From contig DAIDHQ010000041.1 of NCBI GenBank assembly GCA_027459645.1, forward strand, positions 1-49,118: a stretch of 49,118 bases of DNA, written 5' to 3'. The translations under genes and the position numbers were made by a program. A model generated the notes under the pieces. The model was not told the origin of the DNA. It was given only the letters and a program-made list of their open reading frames with translations, and did no database searches. Source of the DNA: Vulcanimicrobiota bacterium (GTDB taxonomy: Bacteria > Vulcanimicrobiota > Vulcanimicrobiia > Vulcanimicrobiales > Vulcanimicrobiaceae). Below are positions 1-49,118 of the stretch, piece by piece. Each line of letters begins with the position of its first letter. Within the stretch, counting starts at the first letter, position 1.

Positions 1-1
1 C

Positions 2-208
2 GCGGTAATGGTTCGCTTGAACCAGGATGCCGATGCAGATAATCTGGCTTCGACCAACCTTCAATCGGCAGAGTCGAACCTGCGGGATCTCAGCGTGGGA
101 CAAGCAACGACGGAGTTTACGAAGCTGCAGGTACTCGTACAACTGGGTTCATCGCTGCTCGCTCAGGCGAACTTGAACCCCCGAACGGTGTTGGGCTTGT
201 TCAGATAG
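2..208 (+). CDS. fliC: Flagellin, C-terminal end (partial)
   Basis: This is the 3' end of a gene that begins before the window. The 68 visible residues match the conserved C-terminal helix of flagellins: ADADNLASTNLQSAESNLRD, then a T.LQVLVQLGSSLLAQAN stretch and a terminal VLGLFR. In flagellins this helix packs with the N-terminal helix to form the D0/D1 core of the filament and carries the export and chaperone-binding end. The frame is open to the window edge, so the in-frame ATG at position 8 is internal and not the start. No clear terminator follows in the roughly 120 bases before the next gene. It implies a motile cell, although no other flagellar gene is in the window. Confidence 0.85.
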   Translation, partial: AVMVRLNQDADADNLASTNLQSAESNLRDLSVGQATTEFTKLQVLVQLGSSLLAQANLNPRTVLGLFR

Positions 209-326
209 CCGCGCCGGATTTGTAAGGTCGAACGACTCAATACACCTTGCGCGCGGACAGCGTGCAGCCCCGCGTTTCCGCTGTACCGGAAGGATCGCGG
301 TCGTCGGTTACTCCGAGCGACCGCTC

Positions 327-743
327 CTAACCCGTTACTGCTGCGGCCGGCGACACGAGCGGGTTCGGTCCGTATTTGTTCTCGCCGGCCGTGCCCGGAA
401 GCAGCGTAAAGACTAGAACGGCGATGTTGCCCATCGGCAAGAACGACAACAAATACAGCCAACCGCTCAGATTCGCGTCGTGCATCCGGCGAATCGTCAC
501 GGCGAGCGACGGAATCAGCGACGCGAGCATGTACAGCACGAACGGCGCGACGGAGATTCCAACGACGACGCTCGACTGCGTGTCGTTCGGCTTGTTCGAC
601 GAGACGATCGCTGCGACGATCGGCGGAATCACGAGCAGCATGATAACGATGAAATGGAAGAGGACGAACCACCAGTATTCACCCAGGGTGGAACGTCCGC
701 TAAACTGCGCGTATCTCTTCCAAGCAAGGACGTAAAAGTCCAT
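327..743 (-). CDS. DUF805 family membrane protein (copy 1)
   Basis: A 138-aa inner-membrane protein of the DUF805 (YhaH-like) family. The N-terminus has the family pattern: an aromatic WKRYAQFSGRSTLGEYWWF segment, then a hydrophobic helix, a second pair of helices around residues 60-85, and the hallmark RRMHDANLSGWLYL (family R.LHD...SGW). I count about four membrane segments. The family's function is unknown. It starts 4 bases after the stop of a paralogous gene at 748-1152 on the same strand, so the two form a tandem, probably co-transcribed pair. The C-terminal tail NKYGPNPL resembles the paralog's NQYGPDPR, which supports a local duplication. Confidence 0.8.
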   Translation of the reverse strand: MDFYVLAWKRYAQFSGRSTLGEYWWFVLFHFIVIMLLVIPPIVAAIVSSNKPNDTQSSVVVGISVAPFVLYMLASLIPSLAVTIRRMHDANLSGWLYLLSFLPMGNIAVLVFTLLPGTAGENKYGPNPLVSPAAAVTG

Positions 744-747
744 TTGT

Positions 748-1152
748 TTATGCGGTCGCGGTTGCGGCTACCGACGCGCCCCGCGGATCCGGGCCGTATT
801 GATTCTCGCCGGACGTACCTTCCATGATCGTCAAGACGAGAAGCCAGATCCAACCGATGAACGGCACGAGCGCGATGAATATCCACCAGCCGGATTTGTT
901 GATATCGTGCAGCCGCCGAACGGTCACGGCGAGCGACGGCACGATCGCGGCAAGGCAATACGCAAAGTACGGCAAGGTGAGAACCCACCCACCGCCGTTA
1001 CCATTCTGCACCATGCCTATCCCCATGTAATAAGGGATCGCAAGCACGATCGTAACGATGAAGTTGAAAAGGGCGAAATACCAGTATTCCGCGCGGCGCG
1101 CGCGACCCGAGAACTGAGCGTACTTCTTCCAGACGCCTGTGTAGTAGTTCAC
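748..1152 (-). CDS. DUF805 family membrane protein (copy 2)
   Basis: A 134-aa paralog of the neighbouring DUF805 protein. It shows WKKYAQFSGRARRAEYWYF at the N-terminus, the RRLHDINKSGWW hallmark near the middle, hydrophobic segments before and after it, and a GENQYGPDPRG tail. The start is GTG, chosen because a strong GGAGG lies about 4 bases upstream and the conserved N-terminus begins right there. It is the first gene of the leftward pair and is divergent from the DUF72 gene at 1270, so the roughly 117-base gap must hold promoters in both directions. No specific function can be assigned. Confidence 0.8.
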   Translation of the reverse strand: MNYYTGVWKKYAQFSGRARRAEYWYFALFNFIVTIVLAIPYYMGIGMVQNGNGGGWVLTLPYFAYCLAAIVPSLAVTVRRLHDINKSGWWIFIALVPFIGWIWLLVLTIMEGTSGENQYGPDPRGASVAATATA

Positions 1153-1269
1153 GTTTCCTCCAATCGTGCAACGGGGAGGCTCCGGAAAGGAACCCCTGTA
1201 CCCTTTGTATCGTACTACGAAATCCGCAACAGCGTTGTGCTTGAGACGCCAAGCGGGTACGTTCGTAGC

Positions 1270-1998
1270 ATGATTCGGATCGGCACGAGCGGCTGGGTGT
1301 ACGGAAGTTGGCGCGAGCGCTTCTATCCCAAGGGGCTCGGGCAGCGCCGTTGGCTTTCACACTACGCACGGCTCTTTAACACCGTCGAACTCAATGCGAC
1401 GACGTATCGCCTGCCCAAAGCGGCGCAAATCGACGCATGGTGCACGGCGGTCCCGGCCGATTTTAAATACACCGTGAAGCTGAGCCGTTTGATCACGCAC
1501 CGCCGGGATCTCCCTCCGCGCGTCGACGTGTTTCTCGAAAACTATTTCGAGCGGACGCGGTGCTTCCAACCGGAAAAACTCGCTCAGATCCTCGTTCAAT
1601 TTCCGCCCTACCTGGAACGCGACGACGCGCACCTGTCCGCGTTTCTGGCGAAGCTGCCGCCACAGTACCGCTACGTCGTCGAATTTCGGAACCAATCCTG
1701 GTTCGCACCCGCGGTGCGCGACGTGCTCGCGGCGCATGGGGCCGCGTTCTGCATTCACGATTACCCGCGGTTGCGCGTCCCCCGATGGGTAACACGCGAC
1801 GACGTGGCCTACGTGCGTTTTCACGGTTATACGGGACTCAACGTCGGTTCCTATCCGCGGCGCGCCCTCAAGCGCCGTTCGGAGACCATCTGCGCCCTCG
1901 CCGGCGAAGCGCGCGATGTTTACGTGTACTTCAACAACGACACCGATGCCGCAGCTCCGCACGATGCGCTCGTCTTACGGGAGATTCTATGCGTGTAA
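1270..1998 (+). CDS. DUF72 (YecE-like) TIM-barrel protein
   Basis: A 242-aa DUF72/YecE family protein, close to the usual family length. Recognisable features are the start MIRIGTSGWVYGSWRERFYP, the TVELNATTYRLP strand, the FKYTVKLSRLITH segment, VVEFRNQSW and, near the C-terminus, AYVRFHGYTG and VYVYFNNDTDAAAP. These give the family TIM-barrel with conserved E, H and N residues. The biochemical role is not established. The frame stays open upstream to 799, but the family N-terminus begins at the ATG at 1270, so the longer reading was discarded. Its stop is about 60 bases from the end of the convergent barrel-protein gene, with no obvious terminator between them. Confidence 0.85.
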   Translation: MIRIGTSGWVYGSWRERFYPKGLGQRRWLSHYARLFNTVELNATTYRLPKAAQIDAWCTAVPADFKYTVKLSRLITHRRDLPPRVDVFLENYFERTRCFQPEKLAQILVQFPPYLERDDAHLSAFLAKLPPQYRYVVEFRNQSWFAPAVRDVLAAHGAAFCIHDYPRLRVPRWVTRDDVAYVRFHGYTGLNVGSYPRRALKRRSETICALAGEARDVYVYFNNDTDAAAPHDALVLREILCV

Positions 1999-2059
1999 AG
2001 ATCGCCGAAAAATCGACCGGCGCCGTTTTGGCCGATGCGCCGACGCAAAGAAGACGCGC

Positions 2060-2755
2060 CTAGTGCCAATAGCTCAAGCCAACGTAGGGCCCGTTGAAGC
2101 CCGAATCGGTTGCGAATGCATTCTTGGCAAACCACGTGTCGCTCATGAAGCCGATGCGGAAGTTCCACGGCGAGGTGAGATTCGGCCGGAAATTTACGCC
2201 GGCTTCGGCGCGCAGGATAGCATACGCTCCGGCCTCCAATTGGCCGCCGCGAATATCCGGATAGTACCAAGCGCTGTAATAGAACGAGCGCGGCGTATAA
2301 TAATCGGCCCAACGATCTATACCGACGCCGAAGCCGCGCAAGTTGTAGGTGTTCGTGAAATCGTAGACGGTCGAATAGTCGTAGTACCCGACCCCGACGC
2401 CGAGCGGTAGATCGGGCCTTCCAAGTTCGACGTCGAACTGATCGTCGATCTCGTTGTAATCAAACCACCAGCGCTTCGGAAAACCGCCCGGCAAATACGT
2501 CGAGGATTCACGCTGCCAATGCAGCGCGTTGGCAAAGCGCGCTTTCGGCGTCGCCTGAAATTCGTAGCGCAGCGCGACGTTCGTGCTCGTGCCGCGGCCT
2601 TGTTCCCATTCGTACCCCGAGGTGCGCAGAAAGCTTTGCTCGACGTCGATCGTAACGTGGTTCGGTTCGGGAGGGGGCGTTGCAACCGGATAGACGGGCG
2701 AGGGCATCGGCAACGGCGTCGCCGCAAAAATCGCGCCGAGCAACAGCGCGATCAA
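2060..2755 (-). CDS. Putative secreted beta-barrel protein, unknown function
   Basis: A 231-aa protein I do not recognise by family. The first roughly 20 residues are hydrophobic and followed by a proline-rich linker (PMPSPVYPVATPPPEP), consistent with a signal peptide. The rest alternates aromatic and polar residues in short segments, for example NVALRYEF, GVGVGYYDYSTVY, RSFYYSAWYY and FRIGFMSDTWF, and ends in VGLSYWH. That is the look of an outer-membrane beta barrel, so the organism is probably diderm. The start ATG overlaps the stop of the upstream panE gene by 4 bases, so it is translationally coupled to the end of the nrdR-dut-panE operon. The functional link to those genes is unclear. 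Confidence 0.6.
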   Translation of the reverse strand: MIALLLGAIFAATPLPMPSPVYPVATPPPEPNHVTIDVEQSFLRTSGYEWEQGRGTSTNVALRYEFQATPKARFANALHWQRESSTYLPGGFPKRWWFDYNEIDDQFDVELGRPDLPLGVGVGYYDYSTVYDFTNTYNLRGFGVGIDRWADYYTPRSFYYSAWYYPDIRGGQLEAGAYAILRAEAGVNFRPNLTSPWNFRIGFMSDTWFAKNAFATDSGFNGPYVGLSYWH

Positions 2756-3735
2756 CCGCGCACGCCCTTAGCGAGCGCTTTGACCCGATGCATCTCCGCT
2801 TCGACTTCGGCGACGAGTGCGTCGGGGCGTTCGCGGTATTTCGCCCACAGTTGCGGCATGTTGGCGATGTCCTCGAGCACGCGCGCGTAGACTTCGTTCA
2901 CCGGCGTCGGCACGCCGTACGCGCGGCCTGCCGATGCCACCGCGCCGTTGAGGTACGGCACCTCGGTCTGTGGTTTTCCCGCGCGCAGATCGAGCAAGAG
3001 CGAGGGCGCCTTCGTACCGCGCCCTTCGGCGACGCGTCCGCCCATCACGCGCCGTGCGACGGGGCTCGGGAGCGCCGCTGCGGTAAAGAGCGCGTTGATC
3101 GGATAGCGCGGCAGATCGATCGGTTTGACGTTCATCGCTGCCATGACCGCGCGACCTTCGCGAATCATGCGAATTTCCAGCGTAAAGATTTTCTCGAAAT
3201 GCACGAGGCGGTTCGGAAGCACGTTGAGAATCGCGCAACTCGCGTTCGCCACGACGTTGAGCGCGAGTTTGCTCCATTTGAGCGAACGCCAATCATCGAC
3301 GACTTTCACCTTGATGCCGGAACTCGCAAACGTTGCGACGAGCCAGTTATAGGCGCTCGCTCCAACCGGAGCCAGCGCGAGGCCGCCGTCCTTCGTGGCG
3401 ACGACGTTCCCTTCACGATCGCGATCGACGGGAACGGTGAGCGCCGCGGCGACGACGTTGTCGGCACCGAAAGCTTCCGCGAGCTTCTCTTCGTTTCCGA
3501 CGCCGTTTTGCGGCGTCACAAAAACCGTATTCTTCGGATCGGGAATCGCGCGCCGCAGCGTCTCTATTGCGCCGTCGGTGTCATAGGCCTTGACCGTAAC
3601 GAGCGCAACGTCGGCCTGGAACGGCGTTACGTCTTCGAGCGCACGCGGCGCGTACGCTACCTCGACGCCGATCCCGCCCAAGAGATCGCCGAGATAGGTT
3701 CCGACCGCCCCGCGGCCAACCACGTAGACCTTCAC
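2752..3735 (-). CDS. panE: 2-dehydropantoate 2-reductase
   Basis: Ketopantoate reductase (ApbA/PanE family), 327 aa. It makes pantoate from 2-dehydropantoate with NADPH, in the pantothenate and coenzyme A pathway. The N-terminal Rossmann motif is [18 protein letters not shown] central [12 protein letters not shown] segment, the [13 protein letters not shown] segment carrying the catalytic Lys and conserved Asn, and the C-terminal helical domain with [18 protein letters not shown] all fit the family. The gene overlaps dut by 4 bases upstream and the barrel gene by 4 bases downstream, placing it inside a tightly coupled operon. No other pantothenate gene is in the window. Some ApbA-family members act on other 2-keto acids, so substrate is inferred. 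Confidence 0.85.
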
Positions 3736-4202
3736 GACGATACCCCCGTGCTTCCGAAACCGCCGGCTCCGCGAATCGATTCCGGCAATTCGTCCACCAC
3801 GTCGAACTGCGCTCGCGACACCGGAGCGACGATCATCTGCGCGATGCGATCGCCGCGACGGATCGTTACCGGTTCGGTACCCAGATTCGCGAGCAACACT
3901 TGAACCGGCCCGCGATAATCGGCATCGATCGTGCCCGGCGTGTTAAGACACGTTACTCCCGATTTGAGCGCTAGGCCGCTGCGAGGGCGGATCTGCGCTT
4001 CGAAGCCGGGCGGCAGAGCGATTGCAAGCCCCGTCGGCACGAGCGCGCGCGCGCCGGGCGCAAGCACGAGTTCTTCGCGCACCGCCGCGCACAGATCGGC
4101 ACCGGCGGCTAGATCGCTCATGTAGGAAGGGAGCGGCAAGTCTTCGCCTTCGGGTAAACGCTTGAGCGCGACCCGCACGCACGTATCCATACGTCGCGTC
4201 AC
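3732..4202 (-). CDS. dut: Deoxyuridine 5'-triphosphate nucleotidohydrolase (dUTPase)
   Basis: A 156-aa trimeric dUTPase that hydrolyses dUTP to dUMP and pyrophosphate, keeping uracil out of DNA and feeding dTMP synthesis. The five family motifs are visible: AGADLCAA (motif 1), RPRSGLALK (motif 2), [17 protein letters not shown] (motif 3), [13 protein letters not shown] (motif 4) and the glycine-rich end [10 protein letters not shown] (motif 5). The start overlaps the nrdR stop by 4 bases. Sitting directly after the ribonucleotide reductase regulator makes functional sense, since both control deoxynucleotide pools. Confidence 0.93.
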
Positions 4203-4651
4203 TTAGAAAGAAGTTGCGATAACTCTTCTCGGAAACTCTCGATGTCGCGAAACGAGCGATAGACGCTCGCGAAACGGATATAGGCGACGGGGTCGAGATT
4301 CTTGAGCGCCTCCATCAGCTTCTCGCCGACCATCGTGGAGCTGACCTCGCTCTCGCCGCGCGCGAAGAGCTCGCGTTCGAGATCGGCGGCCACCGCCTCC
4401 ATCTGGTTTTCCGAGATCGGGCGCTTTTCGCACGCCTTGCGCAACCCGTTGATGATTTTCTCGCGGCTGTACTGCTCGCGGCGTCCGTCCTTCTTTACGA
4501 CGAAGAGGCGGGGCGCTTCCATCCGCTCGTAGGTGGTAAAGCGATGCTTGCAGCGCGGGTCTAGACACTCGCGTCGCCTCCGGACCACCGTTTCATCGTC
4601 GCGCGAGTCGACCACGCGGGTCTCACTCTTGCGACACGTCGGACAAATCAG
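4199..4651 (-). CDS. nrdR: Transcriptional repressor NrdR with CTG start
   Basis: NrdR, 150 aa, represses ribonucleotide reductase genes by sensing ATP/dATP. It has an N-terminal zinc ribbon (ICPTC, then [10 protein letters not shown]) and an ATP-cone ([17 protein letters not shown] and downstream). No ATG, GTG or TTG precedes the zinc ribbon: starting at the first GTG (4615) would cut off the first Cys pair. An in-frame stop lies just upstream, and the only well-placed codon is CTG at 4651-4649, 6 bases after AGGAG. I therefore read it as a CTG start, which restores normal family length. The second Cys pair has four residues between the cysteines instead of the usual two. A TATAAT promoter lies about 30 bases upstream, and dut follows with a 4-base overlap. 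Confidence 0.85.
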
Positions 4652-4681
4652 GTCGCTCTCCTACATGTAGTGGGTCTTCGT

Positions 4682-4711
4682 ATTATACGGTACTACTGAT
4701 AGTAAAAGCAA
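4682..4711 (-). promoter_or_regulatory. Sigma-70-type promoter of the nrdR-dut-panE operon
   Basis: On the minus strand a perfect TATAAT (-10, 4682-4687) follows an 18-base spacer after TTGCTT (-35, 4706-4711; three of six consensus bases). Transcription would start about 20-25 bases before the AGGAG of nrdR. The -35 abuts the terminator hairpin of the upstream DUF5679 gene, so the two units are cleanly insulated. I see no convincing NrdR box. Confidence 0.6.
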
Positions 4712-4746
4712 AAAGGCCGCCCCGCTTCCAGTGCGGGCGGCCTTTT
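4711..4746. terminator. Bidirectional intrinsic terminator after the DUF5679 gene
   Basis: A perfect 12-bp inverted repeat: AAAAGGCCGCCC (4711-4722) and GGGCGGCCTTTT (4735-4746) with a 12-base loop. Both orientations have a T run after the stem. It sits about 50 bases downstream of the small leftward DUF5679 gene and just upstream of the nrdR promoter. Confidence 0.85.
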
Positions 4747-4797
4747 CAAACCTGCGATTCTAACGATCTCCGGCCGATGCCGGCGTAGCGGGCGATG

Positions 4798-4947
4798 CTA
4801 CGAGGCAGCACCGATCTTGAACATTTTCGTGCCGCATTCAGGGCACTTACCCTCGGTCGCCGGGCGACCGTTCTTCATCGTGATTTGGACGGCGTCTTTG
4901 ATTTGGCGCTTCGTCTTGCACTTGACGCAATAGGCTTCTGCTGCCAC
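4798..4947 (-). CDS. DUF5679 small zinc-ribbon protein
   Basis: A 49-aa protein starting at GTG 8 bases after GGAGG. It carries two Cys pairs, AYCVKCK near the N-terminus and GKCPECGTK near the C-terminus, separated by IKDAVQITMKNGRPATEG. This is the DUF5679 pattern, a small treble-clef or zinc-ribbon-like protein. The role is unknown. It is a single-gene unit: dprA diverges from it only 30 bases away and a strong terminator follows. A TATACT-like -10 lies on the minus strand at 5047-5052, inside the 5' part of dprA, without a clear -35. Confidence 0.8.
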   Translation of the reverse strand: MAAEAYCVKCKTKRQIKDAVQITMKNGRPATEGKCPECGTKMFKIGAAS

Positions 4948-4976
4948 CTGAGGATCCTCCGACGTGGGACGGCGAG

Positions 4977-5897
4977 TTGCGGCTGGCCCTATTCGGGCCT
5001 AGCCGCACGCCCCCTTCGGCGGGATCGGGGGGCGTGGATGGTGCGGAGTATATCACGCGCGAGCAGATCGAGGAGCGCCGGGCCGAGCGAGGCTTCGCCT
5101 GGACCGGCGAGGGGCTCTGGTGGCGCGGCAGCCTGGAACCCCTTGGGCGGCCCAGCGTGGCCATCGTAGGCACCCGTGCCGCGACCGGCTACGGCCGGCG
5201 CCTGGCTACCGCGTTCGCCCGCGACCTGGGAAGCGCAGGCTGCTGCATCGTCTCCGGTTTGGCGCTGGGCATCGATGCTGCGGCCCACGAGGGCGCCTTG
5301 GCCGTCGCAGCCCCTACCATCGGCGTGCTGGGAGGCGGCCATGCCGCCTTCTTCCCGCCACGCAACGGCGCACTCGGCGAACGCATCGTCGCGGCAGGCG
5401 GCGCCGTGGCTTCCCTGTGGCCGCCGGCCCATCCCGCGTTCCCGCACCAATTCCTCGAACGCAATGCCGTTGTCGCAGCCTTGGCCGATGCCGTCGTCGT
5501 CATCGAAGCGCCGCTGCGCAGCGGCGCGCTCAACACCGCGAACTGGGCCGCCGAGCGGATTCCGGTCCTAGCCGTCCCGGGCGACGTCGACCGCCGCCAC
5601 GTGGCCGGCTGCCACGCCCTGATCCGCGACGGCGCGATCCTGGCGCGCAGCGCGGCCGACGTGCTTGAAGTGCTTTCGCTCCCGGGACAGACGGCATACG
5701 CGGATTCCGTTCCGGAGCGCGAGGGGCTCGAAGGAGCGATCGTTCGTGCGCTCGCCGGAGGTGAAACGTCGATCGACGCGCTTGCCTCCGCGGCGCAAGC
5801 GCGCACGCCCGACGTACTCGCCGCGCTTGCCGTCCTCGAACTCGAAGGCATCGTCTGCGTCCGCAACGGCCGCTATGCGCTCGCACGCTTCGCCTAA
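4977..5897 (+). CDS. dprA: DNA-processing protein DprA
   Basis: DprA/Smf, 306 aa as called. It binds incoming single-stranded DNA during transformation and loads RecA. The Rossmann-like core shows VAIVGTRAATGYGRRLA, IVSGLALGIDAAAHEGAL, GVLGGG, a FPHQFLERNAVVAALADAVVVIEA segment, SGALNTA, VLAVPGD and LIRDGA. A C-terminal winged helix follows from about residue 245 (GAIVRALAGGETSIDALA). The usual ARGID reads ALGID here, losing a normally conserved Arg. The start is uncertain: TTG at 4977 is the longest reading; GTG at 5034 would give about 287 aa and still keep the core. It is the first of a rightward group with rlmH and argS. Confidence 0.85.
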   Translation: MRLALFGPSRTPPSAGSGGVDGAEYITREQIEERRAERGFAWTGEGLWWRGSLEPLGRPSVAIVGTRAATGYGRRLATAFARDLGSAGCCIVSGLALGIDAAAHEGALAVAAPTIGVLGGGHAAFFPPRNGALGERIVAAGGAVASLWPPAHPAFPHQFLERNAVVAALADAVVVIEAPLRSGALNTANWAAERIPVLAVPGDVDRRHVAGCHALIRDGAILARSAADVLEVLSLPGQTAYADSVPEREGLEGAIVRALAGGETSIDALASAAQARTPDVLAALAVLELEGIVCVRNGRYALARFA

Positions 5898-5913
5898 CTG
5901 CTATGCTTGCTAG

Positions 5914-6375
5914 ATGCAGATTCGCCTCATCGCGGTGGACAAGCTGCGCGCGCCGTATGCCGTGGACGCATGCGCCGAATTTCGCAAGCGCTTGCGTCCG
6001 TATTTCCCGCTCGAAGAGGTGGAAGTGCGCGCAGCGGCCGGCGGAGATCCGCGCTCGGCGATCATCGATGAAACGGCGCGAATCCTTAAGTTGCTGCGTC
6101 CCGATGAAACGGTGTGGCTGCTGGAACGGACGGGAACGGCATTTTCCAGCGAAGCGTTTGCGCGCGAACTCGACGCGCTCGTCCACGGGGGCACGTCGCG
6201 GCTGACCTTTGTCGTAGCCGGAACCTACGGCGCCGGAGATGCGCTGCTGGAACGCGCCGACGTGCGCTGGTCGCTCTCGCCGCTGACGTTTCTTCATGAG
6301 TGGGCGCGGATGATCGTGCTGGAACAACTCTATCGCGCGGCGAAGATTTTACGGAATGAACCCTACCATCACTAG
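5914..6375 (+). CDS. rlmH: 23S rRNA (pseudouridine(1915)-N(3))-methyltransferase RlmH
   Basis: A 153-aa SPOUT methyltransferase of normal length for RlmH, which methylates pseudouridine 1915 in helix 69 of 23S rRNA on the assembled 70S ribosome using SAM. Features are the start MQIRLIAVDKLR, VWLLERTGTAFSSEAFA, the trefoil-knot cofactor segment LTFVVAGTYGAGD, SLSPLTFLHEWARMIVLEQLYRA and the C-terminal YHH that reaches the partner active site. It begins 16 bases after dprA and overlaps the first 20 bases of argS, so the three are probably one transcript. Confidence 0.92.
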   Translation: MQIRLIAVDKLRAPYAVDACAEFRKRLRPYFPLEEVEVRAAAGGDPRSAIIDETARILKLLRPDETVWLLERTGTAFSSEAFARELDALVHGGTSRLTFVVAGTYGAGDALLERADVRWSLSPLTFLHEWARMIVLEQLYRAAKILRNEPYHH

Positions 6376-8041
6376 TGCGGTACTGCCGGAGGACGCACTC
6401 GAAGCCTTTGCCGGAGCGGTGCGCGACGCGGTCGCCGCGCGCTATCCGCAAGCCGAAGCGGCAAACGTCGCGTTCGAAGCGCCGCGCCGTCCGGAGTTCG
6501 GCGATTTCGCGACCAACGTCGCGTTTTCGCTGGCAAAGGTTGCGCGCCGTTCGCCAAACGACGTCGCGGCCGGAATCATCGCCGATCTCGAAGCCTCCGC
6601 ACCCAACGTCACCGCGCTCTTTGCTTCGATCGAAGCGGTCGCGGGGTTCATCAACCTTCGTCTCGCACCCGTCGTGTGGCAATCGCTCGTCGCGCGCATC
6701 GTACGCGACGGCGCATCCTTCGGACGCCGCGACGGCGATTCGCCGCGCATCTCGCTCGAATTCGGCAGCGCGAACCCGACTGGGCCCCTCGTCGTCGTGC
6801 AAGGCCGCGCGCTTGCAATCGGCGACACCCTCGCGCGCGCCTTTCGTTATTGCGGTTACGGCGTTTTCGTGGAATGGATCATCAACGACGCCGGAAGCCA
6901 GGTGGAGACGCTCGCGCGTTCGCTCTACGCGCGTTACTGCCAAAACTTCGATGCGTCGTACCCGTTCCCCGAAGACGGGTACCCGGGCGACTATCTGCTG
7001 CCGATCGCGCAGACAATTGTCGAGCGCGACGGTGAAAAATGGCGCGACGCTTCCGAATCCGAGTGGCTCCCGTATTTCGGTCAGTTCGGCCGCGACACGA
7101 TCGTTGCGGAACAACGCGCGAGCGCGACCCGATTCGGCGTGCAGTACGACCTGTGGCAGAGCGAAAAAGAACTGCGCGCAAGCGGCCGCATGGACGAAGA
7201 CCTTGCGAAGCTCGCGCAGATGGGGCTGATCTATGAATCCGACGGTGCGAAGTTTTTCCGCACCTCCGAGTTCGGAGACGACAAGGACCGCGTCATCATT
7301 CGCCGCGACGGCAGCCCGACGTACTTTGCACCCGACATCGCCTATCACTACGAGAAGCTCAGCCGCGCCGATCGCGTCATCGACATTCTCGGCCCCGATC
7401 ATCACGGCTATATCGGACGCTTGAAAGCTGCCGCGGCGGCGATGGGTTTCCCCGGACATCTCGAGATTATGATCTCGCAGCTGGTGTCGCTGATGCGCGG
7501 GGGAGAGACGGTCAGCAGCAGCAAGCGCGCGGGCAACATCATCACGCTCGACGACATCATCGACGAAGTTGGCGTCGATGCCGCACGCTTCTTTTTCGTC
7601 ATGCTCGCGACCGATTCGCCGCTTACGTTCGACCTGCAACTCGCAACCGAACAGAGCAACGAAAATCCGGTGTACTACGTGCAGTACGGTCACGCGCGCA
7701 TCGCTTCCGTGTTGAAAAACGCCGACGCTTCCGATGTGGAAGCCGCGCATGCGGTTCCGTCACTGGCGGCGCTTGCTGCGCCGGCGGAACTAGCCCTCGC
7801 GCGCCGCTTGGCGGAGCTGCCGAAGGTCGTTCGCGGCGTCGTCGACCACCTCGCACCGCACCGGCTGGCGAAGTATGCGCGCGACGTGGCCTCCGATTTC
7901 CATCAATTTTACAGCGAATGCCGCATCTTGGTCGACGATCGCGAAACAAGGCTCGCGCGCCTCGCCCTCTGCATCGCGGCAAAAACGGTGCTCGCCGAAG
8001 TTCTCGATCTCGTCGGCGTCAGCGCCCCGGAGAGCATGTAG
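6356..8041 (+). CDS. argS: Arginyl-tRNA synthetase with degenerate HIGH signature
   Basis: Arginine-tRNA ligase, 561 aa, normal length. The N-terminal Add-1 domain includes RRPEFGDFATNVAFSLAK. The catalytic domain begins with SANPTGPL, and the C-terminal DALR anticodon-binding domain ends in LGVSAPE-like LVGVSAPESM. The codons at 6791-6802, where HVGH or a close variant is expected directly after SANPTGPL, encode VVVQ, so both catalytic histidines are missing; the following GRALAIGDTLAR and EWIINDAGSQ are normal. The KMSKS-like loop is SSSKRAGN around residues 386-393, where ArgRS is often atypical. The reading frame is intact, so this looks like a lineage variant rather than decay. The gene overlaps rlmH and shares a base with the next start. 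Confidence 0.93.
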   Translation: MNPTITSAVLPEDALEAFAGAVRDAVAARYPQAEAANVAFEAPRRPEFGDFATNVAFSLAKVARRSPNDVAAGIIADLEASAPNVTALFASIEAVAGFINLRLAPVVWQSLVARIVRDGASFGRRDGDSPRISLEFGSANPTGPLVVVQGRALAIGDTLARAFRYCGYGVFVEWIINDAGSQVETLARSLYARYCQNFDASYPFPEDGYPGDYLLPIAQTIVERDGEKWRDASESEWLPYFGQFGRDTIVAEQRASATRFGVQYDLWQSEKELRASGRMDEDLAKLAQMGLIYESDGAKFFRTSEFGDDKDRVIIRRDGSPTYFAPDIAYHYEKLSRADRVIDILGPDHHGYIGRLKAAAAAMGFPGHLEIMISQLVSLMRGGETVSSSKRAGNIITLDDIIDEVGVDAARFFFVMLATDSPLTFDLQLATEQSNENPVYYVQYGHARIASVLKNADASDVEAAHAVPSLAALAAPAELALARRLAELPKVVRGVVDHLAPHRLAKYARDVASDFHQFYSECRILVDDRETRLARLALCIAAKTVLAEVLDLVGVSAPESM

Positions 8042-8448
8042 TGCTCGACGAGCTCAAGGCAAAACTCCACCATCGCCGGTTGGACGTGCGCGCGGAAGCG
8101 CTCGCGGAGATCAGCGCAATTGCGGGCGCGCGCGAGACGCCGCTCTATCTCGACCTGCTCTTCGATCCGCACTTTCGACAAAAACTCGAGGTTCTGCGCG
8201 CCATCGCGGCGTCGGCGGATGGGCGAGCGGTCGACGGCGTTCTCGACTATCTTCACGCGAACGCGCAGAAGTTGCGCGCGCGCCGGCGCAATGCGCTGCG
8301 CCGTCAGTCAGCGGACGAATCGCTCGCGTGCATCGCTTCCTATCTCTCGCGCTTTGCCGTGCAGCGTCCCGACGTTCGGCCGGCAATCCGCGACATCGCG
8401 GCGCTTTCGCCCTACGCCGCGCACGCAATTCTGCCGAAAATCGCCTAG
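8041..8448 (+). CDS. HEAT-repeat-like hypothetical protein
   Basis: A 135-aa mainly helical protein beginning at a GTG that overlaps the last base of the argS stop, so it is translationally coupled. Alternating helices such as DVRAEALAEISAIAGA, HFRQKLEVLRAIAASADG and ADESLACIASYLSRFA resemble HEAT or armadillo-type repeats, as in PBS lyase-like proteins. There is no signal peptide or membrane segment. The frame also reads upstream inside argS, but that part is a shadow. Function is unknown. It is convergent with the AI-2E transporter gene, only 12 bases away. Confidence 0.6.
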   Translation: MLDELKAKLHHRRLDVRAEALAEISAIAGARETPLYLDLLFDPHFRQKLEVLRAIAASADGRAVDGVLDYLHANAQKLRARRRNALRRQSADESLACIASYLSRFAVQRPDVRPAIRDIAALSPYAAHAILPKIA

Positions 8449-8460
8449 ATTTCCGAAGCG

Positions 8461-9537
8461 CTAGCCCTGGTCGAGTTGCGCGTGCAGCCAGGGCGCGACG
8501 AAATAGCGCCACAAAATCTTGATGAGCGCTGCGGCCGGAATGCCCAGAAGTAGTCCCGGTATGCCGAAGAGCTCTCCGCCGGCGAATACCGCGAACATTA
8601 CGCCGATCGGAGAAACGCCGACCGATTCACCCATGATCTTTGGCACGAGAATGTTGTCGCTGACGCGCGCCATGGTGAACATGATCAATTGCACCCACAG
8701 GATCATCCAGCCACCCTGCGGCGCGCACAGCACGACGGCGATCGCCTGAGCGATCAGCATGCCGACGACCGGAATCGCATACGCAATTGCGGTGACGATG
8801 CCCAAGATCAACGAAAACTTGAAGCCGACGAGCGCCGAGACGATCGCCACCACGACGCCGGTAATCGCGCTGACGATGACCTGCCCCGAAATATAGCTGC
8901 CGAAGGTATTCGTAATTTCCGCAGCCAGCTTTCGCGCGGTTTCGCGGCGATGAATCGGAAACATCGATGCAAAGCCTTCGGAGATCTGCGAGTCGTTGAG
9001 CAGCAAGAAAAACGACAGCACGATTGCCGAGAACGCCACGAAGAACGCCGTCGCGGTGCCGACCAAAATCGCGCCGACCGACGTCAGCGTTCCGGTCGCA
9101 AGCTCTTGAAGGCGTTGCGTGCCGAGCTGGCTGATGTCGAACGCGCTCGAGGGCGCTTGGAAGCCTGGAATGTGCTCTTGCAGCCAGAGTTCGGTTCCAC
9201 TCATCCAGCTCTGCACGGTTGCGACGTACGACGGCACGTTTGCCAGCAACGTCTGCACCTGCGCCACGGTCAACGGCACTATAACCACGAGACCGATCAC
9301 GATGAGCAGCAGCAAGAAGACGAAGACGATCGTAATCGCGAGCGGCTTGGGCATGCGCCGGTCTTCCAAGTGCCTCACGATCGGCGAAACGCCGAAGGCA
9401 ATAAACGCCGCGATCAGAAAGATCGAGAGCGTTCTCGGAATGTGGGAAGCAAAGATATAGGCGGCGACGAGAACGACGAGCCCGCCGATCGAAAGCAGAA
9501 TGCGCCGCCATCCGCGCGGGCTTACAGCATTTTGCAC
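8461..9537 (-). CDS. AI-2E family transporter (PerM-like)
   Basis: A 358-aa polytopic inner-membrane protein of the AI-2 exporter/PerM family. About eight membrane segments are visible, starting at RILLSIGGLVVLVAAYIFAS. Family features include FIAFGVSPIVRHLEDRRMPK near residue 45, a soluble region around 100-165, and a C-terminal half with ISGQVIVSAITG, IPVVGMLIAQ and FGIPGLLLGIPAAALIKI. Members export autoinducer-2 or act as Na+/H+ antiporters or permeases; the substrate here is unknown. The GTG start sits about 6 bases after GGAG and overlaps the GNAT gene by 16 bases, at the end of the pyrFE unit. Confidence 0.88.
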   Translation of the reverse strand: MQNAVSPRGWRRILLSIGGLVVLVAAYIFASHIPRTLSIFLIAAFIAFGVSPIVRHLEDRRMPKPLAITIVFVFLLLLIVIGLVVIVPLTVAQVQTLLANVPSYVATVQSWMSGTELWLQEHIPGFQAPSSAFDISQLGTQRLQELATGTLTSVGAILVGTATAFFVAFSAIVLSFFLLLNDSQISEGFASMFPIHRRETARKLAAEITNTFGSYISGQVIVSAITGVVVAIVSALVGFKFSLILGIVTAIAYAIPVVGMLIAQAIAVVLCAPQGGWMILWVQLIMFTMARVSDNILVPKIMGESVGVSPIGVMFAVFAGGELFGIPGLLLGIPAAALIKILWRYFVAPWLHAQLDQG

Positions 9538-9983
9538 AGCAGTCTCCGCTCCGTCAGATAGCCGGCCCGCTCGTAGAGCGCGCGCGCCGACGCGTTATCT
9601 TCGGTGACCATCATCGCCATATACGGCACGCCGACGCGCCGGGCCTCATCTTCCGCTGCCGAAAGCAGGGCGGCACCGATGCCTTTGGCCCGGTGCTCTC
9701 GCGCCACGGCCATATAGGCGATGAAGGCCTGATCGATCCCCGTGACCTCATCGGGCAAGGAATGCAGCAAGAGCAAGAAGCCGACGCGCGCCCCGGCGAT
9801 CTCGGCGATCAGCGCTGTGTGCTCGCGAGCCTCCACGATATTGAGCAGCCGCTCGAAGTTTTCGACGACGTCGTCCAGATCGGGACGGCGCACCGCCGAG
9901 ACGCTGTCCATGACGGTCCGGGTCCCAAGGCTCTCGATGAAGCTGCGATCGTCACCGGTCGCGACGCGAATCGAGAGCTCCAC
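9522..9983 (-). CDS. GNAT family N-acetyltransferase
   Basis: A 153-aa GNAT acetyltransferase. The core motif A is IAYMAVAREHRAKGIGAALLSAAEDEARRVG (R..GIG acetyl-CoA loop), followed by MMVTEDNASARALYERAGY. This resembles RimI-type enzymes, though the acceptor is unknown. The start is GTG at 9983, 2 bases after the pyrE stop; a longer in-frame reading overlaps pyrE and is less likely. It is co-directional between pyrE and the AI-2E transporter and overlaps the latter. Confidence 0.8.
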   Translation of the reverse strand: MELSIRVATGDDRSFIESLGTRTVMDSVSAVRRPDLDDVVENFERLLNIVEAREHTALIAEIAGARVGFLLLLHSLPDEVTGIDQAFIAYMAVAREHRAKGIGAALLSAAEDEARRVGVPYMAMMVTEDNASARALYERAGYLTERRLLCKML

Positions 9984-9985
9984 GG

Positions 9986-10558
9986 CTACGACCGGCGCGA
10001 GCCCGGATCGGTGATGGGCTCGCCCGCCGCGCATTGCGGACATTCCGCCGGATCGTACGATTCGATCGGCAGCTTCAAGAGCGCGAAGGTCGGCACGCCG
10101 AAGTCGGCGACGCCCCGTTCGACGATGACGCCGACGCCGATGACGGTCGCGCCATGCGCGCGCACCACGTCGATCACCTCGCGAACCGACATGCCCGTCG
10201 TGACGACGTCTTCGACGACCAGCACCCGATCGGTCGGGCGCAGCATGAAGTTGCGGCGAAGCGTCGCGACGCCGTTCTCCTTCTCGACGAAGATCGCGTC
10301 GGTTCCCAACTGACGCGCGACCTCGTAGCCGAGCACGATGCCGCCGACGGCCGCGCTGACGACGATCGTCGGTTGCGCGTCGCGGAAGGCGGCGGCGATT
10401 CCGCGCGCGACCTGCTCGACGAGCTGCGGACTTTCCAGAATGCGAAACTTTTGGATGAAACGGTTGCTGTGGCGTCCCGAACTCAGGCGGAAATGGCCGT
10501 TGAGCAGGGCGCCGCGCCGGTTCAGAGCGCTGGTGAGATCGAAATCAGTGGCGGGCAT
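9986..10558 (-). CDS. pyrE: Orotate phosphoribosyltransferase
   Basis: PyrE, 190 aa. It converts orotate plus PRPP to OMP in de novo pyrimidine synthesis. Visible are HFRLSSGRHSNRF, VVSAAVGGIVLGYEVARQLG, the FVEKENG segment and the PRPP-binding loop VLVVEDVVTTGMSVREVI. A C-terminal CPQC pair in YDPAECPQCAAGEPI matches the longer PyrE subfamily found in several thermophilic and deep-branching bacteria. It overlaps pyrF by 14 bases. Confidence 0.92.
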   Translation of the reverse strand: MPATDFDLTSALNRRGALLNGHFRLSSGRHSNRFIQKFRILESPQLVEQVARGIAAAFRDAQPTIVVSAAVGGIVLGYEVARQLGTDAIFVEKENGVATLRRNFMLRPTDRVLVVEDVVTTGMSVREVIDVVRAHGATVIGVGVIVERGVADFGVPTFALLKLPIESYDPAECPQCAAGEPITDPGSRRS

Positions 10559-11261
10559 GCGCGTGCATTTCGTCGAGAACCGCGCGCGCCGCTGCTGCCG
10601 GGTCCGGCGCTTCCGTAATCGGCCGCCCGACGACCAGGTAATCGGATCCGGCCTCGACCGCCATCGCCGGCGTCATTACCCGCTTTTGATCGCCGTGATC
10701 GCTGCCGCTCGGCCGGATGCCCGGGGTGAGCGTCAAAAAGTCGTCGCCGAAAAAGCCTTTGAGATCGCGCGCCTCGTGCGCGCTGCACACGACGCCTGCG
10801 CAGCCTGCGTCGCGCGCGAGCGCCGCGAGACGCGTCACGTTCTCACCGGGGCCGCCTTCCAGGCCGAGCTCGCGCAAATCCGCGGCCGCATGGCTGGTGA
10901 GAATCGTAACGGCAAAGATATGGGGCACACGCAAGCCGAGATCGTCGGCGCGCTCTTGCGCCGCATCGACCGCCGCCCGCATCATTTCGTGTCCGCCGAG
11001 CGCGTGCACGTTGATGATGTGGGCACCGGGACGCACCAGCGCCTTGATCGCCGCCGAAACCGTGCGCGGAATGTCGTGCACCTTCGCATCGACGAAGTAG
11101 CGCACGTCGCGCGCCTCGCAATACGAAAAGATCCGCTCGGGATAGCCGTAGAGCGACTCCATGCCGATCTTGAAGATCACATCGAGTTCGTAGAGCTGGT
11201 CGATCAGTCGTTCCGCCGCATCGGCGCTCGGAACGTCGAGCGCGACAATCAATTGTGCCAT
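10545..11261 (-). CDS. pyrF: Orotidine 5'-phosphate decarboxylase
   Basis: PyrF, 238 aa, a TIM-barrel enzyme that decarboxylates OMP to UMP. The N-terminal strand is LIVALDVPSADAAERLIDQL, and the catalytic signature is FVDAKVHDIPRTV, with the Lys and Asp residues of the D.K..D active site. HALGG, TPGIRPSG and YLVVGRPIT (phosphate-binding) follow. The start ATG has only weak SD potential and lies downstream of a structured 190-base spacer with two terminators after pyrD. pyrE overlaps its end. Confidence 0.92.
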   Translation of the reverse strand: MAQLIVALDVPSADAAERLIDQLYELDVIFKIGMESLYGYPERIFSYCEARDVRYFVDAKVHDIPRTVSAAIKALVRPGAHIINVHALGGHEMMRAAVDAAQERADDLGLRVPHIFAVTILTSHAAADLRELGLEGGPGENVTRLAALARDAGCAGVVCSAHEARDLKGFFGDDFLTLTPGIRPSGSDHGDQKRVMTPAMAVEAGSDYLVVGRPITEAPDPAAAARAVLDEMHAHARH

Positions 11262-11316
11262 GGTGCTGCTGCAGTTCCCCGGAAAGCTCCGGACATCTTC
11301 CCCGCAAACACGTTCA

Positions 11317-11339
11317 AAAACGCCCCTCCTGGGCGTTTT
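11317..11339 (-). terminator. Intrinsic terminator or attenuator upstream of pyrF
   Basis: Minus-strand reading: AAAACGCCC, loop AGGAG, GGGCGTTTT, followed by a further T. It is a perfect 9-bp stem ending about 55 bases before the pyrF ATG. Because there is little room for a full promoter after it, it may act as an attenuator for pyrFE. Confidence 0.6.
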
Positions 11340-11350
11340 CTACTTCGCCG

Positions 11351-11403
11351 CTTTTTCGACCGAACGAAGTTTGGAAGTTCACATCCTGTGAAGGTCGAAA
11401 AAG
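11351..11403. repeat. Perfect 11-bp inverted repeat with inner hairpin in the pyrD-pyrF spacer
   Basis: CTTTTTCGACC at 11351-11361 is repeated inverted as GGTCGAAAAAG at 11393-11403. Inside the loop a second inverted repeat, TTCACA-TCC-TGTGAA (about 11378-11392), is present. On the minus strand the first-transcribed arm contains the T run of the terminator at 11398-11441. Confidence 0.65.
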
Positions 11404-11441
11404 TCGGAGAGTTTCCGGGGAGGACGCCCGGAGCTCTCCGA
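11398..11441 (-). terminator. Intrinsic terminator directly after pyrD
   Basis: Minus strand: TCGGAGAG ... CTCTCCGA as the outer 8-bp stem, with TCCGGG/CCCGGA nested inside, then CTTTTTCG. It lies about 10 bases past the pyrD stop. A strong hairpin plus a T run makes this a convincing intrinsic terminator separating pyrKD from pyrFE, fully or partly. Confidence 0.75.
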
Positions 11442-11450
11442 GGAGCGCCG

Positions 11451-12401
11451 TCACCCTTCGTCGCCTTCATACTGGTACGGATTGGCGAAGCCGACGTTCG
11501 CCTTGCCGACGATCTGCTTGAGGCTGCGTACGTTGCGCCGCCGGAGAAATTCGGCGAGTTCGTCGACGATGCGCATCGGGATGCGAGGGTCGGTGAAGTT
11601 ACCGGTGCCGATCGAGACGGCGCTTGCACCCGCAAGGAAAAATTCGATCGCGTCGCGCGTCGTTTCGATGCCGCCTTGCCCGACGATTGGAATCGTGACC
11701 GCACGCGCCACTTCATAGACCGCCAGCACGGCGATCGGGCGAATCGCCGGCCCCGAAAGGCCGCCGGTTACGTTGCCCAGCCGCGGACGCATCAGATCGA
11801 CGTCGATCGACATGCCGCGCACGGTATTAATCACCGCAAGGGCGTCGGCGCCGGCAGCTTGCGCTTCGCGCGCGATCGCTCCGATGTCGGTAACGTTCGG
11901 CGAAAGTTTGACGATTAGCGTCTTGCCGGTAGCTGCGCGCGCCGCGCGCACGACCTTCCCGGTGAGGTTCGGATCGCAAGCAAAGGTCTCGCCTTCGCTT
12001 GCGACGTTCGGGCACGAAATGTTCAGTTCGATGGCTTTGATCTCGTCGCGCGCGGCGAGTTTCTCTACCGTATAGGCGTAATCGTCGACCGAAAATCCCG
12101 CCACGCTGCCGATGACGACGCACGGCCGGTCAGCAAACTTTGCGACGTCATGCTCCAAATACCAATCGATGCCGGGATTCTGCAATCCGATCGCGTTGAG
12201 CATGCCCGCCGGCGTGTGAACCAGACGCGGCGTCGGATTTCCCAAGCGCGGTTGACGCGTCACGCTCTTGAGTACGACCGCGCCGATGCGCGAGAGATCG
12301 ACGAACGGCGCAAACTCCTCGCCGCTGCCGTAACATCCGCTACCCATCAGCGTCGGATACTGCAAATGCAGATTGCCCAGGTCGACCGAGAGATCTACCA
12401 T
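11451..12401 (-). CDS. pyrD: Dihydroorotate dehydrogenase B, catalytic subunit
   Basis: Class 1B dihydroorotate dehydrogenase, 316 aa. It oxidises dihydroorotate to orotate using FMN and passes electrons through PyrK to NAD+. Visible are VDLGNLHLQYPTLMGSG, LKSVTRQPRLGNPTPRL, ELNISCPNV with the active-site Cys, LIVKLSPNVTDIG, AVINTVRGMSIDV, RPRLGNVTGGLSGPAI and the phosphate-binding IVGQGGIET and GASAVSIGTGNF. The start is ATG at 12401, overlapping the pyrK stop in ATGGTAG; a 6-residue longer GTG start is less likely. Pairing with pyrK confirms the B type. Confidence 0.93.
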   Translation of the reverse strand: MVDLSVDLGNLHLQYPTLMGSGCYGSGEEFAPFVDLSRIGAVVLKSVTRQPRLGNPTPRLVHTPAGMLNAIGLQNPGIDWYLEHDVAKFADRPCVVIGSVAGFSVDDYAYTVEKLAARDEIKAIELNISCPNVASEGETFACDPNLTGKVVRAARAATGKTLIVKLSPNVTDIGAIAREAQAAGADALAVINTVRGMSIDVDLMRPRLGNVTGGLSGPAIRPIAVLAVYEVARAVTIPIVGQGGIETTRDAIEFFLAGASAVSIGTGNFTDPRIPMRIVDELAEFLRRRNVRSLKQIVGKANVGFANPYQYEGDEG

Positions 12402-13219
12402 CTCAACTCGTGCGCCCAAAATACGGGTCCTTCCTTACAGACGCGCGCGTAGACGACGTCGCTGCCATTGCGATCGGCGGGTGGAAAACTCGGAGCTTGC
12501 GCGGAGTTGCCGACGAGTGGAACCACGCAGCCCCAGCAGCCGCCGACGCCGCACGCGAAGGTTTCCTCGAGCGAAAGCTGCGCCGGGACGTTCATTTCTG
12601 CCGCAACGCGCGCGACCGCTCGAAGCATCGGCGTCGGCCCGCAAGCTAAAATCGCATCGGGCCGGCGATCGGTTTGCGCGAGCAGATCGGTGATGTACCC
12701 CGAATGCCCCATGCTGCCGTCGTCCGTCGAGACCAAGACCTCGCAGCCTTCTCGCGCAAAACGCTCGCGATCGACCAGTAATTCCGCACTACGCGCGCCA
12801 TAGTACAAGCGCACCCTCGCACCCGACGCGACGAGCGCTTGCGCCGGCAGCAAGACCGATGCGATGCCGACGCCTCCCGCGACAATTGCGACGTCGCTCA
12901 AGCCGTCGAGCGAGAAGCCGTTGCCGAGCGGACCAACCACGCCCAACTCGTCGCCGACGCGCATTTCGGCCAATTCTTGCGTGCGTTTACCCACGACGAA
13001 GAACAAAACACTCGCGCGGCGGCCGTCCGCTTCGTAGATGCCGAGCGCGGTTGCAGCGCTCTCGCCGCCGGGCGGAATAACCATGACGAAGGCACCCGGA
13101 CGCGTCACACGGACCATCTCAGGCGCGTCAAATCCTAGTACCACGACGCCCGGCGCAAGCTCGCGTCGATCGGTGATCCGCACGGTGTGCACGGTGGGAG
13201 CAGAGGAAATCGTGGGCAT
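12395..13219 (-). CDS. pyrK: Dihydroorotate dehydrogenase B, electron transfer subunit
   Basis: PyrK, 274 aa from ATG 13219 (a TTG two codons earlier is possible). It is a ferredoxin-reductase-like subunit carrying FAD and a 2Fe-2S cluster that links PyrD to NAD+. It shows an N-terminal FAD barrel (RPGAFVMVIPP, GVVGPLGNGF), the NAD-binding IVAGGVGIASVLLPA, the CGPTPMLRAVA segment and a C-terminal cluster of cysteines, FACGVGGCWGCVVP and ARVCKEGPVF. It is the first gene of the leftward pyr run. Its promoter must lie in the 128 bases shared with the divergent 46-aa gene, but I see no clear -35/-10 pair there. Confidence 0.92.
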   Translation of the reverse strand: MPTISSAPTVHTVRITDRRELAPGVVVLGFDAPEMVRVTRPGAFVMVIPPGGESAATALGIYEADGRRASVLFFVVGKRTQELAEMRVGDELGVVGPLGNGFSLDGLSDVAIVAGGVGIASVLLPAQALVASGARVRLYYGARSAELLVDRERFAREGCEVLVSTDDGSMGHSGYITDLLAQTDRRPDAILACGPTPMLRAVARVAAEMNVPAQLSLEETFACGVGGCWGCVVPLVGNSAQAPSFPPADRNGSDVVYARVCKEGPVFWAHELRW

Positions 13220-13347
13220 AATCAAATCGACGTTTTCTCCAAATTCTTAACAAACTCCGGGGCGAAACACTGAACCTTCGTGCGACAAAAGCCGTTATAT
13301 AAATCAGAGACGGGAAAATCGTCGAAAAAAGAAAGGAGGGTCCGCAG

Positions 13348-13488
13348 ATGGCAGGTCTTATGGTCTTTAAATCGCTCGCCGACGCGCTTCGCGCCGGATA
13401 CCAAGTATACGACCGTACTGCGGACGGCTATCTCGTGAGAACGAGAACTTCAGCAGGATGGGCAATCGCACTCGTCAGCTGTAAGTAG
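13348..13488 (+). CDS. Small 46-aa protein, unknown
   Basis: A short gene with strong expression signals: AAAGGAGGG 8 bases before an ATG, a TATATAAA -10-like element at about 13296-13303, and an intrinsic terminator 50 bases after the stop. The product begins MAGLMVFKSLADALRAGYQV, continues YDRTADGYLVRTRT and ends AGWAIALVSCK. It looks like a single helix followed by a short beta hairpin with several Arg residues, and there is no signal peptide. I do not recognise a family. It stands alone between the divergent pyrK and convergent membrane protein genes. The codon pattern and signals argue for a real gene. Confidence 0.65.
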   Translation: MAGLMVFKSLADALRAGYQVYDRTADGYLVRTRTSAGWAIALVSCK

Positions 13489-13536
13489 CGCCTCCTCGAT
13501 CTGTAAAGAAATCCTCCACCAGCAGCAGCAGCAACA

Positions 13537-13569
13537 ACGCCGGTTCTATGGAACCGGCGTCGTTGTTTT
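13537..13569. terminator. Intrinsic terminator after the 46-aa gene
   Basis: Perfect 10-bp stem ACGCCGGTTC / GAACCGGCGT with a TATG loop, followed by CGTTGTTTT. Flanking AACA/TGTT bases extend the pairing with a bulge. It lies between convergent genes and may serve both. Confidence 0.8.
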
Positions 13570-13584
13570 GCCGCTTTAGGTGCT

Positions 13585-14178
13585 CTACTCGGGCTTTTCG
13601 ATCTCGGGCGTAGGGCCGGGACGCCACGCGTAGGGCCCCGACGGCGACGGAGGAGGCGGCGGCGGTGGACCGGGTTCCGGCCGCGGCCCAGGCGCCGGTC
13701 CGAAATTCGCGGTATGACCCGCACCCGGCGAGACCCCGGGGAAGCGCGCCCCGTTGATAACCGCATTAATGATCTGCGCGATTCCGACAAACATCGGAAT
13801 CAGACCGCCAAGAAGCCACGGGCCGCCGTGGATATGGCCACCGTTCATCCCGATGAACGAGAGACCGATGAAGAGCGCAAAGCCAACCATCGTGACCGTG
13901 ATGCCCTTGCGCAACTGATTCTGGGCGAAATACCCGTCGGGATAGATGCCGGGCATCGGCGGCGGAACCGGACCACCCGGCCGGGGCGGCGGCGGGGGCG
14001 GCGCACCTTGCTGCCATGCGCGGGCGTTGCGGTACATGGCCGGATCGGGCGGCGGCGCAAACCCGCGGCGGATCATTTCGATCCGTTCGCGATGCGCGAG
14101 TACGCGCGAGATGATCCAGGCCGCGATGGGAGCGCCGAAGATAAAGATTATGGCGATGACTGGTACGATGTCTTCCAT
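13585..14178 (-). CDS. Proline-rich membrane protein (DUF6249-like)
   Basis: A 197-aa membrane protein. The N-terminal segment at residues 4-24 (VPVIAIIFIFGAPIAAWII) is followed by LAHRERIEMIRRGFAPP, a pattern seen in DUF6249-type proteins. Then come a proline-rich linker (APPPPPPRPGGPVPPP), two further hydrophobic segments at about 95-140, and a long proline/glycine-rich tail. Function is unknown. It starts 4 bases after the stop of the DUF4097-like gene and belongs to the leftward arm of the divergent ECF sigma block. It may be a membrane component of the envelope response, but that is inferred only from context. Confidence 0.65.
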   Translation of the reverse strand: MEDIVPVIAIIFIFGAPIAAWIISRVLAHRERIEMIRRGFAPPPDPAMYRNARAWQQGAPPPPPPRPGGPVPPPMPGIYPDGYFAQNQLRKGITVTMVGFALFIGLSFIGMNGGHIHGGPWLLGGLIPMFVGIAQIINAVINGARFPGVSPGAGHTANFGPAPGPRPEPGPPPPPPPSPSGPYAWRPGPTPEIEKPE

Positions 14179-14182
14179 CGAT

Positions 14183-15043
14183 TTAGGCTCCGTTCGTCGT
14201 AATGTGGATCGATCCGTCTGCGGTGTGAATATTCATCGCCGCATCGCCGTTGCCGGCCTTAGCAACCGCACCCGCGTGCCGGTCGCCGTTGATAAAGATC
14301 GATCCGTCGTCGGTCGAACCGCTGACGGTTACGTTCGACCCTGAGAGAAGCGTGATTTCGACGCGGCCGTCGCTGGTCGTGACGCCATAAGCGCCCGGTG
14401 CGCCGAACACGCCGGAGACGTGCACGCTGCCGTCGGCCGTACGCAGATGCATGTGCGGACCGTTACCCGTAAACGCAATGTTCGAAATCGTGATGCCGCC
14501 GTCGCCGCTGTCAAAATCGAAACCGTTGCCGGTCAGGTTCGTCGCGCTGATATGTCCGTCGTCGGTGTGAATCGACGCGTATGCGAAGGATCCGCTGATG
14601 TCGGTGCGATCGGATCGAATGACCTCGACGCGCGACTGCGGCGGCACTTCGACGAGCACGCGACCGTTGCTGTAGCCGATCGATCCGTGCCCTTCCGGCC
14701 GAAAGATGCGAACGCCGTCCGGCGTGCGTGTCGCCGTTAAGACCTGCGCTTTGTCGGAGCCCACGAGCCAACCGTGAAGGACGGTCTTATCCGCCACGTG
14801 GACCAACCCGTCGTTCGAGTCGGAGATGATGACGTGCGAATCGATATCGTCGATCGTCACCACCGGAGCGTTTCCGGCGGCGATTGGTGCTATAGCGGGT
14901 GCAACGAAGTCGACGCGATGCACGCCAGGCACGCTCCAGTTCGCTGCGCCCAAACTCGTCATCGACCAGATGCCGATCCCGACGATCAGCATCTCGGCGG
15001 CGATGAGCATCGCAACGATGCTCGTGCGGGAGACCCCGGCCAT
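14183..15043 (-). CDS. DUF4097-like membrane-anchored beta-repeat protein
   Basis: A 286-aa protein with one N-terminal membrane segment (residues 8-30, SIVAMLIAAEMLIVGIGI) and an extracytoplasmic repeat domain. The repeats have the form (T/S)xDGxI/V: SNDGLVHVA, HTDDGHISA, SGDGGITIS, TADGSVHVS, TSDGRVEIT, STDDGSIFI and HTADGSIHIT, each about 20-40 residues apart. This is the DUF4097 type of beta-solenoid-like adhesin domain. Its start overlaps by one base the stop of a 35-aa upstream reading frame (TAATG), so translation is probably coupled. It lies downstream of a perfect SigW-like promoter, so it probably belongs to the regulon of the adjacent ECF sigma factor. Confidence 0.75.
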   Translation of the reverse strand: MAGVSRTSIVAMLIAAEMLIVGIGIWSMTSLGAANWSVPGVHRVDFVAPAIAPIAAGNAPVVTIDDIDSHVIISDSNDGLVHVADKTVLHGWLVGSDKAQVLTATRTPDGVRIFRPEGHGSIGYSNGRVLVEVPPQSRVEVIRSDRTDISGSFAYASIHTDDGHISATNLTGNGFDFDSGDGGITISNIAFTGNGPHMHLRTADGSVHVSGVFGAPGAYGVTTSDGRVEITLLSGSNVTVSGSTDDGSIFINGDRHAGAVAKAGNGDAAMNIHTADGSIHITTNGA

Positions 15044-15150
15044 TAGAGGCGCGGACCCCAGCCTTGGAAGGTCGGGCGCAGGTCTCGCGCGTCACCTTCG
15101 ACGAGTACCGACTTCGGGAGTGACTTGTTGAGCTTGATTGCCGTGAGCAT
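15043..15150 (-). CDS. Possible 35-aa coupled leader peptide
   Basis: A short frame from ATG 15150 that ends in TAATG shared with the next gene's start. The product begins MLTAIKLNKSLPKSVLVEGD, continues ARDLRPTF and ends QGWGPRL; it is soluble-looking and not a signal peptide. CGGAGG is present but about 15 bases upstream, which is far for an SD. It is placed right after the SigW-like promoter, with about 30 bases of leader. It could be a real small protein or simply a translational-coupling device for the DUF4097-like gene. Confidence 0.45.
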   Translation of the reverse strand: MLTAIKLNKSLPKSVLVEGDARDLRPTFQGWGPRL

Positions 15151-15190
15151 CTTTGGGTCTTTTGGCCTCCGTTTTCGTGCCTGTCTCACG

Positions 15191-15216
15191 TACGGCTGGG
15201 GGGCCGCCATGTTTCA
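15191..15216 (-). promoter_or_regulatory. SigW-like ECF promoter for the leftward arm
   Basis: On the minus strand TGAAAC (15211-15216), 16 bases, CGTA (15191-15194). This equals the consensus TGAAAC-N16-CGTA known for Bacillus SigW-type ECF sigma factors. It would start transcription about 30 bases before the 35-aa frame. Confidence 0.65.
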
Positions 15217-15226
15217 GAGGGAAGAG

Positions 15227-15253
15227 CGAAACAACCGGCCTCGGACGCGCGTA
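15227..15253 (+). promoter_or_regulatory. SigW-like ECF promoter for the sigma factor operon
   Basis: Plus strand CGAAAC (15227-15232), 17 bases, CGTA (15250-15253): one base and one spacer position off the TGAAAC-N16-CGTA pattern present in divergent orientation a few bases away. It predicts autoregulation of the ECF gene with a start site near 15260. Confidence 0.5.
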
Positions 15254-15300
15254 GATCGGACGTGTCGGCAGTGCTCGCGGAGGTGCGTCGGATAGAACCG

Positions 15301-15849
15301 ATGCACGCCGGTCCGGAAGACGGCCAGCTGGTGACGATGACCCTCGGCGGGAACGGCGAGGCGTTCGCCACGCTCGTCGAACGGTACGACCGGGCGGTCT
15401 ATCACCTGGCCTATCGGACGCTTCACGACGTCGAGGAAGCGCGCGACGCCACGCAAGAGGCGTTTTTCAAGGCCTACCGGTCGCTTCGCACGTTTAAGCC
15501 CGGCGCGAAGTTCTCGACCTGGATCTTTGCAATCGCCTATCACGCCTGCTGCGACCGTTTGAACCGGCGCAAGCGTTATAGTAATGAGGAGCTTCCCGAT
15601 CGCGCCGATCCCGCGCCGGGACCCGAACGCGAGGCCATCGCGCTCGACGAAGCTCGCCGGCTACGCGCCGCCATCGACGCGCTTCCGGAAAAGTACCGGA
15701 CCGTCATCACGCTCTATCACCTTCAGGGTAAACAGTACGACGAAATTGCTGAGGTGCTGGGGCTGCCGATGGGGACGGTGAAGACCCATCTATTCCGAGC
15801 GAAAGAGCACCTGCGCAAGCTGCTCGCCGCCGAGGAGGTTACCGAATGA
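15301..15849 (+). CDS. ECF RNA polymerase sigma factor (RpoE/SigW type)
   Basis: Group 4 sigma factor, 182 aa from ATG 15301. Region 2 runs from EAFATLVERYDRAVYHLAYR through DATQEAFFKAYRSLRTF to FSTWIFAIAYHACCDRLNRR. Region 4 is LPEKYRTVITLYHLQGKQYDEIAEVLGLPMGTVKTHLFRAKEHL, whose helix-turn-helix recognises the -35. A GTG at 15262 would add 13 poorly conserved residues and sit almost at the predicted transcription start, so I prefer the ATG; GGAGG lies 17 bases before it. The next gene overlaps the stop by 4 bases, as expected for a sigma/anti-sigma pair. SigW-like promoter motifs precede both this operon and the divergent one. Confidence 0.92.
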   Translation: MHAGPEDGQLVTMTLGGNGEAFATLVERYDRAVYHLAYRTLHDVEEARDATQEAFFKAYRSLRTFKPGAKFSTWIFAIAYHACCDRLNRRKRYSNEELPDRADPAPGPEREAIALDEARRLRAAIDALPEKYRTVITLYHLQGKQYDEIAEVLGLPMGTVKTHLFRAKEHLRKLLAAEEVTE

Positions 15850-16217
15850 GATACGACAGCGACGACGAGCTCGACCGTCTTCTCTTCGCGTTGCCTCTCG
15901 AAGAGCCGCCCGAGGATTTGCGCGCGGCGATCCTGACCGCCACCGTCTATCGCCCGTCCCCGATCTTCAAGCCGTGGGAAATCGCGATGCTCGGCGCGCT
16001 TGCAGCCGTCGTTGTCTGGCTGCTCGGCGTCATCGTGCTCGGCGGCGGTACGCTCTTCATCGACACGGTCGAGGCGATCGGCCGCCGCGGCCTCCTCGCG
16101 CTTTCGAACTACACGACGCTCGGATGGATCGCCGCCGGCGGCGCCACCGCCATCTGGCTCTCGATTTTCACCGGATTCCAACCTTACGCGAAGGGCGCGA
16201 ACGCACAACGTCGCTAA
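15846..16217 (+). CDS. Putative membrane anti-sigma factor
   Basis: A 123-aa protein with a cytoplasmic N-terminus of about 45 residues (DELDRLLFALPLEEPPEDLRAAI) and two membrane helices at about 48-70 and 92-112. There is no HxxxCxxC zinc anti-sigma motif. The call rests on its position, with a 4-base ATGA overlap after the ECF gene, and on the general layout of a short acidic cytoplasmic domain plus membrane helices. How it would sense or release the sigma factor is unknown. It precedes the response regulator by 10 bases. Confidence 0.6.
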   Translation: MRYDSDDELDRLLFALPLEEPPEDLRAAILTATVYRPSPIFKPWEIAMLGALAAVVVWLLGVIVLGGGTLFIDTVEAIGRRGLLALSNYTTLGWIAAGGATAIWLSIFTGFQPYAKGANAQRR

Positions 16218-16227
16218 CTTCCCCGGC

Positions 16228-16908
16228 ATGAGCGAGCCGGCAAGCGGACATAAAGTCTTGGTCATCGAGGACGACGCGGCGATCAGCCGCGTGCTTCAAC
16301 TCGAGCTCGAACACGAGGGTTATCAGGTCGACGTCGCGCGCGACGGCCTCGAAGGGCTCGAAAAAGCGCTCAAAGAGCCCGATCTCGTGATCCTGGATTT
16401 GATGTTACCGCGCATGGACGGTCTCGAAGTCTGCAAGCGTCTTCGCGCGAAGAGCGCCGTGCCCGTCATTATGCTCACCGCGAAAGACCGAGTCCCCGAC
16501 CGCGTCGCCGGGCTCGACTTAGGCGCCGACGATTATTTGACCAAACCGTTTGCGACGGCCGAATTGCTCGCGCGCGTCCGCGCGCGGCTTCGCGAAAAGC
16601 AGCCGAAGAGCAATGTGATCGAGTACCGCGACGTCGTGATGGATCGCGACCGCCACGAAGTCTCGCGCGGCGGAAAGCCGATCGCCCTTACCGCAAAAGA
16701 GTATGCGCTCTTCGAATATCTGCTGCTGCACCGCAACAAGGTCCACACGCGCGACGAACTCTTCAACGGCGTGTGGGGCAGCGATTTTCTCGGCGACTCG
16801 AATCTGATCGACGTGTATATCCGCTATCTCCGCGGCAAGATCGACGAGGGCTTCGACGACAAATTGATCGCCACGGTTCGCGGCGTCGGCTACACCATCA
16901 AAGATTAG
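16228..16908 (+). CDS. OmpR/PhoB-family response regulator
   Basis: A 226-aa response regulator. The receiver domain starts HKVLVIEDDAAISRVL with the acidic pair, followed by VILDLMLPRMDG containing the phospho-acceptor Asp near residue 57, VIMLTAK and DDYLTKPF with the conserved Lys. The C-terminal winged-helix DNA-binding domain includes LTAKEYALFEYLL, HTRDELFNGVWG and IDVYIRYLRGKID, ending RGVGYTIKD. The start at ATG 16228 gives the normal N-terminus; the longer in-frame reading overlaps the anti-sigma gene. The partner kinase follows after 11 bases. Confidence 0.93.
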   Translation: MSEPASGHKVLVIEDDAAISRVLQLELEHEGYQVDVARDGLEGLEKALKEPDLVILDLMLPRMDGLEVCKRLRAKSAVPVIMLTAKDRVPDRVAGLDLGADDYLTKPFATAELLARVRARLREKQPKSNVIEYRDVVMDRDRHEVSRGGKPIALTAKEYALFEYLLLHRNKVHTRDELFNGVWGSDFLGDSNLIDVYIRYLRGKIDEGFDDKLIATVRGVGYTIKD

Positions 16909-16919
16909 GAAGTATCCTT

Positions 16920-18338
16920 CTGAGCCTCAAATGGCGAATCGCCCTTGCATACGCTACGCTCCTGATCGTCGCGCTCGCGGTGACCAGCGGCGTGATCCTA
17001 TGGCGAATGCAAGTGATTCTGCTCGATGAAGCGCACGCACGCGTGGATACGACGATGCACGACATCGCCGCGCGCGTTGCGGGAGCGAGCGCCTTTCCCG
17101 GCAACCTCTTCCCCGGCGAAGCATTCGCGCAGCTCTTTTCGAGCGCAAATCTGGTGTTGTGGGAGTCGCCGAGCACCTTTATCCAGGTAGACGACGGCTC
17201 GGGATACCCCGTCGCGCGTACGCCGAATTTGGGCGCGACCAACATTCCGCCGAATCCTTCGCTACACGGCAACAAGGCCGCGTTTCGCCTGATCGAACTC
17301 GACGAACGCGAGTTCTTGGTCGAAGACCGCATCTTTCAGAGCGGCAACGCGATTGCAATCGTCCATGTAGCCGAGCCGCTCGATACGCTGCAGCGCACGC
17401 TCGCTCAGGCGCGGCAAGCGATTCTCCTGATTCTGCTCGCGGCCGCGGCGGCGCTCGTCGTGCTCTCGATCGTGCTCGCTTCGCAAATCTCCGGGCCGAT
17501 CGCGGCGCTTTCGCGCGCGATGCGGGAAGCGAGCTCGGAACGTCTGGACGTTCGGCTACCGCCTTCGAATCGAAGCGACGAGATCGGCGAACTGACCGCC
17601 AGCTTCAACGATTTGCTCGCGCGCTTGCAAGAAGCGTTCGCACGCGAGCGGCAGTTCATTTCCGACGCGTCGCACGAACTCAAGACGCCGTTGACGTCGA
17701 TCAATGCCAATGCGCAGCTATTGCTGCGGTGGGGCGACCGCGATGAGACGGTACGCAAAGAAAGTCTGGAAACGATCGTCAACGAGAGCGCGTCGCTCGC
17801 CGGGATGGTCAACGGTATGCTGACCCTTGCGAAAGCCGATCGCGGCGACGCGATCGAAAAGGAGCCGGTCTCACTCGCGCAACTGGCCTCCGAAGCGACG
17901 CGAGGCGCCGCGCAGCGCGCGGCGGAAAAGCACCTTGCGCTCGCGTTCGATCACGGCGCGCAGACGCCGCTGGTCGTCGGAAACGAAGCGCTGTTGCGGC
18001 AAGCGATCGGTAACCTTATCGACAACGCGATCAAATTTACGCCGGCGGGCGGCGTCTACGTGCGCATCGGCACCGAAGCCGACAAGGCGTGGGTCGAGGT
18101 GGCCGACACCGGCCCCGGCATTCCCGAAGAGGAACTCGGCTCGGTCTTCGAACGGTTTTACCGCGCCGACAAGGCGCGCTCGCGCGACGTGCCGGGTACC
18201 GGCCTCGGGCTTGCGATCGTCCGCTCGATCGCGCGTGTTCACGACGGATCCGTGACCGCCGGCCGCGCGCCCGAGGGCGGAGCACTCTTCCGCATCACGC
18301 TGCCGCGGCTGCGGGATACGCTCATCGAGTCTTCATGA
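16920..18338 (+). CDS. Sensor histidine kinase with probable CTG start
   Basis: A 472-aa EnvZ/BaeS-type kinase. The N-terminus reads (L)SLKWRIALAYATLLIVAL, giving the first membrane helix; an extracytoplasmic sensor spans about 30-160; a second helix (AILLILLAAAAALVVLSI) follows, then HAMP (SGPIAALSRAMREASSE). The kinase core has the H box FISDASHELKTPLT, N box NLIDNAIKF, G1 DTGPGIPEEEL, F box FERFYRADK and G2 GTGLGLAIVRSI. No ATG/GTG/TTG lies near the conserved start, but CTG at 16920 is 7 bases after AGGAAG and gives the classic SL.WR beginning. It overlaps the next gene by 4 bases. Confidence 0.88.
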   Translation: MSLKWRIALAYATLLIVALAVTSGVILWRMQVILLDEAHARVDTTMHDIAARVAGASAFPGNLFPGEAFAQLFSSANLVLWESPSTFIQVDDGSGYPVARTPNLGATNIPPNPSLHGNKAAFRLIELDEREFLVEDRIFQSGNAIAIVHVAEPLDTLQRTLAQARQAILLILLAAAAALVVLSIVLASQISGPIAALSRAMREASSERLDVRLPPSNRSDEIGELTASFNDLLARLQEAFARERQFISDASHELKTPLTSINANAQLLLRWGDRDETVRKESLETIVNESASLAGMVNGMLTLAKADRGDAIEKEPVSLAQLASEATRGAAQRAAEKHLALAFDHGAQTPLVVGNEALLRQAIGNLIDNAIKFTPAGGVYVRIGTEADKAWVEVADTGPGIPEEELGSVFERFYRADKARSRDVPGTGLGLAIVRSIARVHDGSVTAGRAPEGGALFRITLPRLRDTLIESS

Positions 18339-19345
18339 ACGCGCCCCGCGTCCGATTCTACAATTGGACCGTGGGTAGTGCATGGCGGGCGCTCGCGCGG
18401 TTCCTGCTCGCGTTCGCGTTGGCGGCGTCCGCGACGGGCATTGCGCGCGCGGCGGTGCAGACGTTTTATACCGGGGACGCGCCGATTGTGTGGGCGGCGA
18501 TTCGCGGTCAAGGCAGCATCACGATTCGCACCTGGAACAAGGCGCAGGTTACGATCAACGGTCCCGCCCGCTTGGACGTCGATCACGTCGCTCACGTTCG
18601 CGCGCACCAGCTTCCGCCGATCACCTTTTTCGCGGCCAACGTACAAACGCCGAGCGGTCCGCTAACGCTCGAACCCGAGCCGTTCGTACCACCGCCGTTC
18701 GACCCGTACGGCCACGACGTCGTTCGAGTCATGGGCAACGGCGGCAATGTGATCATCACCGTTCCCGCATCGACGCCGTTTCTCGTTGCCCGCTTGCGGC
18801 AAGGCGCAATCGTCATCAACAATTTTCACGGCGGCACGTTCGTGGCGGAAGGCGGCGCCGGCCGCGTGCGGCTCAACAACGTCGGCGGCACGGGCGCGGT
18901 ACAGCTCAACGCCGGTCCCGTCATCGTGACGAACTCGAGCTTTGACCGCTTGCGCATACGCACGGCGCGCGGCAACATGTTCTTCGAGAACTGCACCGCA
19001 CGTCAGATCGAAGCGACGAGTCTACTCGGAAGCATCGTCTACGACAACGGCAGTTTTCAGCCCGGCCTCGCGCGCTTCGAAAGCGAGCGCGGAAACATCG
19101 CGCTCGGCGTGCGCGGCGGCGCGCAGATCCAAGCGCATACCGCGAGCGGACGTATCGCCTCCGAAGGCACCGTGAGCGCGGGTCCGACCGTCACGGCCAC
19201 GTCGCGCAGCGGCAACATCGTGTACTACAACGGCTCGATTCGCAACCACCCGAAGCTCGCGCGCCAGCTTCTCCCGAAGGCCGCCAGACGAATCGACGCC
19301 CTAAAACGCAAGGCGCCGCATCGTAAATGTTGCGGCAGACCGTAA
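18335..19345 (+). CDS. Secreted DUF4097-like beta-repeat protein
   Basis: A 336-aa exported protein. Residues 1-41 look like a signal peptide (basic, then FLLAFALAASATGIARA before the mature AAVQTFY). The mature part is built of short beta repeats such as GQGSITIRTWNKAQVTI, GNGGNVIITVP, RQGAIVINNFHGGTFVAEG, GAGRVRLNNVGGTGAVQLN and SGRIASEGTVSAG, akin to DUF4097/DUF2807-type solenoids. A basic Cys-containing tail (APHRKCCGRP) ends it. It is the last gene of the ECF-RR-HK operon, overlapping the kinase by 4 bases, and mirrors the DUF4097-like gene on the divergent arm. It is probably an envelope effector or the sensed component. Confidence 0.72.
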   Translation: MNAPRVRFYNWTVGSAWRALARFLLAFALAASATGIARAAVQTFYTGDAPIVWAAIRGQGSITIRTWNKAQVTINGPARLDVDHVAHVRAHQLPPITFFAANVQTPSGPLTLEPEPFVPPPFDPYGHDVVRVMGNGGNVIITVPASTPFLVARLRQGAIVINNFHGGTFVAEGGAGRVRLNNVGGTGAVQLNAGPVIVTNSSFDRLRIRTARGNMFFENCTARQIEATSLLGSIVYDNGSFQPGLARFESERGNIALGVRGGAQIQAHTASGRIASEGTVSAGPTVTATSRSGNIVYYNGSIRNHPKLARQLLPKAARRIDALKRKAPHRKCCGRP

Positions 19346-19348
19346 TTC

Positions 19349-19783
19349 CTACAACAGGTACTTGCGCATCATCGCGACGTCGAGCTTGAACGCGTGCTGC
19401 GGAAGAACGGCTTCAACGCCGTAGCTGCAGCCCTCGAAGAAGCGTTGCGCCGACGACTCGTGGATGACCTCGACGGTCATTTTGTGGCAGTTGTAATAAT
19501 TCGCGACGTCGTTCATCTGCTCGACGATCGCCCTGCCGATACCGGCGCGGCGGTGCGACGGTTCGACGACTAGGCGCTCGACGTAACCGAGCGAAGCGGC
19601 AACGCGTAAGATTCCCGCGCCGGCAATCGTTTCGCCGTCGTACGCGGCGAAACCGTATCGCGCTTCGTGCCAGACGACAGGAAAAGTATAGAACGTCCGC
19701 AGCGCCTCACGCTCGTTCGCTTTAAAGAACGCATCGAGCGCGGCCGCTTCGACGCGCAGCACGTCAACCGGCAACCGCCGCAA
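19349..19783 (-). CDS. GNAT family N-acetyltransferase
   Basis: A 144-aa GNAT protein. The acetyl-CoA motif is YVERLVVEPSHRRAGIGRAIVEQM, with preceding strand AGAGILRV and following KMTVEVIHESSAQRFFEGCSY. The substrate is unknown. Its first 20 bases overlap the end of the metallo-hydrolase gene, so it is the third gene of a PadR-MBL-GNAT unit. It converges with the DUF4097-like gene, with only 3 bases between stops. Confidence 0.8.
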   Translation of the reverse strand: MRRLPVDVLRVEAAALDAFFKANEREALRTFYTFPVVWHEARYGFAAYDGETIAGAGILRVAASLGYVERLVVEPSHRRAGIGRAIVEQMNDVANYYNCHKMTVEVIHESSAQRFFEGCSYGVEAVLPQHAFKLDVAMMRKYLL

Positions 19784-20564
19784 CCTCCGTCGTTAAATCG
19801 ACTTCCAAACCATCGTATGCGGCGATCGCGCGCAGGCCGAAATCGTCTTCGACCGATTGCGCGAGCGCGCGGGGATCGGCTTCCAGCATCTTCGTGCCGA
19901 AATGCTGGAAGATGACCACGCGCGGACGCACCTCTTCCACGATCGCGCGCGCTTGATTCCATTGCAGATGGTCGACGTCCATCGCGTCGCTATACCGCAG
20001 CACGTTAACGATGAGCACGTCGGGGTTAGCCGAGCGATAATCTTCGACCAGCGCATCGAAGTAACGTCCGCACGGCAGATAGGACACGCGCAAGCCTTCG
20101 TGTTCGAAATGCATGCCGTAGGTTTCGACCGCGTGCATGTGCCGAATCGACGAACGCATCGTTACGTCGCCGATGCGATACGGTCCGCCGCATTCCGTCA
20201 CGGTTTCGATTCGTTCGACGAAGCGCTGTGCGTAGGGAAGGACCGTCGGTTCGTCGTGCAGCGCGTCGGCCGGCGCGAGCAACACGCCGCGCTTCCGGAA
20301 TCCGCCCGAGGTCATGGCTTCGATCATCGCGGTGACGTCGCCGGCGTGATCCAGATGCTTGTGCGAAAGGGCGATCGCGTCGAGCTCCCGCGGGTTGAAC
20401 GGCGGAACGTGTGAGAGGGCGCGGACGAGCGCGCCGGGACCGGGATCGACGTGAATCTGCGTCTGGCCGAAGCGAAACCACATGCCGCCCGACGCGCGAA
20501 GCTGACGCGCGACCACGAATCGCGCGCCCCCGCTCCCTAAGAAGGTTACCGAATCAGATTCCAA
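19764..20564 (-). CDS. MBL-fold metallo-hydrolase
   Basis: A 266-aa metallo-beta-lactamase-fold protein, related to ribonuclease Z/PhnP-like hydrolases. Metal ligands are seen in ALSHKHLDHAGD (HxHxDH, about residues 67-72), a further His in RHMHAVETYG and FQHFG near the C-terminus. An early GSGGARFVVARQLRASGG strand region is typical. The reaction is unknown; candidates are phosphodiester or nuclease-type hydrolysis. It starts 23 bases after the PadR regulator gene and is probably controlled by it. Confidence 0.8.
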   Translation of the reverse strand: MESDSVTFLGSGGARFVVARQLRASGGMWFRFGQTQIHVDPGPGALVRALSHVPPFNPRELDAIALSHKHLDHAGDVTAMIEAMTSGGFRKRGVLLAPADALHDEPTVLPYAQRFVERIETVTECGGPYRIGDVTMRSSIRHMHAVETYGMHFEHEGLRVSYLPCGRYFDALVEDYRSANPDVLIVNVLRYSDAMDVDHLQWNQARAIVEEVRPRVVIFQHFGTKMLEADPRALAQSVEDDFGLRAIAAYDGLEVDLTTEVAAVAG

Positions 20565-20587
20565 AGCTCTGACGAGCTACGGAAACG

Positions 20588-20992
20588 CTACGCCAGACTC
20601 CCGCTCACGAGGCGTTCCTCGTGCTTGCTCGCGTAGAGCGTGAAGAACTGATCCAGATTCGAGCGGTATTGCTCGAGTGCGACGCTCCAGAGTCGCAACG
20701 CGGCGCAACCAGTGTCGGTCACCGTATAGACTCGGCGCGCCGGGCCCTGTTCTTTCGGATCCCACCAAGACGAAATGTAGCCGTCGCGTTCCAATTGACG
20801 GAGCGCGCGATAGACCGTGCCGGGGTCCGTCACCACGTCGAACTTTTCTTTAAGTTCTTTCATGATCTCGTAACCGTGCAGGTTGTGGTCCTTGAGCATG
20901 ACCAAAAGCCATGCCATGAGATAGTTTTTCGGGGTGCCTTTTGGTGGTAAGCCGCTTTCACGCATGCCGCCCGTGACGAGGCCGTCGATCAT
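20588..20992 (-). CDS. PadR-family transcriptional regulator
   Basis: A 134-aa PadR-type repressor. The winged helix runs from KNYLMAWLLVMLKDHNLHGYEIMKELKEKF to PGTVYRALRQLERDGYISSWWD, followed by the wing GPARRVYTVTDTG and a C-terminal helix for dimerisation. The KGTPKNYLMAWLLVML beginning and the wing resemble the PhaQ-like (poly-3-hydroxybutyrate-responsive) subgroup of PadR proteins, but no PHA genes are nearby. GGAGGAG lies a few bases before the ATG. It heads the leftward PadR-MBL-GNAT unit and probably represses itself. Confidence 0.87.
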   Translation of the reverse strand: MIDGLVTGGMRESGLPPKGTPKNYLMAWLLVMLKDHNLHGYEIMKELKEKFDVVTDPGTVYRALRQLERDGYISSWWDPKEQGPARRVYTVTDTGCAALRLWSVALEQYRSNLDQFFTLYASKHEERLVSGSLA

Positions 20993-21205
20993 ACGGCTCC
21001 TCCGGTGGCTGAGGCGGCGGGTTCATCCTCCACGAACATTAACGCCGATCCTTCCGAGATGGGCCTTTCGAACTAGGCCCCGGTGCAACCCGACGTTTGT
21101 TGTACGAGTGTAAAGACGGCCCCTGCGCCCTAAGTCGCACGGCGCCAGGTAGAATCAGTACCATGTTTCGATGCGAGCTGTTCGGTCGAGCGGAGCCTTT
21201 GACGA

Positions 21206-21697
21206 ATGAAATACGCCTCAACTGCGGACTTTATGCATGATATATTCGGCACGCCACTTTCGCGGCGGACATTAGTCGAGCAGTTATTCGGGAACTCGGA
21301 CATAAAAGCGATCGCAACCGAGCACGGGGCCGATTGTCAACGAATTGTAAAAGCGATCGGTTTGAACGAGGACAGTGAGCCCGGTAGACGCCTGCGCGAA
21401 GCGGTGCTGCGCATGCGCGCTGCGGGCATATCCGCGCACGGAAAGGCGTTTCCGGAGGACTTGGAGCGCGTCACGGACGGTGCCCTGGAACTACTTGGCC
21501 TCTTCGTCAATCCCTTAATGACGACCGCGATGATCCTGGGAACCGCGCCGCCCCCGCTGGAGGAGACGGGTCGCGCGATCGACCCGAATCTTTCGCTCGC
21601 GCGGTATGCCTCGCGTGTCTTTCGGGTGCTTGCCGTTCAGCATCCCGAGCTCGAGGCACCGCTCACGAACGCCGCCGCCGCGCTCGAACGCGCCTGA
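21206..21697 (+). CDS. Hypothetical helical protein
   Basis: A 163-aa protein I do not recognise. It is predicted soluble and mostly helical: RRTLVEQLFGNSDIKAIATEHG, RLREAVLRMRAAGISAHG, a moderately hydrophobic ALELLGLFVNPLMTTAMIL near residues 92-112, and SLARYASRVFRVLAVQHPELEAPL near the end. GCGGAG lies 11-12 bases before the ATG. A TAGAAT -10-like hexamer is at 21151-21156 without a clear -35. The gene stands alone, 2 bases from the convergent DUF1501 gene. The roughly 210 bases upstream otherwise hold only the PadR promoter region. Confidence 0.55.
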   Translation: MKYASTADFMHDIFGTPLSRRTLVEQLFGNSDIKAIATEHGADCQRIVKAIGLNEDSEPGRRLREAVLRMRAAGISAHGKAFPEDLERVTDGALELLGLFVNPLMTTAMILGTAPPPLEETGRAIDPNLSLARYASRVFRVLAVQHPELEAPLTNAAAALERA

Positions 21698-21698
21698 C

Positions 21699-22916
21699 TC
21701 ACGCCAAGGCGGCGATGTGCGGAAACGATCCGCCTAAGATCTTCTGCGAGGGACGGCCGAGCCACCGTTCGATGACGGTCGCGTAGACGCTGCGGAAATC
21801 CGTGGTAAACGCGACGTTGCCCATGTTCGCCTTTTCGAGATTGGGCGCGCTTCCGTACACGCCGCCCTTCACGCCGCCGCCCACCAAGAACAGCGGTGAG
21901 GCCTCGCCGTGGTCCGTCCCCTGGCTGCCGTTCTCTTCGATGCGCCGGCCGAACTCGCTAAAGGTCATCGTCAGCACGCGGTTCTCGTCGCCGTGCGCTT
22001 GCAGATCGGCATAGAACGCGCCCATCGCATCGGAGAACTGCTGCAGCAAGCGGTCTTGCGTCGCCTTTTGATTCACGTGCGTGTCGAACGATCCGTGCTG
22101 GACGTAGAGCACGCGCGTGCCGAGTTTGCTCCCGATGATCTGCGCCGCGAGCGACAAGCTGCGTCCCAGCGGCGTCGCGGGGTAGGAACCAGCGGGTTTA
22201 TAGCCGCCGATCAGTTTCGGCAACTCCTCGGAACCGCGCTGCGCGTCGTCTTCGACTTCCGCGATGTGGGCGAGATACGGTGACTTGAACGGAAAGCGAT
22301 TGTCTGTGACGAGTTGCGTGTAGGTCTTGCGCGCAACCGCATTGCGATCGCTCACCAAACCGTACCCGGCGACTTGCGCGATCGAAGGCACGTCGACGCC
22401 GTTGGAGACCAAGACTTCGGGAAGAACTTGCGCGAGCGCGACGCCGTTGAAAAGGTTTTTCGGCAAGCGTGCATCGTCGAGATAGCGGCCCAGCCAGCCC
22501 GTGTGCTCGTATCGATCCGGCGCCGCGGTCTGCCAAATTTCGGTAGAACGGAAGTGCGAGTGATCGGGATTCGGATAACCGACACCCTGAACCACGGCGA
22601 CCAGCCCTTTGTCGTACATCGATTTGAGCGACTTCATGTTGGGATTGAAACCGACGCTGGCATCGAGCGCGAGAACGTCACCGCGCGGTACGGCGAGACT
22701 CGGCCGCATCTGATAGTAGAGCGGATTGCCGTGCGGCACCACGCAATTCAATCCGTCGTTTCCGCCTTGGAGATTGACAAGCACGAGTACGCGATCATCG
22801 CCGCCCGGCAACCCGGGAAGCGGCGTATCCGCGAGCGCGCGGGCAAGGATGTGGTCCGCGTTTGCGACGACCGCAAGTCCGGAGAGAGCACCGAGTACGA
22901 AGTTAGTACGTTTCAT
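21699..22916 (-). CDS. DUF1501 family protein
   Basis: A 405-aa exported DUF1501 protein, an alkaline-phosphatase/sulfatase-like fold. The N-terminal 30 residues are a signal-like segment (NFVLGALSGLAVVANADHI). Hallmarks are VLVNLQGGNDGLNCVVP, GVGYPNPDHSHFRSTEIW, HTGWLGRYLDD, VLYVQHGSFDTHVNQ, FSEFGRRIEENGSQGTDHG and FLVGGGVKGGVYG. Its biochemical role is not established. It starts 24 bases after the DUF1800 gene, and AGGATGG precedes the ATG. DUF1800-DUF1501 pairs are a recurrent, poorly understood arrangement across bacteria. Confidence 0.88.
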   Translation of the reverse strand: MKRTNFVLGALSGLAVVANADHILARALADTPLPGLPGGDDRVLVLVNLQGGNDGLNCVVPHGNPLYYQMRPSLAVPRGDVLALDASVGFNPNMKSLKSMYDKGLVAVVQGVGYPNPDHSHFRSTEIWQTAAPDRYEHTGWLGRYLDDARLPKNLFNGVALAQVLPEVLVSNGVDVPSIAQVAGYGLVSDRNAVARKTYTQLVTDNRFPFKSPYLAHIAEVEDDAQRGSEELPKLIGGYKPAGSYPATPLGRSLSLAAQIIGSKLGTRVLYVQHGSFDTHVNQKATQDRLLQQFSDAMGAFYADLQAHGDENRVLTMTFSEFGRRIEENGSQGTDHGEASPLFLVGGGVKGGVYGSAPNLEKANMGNVAFTTDFRSVYATVIERWLGRPSQKILGGSFPHIAALA

Positions 22917-22940
22917 CTGTCCATCCTGAAGGCGGAATCG

Positions 22941-24395
22941 CTAGGCGAGCTGATAGGCGGGAAGGCTCATGGTGAGATAGGCGGCGCCTCGAACGCGCTC
23001 TTGAAAGTTTTCGCCGTTGAGCATCTTGAGCGCGGACGTATCGCTGCCGTCGAGGTAGCGGAGAATCTGCGTCTGCGCGACGGACGGTGCATCGCCTTGG
23101 AGCAATTGTCCCACCAGCATCTCCACCGCTGGCTTCGGATCCATCGGCGTGCGATCGACCCACGCGGATTTGTCCATCATCGGCGAATTGACGAGCGATG
23201 CCAGAAAGTTCTGCCTTGAGATCGTCATCTGCGACGTAATCCAATTCGCTCCGCCCGGCCACCCGGCCACGTTCGGCGGGGAGAACAGCACCTGCCCCAT
23301 CTGCCGTAACGCGACGGGTGCGCGCTCGACGATCTGCGGAAGCGCGAGCGCCTTGTGCGTTCCCACCAAATATTCGACGGGAGACTTTACCAAGGCGCGA
23401 TAGGCGCGATCGGAGTAGAAGACGTTGCTTGCGAACACCGTTGAAAGCACGGGCGCAAGATTGTAGTCGTTCTGCCGGATGACGGCTGCCAAAGCGTCGA
23501 TCAATTGCGGCTCCGGATCGTTATACACGAAGTTGTTGAGCAGCGTCGACGCCCACCATCGCGCGCACGCCGGCTGGTCGTAGATAATCGAAACGATATC
23601 GGTCCCGTCGAAGTTCCCCGTGCGATGCAAGAACGTTTTCAAGCCCGTATCGTGGATGCGCCGGTTGTCGACGAAGGATCCCGTGAAGCGATTGAGCGTC
23701 CATCCGGTAAACGCGCGCGCCGACTGGCGCACGTCTTCTTCCGTATAATTACCGTGACCGAGCGTGAAAAGCTCCATCAGTTCGCGCGCATAATTCTCGT
23801 TGGGATGCGATTTATTGTTGAGCGCGTTGTCCAGATAGAGTAGCATCGCCGGATCCTTGCTGACCTCGATCGTGAGATCGCGCAAATTACCGAGCGCGTG
23901 GCTGCGGAAGAGTTGCTGCTGATTCCAAACGTAGATCGGCCAGACGCCCTTTTGCATCGCGGCGGTCGTGAAATGACCGTGGAAGAGAAAGGTCATCTTC
24001 TCTTGCAGCGGATTGGGCGTCACGAGCATACGGTTCAACCACCAGCGCTGCATCGAAACGATCGATATCCGCGAGCGCTTGCGGATCGTATTGAAAAATT
24101 TGCGCCGCTGGTCGGCAGAGAGCCCGCGCAATTGCCCGAGATGCCAGTCTTCGGCAAACGGATCGTACACGTCCGGGGGCGCCGGCAGGCCTGACGTGTC
24201 GGAGAAGTGCAGCAACTCGCGGACTGCTTGAGGTTGGCTCATGCGCGCGAACCGCGCCACCTCGTACGGCGTCCCGCCGAAGCCGGCGCGACGCAAGAGA
24301 TGTGCGGCAAGCCGCTCGTTCCAGATGCCCCGATAGGGTTTGAGGGCGTCGCGTACGTCCAGCGTTCCCGCGGGGCGGTTCAATCCTGCAGCCAT
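22941..24395 (-). CDS. DUF1800 family protein
   Basis: A 484-aa DUF1800 protein. The start at ATG 24395 gives [14 protein letters not shown] and leaves a 55-base gap to the divergent mccB; the open frame further upstream runs opposite to mccB and is a shadow. Hallmarks are [90 protein letters not shown] and, late, [16 protein letters not shown]. No function is known for the family. It is translated just before its usual partner, DUF1501. Confidence 0.88.
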
Positions 24396-24450
24396 ACGTC
24401 TATTGAACGAAGCCGGCACCCGGGACGTCCTGAAAGATAGGTTAAGACGC

Positions 24451-26058
24451 ATGCTCGCCGAAGGCCCGGCCTTCGTGAGCCTTCTGGAAACCCACCTCGA
24501 CCGTGGAAGCGACGCCTTCGCACGCAATGCCGAACGGATGCGCGGCTTGGTCGCCGAGTATCGCGAGCGGCTCGAAGCCGTTCGCGGCGGCGGGGGCCCC
24601 GATGCCGTCGCCAAGCACCGCAAGCGTAACAAGCTGACCGCCCGCGAACGGATCGATACGTTGATCGATCCCGGATCCGACTTCCTAGAATTCTCGGCTC
24701 TCGCCGCATTCGACATGTACGACAACGGTTCGCCCTGCGCCGGTGTGGTGACGGGCATCGGCATCGTCGAGGGGCAACATTGCGTGATCGTCGCCAACGA
24801 CGCAACCGTCAAAGGCGGCACCTATTACCCGATGACGGTGAAGAAGCATCTGCGCGCACAAGAGATCGCCGAGCAGAACCATCTGCCGTGCATCTACTTG
24901 GTCGATTCCGGCGGTGCGTTCTTACCGCTGCAGGCCGACGTGTTTCCCGATCGCGATCATTTCGGGCGCATCTTCTACAATCAGGCGCGCATGTCGGGAA
25001 AGCGCATTCCGCAGATCGCGGCGGTCATGGGTTCGTGTACGGCCGGCGGTGCCTACGTGCCGGCGATGAGCGACGAAACGGTGATCGTCAAAGGTAACGG
25101 CACCATCTTTCTGGGCGGACCGCCGCTGGTCAAAGCGGCGACGGGCGAAGAAGTGACCGCCGAAGAGCTCGGCGGCGCCGACGTGCACACGCGCGTCTCG
25201 GGCGTTGCAGATCACTTCGCAAACGACGACATCCACGCGCTCGGCATCGTGCGCCAAATCGCCGCCAATTTGCATCGCGAACTGCCCCGTCAATGGGATC
25301 GGCAGCCGGCGAGGCCGCCGAAATACGATCCGAGCGAAATCTACGGCGTGATTCCCTCCGACAGCCGCACCGGCTACGACGTGCGCGAGGTCATCGCGCG
25401 GCTCGTCGATGCATCGGAGTTTCACGAATTCAAAGCGCGTTACGGCACGACGTTAGTCTGCGGTTTCGCGCACATCGAAGGCCATCCCATCGGCATCCTT
25501 GCCAACAACGGGATACTCTTCAGCGAGAGCGCGCTCAAAGGCGCGCATTTCATCGAGCTGTGCGTGCAGCGCGGTACGCCGCTGCTGTTCCTACAAAACA
25601 TTACCGGCTTCATGGTCGGCAAGGAATATGAAAACGGCGGCATCGCAAAGGACGGAGCGAAGCTGGTCACCGCGGTCGCCTGCGCGGAAGTGCCGAAATT
25701 CACGGTGGTCATCGGCGGCAGCTTCGGCGCCGGCAACTACGGTATGTGCGGACGCGCATATTCACCGCGCCAGTTGTGGATGTGGCCGAACGCACGCATC
25801 AGCGTGATGGGCGGACCGCAGGCCGCAAGCGTCCTCTCGACGGTGAAAGGCGATCTCTCGCCGGAAGAAAAGGCGAAATTCGAAGCGCCGATCCTTGCGA
25901 AATACGAACACGAAGGCAGCCCGTACTATTCGACCGCGCGGCTGTGGGACGACGGCATCATCGATCCGCTCGACACGCGACGCGTGCTCGCGATCGGACT
26001 CGATGCGGCCGCGAATGCGCCGCTTCCTCAAACGAACTTCGGCATCTTCCGCATGTAG
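24451..26058 (+). CDS. mccB: Methylcrotonoyl-CoA carboxylase, beta (carboxyltransferase) subunit
   Basis: An acyl-CoA carboxyltransferase of 535 aa, the normal MCC beta length. It moves the carboxyl group from biotin to 3-methylcrotonyl-CoA, making 3-methylglutaconyl-CoA in leucine breakdown. Visible are [107 protein letters not shown] and [16 protein letters not shown]. These are closer to MCC than to propionyl-CoA carboxylase. ATG 24451 matches the family N-terminus. The biotin-bearing partner is at 30814, separated by five other genes. Confidence 0.9.
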
Positions 26059-26064
26059 CGCGCG

Positions 26065-26952
26065 ATGAAGATCGTCGCAGCGTACGCCGGGATGTGCCTC
26101 ATCTGGGGCACGACCTGGCTTGCCATCAAATTCGGACTGCACACCCTGGGGCCGTTGACGGGCGTCGGACTGCGCTTCATCATCGCCGCCATATGCTTGT
26201 ACGGCGCTGCGGCGGCGTCGGGAGCGTTGCAGCCGCTGCGGACGCTGCCCTGGAAAGTCATCGCGGTTCTGGCGGCGTTTCTGTTCGGGTCGAACTACAT
26301 TCTAACGTACACCGCCGAGACGCACTTGGATTCGGGTTTGGTTTCGGTGCTCTTCGGAACGTTGCCGTTCTTCACGTTCGCCTTCGCGCATTTCATGGTC
26401 GGCGAACGCACGACCCCGCGCATTTGGATCGGCACGCTGCTCGCCTTTGCCGGGATCGTCGTTATTTCGCTCACCGGGCAAGTGCAAGGATCGCCGCTTT
26501 TTGCCCTAGCGGCGGTCGGCGCCGCCGCGGTCTCGTCGTTTGCGAACGTGTACGCAAAACGCCACGCGCGCCATCATCCGTTCGCGACGTTACCGCCGTC
26601 GATGCTGATCGCGGGGCTCTGCGTTTTTTCGCTCGGGTTGCTGTTGGAGCGCACCGACTGGCATGCGGCATCGACCCTTCCGTCGCTTGCGGCGCTCTTG
26701 TATCTGGCGATCTTCGGGAGCGGCATCGCGTTCTTTTTGAACATGTGGCTGCTGCAACGCATTCCGGTGTGGATCATCGGCGTCTCGTCGCTGATCTTTC
26801 CCGTCATCGCTCTTGCCGTCGGGAAAACATTCGGCGGCGAGGCGCTGACGTGGCGAGAGGGCATGGGTGCCGCTCTCGTCCTCGCCGGCCTCGCCGCCGC
26901 GGTCTTATCGCCTCAGACGCAGGCGACGATCAGTAGTGAGGAAATGCCTTGA
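26065..26952 (+). CDS. EamA-family (DMT superfamily) transporter
   Basis: A 295-aa membrane protein with ten predicted helices in two EamA repeats, starting IVAAYAGMCLIWGTTWLAIKFG, with ETHLDSGLVSVLFGTLPFFTF in the first half and SGIAFFLNMWLLQRIPVWIIG in the second. Members export amino acids or metabolites or take up diverse solutes; the substrate is unknown. It follows mccB by 6 bases, so it may be co-transcribed with leucine catabolism, although no SD is evident. It overlaps the convergent gene by 23 bases at its 3' end. Confidence 0.85.
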   Translation: MKIVAAYAGMCLIWGTTWLAIKFGLHTLGPLTGVGLRFIIAAICLYGAAAASGALQPLRTLPWKVIAVLAAFLFGSNYILTYTAETHLDSGLVSVLFGTLPFFTFAFAHFMVGERTTPRIWIGTLLAFAGIVVISLTGQVQGSPLFALAAVGAAAVSSFANVYAKRHARHHPFATLPPSMLIAGLCVFSLGLLLERTDWHAASTLPSLAALLYLAIFGSGIAFFLNMWLLQRIPVWIIGVSSLIFPVIALAVGKTFGGEALTWREGMGAALVLAGLAAAVLSPQTQATISSEEMP

Positions 26953-27637
26953 CGAAGAACTTGTAATAGTTCGGAGTCTCAACCCACTTGCCGTTGACGA
27001 ATTGCAGCGTCGCCGATGCTTTGGGTTTGGTCGGGCAGCACATCGCCGCTTTCGGGCCGTAGTATGGGCCACTCAACTGCAGCACGTCCAGATTGCCCTT
27101 TTTGACGATCTTGACGTCGAGCGCGCAGCCGTTTTGCACGGTGACTTCGGGGACGACCTTCCCCTTCGACGTCGCCCCGAAAACGGTGAGATCGGCCGAA
27201 CCGCAATCGGCGCCGGTCTGGTGCGAAAGCATCACGACTTCATCGACGCCAGGATGCATCAACTGCCCCACGCCGATCAGCTTGGCCGTCTGGAGCGGGA
27301 ACCACAGCGGTGAGGAAGCCGGCTTTTCGACTTTGTCGAGCGGGCCACCGTTGAGCGGCGATTGATACCGCAGATGGTACGTCGCCGTGTTGTAGTCGAT
27401 CTGATAGATCGAAATGTAATACTGATAAGCAGGTTCGTTGTTGTTCTTGCCGACCGCTTTGCGGCTGAGCACCGCGCGCCACTGCGATTGCATTCCGTCA
27501 CCCATAAGGTACGCGAGCCGGCTCTGCACGATCGTTCCGGGCGGTTTGGGTGCGAAGGTGGTATGGGGTGGTTCTGCCGCTGCGAGCGGCGCGGTCATCG
27601 CGAGACTTGCGACGATCGCAAAGAGCGTTTTGCGCAT
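26930..27637 (-). CDS. Secreted hypothetical protein
   Basis: A 235-aa exported protein with a clear signal peptide (MRKTLFAIVASLAMTAPLAA, cleavage before EPPH). AGGAGG sits just before the ATG at 27637. The mature part has four or five Cys residues in pairs (GADCGSADLTVFG, NGCALDVK, AAMCCPTKP) and beta-strand-like segments, ending with a VETPNYYKFFVKAFPHY tail. The CCP segment followed by a short strand resembles LppP/LprE-type secreted proteins, but I would not name it so firmly. It lies downstream of a GNAT gene, 11 bases away, in a leftward run. Confidence 0.65.
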   Translation of the reverse strand: MRKTLFAIVASLAMTAPLAAAEPPHTTFAPKPPGTIVQSRLAYLMGDGMQSQWRAVLSRKAVGKNNNEPAYQYYISIYQIDYNTATYHLRYQSPLNGGPLDKVEKPASSPLWFPLQTAKLIGVGQLMHPGVDEVVMLSHQTGADCGSADLTVFGATSKGKVVPEVTVQNGCALDVKIVKKGNLDVLQLSGPYYGPKAAMCCPTKPKASATLQFVNGKWVETPNYYKFFVKAFPHY

Positions 27638-27648
27638 GGCGTTTCCTC

Positions 27649-28491
27649 CTAAGCAGGATGCGCTTTCTTCGCTAGGCGCCAGGTCACCCGCGAATAGAGC
27701 GGCACAAACCCGAGCGCGCGAAAGTTGCGTTCGGAAGCGCCGAGCGGATCTGCTTCCACGCGAACGACCTTCATGCCGCATTCCTTCGCTCGCGCAACGC
27801 GATCGGCAATCATCGCGCGCTGCCAGCCCTGCCTTCGAAATGCCGGCAGCGTGCTCGCCGCAAAAAATGCACCGATGCCCGTATTGATAGTGCACGCCAT
27901 GCCCGCGGTGGCGGCGATCTCTCCGCCTGCCTCGGCCTGAAGCGCGATCGCTCCTCCCGCTGCGATAATCATTCCGGTGCGTACGATCGCTTCTTCGGGC
28001 GTGGCACCGTCCGCGAAACCGATGGCAGAGGCGAGGCCCCATGCGCGCGCATCGTGCGTTTCCTGAATCCGCGCATCGCGCGCGCCGTGCAACCCGTCGA
28101 TGTGCGCGACGAGCATGTTGGTAAAGCGCACCGGAACGTAACCCGCCGCCGGCAGCAGTTCGAAGAGCGCGCGATGCGAGAGCGGGCTCAACGTTACGGC
28201 GGCATCGCAATCGCGGGAGCGATAGAACGCGCTAATGCGCGCGAGGTCGGCATCGGTGACCTCGCATTCGAGTCCAATCGCGGTAGCCTCCGATAGCGGC
28301 GAATCGCCGCCTGCATAGGCGACGAGACCACCCGCAATATCGAGCGTTTCGATGCCGAGCTCGGGATAGAGCGCGCTCGCCCTGGTCAGGCAGCGGCGCA
28401 GCCCCTCCCGCTCGTCGTGCTCGCACGCGAGCGCCAGAGCCCGGTCAAATGCCGGCGTACCACTCGTAACCTTGATCTTCCCAGTATCCAC
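27649..28491 (-). CDS. GNAT family N-acetyltransferase (two-domain type)
   Basis: A 280-aa protein. The C-terminal half is a clear GNAT domain: GMACTINTGIGAFFAASTLPAFRRQGWQRAMIADRVARAKECG, with the R..G acetyl-CoA loop slightly changed (RRQGWQ), then VEADPLGASERNFRALGF. The N-terminal half, about 130 residues, looks like a degenerate second GNAT fold. The substrate is unknown. The start is uncertain: GTG at 28491 overlaps the molybdoenzyme gene by 47 bases; a later start would lose little. It is part of the leftward cytochrome b-molybdoenzyme-GNAT run. Confidence 0.7.
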   Translation of the reverse strand: MDTGKIKVTSGTPAFDRALALACEHDEREGLRRCLTRASALYPELGIETLDIAGGLVAYAGGDSPLSEATAIGLECEVTDADLARISAFYRSRDCDAAVTLSPLSHRALFELLPAAGYVPVRFTNMLVAHIDGLHGARDARIQETHDARAWGLASAIGFADGATPEEAIVRTGMIIAAGGAIALQAEAGGEIAATAGMACTINTGIGAFFAASTLPAFRRQGWQRAMIADRVARAKECGMKVVRVEADPLGASERNFRALGFVPLYSRVTWRLAKKAHPA

Positions 28492-29185
28492 CTTTACCGG
28501 AGTAGATCGCCGCGAAGCTGCCGACCACCTCGATGCGTTTGACCCATTTGGCGCTCTTGTAGCCCAATTGCGTCGGAACGCGCAGGCGTACGGGGGCGCC
28601 GTGGTCGGGCGGCATCGGCGCGCCGTTAAAACGCAACGCCAAGATCGTCTGCGGATGCATCGCTTCGTGCAGGTCGAGGCTTTCGTAGTACGGCGTGCCT
28701 TGGTCGTCCCGGTCCATGCAGTGAAAGACGACGTATCGCGCGTCTGCGCGCGGTTTTACGAGCGCAAGCACGTCGGATAGGCGCACGCCGCTCCATTTCG
28801 CGATCGCGCTCCACCCTTCGACGCAATCGTGCCGCGTGATCTGCGTGCTCTGCGTCATCGCGTCGAGTTGCGCCAGCGAAAAAGTTCTGCGATGCTCGAC
28901 CGCCCCGTCGATCGCGAGCCGGTACGGCGAGAAATTGCGCGCCACCATGTCGTCATACGCTGCGTCGGTCGGCGTGGGAAGGCTGTCGATCGGAAACTCG
29001 CGCGAGATGTCGGATTCGCGATATTCGCGCGCAAGGCCGCGAGTACCGATCAGCGCGTGATCGAGCGGCTGCGCGGCGCCGAGCAGTTTGTGAAAGGCCG
29101 CGTTATTGTTGAGCGCGGTGCCGATCGGCGCACACGCCGTTAGCGCGGTAGAAATCGACGTTGCGATGAACAGACGGCGCTTCAT
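28445..29185 (-). CDS. YedY/MsrP-like molybdopterin-dependent oxidoreductase
   Basis: A 246-aa SUOX-fold molybdoenzyme. The N-terminus has a Tat-like KRRLFIAT and a lipobox-like LTAC at residues 15-18, suggesting an exported Tat lipoprotein. The pterin-binding core includes ITRHDCVEGWSAIAKWSG, with the molybdenum-ligating Cys, VVFHCMDRD, YYESLDLHEAMHPQTILAL, PPDHGAPVRLRVPTQLGYKSAKWVKRIEVV and a terminal GYWEDQGYEWY. Relatives reduce methionine sulfoxide or oxidise sulfite-like compounds; which applies is unknown. Its ATG overlaps the cytochrome b stop by 4 bases, and that cytochrome is the likely membrane partner. Confidence 0.82.
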   Translation of the reverse strand: MKRRLFIATSISTALTACAPIGTALNNNAAFHKLLGAAQPLDHALIGTRGLAREYRESDISREFPIDSLPTPTDAAYDDMVARNFSPYRLAIDGAVEHRRTFSLAQLDAMTQSTQITRHDCVEGWSAIAKWSGVRLSDVLALVKPRADARYVVFHCMDRDDQGTPYYESLDLHEAMHPQTILALRFNGAPMPPDHGAPVRLRVPTQLGYKSAKWVKRIEVVGSFAAIYSGKGGYWEDQGYEWYAGI

Positions 29186-29985
29186 GCTTCGGTGGCCTCG
29201 TTTTCGGAGGTACGATACCAGCCGGTGATCATCGAACGCATTTGATTGAAGAGGCCTTGCGTCGCAACTTGGAACGTATGCACTATGAAAAATCCGATCA
29301 ACAACAGCATGCCGGCGAAGTGCCACAGCCGTGCGAATTGCCGCCCGCCGAAGAACCACGTCAGTGGCTGCGCGACGGCATCGATTCCGGGTGAGAGTGC
29401 GATCCCGGTCAATACGACCAGCGGCGCGATGACGAACCCGACCAGCGTATATGCCGCCTTTTGCAGTGGATTATAGATGCCGTGCGGCGGCGGCTCCCGG
29501 CGCAATTTCAAATAGTATGCCTGCATCGGCCACAGCTTCGGAATATCGCTCGGACACAAGATCATCTCGCGCAGGTTCCCCTTGATCGCGCTCGAGATGA
29601 CCCAGGTCAGCCACGCGGCGATCGCAATCCATGCAAAAAAGAAATGCCAGCGCCGTCCGTCGGCGAGGTCTTGGTAGGACGGAATCGTGATCCAGCCCGG
29701 AAATGCGCGTTCGGTCCGGCCGCCCATGCCGTCGTCGGTGTAACCGAGCCATCCGGTCGTGGTGAAGGTGTGCCCGAAGAGCGTCGTCGTGCCCACCCCG
29801 TCCTGCGGCGACTGGATCGACAGAACCCGGTGCGCCGGGCTGGATTTGTCCGAAGCGTCCAGGAAGGGTGCCGCATTAAAGATTTGGAGACCGCTCGAGA
29901 CGAGCGCCGCAAAGGCAATCACCCAGAACCAGTGGCTTATCCGCGTCGCGACCGCGTACCGATAGATCATCCGCCCCATCTGCAT
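29182..29985 (-). CDS. Cytochrome b (b561/hydrogenase type) membrane subunit
   Basis: A 267-aa membrane protein of the cytochrome b561/Ni-Fe-hydrogenase cytochrome b group. Putative heme ligands are His residues in VATRISHWFWVIAF, WHFFFAWIAIAAWL, LWHFAGMLLLIGFFIVH. Four or five membrane helices are evident, and a 60-residue loop sits between the first two. It is translationally coupled to the molybdoenzyme and should pass electrons between quinol and that enzyme. Start candidates are ATG at 29985, 29979 and 29970; I took the first. TATAGT lies only about 7 bases before it, so the transcript may be nearly leaderless. Confidence 0.8.
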   Translation of the reverse strand: MQMGRMIYRYAVATRISHWFWVIAFAALVSSGLQIFNAAPFLDASDKSSPAHRVLSIQSPQDGVGTTTLFGHTFTTTGWLGYTDDGMGGRTERAFPGWITIPSYQDLADGRRWHFFFAWIAIAAWLTWVISSAIKGNLREMILCPSDIPKLWPMQAYYLKLRREPPPHGIYNPLQKAAYTLVGFVIAPLVVLTGIALSPGIDAVAQPLTWFFGGRQFARLWHFAGMLLLIGFFIVHTFQVATQGLFNQMRSMITGWYRTSENEATEA

Positions 29986-30016
29986 ACCACTATAACGCAC
30001 CTGAGGGGCTTGCCGG

Positions 30017-30817
30017 ATGAATGCCGAACGACGGCAGCCCATGTCTACGGTCAAGCTGACGACGCAAGAAGGGATCGCGCGCGTAACGCTGGCGCGTCCC
30101 GAGGTCCGAAACGCCTTCAACGCCGATGTGATCCGCGAGCTTCGCGACGCATTCGCCGGCCTCTCCGACGACGCACACGTGCGAGCGGTCGTCCTTTCCG
30201 GCGAAGGGCCATCGTTCTGCGGCGGCGCGGACATCAACTGGATGCGGGGCGCGCTCGATCTAGGCTACGACGGCAACGTCGCCGATGCGGAGGCGATGAG
30301 CGAGATGTTTCGCACGATCGATCGCTGCAGCAAGCCGGTCATCGGACGAGTTCACGGCGCCGCCCTCGGAGGCGGCAGCGGACTCGCGGCGGTTTGCGAT
30401 ATCGTCATTGCCGCCGACGATGCCACCTTCGGGTTTACCGAAGTGAAGCTAGGCATCATCCCCGCGGTGATCTCGCCTTTCGTACTCGCGAAGATCGGGC
30501 GCTCGCACGCTCGCGCGCTCTTCCTGACGGGCGAGCGGTTCGATGTGAAACGAGCGCTGCACATCGGCCTGGTTCACGAAGTCGTCGCTGCAACAGAACT
30601 CGACGAAGCGGTGGCGCGAAAGACCGCGGAACTTCTGACCGCGGGCCCCAATGCCGTATCGTCCGCGAAGTCGCTCGTCGCGCGCGTTTCCGAAGCGTCG
30701 TACGACGACACGATGGTGATGACGACGACCGCGATTGCCAAGCAACGGGTGAGCGATGAAGGCCAAGAAGGTCTGCACGCGTTTCTCGAGCGGCGCAAAG
30801 CGAGCTTCATGCGATGA
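30017..30817 (+). CDS. Enoyl-CoA hydratase, probably methylglutaconyl-CoA hydratase
   Basis: A 266-aa crotonase-fold enzyme. The oxyanion-hole segments are VLSGEGPSFCGGADINWM and RVHGAALGGGSGLAAVCDIVIA, and the FGFTEVKLGIIPAVISPFV segment carries the catalytic Glu. Placed between mccB and mccA with HMG-CoA lyase downstream, it most likely hydrates 3-methylglutaconyl-CoA to HMG-CoA (LiuC-type). ATG 30017 has GAGGGG 8 bases upstream; an ATG 8 codons later is also possible. It overlaps mccA by 4 bases and begins a five-gene rightward run to 36016. Confidence 0.85.
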   Translation: MNAERRQPMSTVKLTTQEGIARVTLARPEVRNAFNADVIRELRDAFAGLSDDAHVRAVVLSGEGPSFCGGADINWMRGALDLGYDGNVADAEAMSEMFRTIDRCSKPVIGRVHGAALGGGSGLAAVCDIVIAADDATFGFTEVKLGIIPAVISPFVLAKIGRSHARALFLTGERFDVKRALHIGLVHEVVAATELDEAVARKTAELLTAGPNAVSSAKSLVARVSEASYDDTMVMTTTAIAKQRVSDEGQEGLHAFLERRKASFMR

Positions 30818-32751
30818 TCCGCCGCCTGTTGATCGCCAATCGCGGCGAGATCGCCGTCCGGGTTGCACGCGCCGCGCGCGAAATGGGTATTTCGCCGGTC
30901 GGCATCTACTCGCTAGCCGATGCTGATGCATACCATCTGCAGTTTATGGATGACGCACGCTGCGTCGGACCGGCAGCCGCAACCGAATCGTATTTGAACG
31001 TCGACGCGGTCGTCACCGCGGGCGTCGATATGAAAGCGGACGCCGTTCATCCGGGATACGGCTTTCTTTCCGAGCGTGCCGGTTTCGCGCGCGCGGTGCA
31101 AGATGCCGGAATGATTTTCGTGGGTCCGTCGCCCGACGCGATGGCCGCCATGGGCAGCAAAATCGACGCTAAACGGCGCGTGCGGGAATTCGACGTTCCG
31201 ACCGTGCCGGGCTACGACGGCGACGACCAATCGCTTCCGACGCTGCGTCGCGAAGCGGAACGCGTCGGTTTCCCGCTCTTGATCAAAGCGAGCGCGGGAG
31301 GCGGCGGACGCGGCATGCGCGTCGTCGAAAAGCTGGATACGTTCGACGAATCGCTCGCTGCAGCAAAGCGCGAAGCGCTCGCGGCGTTCGGCGACGATGC
31401 CGTGCTATTGGAGCGCTATCTGCGCGAGCCGCGGCACATCGAATTCCAAGTGCTCGCCGACGCGCACGGCGCGACGATTCACCTGGGCGAACGGGAATGT
31501 TCGATCCAGCGGCGCCATCAGAAGATCGTCGAGGAAGCGCCATCGGTCGCGCTCTCACCCGAACTGCGCGCGACGATGGGTGCCGCTGCGGTGCGCGCGG
31601 CGAAATCGGTGAACTACGTCAACGCCGGCACCGTCGAATTCATGCTCGATGGCGACGGCGCGTTTTACTTCCTCGAAATGAACACCCGCCTACAAGTCGA
31701 GCATCCGGTTACGGAGCTGGTGTACGGCGTCGATCTGGTGCAGTGGCAGTTACGCATCGCAAACGGCGAACGGCTCACGATCTCGCAGGATGACGTGCGA
31801 CCGCGGGGCTGGGCGATCGAAACGCGCGTCTATGCCGAGGATCCGGCGAACCACATGCTGCCTTCGACCGGAACGATCTCCGCATGGGTCGCGCCCGAGG
31901 GTCCGGGCGTGCGTTTGGATTCCGGCGTCACGGCGGGCAGCGAGGTCAGCGTCTATTACGATCCGATGCTCGCGAAGCTGATCGTGTTCGGAAGCGATCG
32001 TGCGCATGCGATCGCGCGCATGGACCGCGCGCTCGAAGATTTCCGCATCGACGGCGTGCGAACGAACCTTCCGCTGCTGCTGTGGATCGTGCGCGACGAG
32101 TGGTACCGCGAAGGCCGCACCACGACGAGCTTCCTGGCCCACCGATTGAACGAATCGATCTTCCGCGCGCAGGAGGTTCCGAAAGAAGCGCTGCTGCTGA
32201 TGGTAGCGGCGATTCTGCAGCGAGGCGCGGCGCCTTGGCGTTTGGGCGGCGTGGGTATGCCGCTGCGCCTGCAGCACGGCGATACGATCTCGACGACGAC
32301 GGCGAGCATCACGCAGGATCCGCATCGTTTCAGGGTTGCCGGAGCGCTCGAAGGCGAACTGGCGATTCGCGGGGGCGGCGCGCAACTGCACGCAGAGCTC
32401 GGCGATTTGCGCGCCACCGGCACCGTGAGCGAAGGCGCGGGCGAATGGATTGCGCGAATCGGCGAACGTTCGTACGCATTTGCGCCGGCAGCGCCGCCCA
32501 GCGCGCATGCATCCGGCGCTCATGCGGGCGCGGGAAGCGACGGGCGCATTACCGCACCAATGCCCGGAAAGATCGTGAAGATCGCCGTGCGAGACGGCGA
32601 ATCGGTCTCCGAGCACGCACTGCTGCTGGTGCTCGAAGCGATGAAGATGGAACACCGCATCGAAGCGTCGGCGGCTGCGACCGTCCGCTCCGTCCTCGTC
32701 AAAGAAGGCGATATCGTCGCAGGCGGCGCGCCGCTCGTGGAACTAAGCTAA
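30814..32751 (+). CDS. mccA: Methylcrotonoyl-CoA carboxylase, alpha (biotin) subunit
   Basis: A 645-aa biotin-dependent carboxylase subunit. The biotin carboxylase domain (about 1-450) begins LLIANRGEIAVRVARAAREMG and has HPGYGFLSERA, the ATP-grasp loop KASAGGGGRGMRVV, ECSIQRRHQKIVEE, FLEMNTRLQVEHPVTE and GHRIE-like RGWAIETRVYAEDP. A linker follows, and the C-terminal biotinyl domain (about 570-645) carries the EAMKMEH biotin site. It carboxylates biotin with ATP and bicarbonate for the MccB subunit encoded 5 kb upstream. The neighbouring HMG-CoA lyase and enoyl-CoA hydratase favour MCC over acetyl- or propionyl-CoA carboxylase. Confidence 0.88.
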   Translation: MIRRLLIANRGEIAVRVARAAREMGISPVGIYSLADADAYHLQFMDDARCVGPAAATESYLNVDAVVTAGVDMKADAVHPGYGFLSERAGFARAVQDAGMIFVGPSPDAMAAMGSKIDAKRRVREFDVPTVPGYDGDDQSLPTLRREAERVGFPLLIKASAGGGGRGMRVVEKLDTFDESLAAAKREALAAFGDDAVLLERYLREPRHIEFQVLADAHGATIHLGERECSIQRRHQKIVEEAPSVALSPELRATMGAAAVRAAKSVNYVNAGTVEFMLDGDGAFYFLEMNTRLQVEHPVTELVYGVDLVQWQLRIANGERLTISQDDVRPRGWAIETRVYAEDPANHMLPSTGTISAWVAPEGPGVRLDSGVTAGSEVSVYYDPMLAKLIVFGSDRAHAIARMDRALEDFRIDGVRTNLPLLLWIVRDEWYREGRTTTSFLAHRLNESIFRAQEVPKEALLLMVAAILQRGAAPWRLGGVGMPLRLQHGDTISTTTASITQDPHRFRVAGALEGELAIRGGGAQLHAELGDLRATGTVSEGAGEWIARIGERSYAFAPAAPPSAHASGAHAGAGSDGRITAPMPGKIVKIAVRDGESVSEHALLLVLEAMKMEHRIEASAAATVRSVLVKEGDIVAGGAPLVELS

Positions 32752-32774
32752 GGCCGGCAGGGGTCGTAGAGCGC

Positions 32775-33701
32775 ATGAAGCTTCCCGCATCGGCCAAGAT
32801 CGTCGAAATGGGGCCTCGCGACGGCCTGCAAAACGAATCCGCGGTCGTCTCGACCGAAGACAAGATTCGGTATATCGATCTGCTTTCGGAAACGGGCCTG
32901 CAGTGGATCGAAGCGACCTCGTTCGTAAGTCCCAAGGCGATTCCGCAACTGGCCGACGCGGTCGAGGTCTTTACGAAGATCCGAAAGACGGCGGGCGTTC
33001 GTTATCCGGTGCTGGTTCCCAACATGAAGGGCTACGACCGAGCAAAAGCGGCCGGAGCCGACGCGATCGCCGTTTTTACGGCGGCCTCCGAAGCGTTCAC
33101 CAAACGCAACATCAATATGACGATCGACGAATCGCTCGACACGTTCCGCGACCTCGTCGCCGCCGCAAAGCGCGATCGCATGTGGGTGCGCGGGTACGTT
33201 TCGACGGCCTTTGGCTCGCCGTTCGGCGATAAGGTGACGCCCGCCATGGTGGTCGACGTCAGCGTGAAGCTGATGGAGATGGGCTGCGACGAACTTTCTA
33301 TCGGCGATACGATCGGCGTCGGCGTCCCGAGCCAAGTCGACGAACTCGTACCCGCACTCGCGGCCAAGATCGAACTGCATCGTATCGCGATGCACTTTCA
33401 CGATACGCGTGGCACCGCGCTCGCAAACCTCTACGCCGCGCTCAGCAACGGCGTGCATATCTTTGACAGCTCCGCCGGCGGTTTGGGCGGCTGTCCGTAT
33501 GCTCCGGGTGCGACGGGCAACGTCGGCACCGAAGACGTCCTCTACTTGCTCCATTCGATGGGCGTGCAGACCGGCGTCAATCTCGATAAGGTTCGCGCCG
33601 CGTCGCGCTTCATTCGCGGCGTGGTGCACCACGAGCTCACCAGCAAGACCTTTGCCGCGCTCGAAGCGTCCGATGCGCGCAACCGGAGCGTCGCTTCATG
33701 A
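32775..33701 (+). CDS. Hydroxymethylglutaryl-CoA lyase
   Basis: HMG-CoA lyase, 308 aa, the last step of leucine breakdown, cleaving HMG-CoA to acetyl-CoA and acetoacetate. Family motifs are IVEMGPRDGLQNE, IEATSFVSPKAIPQLADA, VLVPNMKGYDRA, YVSTAFGSPFGDKVTP, ELSIGDTIGVGVP, AMHFHDTRGTALAN (metal-binding His residues) and SAGGLGGCPYAPGATGNVGTED with the catalytic Cys. ATG 32775 fits the family N-terminus and is 23 bases after mccA. It overlaps the amidohydrolase by 4 bases. Confidence 0.92.
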   Translation: MKLPASAKIVEMGPRDGLQNESAVVSTEDKIRYIDLLSETGLQWIEATSFVSPKAIPQLADAVEVFTKIRKTAGVRYPVLVPNMKGYDRAKAAGADAIAVFTAASEAFTKRNINMTIDESLDTFRDLVAAAKRDRMWVRGYVSTAFGSPFGDKVTPAMVVDVSVKLMEMGCDELSIGDTIGVGVPSQVDELVPALAAKIELHRIAMHFHDTRGTALANLYAALSNGVHIFDSSAGGLGGCPYAPGATGNVGTEDVLYLLHSMGVQTGVNLDKVRAASRFIRGVVHHELTSKTFAALEASDARNRSVAS

Positions 33702-34858
33702 TCGTTCGTACGGCCGTTCTTTACGACGGCACGCTCAATCCGCCGCGCCACAACGTGGACGTGGACATCGACGGCGGAACCATCCGCGACATCAGGCCCG
33801 CCGCCGAAGGCGTTCGGGTCGATCGTTCGGCCGCGTGCATTACGCCCGGCCTCGTCAACGCGCACGCGCATCTGGAAATGAACGGCGAAGCCAATACCGC
33901 CGGAACGCTGACGCTGATGTCGCAAAACGAGCGCATGTTGGCGGCGGTTGCCAATGCGACGAAAACGCTGCGCGCCGGCGTGACGACGATTCGCGAGGTC
34001 GGTTCGTCGTTCGCCATCGCGTGCAACGTGCGCGACGCGATCGACCGCGGCATGCTTCCCGGCCCGCGTATGCGCGCGGCGGGCGCGGTACTCTGCATGA
34101 CGGGCGGCCACGGCTGGTTTGTCGGGCGGCAAGTCGACGGTCCGTGGGATGCGCGCAAGGCGGTGCGCGAACAACTGATGCAAGGTGCCGACTGCATCAA
34201 GGTGATTGCGACCGGCGGCGTGTTGACCAAGGGCGCCGTTCCCGGCAACGCGCAATTGATGCCCGAAGAACTCGAAGCCGCGATCGACGAAGCGCACCGC
34301 CACGGTCTGCGCGTAGCGGCGCACGCCATCGGCACCGAAGGTATCAAGAATGCGCTGCGAGCGGGGGTAGACTCGATCGAACACGGACATTTGCTCGACG
34401 ATGAAGCGATCGATCTCTTCCGCGAGCGCGGCGCGTATCTGGTGCCGACGCTGGCGGCGCCCGCCTGCATCATGGAGCACATTCACGACGGAGCGCAGCC
34501 GGATTTTGTGGTACGCAAAGCCGAGACGATCAACGCCAAGATGCAAGAGACGATCCGCCGGGCGTTCAAGGCGGGCGTGCGCATCGCGGGCGGCTCCGAC
34601 GCCGGTACGCCGTACAACTTTCACGATCGCTACCATCGCGAATTACAGCTCATGCACGATCTGCTGGGGATGAGCGTCCAGCAAGCGCTCCACGCCGCTA
34701 CGGCAGTTTCCGCCGAGCTGATCGGGCTGCATCGCGGCGTACTCGAGCCGGGGGAGCCCGCCGACTTGCTGCTGCTGCGCCACGATATCGCGCGCGGATT
34801 GAGCGCGCTCGGCGAACCGGAAGCCGTCATCAAGAACGGCGATGTGGTTTTCGGGTAA
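33698..34858 (+). CDS. Amidohydrolase family protein (imidazolonepropionase/prolidase-like)
   Basis: A 386-aa metal-dependent amidohydrolase. Metal ligands appear in PGLVNAHAHLEMNGE (HxH), ADCIKVIATGGVLTKG with the bridging Lys, VAAHAIGTEGIKNAL, SIEHGHLLDD and GGSDAGTPYNFHDRYHREL (final Asp). An N-terminal and C-terminal beta domain (VLYDG, ADLLLLRHDIA) completes the fold. It resembles the Xaa-Pro dipeptidase/imidazolonepropionase-related group; the substrate is unknown. The 4-base overlap with HMG-CoA lyase suggests co-expression with branched-chain catabolism, possibly for peptide or lactam breakdown. Confidence 0.82.
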   Translation: MIVRTAVLYDGTLNPPRHNVDVDIDGGTIRDIRPAAEGVRVDRSAACITPGLVNAHAHLEMNGEANTAGTLTLMSQNERMLAAVANATKTLRAGVTTIREVGSSFAIACNVRDAIDRGMLPGPRMRAAGAVLCMTGGHGWFVGRQVDGPWDARKAVREQLMQGADCIKVIATGGVLTKGAVPGNAQLMPEELEAAIDEAHRHGLRVAAHAIGTEGIKNALRAGVDSIEHGHLLDDEAIDLFRERGAYLVPTLAAPACIMEHIHDGAQPDFVVRKAETINAKMQETIRRAFKAGVRIAGGSDAGTPYNFHDRYHRELQLMHDLLGMSVQQALHAATAVSAELIGLHRGVLEPGEPADLLLLRHDIARGLSALGEPEAVIKNGDVVFG

Positions 34859-34867
34859 ACGCCCGAG

Positions 34868-36016
34868 GTGACCGACCTCAAAGGACTTCGACTCGCCGTT
34901 CTTGCGCCGATCGCGTGGCCGTCTCCCCCGCCGGGTTACGGGCCGTGGGAACAGATCGCGTTCAACATCGCCGACGGCATGCGGCGCCGCGGGCTCGACG
35001 TCACCTTGTTTGCCACCGGAAACTCCCGCTTCGACGGACATGTGTCGTCGGTGATTCCCGTCGGCGTCAACCAGGATCGCGCGCTCAACGGCGACATCTT
35101 CGGAGCGTTGCACATCGGCGAGCTGATGCGGCGCGCGGGCGATTTCGATCTGATTCACAACAACTTCGATTGGAAGCCGATGACCTACGCGCTCGGCGTC
35201 CCGTCGCCGCCGATGATCACCACGATTCACGGCTTCTCCTCACCGCAAATTCTCGCCGCCTATTACGCCTGTGCGTGGCGAAGCTTCTTCTGCTCCATCA
35301 GCAACGCCGATCGCGATCCCGGCCTATCGTACCTCGCGACGACGTATAACGGCATCGATCCGGCCGATTTTACCTTCAGCGACCGCCCCGGTGACTATCT
35401 GGTATTCTTGGGCCGCTTTCATCCCGAAAAGGGCACGCATCTGGCGATCGAAATCGCGAAAGCCGCGGGCGTTCGGCTAAAGATCGCCGCGATTCCGCAC
35501 GACGAGCAGTATTTTCGAGAGTTGGTGGAGCCGCATATCGATGGCGATCGCGTCCAGTTTCTCGGCGCGGTAGAACGTGAAGCGCGCAACGAACTTCTGG
35601 CAAACGCGCTCGCGCTCGTTCATATGACGACGCGTCCCGAGCGTTTTGGCTTGACGATGATCGAAGCTCTCGCTTGCGGTACGCCCGTGCTGGGTGCAAA
35701 TATGGGATCGGTTCCCGAGATCGTCGTGGACGGCGTGACGGGTTTCGTCTGCGACGACGTCGGACAAGCCGTCGCACGCGTTCCGGAGCTCGCGCAACTC
35801 GACCGGCGCGCCTGTCGCGCCCGCGTCGAATCGACGTTTACCGTCGAGCACATGATCGACCGTTATGTCGATGCCTATGCGATGGCACTAGAAGGGCGGC
35901 TTCCACCCGAGCCAACCCAAGAGCAGCTGCGCTGGCGCAATCACGATTGGTGGGATCGGCCGATGGCCTTCACGGATCTCCCGGAGAAGCCGATATCGCT
36001 GCCATTCCATCGATGA
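34868..36016 (+). CDS. Glycosyltransferase family 4 protein
   Basis: A 382-aa GT-B fold retaining glycosyltransferase. The N-terminal half has PSPPPGYGPWEQIAFNIADGMRRRG and DLIHNNFDWKPM; the C-terminal half has VFLGRFHPEKGTHLAIEIAKAAG, VQFLGAVEREARNELLANA and the donor-binding RPERFGLTMIEALACGTPVLG (E-x7-E) with GSVPEIVVDGVTGF. The start is GTG at 34868, 9 bases after the amidohydrolase. Acceptor and sugar are unknown; this early GYGPWE type is common among soluble GT4 proteins outside large polysaccharide clusters. It ends 50 bases from the convergent purK. Confidence 0.87.
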   Translation: MTDLKGLRLAVLAPIAWPSPPPGYGPWEQIAFNIADGMRRRGLDVTLFATGNSRFDGHVSSVIPVGVNQDRALNGDIFGALHIGELMRRAGDFDLIHNNFDWKPMTYALGVPSPPMITTIHGFSSPQILAAYYACAWRSFFCSISNADRDPGLSYLATTYNGIDPADFTFSDRPGDYLVFLGRFHPEKGTHLAIEIAKAAGVRLKIAAIPHDEQYFRELVEPHIDGDRVQFLGAVEREARNELLANALALVHMTTRPERFGLTMIEALACGTPVLGANMGSVPEIVVDGVTGFVCDDVGQAVARVPELAQLDRRACRARVESTFTVEHMIDRYVDAYAMALEGRLPPEPTQEQLRWRNHDWWDRPMAFTDLPEKPISLPFHR

Positions 36017-36066
36017 CGCCGCTCGAGCGACCGCGAGCGTTCCCGGCGGCGCCGAGGTCTAGCGGG

Positions 36067-37197
36067 TCAGACCCAGCGTAACAACGCGTGCGCGGCGCGC
36101 GCGCGAGCGAGCACGGCGTCGTCAACCTCGTCCGGAACCACCATCGTGAAGTGGCCCATCTTGCGCCGAGCGACGGCGTGTTTCTTTCCGTACATATGCA
36201 TGACGATCATCGGATCGCGCAACACCTCCCGCTCGCCGGCCAAATGATTGCCGGTTCCCGTGCCCAGGACGTTCATCATCACGGCGTTGGCGTAGAGATA
36301 GGGCCGCGCGAGCGGAAGGCCGCATATCGCGCGCACGTGTTGCTCGTATTGCGAGCATTGTGTCACGTCGATGGTGTAGTGGCCGCTGTTGTGCGGGCGG
36401 GGAGCGATTTCATTCACCAGCACCTCGCCGTCCGCGGTGAGAAACAGCTCGACGCAATAGGTGCCGACGATCTTCAGCCCGCTGCCGATGCGCCGCCCGA
36501 TCTCTTCGGCTTTCGCGGCGACGGCCGGATCCACGCGCGCGGGCGCGATCGTGGTTGCCAGAATGCCGTTCTCGTGCTCGTTTTCGCCGACCGGATAGGT
36601 GACGACGTCGCCCTGCGCGTCGCGCGTCGCAACGATGCTGAGTTCTTTCACGAATGCAATCATGCGCTCCCAAATGAGCGTCGCGCCCTTGGCTTCCGCG
36701 AACGCCGTCTGCGCCTGCGCGAGGTCGTTGACGCGCCACTGGCCCTTGCCGTCGTATCCGCCGCGCGTCGTTTTAAGGACGGCCGGAAAGCCGAGGTCTC
36801 GTGCGGCAGCGATCATGTCGTCCTCGCGCTCGATTGCAGCAAACTCGGCGGTGCCGATGCCGCACTCGCGGACGAAGCGCTTTTCGAGCAAGCGATCTTG
36901 GGTGATGCGCAGGACGTCGCTCGACGGGGTTACGCGATAACCGTTTCGTTCGAGGTACTGCACCGACTCGATCGCGATGTTTTCGAATTCGTAGGTAACG
37001 ATATCCGTCTCGACGCCGAGCTTTTCGATCGCAGCCATATCGTCGTACTCGGCGACGATTTGGCCGTCGGCAACTTGGCCGCACGGTGAATGCTCTTGGG
37101 GATCGAGCGTGATAACGTCGTATCCCATCCGTTTTGCGTCAAGGGCAAACATGCGGCCAAGCTGGCCGCCGCCGATGACGCCGATCGTTTTGATCAC
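36067..37197 (-). CDS. purK: 5-(carboxyamino)imidazole ribonucleotide synthase
   Basis: PurK, 376 aa, an ATP-grasp enzyme that carboxylates AIR to N5-CAIR with ATP and bicarbonate. Visible are [110 protein letters not shown] and [19 protein letters not shown]. It overlaps the purE stop by 4 bases, the usual purE-purK pair. Confidence 0.94.
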
Positions 37198-37676
37198 GGC
37201 TTGCTGTTGGCCGCAGCGTCGTGCATGCGCGTGACGTACGCTTCCAGGCGCCGCGCGATGCCGTCATCGGTTACGGCCAGAATGCGTGCGGCAAAGAGTG
37301 CGGCGTTCACCGCGCCGTTGATCGCCATCGTGGCGACGGGCACGCCCGGCGGCATCTGCGCGATCGAAAGCAGCGAATCCATGCCCTTGAGCGCCTTTGA
37401 TTGAACGGGAACGCCGATCACCGGCAGCAAGGTCTTCGCCGCCGTCATGCCCGGCAGGTGCGCCGCGCCGCCCGCACCCGCGATGATCGCACGAATGCCG
37501 CGCGCGCGGGCATCCTGCGCGTAGGCGAACATTTCGTCGGGCATCCGGTGCGCGGATACGACCCGCACTTCGCAGGGTATCTCTAATTCATCCAGCGTCT
37601 CGCGAGCGCCGGCCATGACCTCGGAATCGGAGCGGCTTCCCATGATAATGCCGACGAGCGGGTTTGCGGTTGCCAT
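37194..37676 (-). CDS. purE: N5-carboxyaminoimidazole ribonucleotide mutase
   Basis: PurE class I, 160 aa, converting N5-CAIR to CAIR. Key segments are [28 protein letters not shown] with the catalytic His, [14 protein letters not shown] and [32 protein letters not shown]. The adjacent purK confirms the N5-CAIR route. ATG 37676 is the family start; the longer open frame runs against the divergent glycosidase gene. No good SD precedes it. Only 41 bases separate it from the glycosidase start, so the two divergent promoters must overlap. Confidence 0.93.
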
Positions 37677-37717
37677 CGAGCAGGCGCTTCGAGTCGGAAC
37701 GGAGGACACCCTACGCA

Positions 37718-38941
37718 ATGCCGGACTTTCAGTTGGGCGTGAATTATTGGCCGCGCAGCAGCGCGATGTACATGTGGCAGCGCTTCGATCTCGGGGAGAT
37801 TCGTGAGGACATGGCACGCATCGCGTCGCTCGGCCTGCAGGCCGTGCGATTTTTCGTGATGTGGGATGCGTTTGCGCCCGAACCCGGGCGCATGGATAGC
37901 GAGATGCTGCTGCGTTTCGAACGCATGATGGAAGCGATCGGCGACGCGGGCCTGCGCGCGATCCCCACGCTCTTCACTGGGCACATGAGCGGCGTGAATT
38001 GGCTGCCCGCGTGGTCGCTCGATCCGGCGACGCCGCACGGACGCTTCCGCACCGTTTCGTCGGGGAAAGAGATGCCGTTCGGCATCGGCGATTTTTATAC
38101 GGACGAGCCGTTGCTGCAGGCGCAGATGCTTTTCGCACGACGGCTCGGCGAGCGCGTGCGCAATCATCCGGCGCTCAAAATCTGGGATCTGGGAAACGAG
38201 TTTTCGAATCTGCGCGAACCGAAGACGCCCCAAGACGCGGCGTCGTGGAGCCGCATGCTCACCGATGCGCTCCTCGAATCCTCGAACGTCGGCGCAACCG
38301 CAGGCACGCACGGCGAAGACGTCGAGCGAGACCGCCACATTCGCCCCTCGTCGCTCGATGCGCCCTTTGAGATATCGACGATGCACGGGTATTCGGTGTA
38401 TGCCGTCTTTTCACGCGGGCGCATGGATACCGACGTCGTCCCCTATTACGCGCGCTTGATGCAAGCGTTCAGCGGCAAGCCGCTGCTCTTTAGCGAGTTC
38501 GGCAATCCCACGTGCCCGCCGGGCAAAGTGACGCCGTACGACCGCCAACCGCTTCCCGGCGAACCGCAGCCCTCGAGCGCGAATCGGCCCGCGAACGCGG
38601 CAACCTATGCGTGTTTACAAGAAGACGAGATGGCCTCGTACTGCGAAGCGGTACTGCGCAAACTGCATGCGGGCGGCTGCATCGGAGCGCTGTGGTGGTG
38701 CTGGGCCGATTACGATCCGCAGCTGGCGTCGCAGCCGCCGTTCGACCGCGCGGAGCACGAGTTACATTTCGGCATGATCCGCGCAGACGGAACGCTCAAG
38801 CCCGTAGGTGAAACGCTTTCCCGCATCGCCGGGGAGCGTTGGAGCGTCCAGCAAATGCCGCCGCCGATTGCAAACGAACGCGCGTTTTACGAAGGGCTTC
38901 CGCACAGCATCTATGCCGATTACGATCGTTACCGGAGCTAG
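37718..38941 (+). CDS. GH5-like (clan GH-A) glycoside hydrolase
   Basis: A 407-aa TIM-barrel glycosidase without an obvious signal peptide, so probably cytoplasmic. It starts [20 protein letters not shown], and GGAGGA lies 11 bases before the ATG. The acid/base Glu is E161 in [12 protein letters not shown], and the nucleophile is likely E260 in [10 protein letters not shown], the spacing expected for clan [15 protein letters not shown] and [12 protein letters not shown] supply further barrel strands. Substrate is uncertain (mannan, beta-glucan or a glycoside). Its last 29 bases overlap the SDR gene, pointing to a two-gene operon. Confidence 0.75.
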
Positions 38942-39965
38942 CGCAGGCATCGGTGCCGCACTGGTGCGGCAAGCCGCCGCGCGCGGCTGGAAGGTGCTCG
39001 CCGTCGCGCGGCGGGCCGATCGGCTGGCGCAACTCGCCGCGGAAACGGGGTGTGCCACGCTCGTCGCCGACGTCACCGCGCGCGACGCCGCCTCGCGTAT
39101 CGTCTCGGAAGCGATGCAGCGCTTCGGCGGCATCGACGTCGTCGTCAATAACGCCGGCAGCGCAAATCCCGGCGGATTGCTCGAGCAGGACGATGCGCAG
39201 ATCGAACGCCAGTGGCAGCTTCACGTGGCCGGACCGTTGCGCATCGCGCGTGCGGCGCTGCCGTACGTCGAGCGGGCGCACGGCGGTTTCATCTTTATGG
39301 GCTCGGGCCTGGCACGCGTTCCGGCGCCGAATTATGGGGCCTACGCGCCCGCGAAAGCAGCGGTGCGCGCCGCCGCGATTCAGCTACGCCGTGAATTGCG
39401 CCCGCGCAACGTCTTCGTCACGTACGTGGATCCCGGCGTGGTGGATACGGAGTTTTCGCAAGCTTCGGGCATGGAACCGCATCCGGCATGGTGGCACGCC
39501 AAGCCCGATACCGTCGCCGCTCGCATCTTGCGCGGCATCGAACGCCGCGCCGCGCGCGTGAACGCGGTACCGTGGCAGACCGCGGCGACGGTATGCGCGG
39601 AATGGCTCCCATCGCTCGCCGACGCCGCCATGTCGAAGCTCGTGACGAAACCGAGGATCGATAGCGCTTCCCCCGCCCCGGCTGCCGTTGCGGCAAGCCC
39701 AGTTGCGGAGGAATCGAATGCGTTCGATGCGGCGATAGAACCGGTGCGGCGACGCATGGAACGCGTAAAGTTGAGCGAGCCGTTCGTGCGATCGCTGCTG
39801 GTTCCGGGTGCTTCCGTCGAACTCAACGAAGCCGCAATGCGTTGGGCGGGGATGCCGAATAAAAACGAACGCGCCGCGCTTTCGGAAGTGCTCGACGCAC
39901 TTGCGAGCGCCGGATTTCTGGAAGCGGACGGCGATGGAAACTGGAAGGTGCTACGCGCGCCTTAG
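38913..39965 (+). CDS. SDR-family oxidoreductase with C-terminal extension
   Basis: A 350-aa protein. Residues 1-250 are a classical short-chain dehydrogenase: [23 protein letters not shown] (cofactor TGxxxGIG), VVNNAGSANPGG, then a Ser in FMGSGLARVP and the catalytic YGAYAPAK (Tyr-x3-Lys), and DPGVVDTEF. After an Ala/Pro-rich linker near residue 258-270 comes an extension of about 80 residues ending in a helix-turn-helix-like KNERAALSEVLDALASAGFLEADGDG-type segment with WKV strand. I do not recognise that extension; it could be a winged-helix module. It overlaps the glycosidase at the start and converges with znuB with a 15-base overlap. Confidence 0.78.
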   Translation: MPITIVTGASAGIGAALVRQAAARGWKVLAVARRADRLAQLAAETGCATLVADVTARDAASRIVSEAMQRFGGIDVVVNNAGSANPGGLLEQDDAQIERQWQLHVAGPLRIARAALPYVERAHGGFIFMGSGLARVPAPNYGAYAPAKAAVRAAAIQLRRELRPRNVFVTYVDPGVVDTEFSQASGMEPHPAWWHAKPDTVAARILRGIERRAARVNAVPWQTAATVCAEWLPSLADAAMSKLVTKPRIDSASPAPAAVAASPVAEESNAFDAAIEPVRRRMERVKLSEPFVRSLLVPGASVELNEAAMRWAGMPNKNERAALSEVLDALASAGFLEADGDGNWKVLRAP

Positions 39966-40766
39966 CGTCTTCAGTCCGACCGCGGCAAAGAATATCGCGG
40001 TTGCAAGCAGCACGATCGTCGCACCACTCGATCCGCGCAAGAAATACGACAGGTACAGCCCGCCGATCGTGCTTATAACGCCGAAGACGGTCGAAAGCAG
40101 CATCATCGGCGTAAAGCGCGACGTCAGTTGGTACGCCGCGGCGGCCGGCGTAACCAGCAGCGCCGCGACGAGCACGATGCCGACGGCCTGTAGCGACACG
40201 ATGATCGTCAACGCCAGCATCACCAGCAGCACGTACTCGATCGGAGCCGCGCGCATGCCGCTCGCCTGCGCGACGACGGGATCGAACGTCGTATAGAGTA
40301 ATCCGCGGTACATCACGACGATCGCAATGGCGACCGCGATTCCGAGCACGAGAATCAGCACCAAGTCCGCGATGCCGACGCCCAGGATGTCGCCGAACAA
40401 AAAGCTCTGCAGATCCACCGCATAATTCTTCTGGGTGCTCATCAAGAAAACGCCGAGTGCGAAGGCGCCGGTAAAAAGGACGCCGATCGTCGTATCGAGC
40501 GAGATCTTCCCGCGGCGGTGGACGAAGCCGATGCCGAGCGCCGTTAAGACCGCGACGATCGCGGCGCCGACGTAATAGTCCATCCCGCGCAGATAGGCGA
40601 TGACGATGCCGGCAAACGACGCGTGCGCGATGCCGTCGCCGATGAACGAAAGCTTGCGCAGCACCACGTAGGTTCCCATCACCGAACACAAGATGCCGAC
40701 GGCGAGCGCCTCGATGAACGCGCGCTGCATGAATTCGTATTGAAACGGGGCGAGCAACGCGTTCAA
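39951..40766 (-). CDS. znuB: Zinc/manganese ABC transporter permease
   Basis: A 271-aa metal ABC permease of the ABC-3 family with eight or so helices: AFIEALAVGILCSVMGTYVVLRKLSFIGDGIAHASFAGI, DTTIGVLFTGAFALGVFLM, YAVDLQSFLFGDILG, VVAQASGMRAAPIEYVLLVMLALTI and VLVAALLVTPAAAAYQLTSRF. The start is taken as TTG 40766, overlapping the stop of the ATPase gene; an ATG at 40730 (MQRAFIEAL) is the alternative. Zinc is inferred from the zur gene and operator at the head of the operon. Confidence 0.88.
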   Translation of the reverse strand: MNALLAPFQYEFMQRAFIEALAVGILCSVMGTYVVLRKLSFIGDGIAHASFAGIVIAYLRGMDYYVGAAIVAVLTALGIGFVHRRGKISLDTTIGVLFTGAFALGVFLMSTQKNYAVDLQSFLFGDILGVGIADLVLILVLGIAVAIAIVVMYRGLLYTTFDPVVAQASGMRAAPIEYVLLVMLALTIIVSLQAVGIVLVAALLVTPAAAAYQLTSRFTPMMLLSTVFGVISTIGGLYLSYFLRGSSGATIVLLATAIFFAAVGLKTLRRA

Positions 40767-41560
40767 AGCCGAATCTCCGGATGCTGGGCGTGGTCTTCGT
40801 GCGGGGCGTGATCCACGCGCAGGTGGCCGTGCGTGTGCGTGTGCTCGCGGATACCGGCATATGCGCCCGAAGCCACGACGTCGTGAGGATTTCCGAGGGC
40901 AAGAACGCGGCGGTCCAGCACCATCAAACGGTCGAACCATCGATCGACGTTTTCTAGATCGTGCGTGGTCATTAGGACGGGCATCCCGTTGCCGACCAGC
41001 TCGCGTACGAGATGATTCAGCGCGTGTTCGGTATCGGCATCGACACCGGTCGTCGGTTCGTCGAGCAGCAGAAGGCGGGGTTCTTGAGCGATAGCGCGCG
41101 CAACGAAGACCCGCTGCTGCTGGCCGCCCGAAAGCTGCGCGATGTGCCGGTTCGCAAGCGGCGCCATTTTGACGACTTCGAGCGCGTGCTGCACGATCTC
41201 GCGATCGCGTTTCGAAAAGCGGCGGTAGAACGGGAGCCGCGGAAAGCGGCCCATCGCTACCACGTCACGCACGGTCGCGGGAAACGTCCAATCGACGGCT
41301 TCAACTTGCGGAACGTAGGCGATGGTTCCCGGCACGAGCTTCTTCGGCTCCGAACCCAAGACGCAGAGTTCCCCCGACGCCGGGCTCAACAAGCCCGCAA
41401 CCGTCTTGAGCAACGTCGATTTCCCCGAACCGTTGGGGCCGATGATGCCCAGGGCTTCGCCGAAATGCACGGTTACGCTCACACGGTCGAGCGCCGTGAA
41501 ATCGCCGTATCGCACGACGAGATCTTCGATGTGCAGCGCCTCGCCTTCGCACGAGTTCAT
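40763..41560 (-). CDS. znuC: Zinc/manganese ABC transporter ATP-binding protein
   Basis: A 265-aa ABC ATPase: Walker A GIIGPNGSGKSTLLKTVAG, a Q loop in AYVPQVEAVDWTFP (typical of metal ABC ATPases), signature LSGGQQQRVFVARAIAQEP, Walker B LLLLDEPTTGVD and the H loop VLMTTHDLENV. The C-terminal end is His-rich (REHTHTHGHLRVDHAPHEDHAQHPE), a likely zinc-binding tail. It overlaps znuA and znuB by 4 bases each. Confidence 0.92.
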   Translation of the reverse strand: MNSCEGEALHIEDLVVRYGDFTALDRVSVTVHFGEALGIIGPNGSGKSTLLKTVAGLLSPASGELCVLGSEPKKLVPGTIAYVPQVEAVDWTFPATVRDVVAMGRFPRLPFYRRFSKRDREIVQHALEVVKMAPLANRHIAQLSGGQQQRVFVARAIAQEPRLLLLDEPTTGVDADTEHALNHLVRELVGNGMPVLMTTHDLENVDRWFDRLMVLDRRVLALGNPHDVVASGAYAGIREHTHTHGHLRVDHAPHEDHAQHPEIRL

Positions 41561-42432
41561 TGGAGCGCTCGCACGATGACGTCGGTATCGTAGTTCAGCA
41601 TGCCGGTATAGGTCGAAACGCGCGGGTCGGTTCCGATGGAGTCGTCGTAGAGGTTGTCGACGATCTTGATGCCGGAGTTGCCGGCAATTTGCCTCGCCAG
41701 TTTCGCGCTATATTCGGGCTCCGAAAAGATCGCTTTTACGTGGTGCTTGCGGGCGAGATCGATCAGCCGCGCGATCTGTTGCGGATTGGGGTCTTGGCCG
41801 GGATTGACTTCGATGAAGCCGAGCGTCGTGATGCCGAACCGGGCGTTATAGTATTGCCACGCATTGTGGAAGACGATCATGTAGCGGTGATCCGGCGGAA
41901 TACGATCGATCTTCCGCGCGATGGATGCGCGCAGATCGTCCAATTGCAGCATGTAACGCCGCGCGTTGCTGCGATACTCGGTGCCGTGGGCGGGATCGAT
42001 GGCCATGAGCGCGTTGCGAATCATCTCCACGTAGTGCTTGGCGTTCACCGGATCCATCCACAGATGCGGATTCTGGTTGACGACCTTTAGCCCGTCGCTG
42101 CACACCACGATCCGCAGCTTGCTCGACGCGGCATTCGCGATCGTACGTTTGAGCCAGCTCTCCAGACCCGCACCGTTTTCGATCAACAGTTGCGCGGAGG
42201 CAAGCGTCGCGACGTCTTGCGGCGTTGGCTGATAATCTTCCGGCGACGCGCCGACCGGCACGAGACTCTGCACGCTCACGCGCGATCCGCCGACCGCTTC
42301 GACCATCGAATTGAACGTCGAGATCGACGTGACCACGGCGATTTTTCCGGTGCTCGCGGGACGCTGGGCACCGTTGCCGCACGCGGCAAGCACCGCGATC
42401 GCCGCAAGAGCGAAAAGGCGCTTTAACCGCAT
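41557..42432 (-). CDS. znuA: Zinc ABC transporter substrate-binding lipoprotein
   Basis: A 291-aa cluster A-I solute-binding protein. ATG 42432 gives a lipoprotein signal MRLKRLFALAAIAVLAAC with lipobox LAAC. Core segments are KIAVVTSISTFNSMVEAVGG, VPVGASPEDYQPTPQDVATL, NPHLWMDPVNAKHYVEMI (metal-ligand His), VFHNAWQYYNARFGITTLGF (second His) and AIFSEPEYSAKLARQIA. The His-rich loop typical of some ZnuA proteins is absent. The start lies inside the last codons of zur, a 10-base overlap. Confidence 0.9.
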   Translation of the reverse strand: MRLKRLFALAAIAVLAACGNGAQRPASTGKIAVVTSISTFNSMVEAVGGSRVSVQSLVPVGASPEDYQPTPQDVATLASAQLLIENGAGLESWLKRTIANAASSKLRIVVCSDGLKVVNQNPHLWMDPVNAKHYVEMIRNALMAIDPAHGTEYRSNARRYMLQLDDLRASIARKIDRIPPDHRYMIVFHNAWQYYNARFGITTLGFIEVNPGQDPNPQQIARLIDLARKHHVKAIFSEPEYSAKLARQIAGNSGIKIVDNLYDDSIGTDPRVSTYTGMLNYDTDVIVRALQ

Positions 42433-42815
42433 GACGCACACGTTCCAAAGAATTCCATGCTGTGACCGTCCAAAACGAAGCCTTGCTGCGCACGCAAGCT
42501 TTCGGCAAACTGACCGATTGCGGTGCAATCCACATCTTCGACTCGCCCGCACTTGCGGCAGATCGCATGGTGGTGGTGATGCACCGGCTCGCAATGCATG
42601 TAGGCAGCTTCACCGCTCTGCTCGATGCGGACGGTCGCCTCGTTCTTTTCGCACAGGTGTTCGAGCGTGCGATAGACGGTCGAAAGCGAGACGTGCACGT
42701 CCTGCGATTGAAGGACGCGGTGGACGTCGGCCGCGGTAAAGAAGCGTCGTTCGCCTCGCAAAATCGCCCCGATTCGCTCGCGGGGGCGCGTGGAGTACTC
42801 AGCCCGGGTTGCCAT
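42423..42815 (-). CDS. zur: Fur-family regulator, probably Zur
   Basis: A 130-aa Fur-family repressor. The DNA-binding part has RRFFTAADVHRVLQSQDVHVSLSTVYRTLEHLCEK. The metal-binding part has EPVHHHHHAICRKCGRVEDVDC, with the CxxC structural zinc site, and a terminal CASCG pair. Its place at the head of znuA-znuC-znuB indicates Zur. A perfect palindrome lies 13-31 bases before the ATG, expected to be its operator, giving autoregulation with zinc. The first residues MATRAEYSTRPRERI are short compared with E. coli Zur. The upstream gene ends 33 bases away. Confidence 0.9.
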   Translation of the reverse strand: MATRAEYSTRPRERIGAILRGERRFFTAADVHRVLQSQDVHVSLSTVYRTLEHLCEKNEATVRIEQSGEAAYMHCEPVHHHHHAICRKCGRVEDVDCTAIGQFAESLRAQQGFVLDGHSMEFFGTCASCG

Positions 42816-42827
42816 ACCCCGGACCTA

Positions 42828-42846
42828 TTTGCGAACGATTCGCAAA
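42828..42846. promoter_or_regulatory. Zur/Fur-type palindromic operator
   Basis: TTTGCGAA-CGA-TTCGCAAA: perfect 8-bp arms with a 3-base centre, 19 bp in all, 13 bases before the zur ATG. It has the size and AT-ended symmetry of Fur-family operators. It is placed where the zur promoter must be and almost touches the stop of the upstream gene. Confidence 0.65.
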
Positions 42847-42847
42847 A

Positions 42848-43402
42848 TTACTGCTTGCAGGCCTTGGCGGCGTCGCGCCCCTGCTTTTGGATCCCGGTCA
42901 GCCAGTAGCTCGACGCATCGGCCACGGAAGGCAAGGTGAGCGAATCGGCGGATGCGCGGCTGCGGACCTTGGCTTCGACGTCCGTCACGACCGACGGCGG
43001 CTTGGGATTGGCGAATTCAGCCTCCGCGATATTCAGCCACGCTTCGGCGACGAACCCGCGCACGACGGGAAGCTGCGCCGCCGGGCACTGGTCGCCATAT
43101 TCGGCCTTCGCCAGATCGGACTGCAAGACGAGCGACCACGCCTTGATCGCTTGAATCGATGCTTCCAACGGCGCGAAATCTCTGTCGCTGCAGACGGATT
43201 GCAAAATGACCGCCTCGTCCCCCGCGCTTTGCACGACGCTTTGCAGAGCGGCAAAACGCGCATCCCGATCGGCCGGCGCCGGCGTCGAACCCTCGAATTT
43301 CCGCAGCTTGTCTTGCATCTGCAGAATGTTGATGTCGTTGCAGCGTGACATAGCAACGACCGAACCGTTGAGCGCGGCGGCAAAAAGGGCGGCGTGGAGC
43401 AT
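42848..43402 (-). CDS. Secreted hypothetical protein
   Basis: A 184-aa protein with a signal-peptide-like start (MLHAALFAAALNGSVVAMS) and a helical mature part: NDINILQMQDKLRKFEGS, RFAALQSVVQSAGDEAVILQSVC, PLEASIQAIKAWSLVLQSDLAKAEYGDQCPAA, FVAEAWLNIAEAEF and a C-terminal SSYWLTGIQKQGRDAAKACK. Four or five Cys may form disulfides. No family is recognised. It precedes zur in the same direction, but the zur operator sits in the gap, so it is probably a separate unit. No functional hint comes from context. Confidence 0.6.
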   Translation of the reverse strand: MLHAALFAAALNGSVVAMSRCNDINILQMQDKLRKFEGSTPAPADRDARFAALQSVVQSAGDEAVILQSVCSDRDFAPLEASIQAIKAWSLVLQSDLAKAEYGDQCPAAQLPVVRGFVAEAWLNIAEAEFANPKPPSVVTDVEAKVRSRASADSLTLPSVADASSYWLTGIQKQGRDAAKACKQ

Positions 43403-43528
43403 GCTTCCTTAATGCTGCATCATCGGGATTTTCACCCCTTGGGAGCTGCTCGACGAGACGGCGCCGGGCACGTACCGCTCGAGGGCCTGCCACTTCTGTC
43501 GCCTCTGATTGCCGCCGCCTGCCGGCCT

Positions 43529-43558
43529 TTGACAGGGGCCCGGCCCGCCACGTATAAT
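43529..43558 (+). promoter_or_regulatory. Consensus sigma-70 promoter of the tRNA-Ala unit
   Basis: TTGACA (43529-43534), 18 bases, TATAAT (43553-43558): both hexamers match the consensus exactly. Transcription should start near 43565 and run through the three 61-bp repeats into tRNA-Ala. Confidence 0.85.
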
Positions 43559-43590
43559 CCCTCGCGTTGCCCTAAACCCGGGGGCATCGC

Positions 43591-43767
43591 GCTGTCATCC
43601 TGAGCGAAGCGTACGAAGTACGCGAAGTCGAAGGATCGCAACGAGATCAACGCTGTCATCCTGAGCGGAGTGTACGAAGTACGCGAAGTCGAAGGATCGC
43701 AACGAGATCAACGCTGTCGTCCTGAGCGGAGCGTACGAAGTACGCGAAGTCGAAGGATCGCAACGAA
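43591..43767 (+). repeat. Three tandem copies of a 61-bp repeat in the tRNA leader
   Basis: Copies start at 43591, 43652 and 43713 (period 61); the third is cut at about 55 bp. Each reads GCTGTCATCCTGAGCG, then a palindrome GCGTAC-GAA-GTACGC, then GAAGTCGAAGGATCGCAACGA. Copy 2 has GTGTAC in the left arm, which keeps pairing through a G-U wobble. ATCCT/AGGAT on the flanks can extend the hairpin. CTGTCATCCTGAGCG...GTCGAAGGAT resembles dispersed intergenic repeats seen in several phyla. Confidence 0.85.
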
Positions 43768-43770
43768 CGT

Positions 43771-43846
43771 GGGGATGTAGCTCAGCTGGTAGAGCACTTG
43801 CTTCGCATGTAAGGGGTCAGGAGTTCGAGTCTCCTCATCTCCACCA
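43771..43846 (+). tRNA. tRNA-Ala (anticodon CGC)
   Basis: A complete 76-base cloverleaf with encoded CCA. Acceptor GGGGATG pairs with CATCTCC and has the G3-U70 wobble that identifies alanine tRNA. The D arm is GCTC...GAGC, the anticodon stem CTTGC/GTAAG with loop TTCGCAT (anticodon CGC, reading GCG), and the T arm AGGAG-TTCGAGT-CTCCT. GCG codons are frequent in this high-GC genome. Confidence 0.96.
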
Positions 43847-43850
43847 ATTG

Positions 43851-43879
43851 AAAAAAGCCCGATTTTATCGGGCTTTTTA
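43851..43879 (+). terminator. Intrinsic terminator of the tRNA-Ala unit
   Basis: AAAGCCCGA-TTTTA-TCGGGCTTT with flanking A and T runs, starting 5 bases after the tRNA. The stem is palindromic enough to work also for the leftward serine hydrolase gene that ends at 43928. Confidence 0.85.
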
Positions 43880-43927
43880 TTTACTTTAAAGTTCGTTCAA
43901 CTCAGTGCATTCGCCAAGTGGCGCGCG

Positions 43928-45094
43928 CTAGATGGTGCCTTTACCGACGTTGAACGGATGGCTGCCGGGATCAACGATCCCAGCGATCGCGCGGAACATC
44001 GCGTTCGCGGCGCCGGGACCGGGCTTGGGGGCTTGGACGTCCACCCACACGAGGATCGTCATACCGGTCTTCGGCGAGTAATACTCTGCGGTGTTATAGC
44101 CGGGCAACCCGCCGGTATAGCCATACCACCCATCTCCGGCGCATGCGAGTCCGATGCCGAAGCCGAGGTTCCCCTCGAACTGCTTGCATTGGGCGGTGGC
44201 GCTGAAGCCCGCAGGTTCGCCCGTCTGCGCGTTGACAAAGCGCTTGATCCAGCGATGCATGTCGGTCGCATCCGAGATCATATCGCCGGCCGCGCCCATC
44301 AGCGAGACCGGTACGCTGTCGCTTACGTCTTGCCAGCCCTTCTTAGCGTTGAGCCCGTAGCCGTGCGCGAACGGCGTCGGTATCGCTTGGGTCGACGGGA
44401 CGATCGTATGCCTCATCCCGTACGGTGCGAGCAGACGAGTTTGGATTTGGTGCGCGAGCGTGTCGTGCGTCACCGCTTCGATGATGAGTCCTGCGATCAG
44501 ATAGCCCGTGTTGCTGTAATGGTAGCCTTTGCCCGGAGCGAAATACGGCTTCTGCGCGACTGCCCACTTGATGACCTGACGCGGATTAAAAACCGTTGAA
44601 GACGGCAGATTGCTCATCTTCTCGATCTGCGGCGTGTTGTAGGCCTCGTAGAGGCCGCTGCGCATGTCAAGTATCTGACGAACGGTGATGTTCTTCGCAT
44701 TCGGGACGGCGACGCCGATGTTGAAGCGGCTGATCGGATCGTCCAACGACATTTTGCCTTCGCGGACCAGTTGCAGGATCACGCTCGCGACGAACGTCTT
44801 CGTGTTGCTGCCGACGCGGAAGCGATCGGCGACCACGAGCGGGCGTTTCTTCGCGAGATCGGCGTAACCGAAACCGCGAACGTAGCTATGCCCGTGCGCG
44901 TCCCACACGCCGACGAGTACCCCTGGGACGGGTTCGCGGCCGCCGTAGATCGCCCGATTCTTCTGGACGACGCCGGCGATGGCTCTTTGCACCGCGGGAT
45001 CTCGGAGCGACGGGGCGTTCGCGGCCGCACCGGGCGAAGCCGGGATCGCGAGCAGGGCGACTGCAGTGAGCGCTGCGATGCTGCGTGTGAACAC
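43928..45094 (-). CDS. Serine hydrolase, class C beta-lactamase/DD-peptidase fold
   Basis: A 388-aa exported penicillin-binding-protein-like hydrolase. GTG 45094 is 8 bases after AGGAGG and begins a signal peptide (VFTRSIAALTAVALLAIPAS). Catalytic motifs are SNTK in FRVGSNTKTFVASV (SxxK), YSN in GYHYSNTGYL (YxN) and YTGG in YGYTGGLPGY in place of the usual HTG/KTG. It could trim peptidoglycan or act as a D-aminopeptidase or esterase; a true beta-lactamase is less likely. A weak promoter precedes it at 45164-45191. It is divergent from the catalase-like gene. Confidence 0.85.
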   Translation of the reverse strand: MFTRSIAALTAVALLAIPASPGAAANAPSLRDPAVQRAIAGVVQKNRAIYGGREPVPGVLVGVWDAHGHSYVRGFGYADLAKKRPLVVADRFRVGSNTKTFVASVILQLVREGKMSLDDPISRFNIGVAVPNAKNITVRQILDMRSGLYEAYNTPQIEKMSNLPSSTVFNPRQVIKWAVAQKPYFAPGKGYHYSNTGYLIAGLIIEAVTHDTLAHQIQTRLLAPYGMRHTIVPSTQAIPTPFAHGYGLNAKKGWQDVSDSVPVSLMGAAGDMISDATDMHRWIKRFVNAQTGEPAGFSATAQCKQFEGNLGFGIGLACAGDGWYGYTGGLPGYNTAEYYSPKTGMTILVWVDVQAPKPGPGAANAMFRAIAGIVDPGSHPFNVGKGTI

Positions 45095-45163
45095 CTTCAG
45101 ATCCTCCTCCTGGTCTCGGAGCGAGGTCAATCGCGCAAGCTGGTGTTTCCTGCACCCGGCCCG

Positions 45164-45191
45164 TTCATACAAGGAAGGGAAGGCCTGGCAA
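45164..45191 (-). promoter_or_regulatory. Possible promoter for the serine hydrolase gene
   Basis: Minus strand TTGCCA (45186-45191), 16 bases, TATGAA (45164-45169): five and four matches to the sigma-70 hexamers. It is placed about 70 bases before the GTG start. Confidence 0.35.
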
Positions 45192-45227
45192 CGCTAGAAA
45201 GGGGCGCCTGCTAAGGAGGGCAGGCCG

Positions 45228-46367
45228 ATCTCACATCACGGACCTATCCGAGCATTGCTTTTTGGATCGGTCGCCGTCCTACTCGGCGCCTGTTCCCAAT
45301 CGGCGCACGTAGCCGCCACACCACCGCCGCCACCGGCGCAGGAGCGGATTCCCGCGAACGAGCCGGCGGAGATCGCGCAAACTGTCACTGATTTCGAGGA
45401 AATCACACGCAAGCAGTACGCCGCCGGCGTGCGTCCCGCGCCGCGCGGAGCGCACCCGAAAGGCCAAGGCTGCGTCAAGGGACGCGTGCAGATTCTCGGC
45501 GGAAAACTCCCCGGGAAGACCGGCGTCTTCGAGCGATCGCACACGTACTTGGCGTGGATTCGGTTCTCGAACGGTTCGACCGTCAAGCAAGCGGATAACG
45601 TCCCGGATGGTCGCGGGATGGCGATCAAACTCGTCGGCGTGCCGGGGCCCAAACTGATTCCCGACGAGAAGTTCACCCAAGATTTCGTGATGATCAACCA
45701 TCCGGTGTTCTTCTCGCGCAACGTTTCCGACTATCTGACGCTAGCCAAGGCGATGCTGGCTGGAGACATCCCCAAAGCGCTCAAGGAGTTGCCGACAACC
45801 GCGAAAGTGATCAGCGCAATCCACGCCCACGCCGTTCGCGACATGTTCGAAGAGCGGTACTACTCGATGGCGCCGTTTGCAATGGGCGACCGGTACGTCA
45901 AGTACTCTGCGATCCCGGTGCGCTGTCCGAACGGCGGCCCCCAGCCGGTCTGGCCCGCGGCGCTGCCGAGCGACCCAAATTTCTTGCGCGCGCGAATGGC
46001 ACAGCGACTCCGGCAGAGCAACGTTTGCTTCGATTTCGCGATCCAAGTGCAGACCAACGCGGCTACACAGCCTGTCGAGAACGCGGCGGCGCTCTGGAGC
46101 GAGACGGAAGCGCCGTTCGTCACGGTCGCGCACATCACCATTCCGAAGCAGACATTCACGTCGTCCGCGCAGCAGACGTTTTGCGAGAACCTCTCGTTCT
46201 CGCCCTGGCACGGCACGACCGAGTTACGTCCGGCCGGTGGTATCAACCGCCTGCGACTCGCTGTTTATCGCGCAAGTTCGCAACTCCGTCACGCCCTCGA
46301 CCACGCGCAGTCCATCGAACCCAACGGCCACGAAACCTTCGGACCACAACCTAGGAGTAAACGATGA
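45228..46367 (+). CDS. Catalase-like heme protein, probable lipoprotein
   Basis: A protein of the small catalase-related family (y4iL-like). The core has AHPKGQGCVKGRVQIL (the catalytic-type His), YLAWIRFSNGST, PDGRGMAIKL and FVMINHPVFFSRNVSDYL, matching the heme-pocket strands of catalases, but it is much shorter than a full catalase. The N-terminus ends in a lipobox, LLGAC. A TTG start at 45255 would leave no basic n-region. The in-frame ATC at 45228, 7 bases after AGGAGGG, would give SHHGPIRALLFGSVAVLLGAC, a better lipoprotein signal, so I extend to it tentatively. It overlaps the di-heme cytochrome gene by 4 bases; the two probably act together in the envelope. Confidence 0.75.
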   Translation: MSHHGPIRALLFGSVAVLLGACSQSAHVAATPPPPPAQERIPANEPAEIAQTVTDFEEITRKQYAAGVRPAPRGAHPKGQGCVKGRVQILGGKLPGKTGVFERSHTYLAWIRFSNGSTVKQADNVPDGRGMAIKLVGVPGPKLIPDEKFTQDFVMINHPVFFSRNVSDYLTLAKAMLAGDIPKALKELPTTAKVISAIHAHAVRDMFEERYYSMAPFAMGDRYVKYSAIPVRCPNGGPQPVWPAALPSDPNFLRARMAQRLRQSNVCFDFAIQVQTNAATQPVENAAALWSETEAPFVTVAHITIPKQTFTSSAQQTFCENLSFSPWHGTTELRPAGGINRLRLAVYRASSQLRHALDHAQSIEPNGHETFGPQPRSKR

Positions 46368-48109
46368 AACGTCTTCTCACCACGCTGTTCGTCGCGCTTG
46401 CGCTATGCGGCGCCGCTGCGTATGCCGCTAACGAATACAGCGCCGGACCGGTTCAGAAAATGGTCACGCTCCACCAAGGCTGGACCCCGCAAATTGCGCG
46501 TGAAATGTGGCACAAGGCGCAGGGCGCCGACCTCATGCCGGTCGCGTTCTTTCGCGCGTTGCGAAACCCCGATGGCACGTCGTTCTCCAGCAACGCCAAT
46601 CTGAAACGCTACGGCTTCATCGACGACGCGGTCTCGAAGGAAAACCCCTACGGTTGGCCGATCGGGTTCGTCGTCAACGATGGCCCGAAGACGCACGGCA
46701 TCCCGGAGTTCGGCGTGACGTGCACCGTCTGCCACACGTCGTATCTGCAGTACAAGGGCACGAAGATGTTGGTCGAGGGCGCCGGCGGCGCGATAACGAT
46801 AATTCCGTTCTTCGGGAACATGAACAGGACGCTGATCGAAACCGCCGCGGATAAGACGCGCCGCGCGGCGTTCATCAAGGCCGCGGTCGGCTACGGCTAT
46901 CCAAAGGCTCGGATCGATCACGACCTAGCGGCAATGGTCGCGACGCTCGTGAAACAAAACGCCATCGGGGCACCGGCCACGAAGTACTCGACGCCGGACG
47001 GCCCAGGCCGAGTAGACGCGCTTTCGGGCGTCGTCTACAACCTCATGGTCAAAGCGCTGGGCGTAGCGGGCAACGCGCGTCGCGCAGTGGCCCCGGTCAA
47101 CTTCCCGCAGGTCTGGGATATCTGGCATCTGGACTGGGTGCAGTACAACGCAGCCGTCCATCAGCCGATGGCACGCAACGTCGGCGAAGATATCGGTCTC
47201 GGGGCGCATCTGAATATCATCGATGCGAACGGGAACCTGAATCCGCCCTCGACGCGCTGGAAGTCGAGCGTACGTATCAGAAATCTCTTCTGGATGGAAA
47301 CGCAGATCGAGCATCTCAAGGCGCCCGTATGGCCGACCAAGATCTTCGGGCCGATCGATCAGGCGAAGGCGGCACGCGGGCGCATTCTCTTCGCGCAGAA
47401 CTGCGCTCGTTGCCACGGCATCTCGCGAATCCGCGACGGTAACGAGTGGGCGGTCCACACGATCCCACTCGATCAGATCGGCACCGACCCGAATCAGGCT
47501 ACGGGTTTTGCCAAGGCCACCTACGACGCGCGCAAGATCGGCATGAGCGAGCATCAGAGTGGTGCGGTCGCTCTCGCGGACGTCGCGACGAAGGTCAAGT
47601 ATCAAGCGTACAAGGACGCGGGTATTCCCAAGTCCGAGTGGCCGAAATACGACGGCTTCGGGCGCAAGATGAAGACGGAGGCGCCGTGCGGTTATAAGGC
47701 GCGTCCGCTCATCGGCATCTGGGCGACGGCACCGTTCCTCCACAACGGCACCGTACCGTCGGTCTACGATATGCTCAGCGATACCCGACCGGCTCACCCG
47801 ATCATCGGGAATCCCGAGTTCGATCCGGTGAAGCTCGGTCAGGTGCAAAAGAGTACGCCGTACACGCTAACCATCGATACGACGTTGCCCGGCAACAGCA
47901 ACGCCGGCCACTGGTGGACGAACGATAAGACGCGCAAGGGGCGCATCGGCCCGGCGCTCACGGATAAGCAGAAGTACGAGATCATCGAGTATCTCAAGAT
48001 CGCCAACTACCAAAACTATCCCACGGTGACGGTGAGCGGCTCGTTCCCGCAACCGTGCGCGGGGAACCTGCACTGGGCCGACGGCTCCAAGCTTAAATTG
48101 ACCATCTAA
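46364..48109 (+). CDS. Di-heme cytochrome c, RoxA-like/peroxidase-related
   Basis: A 581-aa exported protein with signal peptide MKRLLTTLFVALALCGAAAYA. Two heme c sites are present, CTVCH at residues 120-124 and CARCH at 347-351. The segment HQPMARNVGEDIGLGAHLNI between them and APFLHNGTVPSVYDML near residue 460 are typical of the RoxA/RoxB (latex-clearing dioxygenase) and di-heme peroxidase-related group. The substrate is unknown: rubber-like isoprenoid cleavage or peroxide/radical chemistry are options. The 4-base overlap with the catalase-like lipoprotein gene implies a joint function, perhaps with the partner clearing or using peroxide. A strong hairpin follows. Confidence 0.85.
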   Translation: MKRLLTTLFVALALCGAAAYAANEYSAGPVQKMVTLHQGWTPQIAREMWHKAQGADLMPVAFFRALRNPDGTSFSSNANLKRYGFIDDAVSKENPYGWPIGFVVNDGPKTHGIPEFGVTCTVCHTSYLQYKGTKMLVEGAGGAITIIPFFGNMNRTLIETAADKTRRAAFIKAAVGYGYPKARIDHDLAAMVATLVKQNAIGAPATKYSTPDGPGRVDALSGVVYNLMVKALGVAGNARRAVAPVNFPQVWDIWHLDWVQYNAAVHQPMARNVGEDIGLGAHLNIIDANGNLNPPSTRWKSSVRIRNLFWMETQIEHLKAPVWPTKIFGPIDQAKAARGRILFAQNCARCHGISRIRDGNEWAVHTIPLDQIGTDPNQATGFAKATYDARKIGMSEHQSGAVALADVATKVKYQAYKDAGIPKSEWPKYDGFGRKMKTEAPCGYKARPLIGIWATAPFLHNGTVPSVYDMLSDTRPAHPIIGNPEFDPVKLGQVQKSTPYTLTIDTTLPGNSNAGHWWTNDKTRKGRIGPALTDKQKYEIIEYLKIANYQNYPTVTVSGSFPQPCAGNLHWADGSKLKLTI

Positions 48110-48142
48110 CGTTCCTAGTAAGGTCTCTACGTAACGCTCCTA

Positions 48143-48171
48143 GCGCCGCCCGAGCTATGCTCGGGCGGCGC
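48143..48171. terminator. Strong hairpin after the di-heme cytochrome gene
   Basis: GCGCCGCCCGAGC-TAT-GCTCGGGCGGCGC: perfect 13-bp stem with a 3-base loop, 33 bases after the stop. There is no T run, so it may be a Rho-assisted or mRNA-stabilising hairpin, and it also lies at the 3' end of the convergent small gene. Confidence 0.65.
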
Positions 48172-48189
48172 CGAACATTTCGCAGTGAG

Positions 48190-48522
48190 CTAGTGAGTGC
48201 GCGCCGTGAAACTCGCGCGACGATAGTACGTCTCGAATTCGATCGTCGCTGCCTTTATATAGAACCGTTCCGTCATGTCTCCGATTCGCGCGTCGTAACG
48301 GGATTGGCTCCAGGCGTGGTGATCGGTCCATTCGGTAAGAACGACAATCGTTTTATTATCCACGCTAAGCAGAATCTGCGCGGCTAAGAATCCTGGCAGA
48401 TCTTCGGGCTCAGCCGCTAAAACCGCCGTGCCTTCAGCTATGAGCTCCGCGACGTCCCCAGCATCGACCGTAATCTTAATGACGCCGATAACCGGTCCAT
48501 CCAAACCGTCCACTAGATGCAT
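48190..48522 (-). CDS. ABM-like (antibiotic biosynthesis monooxygenase fold) small protein
   Basis: A 110-aa protein with the pattern of a dimeric alpha/beta-barrel: a strand GVIKITVDAG, helix VAELIAEGTAVLAAEPE, LPGFLAAQILLSVDNKTIVVLTEWTDHHAWSQS and a second half TERFYIKAATIEFETYYR. This LS.D...VV.L.EW.....W motif is typical of the ABM/YgiN fold. The function may be quinone or heme related, or unknown. No SD is evident before the ATG. The gene converges with the hairpin after the di-heme cytochrome. Confidence 0.6.
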   Translation of the reverse strand: MHLVDGLDGPVIGVIKITVDAGDVAELIAEGTAVLAAEPEDLPGFLAAQILLSVDNKTIVVLTEWTDHHAWSQSRYDARIGDMTERFYIKAATIEFETYYRRASFTARTH

Positions 48523-48547
48523 GCGCGATCGAAGTCAATGACAAGCG

Positions 48548-48706
48548 CTAGCTCGTTTGGCCGGTTGGGTTCCAGCCGTAATTCTTTTCGATCGTTTCGC
48601 GGCATGACAGCGCCTTCTCGAAGAATAGATTGCTCTCGAGTTTAGCGAACGCCACAAATGTTTCCTCGGCAAACTTCGCGGCCTCGCCGCCACATTGGAG
48701 AAACAT
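48548..48706 (-). CDS. Possible 52-aa protein
   Basis: A short leftward frame from ATG 48706 that ends 26 bases before the ABM-like gene: MFLQCGGEAAKFAEETFVAF, then AKLESNLFFEKALSCRETIE and a KNYGWNPTGQTS end. It is amphipathic and helical. The SD is weak (ACGAG). The start overlaps by one base the start of the rightward 83-aa frame, so at most one may be real, unless they share a divergent promoter. Confidence 0.28.
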   Translation of the reverse strand: MFLQCGGEAAKFAEETFVAFAKLESNLFFEKALSCRETIEKNYGWNPTGQTS

Positions 48707-48957
48707 TGAAGCTCGTAACGGCAACCAGTATCGAAGCCCTCGAACATGCGACCCTAATCGCGGAATCAAATGAGTTCGCCATCTATGATGTCGGTAACGA
48801 TACCTACCCACTGGTGCATCGACATGCGGCAGTTGAATGGCAAGCTATTACTATCTCGGGCGACGGCCTCTTCCGCGTACTTGAAATCTTAGCGAAAGCC
48901 ACTCGCACCCTGTACCGAGATGTCGCCGGCGACCTTTCAAAGCAACGGCATCCCTAG
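48706..48957 (+). CDS. Small hypothetical protein
   Basis: An 83-aa frame beginning at TTG 48706, 5-6 bases after GGAG. It reads LKLVTATSIEALEHATLIAE, then SNEFAIYDVGNDTYPLVHRH and GDGLFRVLEILAKATRTLYR. It looks like a compact alpha/beta domain. No family is recognised. Base composition here is less GC-rich than the rest of the window, which may mark acquired DNA. A longer frame from ATG 48658 exists but lacks an SD. Confidence 0.42.
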   Translation: MKLVTATSIEALEHATLIAESNEFAIYDVGNDTYPLVHRHAAVEWQAITISGDGLFRVLEILAKATRTLYRDVAGDLSKQRHP

Positions 48958-49099
48958 CATTTGACGCTGGCGTATTTCGATCGCGTCCCACGTGGTGGTG
49001 TATGAGAGGGTTGTCCTCGTAGCCTAAACGAGAGCGGCCATCGTGGCTTTCGGCGAAGGTTGTTTTTGCAAAAGAACTACCGACACGAAAGGAACCACG

Positions 49100-49118
49100 A
49101 TGACCAACCCTAGTATCG
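49100..49118 (+). CDS. Start of a gene cut by the window end
   Basis: ATG at 49100, preceded by AAAGGAACC, opens a frame reading MTNPSI before the window ends. Upstream, 48,958-49,099 has no gene but contains two small stem-loops: CTCGT-N7-ACGAG near 49,016-49,032 and GCCA-TCG-TGGC near 49,037-49,047. A non-coding structured leader before a short M-T-N-x-S-I start would fit an IS110-type transposase with its bridge RNA, but six residues cannot show this. Confidence 0.4.

Follow-up and report, generated by a model that had tools for sequence, protein, structure and literature searches.

Tandem copies of a dispersed, REP-like palindrome separate a tRNA-Ala(CGC) gene from its promoter in a Vulcanimicrobiaceae bacterium

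The window, meaning the whole stretch of DNA that was analyzed, comprises 49,118 nucleotides of contig DAIDHQ010000041.1 (assembly GCA_027459645.1) from a Vulcanimicrobiota bacterium of the family Vulcanimicrobiaceae. At positions 43529 to 43878 it carries a sigma-70 promoter, three tandem 61-bp units, a tRNA-Ala(CGC) gene and a terminator (Table 1), bearing out the single unit drawn in the first-pass annotation. The -10 box lies 212 nt from the tRNA and, if transcription starts about 7 nt past this box, the leader is about 205 nt long, in agreement with the earlier description of a leader of roughly 200 nt consisting mostly of repeats. The 61-nt units occupy positions 43590 to 43772 at spacings of 61 and 61 nt. 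Relative to copy 1, identity is 97% for copy 2 and 87% for copy 3, in which the last few bases depart from the unit. The array has a TRF score of 333 and is therefore not a chance arrangement. The 17-nt spacers between units are identical, both of them, which argues for tandem duplication of the 61-bp unit rather than separate insertions. In copy 1 the element comprises the tag TGTC, the outer stem ATCCT/AGGAT, an inner hairpin and the tail CGCAACGA. The inner hairpin GCGTAC-GAA-GTACGC, noted earlier for each unit with a G-U wobble in a variant copy, is present in copies 1 and 3; the variant is copy 2, which has GTGTAC and hence one G-U pair. Elsewhere in the window, TRF reported a 14-nt tandem repeat at positions 31994 to 32032 (2.9 copies of GCGATCGCGCGCAT).

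Table 1. Features of the tRNA-Ala(CGC) transcription unit, in window coordinates.
Feature	Position	Strand	Details
Sigma-70-type promoter, tRNA-Ala gene	43529..43558	+	TTGACA 43529-43534, 18 nt, TATAAT 43553-43558; 12 of 12 consensus positions
Native leader remnant CCCTCGCGTTGCCCTAAAC	43559..43577	+	Matches CCCTCGCGTTGCCC-AAAC in congener G001
REP-like element, copy 1	43593..43645	+	Repeat family; consensus and ends from 85-99 genome copies
REP-like element, copy 2	43654..43706	+	One G-U pair in inner stem
REP-like element, copy 3	43715..43767	+	Head GTCGTCC; unit spacer missing ahead of tRNA
tRNA-Ala, anticodon CGC, CCA encoded	43771..43846	+	ARAGORN; Rfam RF00005, 65.8 bits
Intrinsic terminator	43852..43878	+	12-bp stem, 3-nt loop, T-run

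The tRNA-Ala(CGC) gene is 100% identical in eight other genomes. The promoter arrangement TTGACA-18-TATAAT, with all 12 consensus positions, was found upstream of the orthologous tRNA in G001, G019 and G021, and near-identical hexamers (11 of 12) were found in G003 and G012. In this promoter comparison, which leaves out several genomes with poor or no matches in the automatic scan, the -10 box was located 15 to 17 nt ahead of the tRNA in seven genomes (G003, G012, G011, G019, G021, G025 and G026), compared to 212 nt here. In G010, inspection by eye placed TTGACA/TACAAT about 26 nt before the tRNA. The conservation of the promoter position in other genera upholds the earlier proposal that a consensus promoter drives the unit. 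The leader remnant CCCTCGCGTTGCCCTAAAC is similar to the complete 15- to 17-nt stretch between the -10 box and the tRNA in several genera, and the base preceding the mature 5' end is a T, as in the relatives compared. The congener G001 has a 105-nt gap between the -10 box and the tRNA, filled with unrelated single-copy sequence, and G002 has a gap of 53 nt. The G001 leader was considered as a diverged copy of the array, and this was rejected since it has no head or tail motif of the element and occurs at a single place in its genome. An element tail 4 to 34 nt before the start of tRNA-Ala was observed in the window's own genome only (1 of 149 genomes of the phylum). Given this single occurrence and the short or repeat-free leaders of the relatives, the array is best explained as a lineage-specific insertion. 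In G002 related elements precede the promoter, and in G003 they follow the tRNA at a distance of about 155 nt.

Within its own genome (3,143,885 bases, 3.14 Mb; 96.6% complete), the array used as a BLAST query matched 70 places. The exact 13-nt head of the element, GTCATCCTGAGCG, occurs there 96 times (50 forward and 46 reverse) compared to 0 times for the reversed control, and with up to one mismatch it occurs 163 times (control, 1). The 96 exact heads fall into 61 clusters, in both orientations. The consensus of the element is TGTCATCCTGAGCG-nAG-[stem]-GAA-[stem']-nAGnCGAAGGA(T/C)CGCAACGA, with the conserved span running from TGTC to about GGA(T/C)CGCAACGA (99 heads and 85 tails), and a short spacer added to the roughly 53 nt of the element accounts for the 61-bp period. 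The first A-T pair of the outer stem is missing in copies that end in GGACC. Tandem copies away from tRNAs in the same genome are 62, 63, 65 and 70 nt apart. The density of exact heads is uneven, at 10 to 16 per 100 kb on contigs C18, C36, C19, C10 and C13 and 1 to 2 per 100 kb on contigs C22, C28, C30, C32 and C40. At four loci, L062 (C6:8312), L065 (C6:221537), L094 (C28:21282) and L095 (C28:109082), the main element's hairpin contains a smaller second palindrome, GTCACCCTGAGCTTGTCGAAGGG or a variant of it.

Genes were called with a simple codon-model caller made for this analysis, which is approximate and ignores tRNAs. By these calls, 78 of the 96 exact heads are intergenic while approximately 79% of the sequence is coding. 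The 63 intergenic heads that could be classified comprise 32 in convergent gaps, 28 in tandem gaps and 3 in divergent gaps; the array in the window was scored as tandem by the caller, though the tRNA and the gene beside it are transcribed divergently. For comparison, 7 of the window's own 18 gaps are divergent. Close neighboring heads are inverted in 25 of 47 cases. Only 2 of 46 tRNAs are near an element cluster, the element being located in the leader of one and downstream of the other, and on this count the idea that the element prefers tRNA genes was rejected. The only other cluster-adjacent tRNA is a tRNA-Asn (L097:1249-1324), with related elements, at 1395 and 1525, that begin about 70 nt downstream. 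The genome-wide count and survey of neighbors called for in the first-pass annotation thus describe a dispersed family, and its suggestion that the leader is a landing site for such an element is supported by the 96 exact heads, the repeat-free short leaders in relatives and the tail found in 1 of 149 genomes.

Across the phylum, the exact head is present in 81 of 149 genomes with a patchy distribution. Within the window's own family the count per genome ranges from 0 to 104, and a single genus holds both extremes (G013 with 0 and G112 with 104). In G010, eight tandem heads with a spacing of about 57 to 59 nt were observed at C1:68593-69015, a larger array of the same kind. In G001, some inverted element pairs (L120, L130 and L132) seem to lie on either side of a hairpin resembling a terminator, AAAGCCCG...CGGGCTTT; a regular-expression scan for such a composite of inverted pair and terminator found it in 3 of 11 pairs in G001 and in 0 of 19 in the window's own genome. 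A search of plasmids for the element returned no match, as did a search for the exact hairpin version in named genomes, which may have excluded near records. A literature search for GTCATCCTGAGCG did not return it, and shorter pieces of the motif gave papers that were off topic by title.

The inner stems vary widely in sequence and length among copies and are mostly self-complementary, with the head and tail being shared. Among copies matched for core length, pairing is seen at 86.8% of arm positions, compared to 72.4% with the arms swapped among copies, and none of 5,000 shuffles was as high. Changes on both sides were found at four pairs in the 44-nt class and at five pairs in the 42-nt class. 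The covariation scores were 0.307 (44-nt class) and 0.427 (42-nt class) compared to shuffled means of 0.091 and 0.138, figures that are inflated by related copies and that stand beside slid controls of at most 0.18. Pairing is therefore maintained family-wide, regardless of orientation or neighbors, and, being a property of the element family, this covariation cannot be read as selection on the tRNA leader RNA. At one orthologous site (L143:1517, plus strand, in G001; L098:1514, minus strand, in the window's own genome), the stems are GGTGC-GAA-GCACC and GCGCC-GAA-GGCGC, respectively, which amounts to three double changes in five pairs and zero single changes, with the flanking element almost unchanged. 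At another orthologous site (L138/L068), the inner stem is wholly missing in G001. The stem replacement at L143/L098 is suggestive of conversion or template switching. Hairpins are reported to be both generated and preserved by DNA template switching (PMC8794818), so that selection is not needed, even on the element. The G-U wobble of copy 2 had been taken to hint at selection on RNA structure; it is a single change and proves nothing, and the strong covariation is genome-wide and can arise by template switching in the absence of selection.

We consider it very probable that the array is a tolerated passenger, in which an element inserted between the promoter and tRNA-Ala(CGC) and was then tandem duplicated, with the leader being removed by RNase P. 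This reading builds on the dispersed family, the array being present here and absent in relatives, the tandem copies with identical spacers and the conserved promoter. In this lineage, one copy of the element would have inserted downstream of the promoter and ahead of the tRNA, and the 61-bp unit would then have been tandem duplicated twice. The promoter at 43529 presumably still drives the tRNA, with transcription expected to start shortly past 43558 and to run through to the terminator, giving a precursor with a predicted leader of about 205 nt and three hairpins. RNase P would most likely cleave before 43771 and dispose of the leader no differently from a short one, and any effect of the array should be small at most and confined to precursor stability. 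Three points run counter to this reading: the insertion is in a divergent gap, a placement otherwise avoided by the family (3 of 63 heads); the hairpin is intact in all three copies of the array; and long leaders recur at this gene, those of G001 (105 nt) and G002 (53 nt) being expanded too.

Other readings give the hairpins more to do. It is conceivable, though rather unlikely, that the inner stem is a cassette renewed as a unit, its palindrome being maintained by conversion or template switching, and that in the leader it may tune maturation of the precursor. Less probable still is an array that is functional in the precursor, its stable hairpins slowing or gating RNase P or RNase E and so tuning the CGC isoacceptor of tRNA-Ala. 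Its location wholly within the predicted transcript, 3' of a conserved promoter, and the retention of hairpins in all copies favor such a function; however, none of the other genomes searched, the congener included, has the array at this position, and, since hairpins are intact in most copies everywhere and in both orientations, their intactness here is nothing special. In folding predictions, single units fold only modestly better than shuffled sequences (z scores of -1.1 to -1.9), and the whole transcript with tRNA and terminator included reaches a z score of -4.3. The structure of the tRNA region is identical in the full-length and isolated folds, so no mispairing between leader and tRNA is predicted, which also speaks against a function in the precursor. 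Very improbable is the release of a stable small RNA from the leader, the tRNA gene acting as a carrier; the leader is structured and the promoter strong, but the leader differs between two species of one genus, it gave no match to Rfam covariance models (riboswitches, T-boxes and small RNAs), and the only family scoring at the gathering level in the window was RF00005, that of tRNA. Both roles floated in the first-pass annotation, in tRNA processing and as a small RNA, thus find no comparative support, since the array is not conserved even between members of the genus. The reading of the repeats as a regulatory array particular to this tRNA, with no relation to mobile or dispersed elements, was suggested by the tandem arrangement at one gene and is refuted by the 96 exact heads genome-wide and many more across the family's genomes.

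Read as a tolerated passenger, the array is a real observation of an ordinary kind; what is unusual is the place where this dispersed palindromic repeat sits. It offers a clean natural case of a dispersed palindrome inserted, apparently harmlessly, downstream of the promoter of a tRNA gene and ahead of its mature end, and a caution that covariation in a leader may stem from a repeat family and not from leader RNA function. The interest of the locus lies mostly in the stem turnover of the family. With many different, still-pairing stems and without a known transposase, this family is well suited to studying how palindrome symmetry is kept up in bacteria.

Compared with bacterial tRNA precursors that have short leaders, the unit likewise comprises a promoter, a tRNA and a terminator and has a T before the mature 5' end; it differs in that the inserted array extends the leader to about 200 nt, compared to about 8 to 10 nt predicted for most relatives. 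With the GTAG REPs and REPINs of RAYT systems, the element shares a dispersed distribution, palindromic structure, inverted pairs and patchy counts among relatives, but its end is without GTAG. A search for Y1_Tnp (PF01797) was positive in control genomes and found none in the window's own genome, where a gene may have been missed at 96.6% completeness, nor in the element-rich relatives G001, G006, G010 and G022; a RAYT/IS200 transposase was accordingly rejected as the mobilizer. The closest comparison is with the CGTC-tagged REP super-family described by Di Nocera, De Gregorio and Rocco in 2013 (PMC3733652), whose members have an unpaired CGTC, TGTC or CCTC tag at one end, a single 8- to 9-bp stem with A/T opening pairs, a 4- to 5-nt loop, a tail that is mostly CCA and a length of 20 to 40 nt, and for which TGTC is listed as a common change of the tag (PMC3733652). 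Like these, the element has an unpaired tag, TGTC (of 99 copies, 97 have T before GTC and 2 have C), and an outer stem that opens with A/T pairs in many copies; it is high copy, intergenic, frequently in inverted dimers and mostly 3' of genes, and the PF01797 search found no dedicated transposase for it. Unlike them, it has a two-part stem with a 5-bp outer part, internal bulges and a variable inner part of 0 to 12 bp, a loop of mostly 3 nt, a tail (CGCAACGA, consensus GCAACGA after GGA(T/C)C) that is not CCA, and a length of about 53 nt in the array. As the stem, loop and tail depart from the definitions of the CGTC-tagged REPs, we describe the element as REP-like, related to them in kind rather than a proven member of their super-family.
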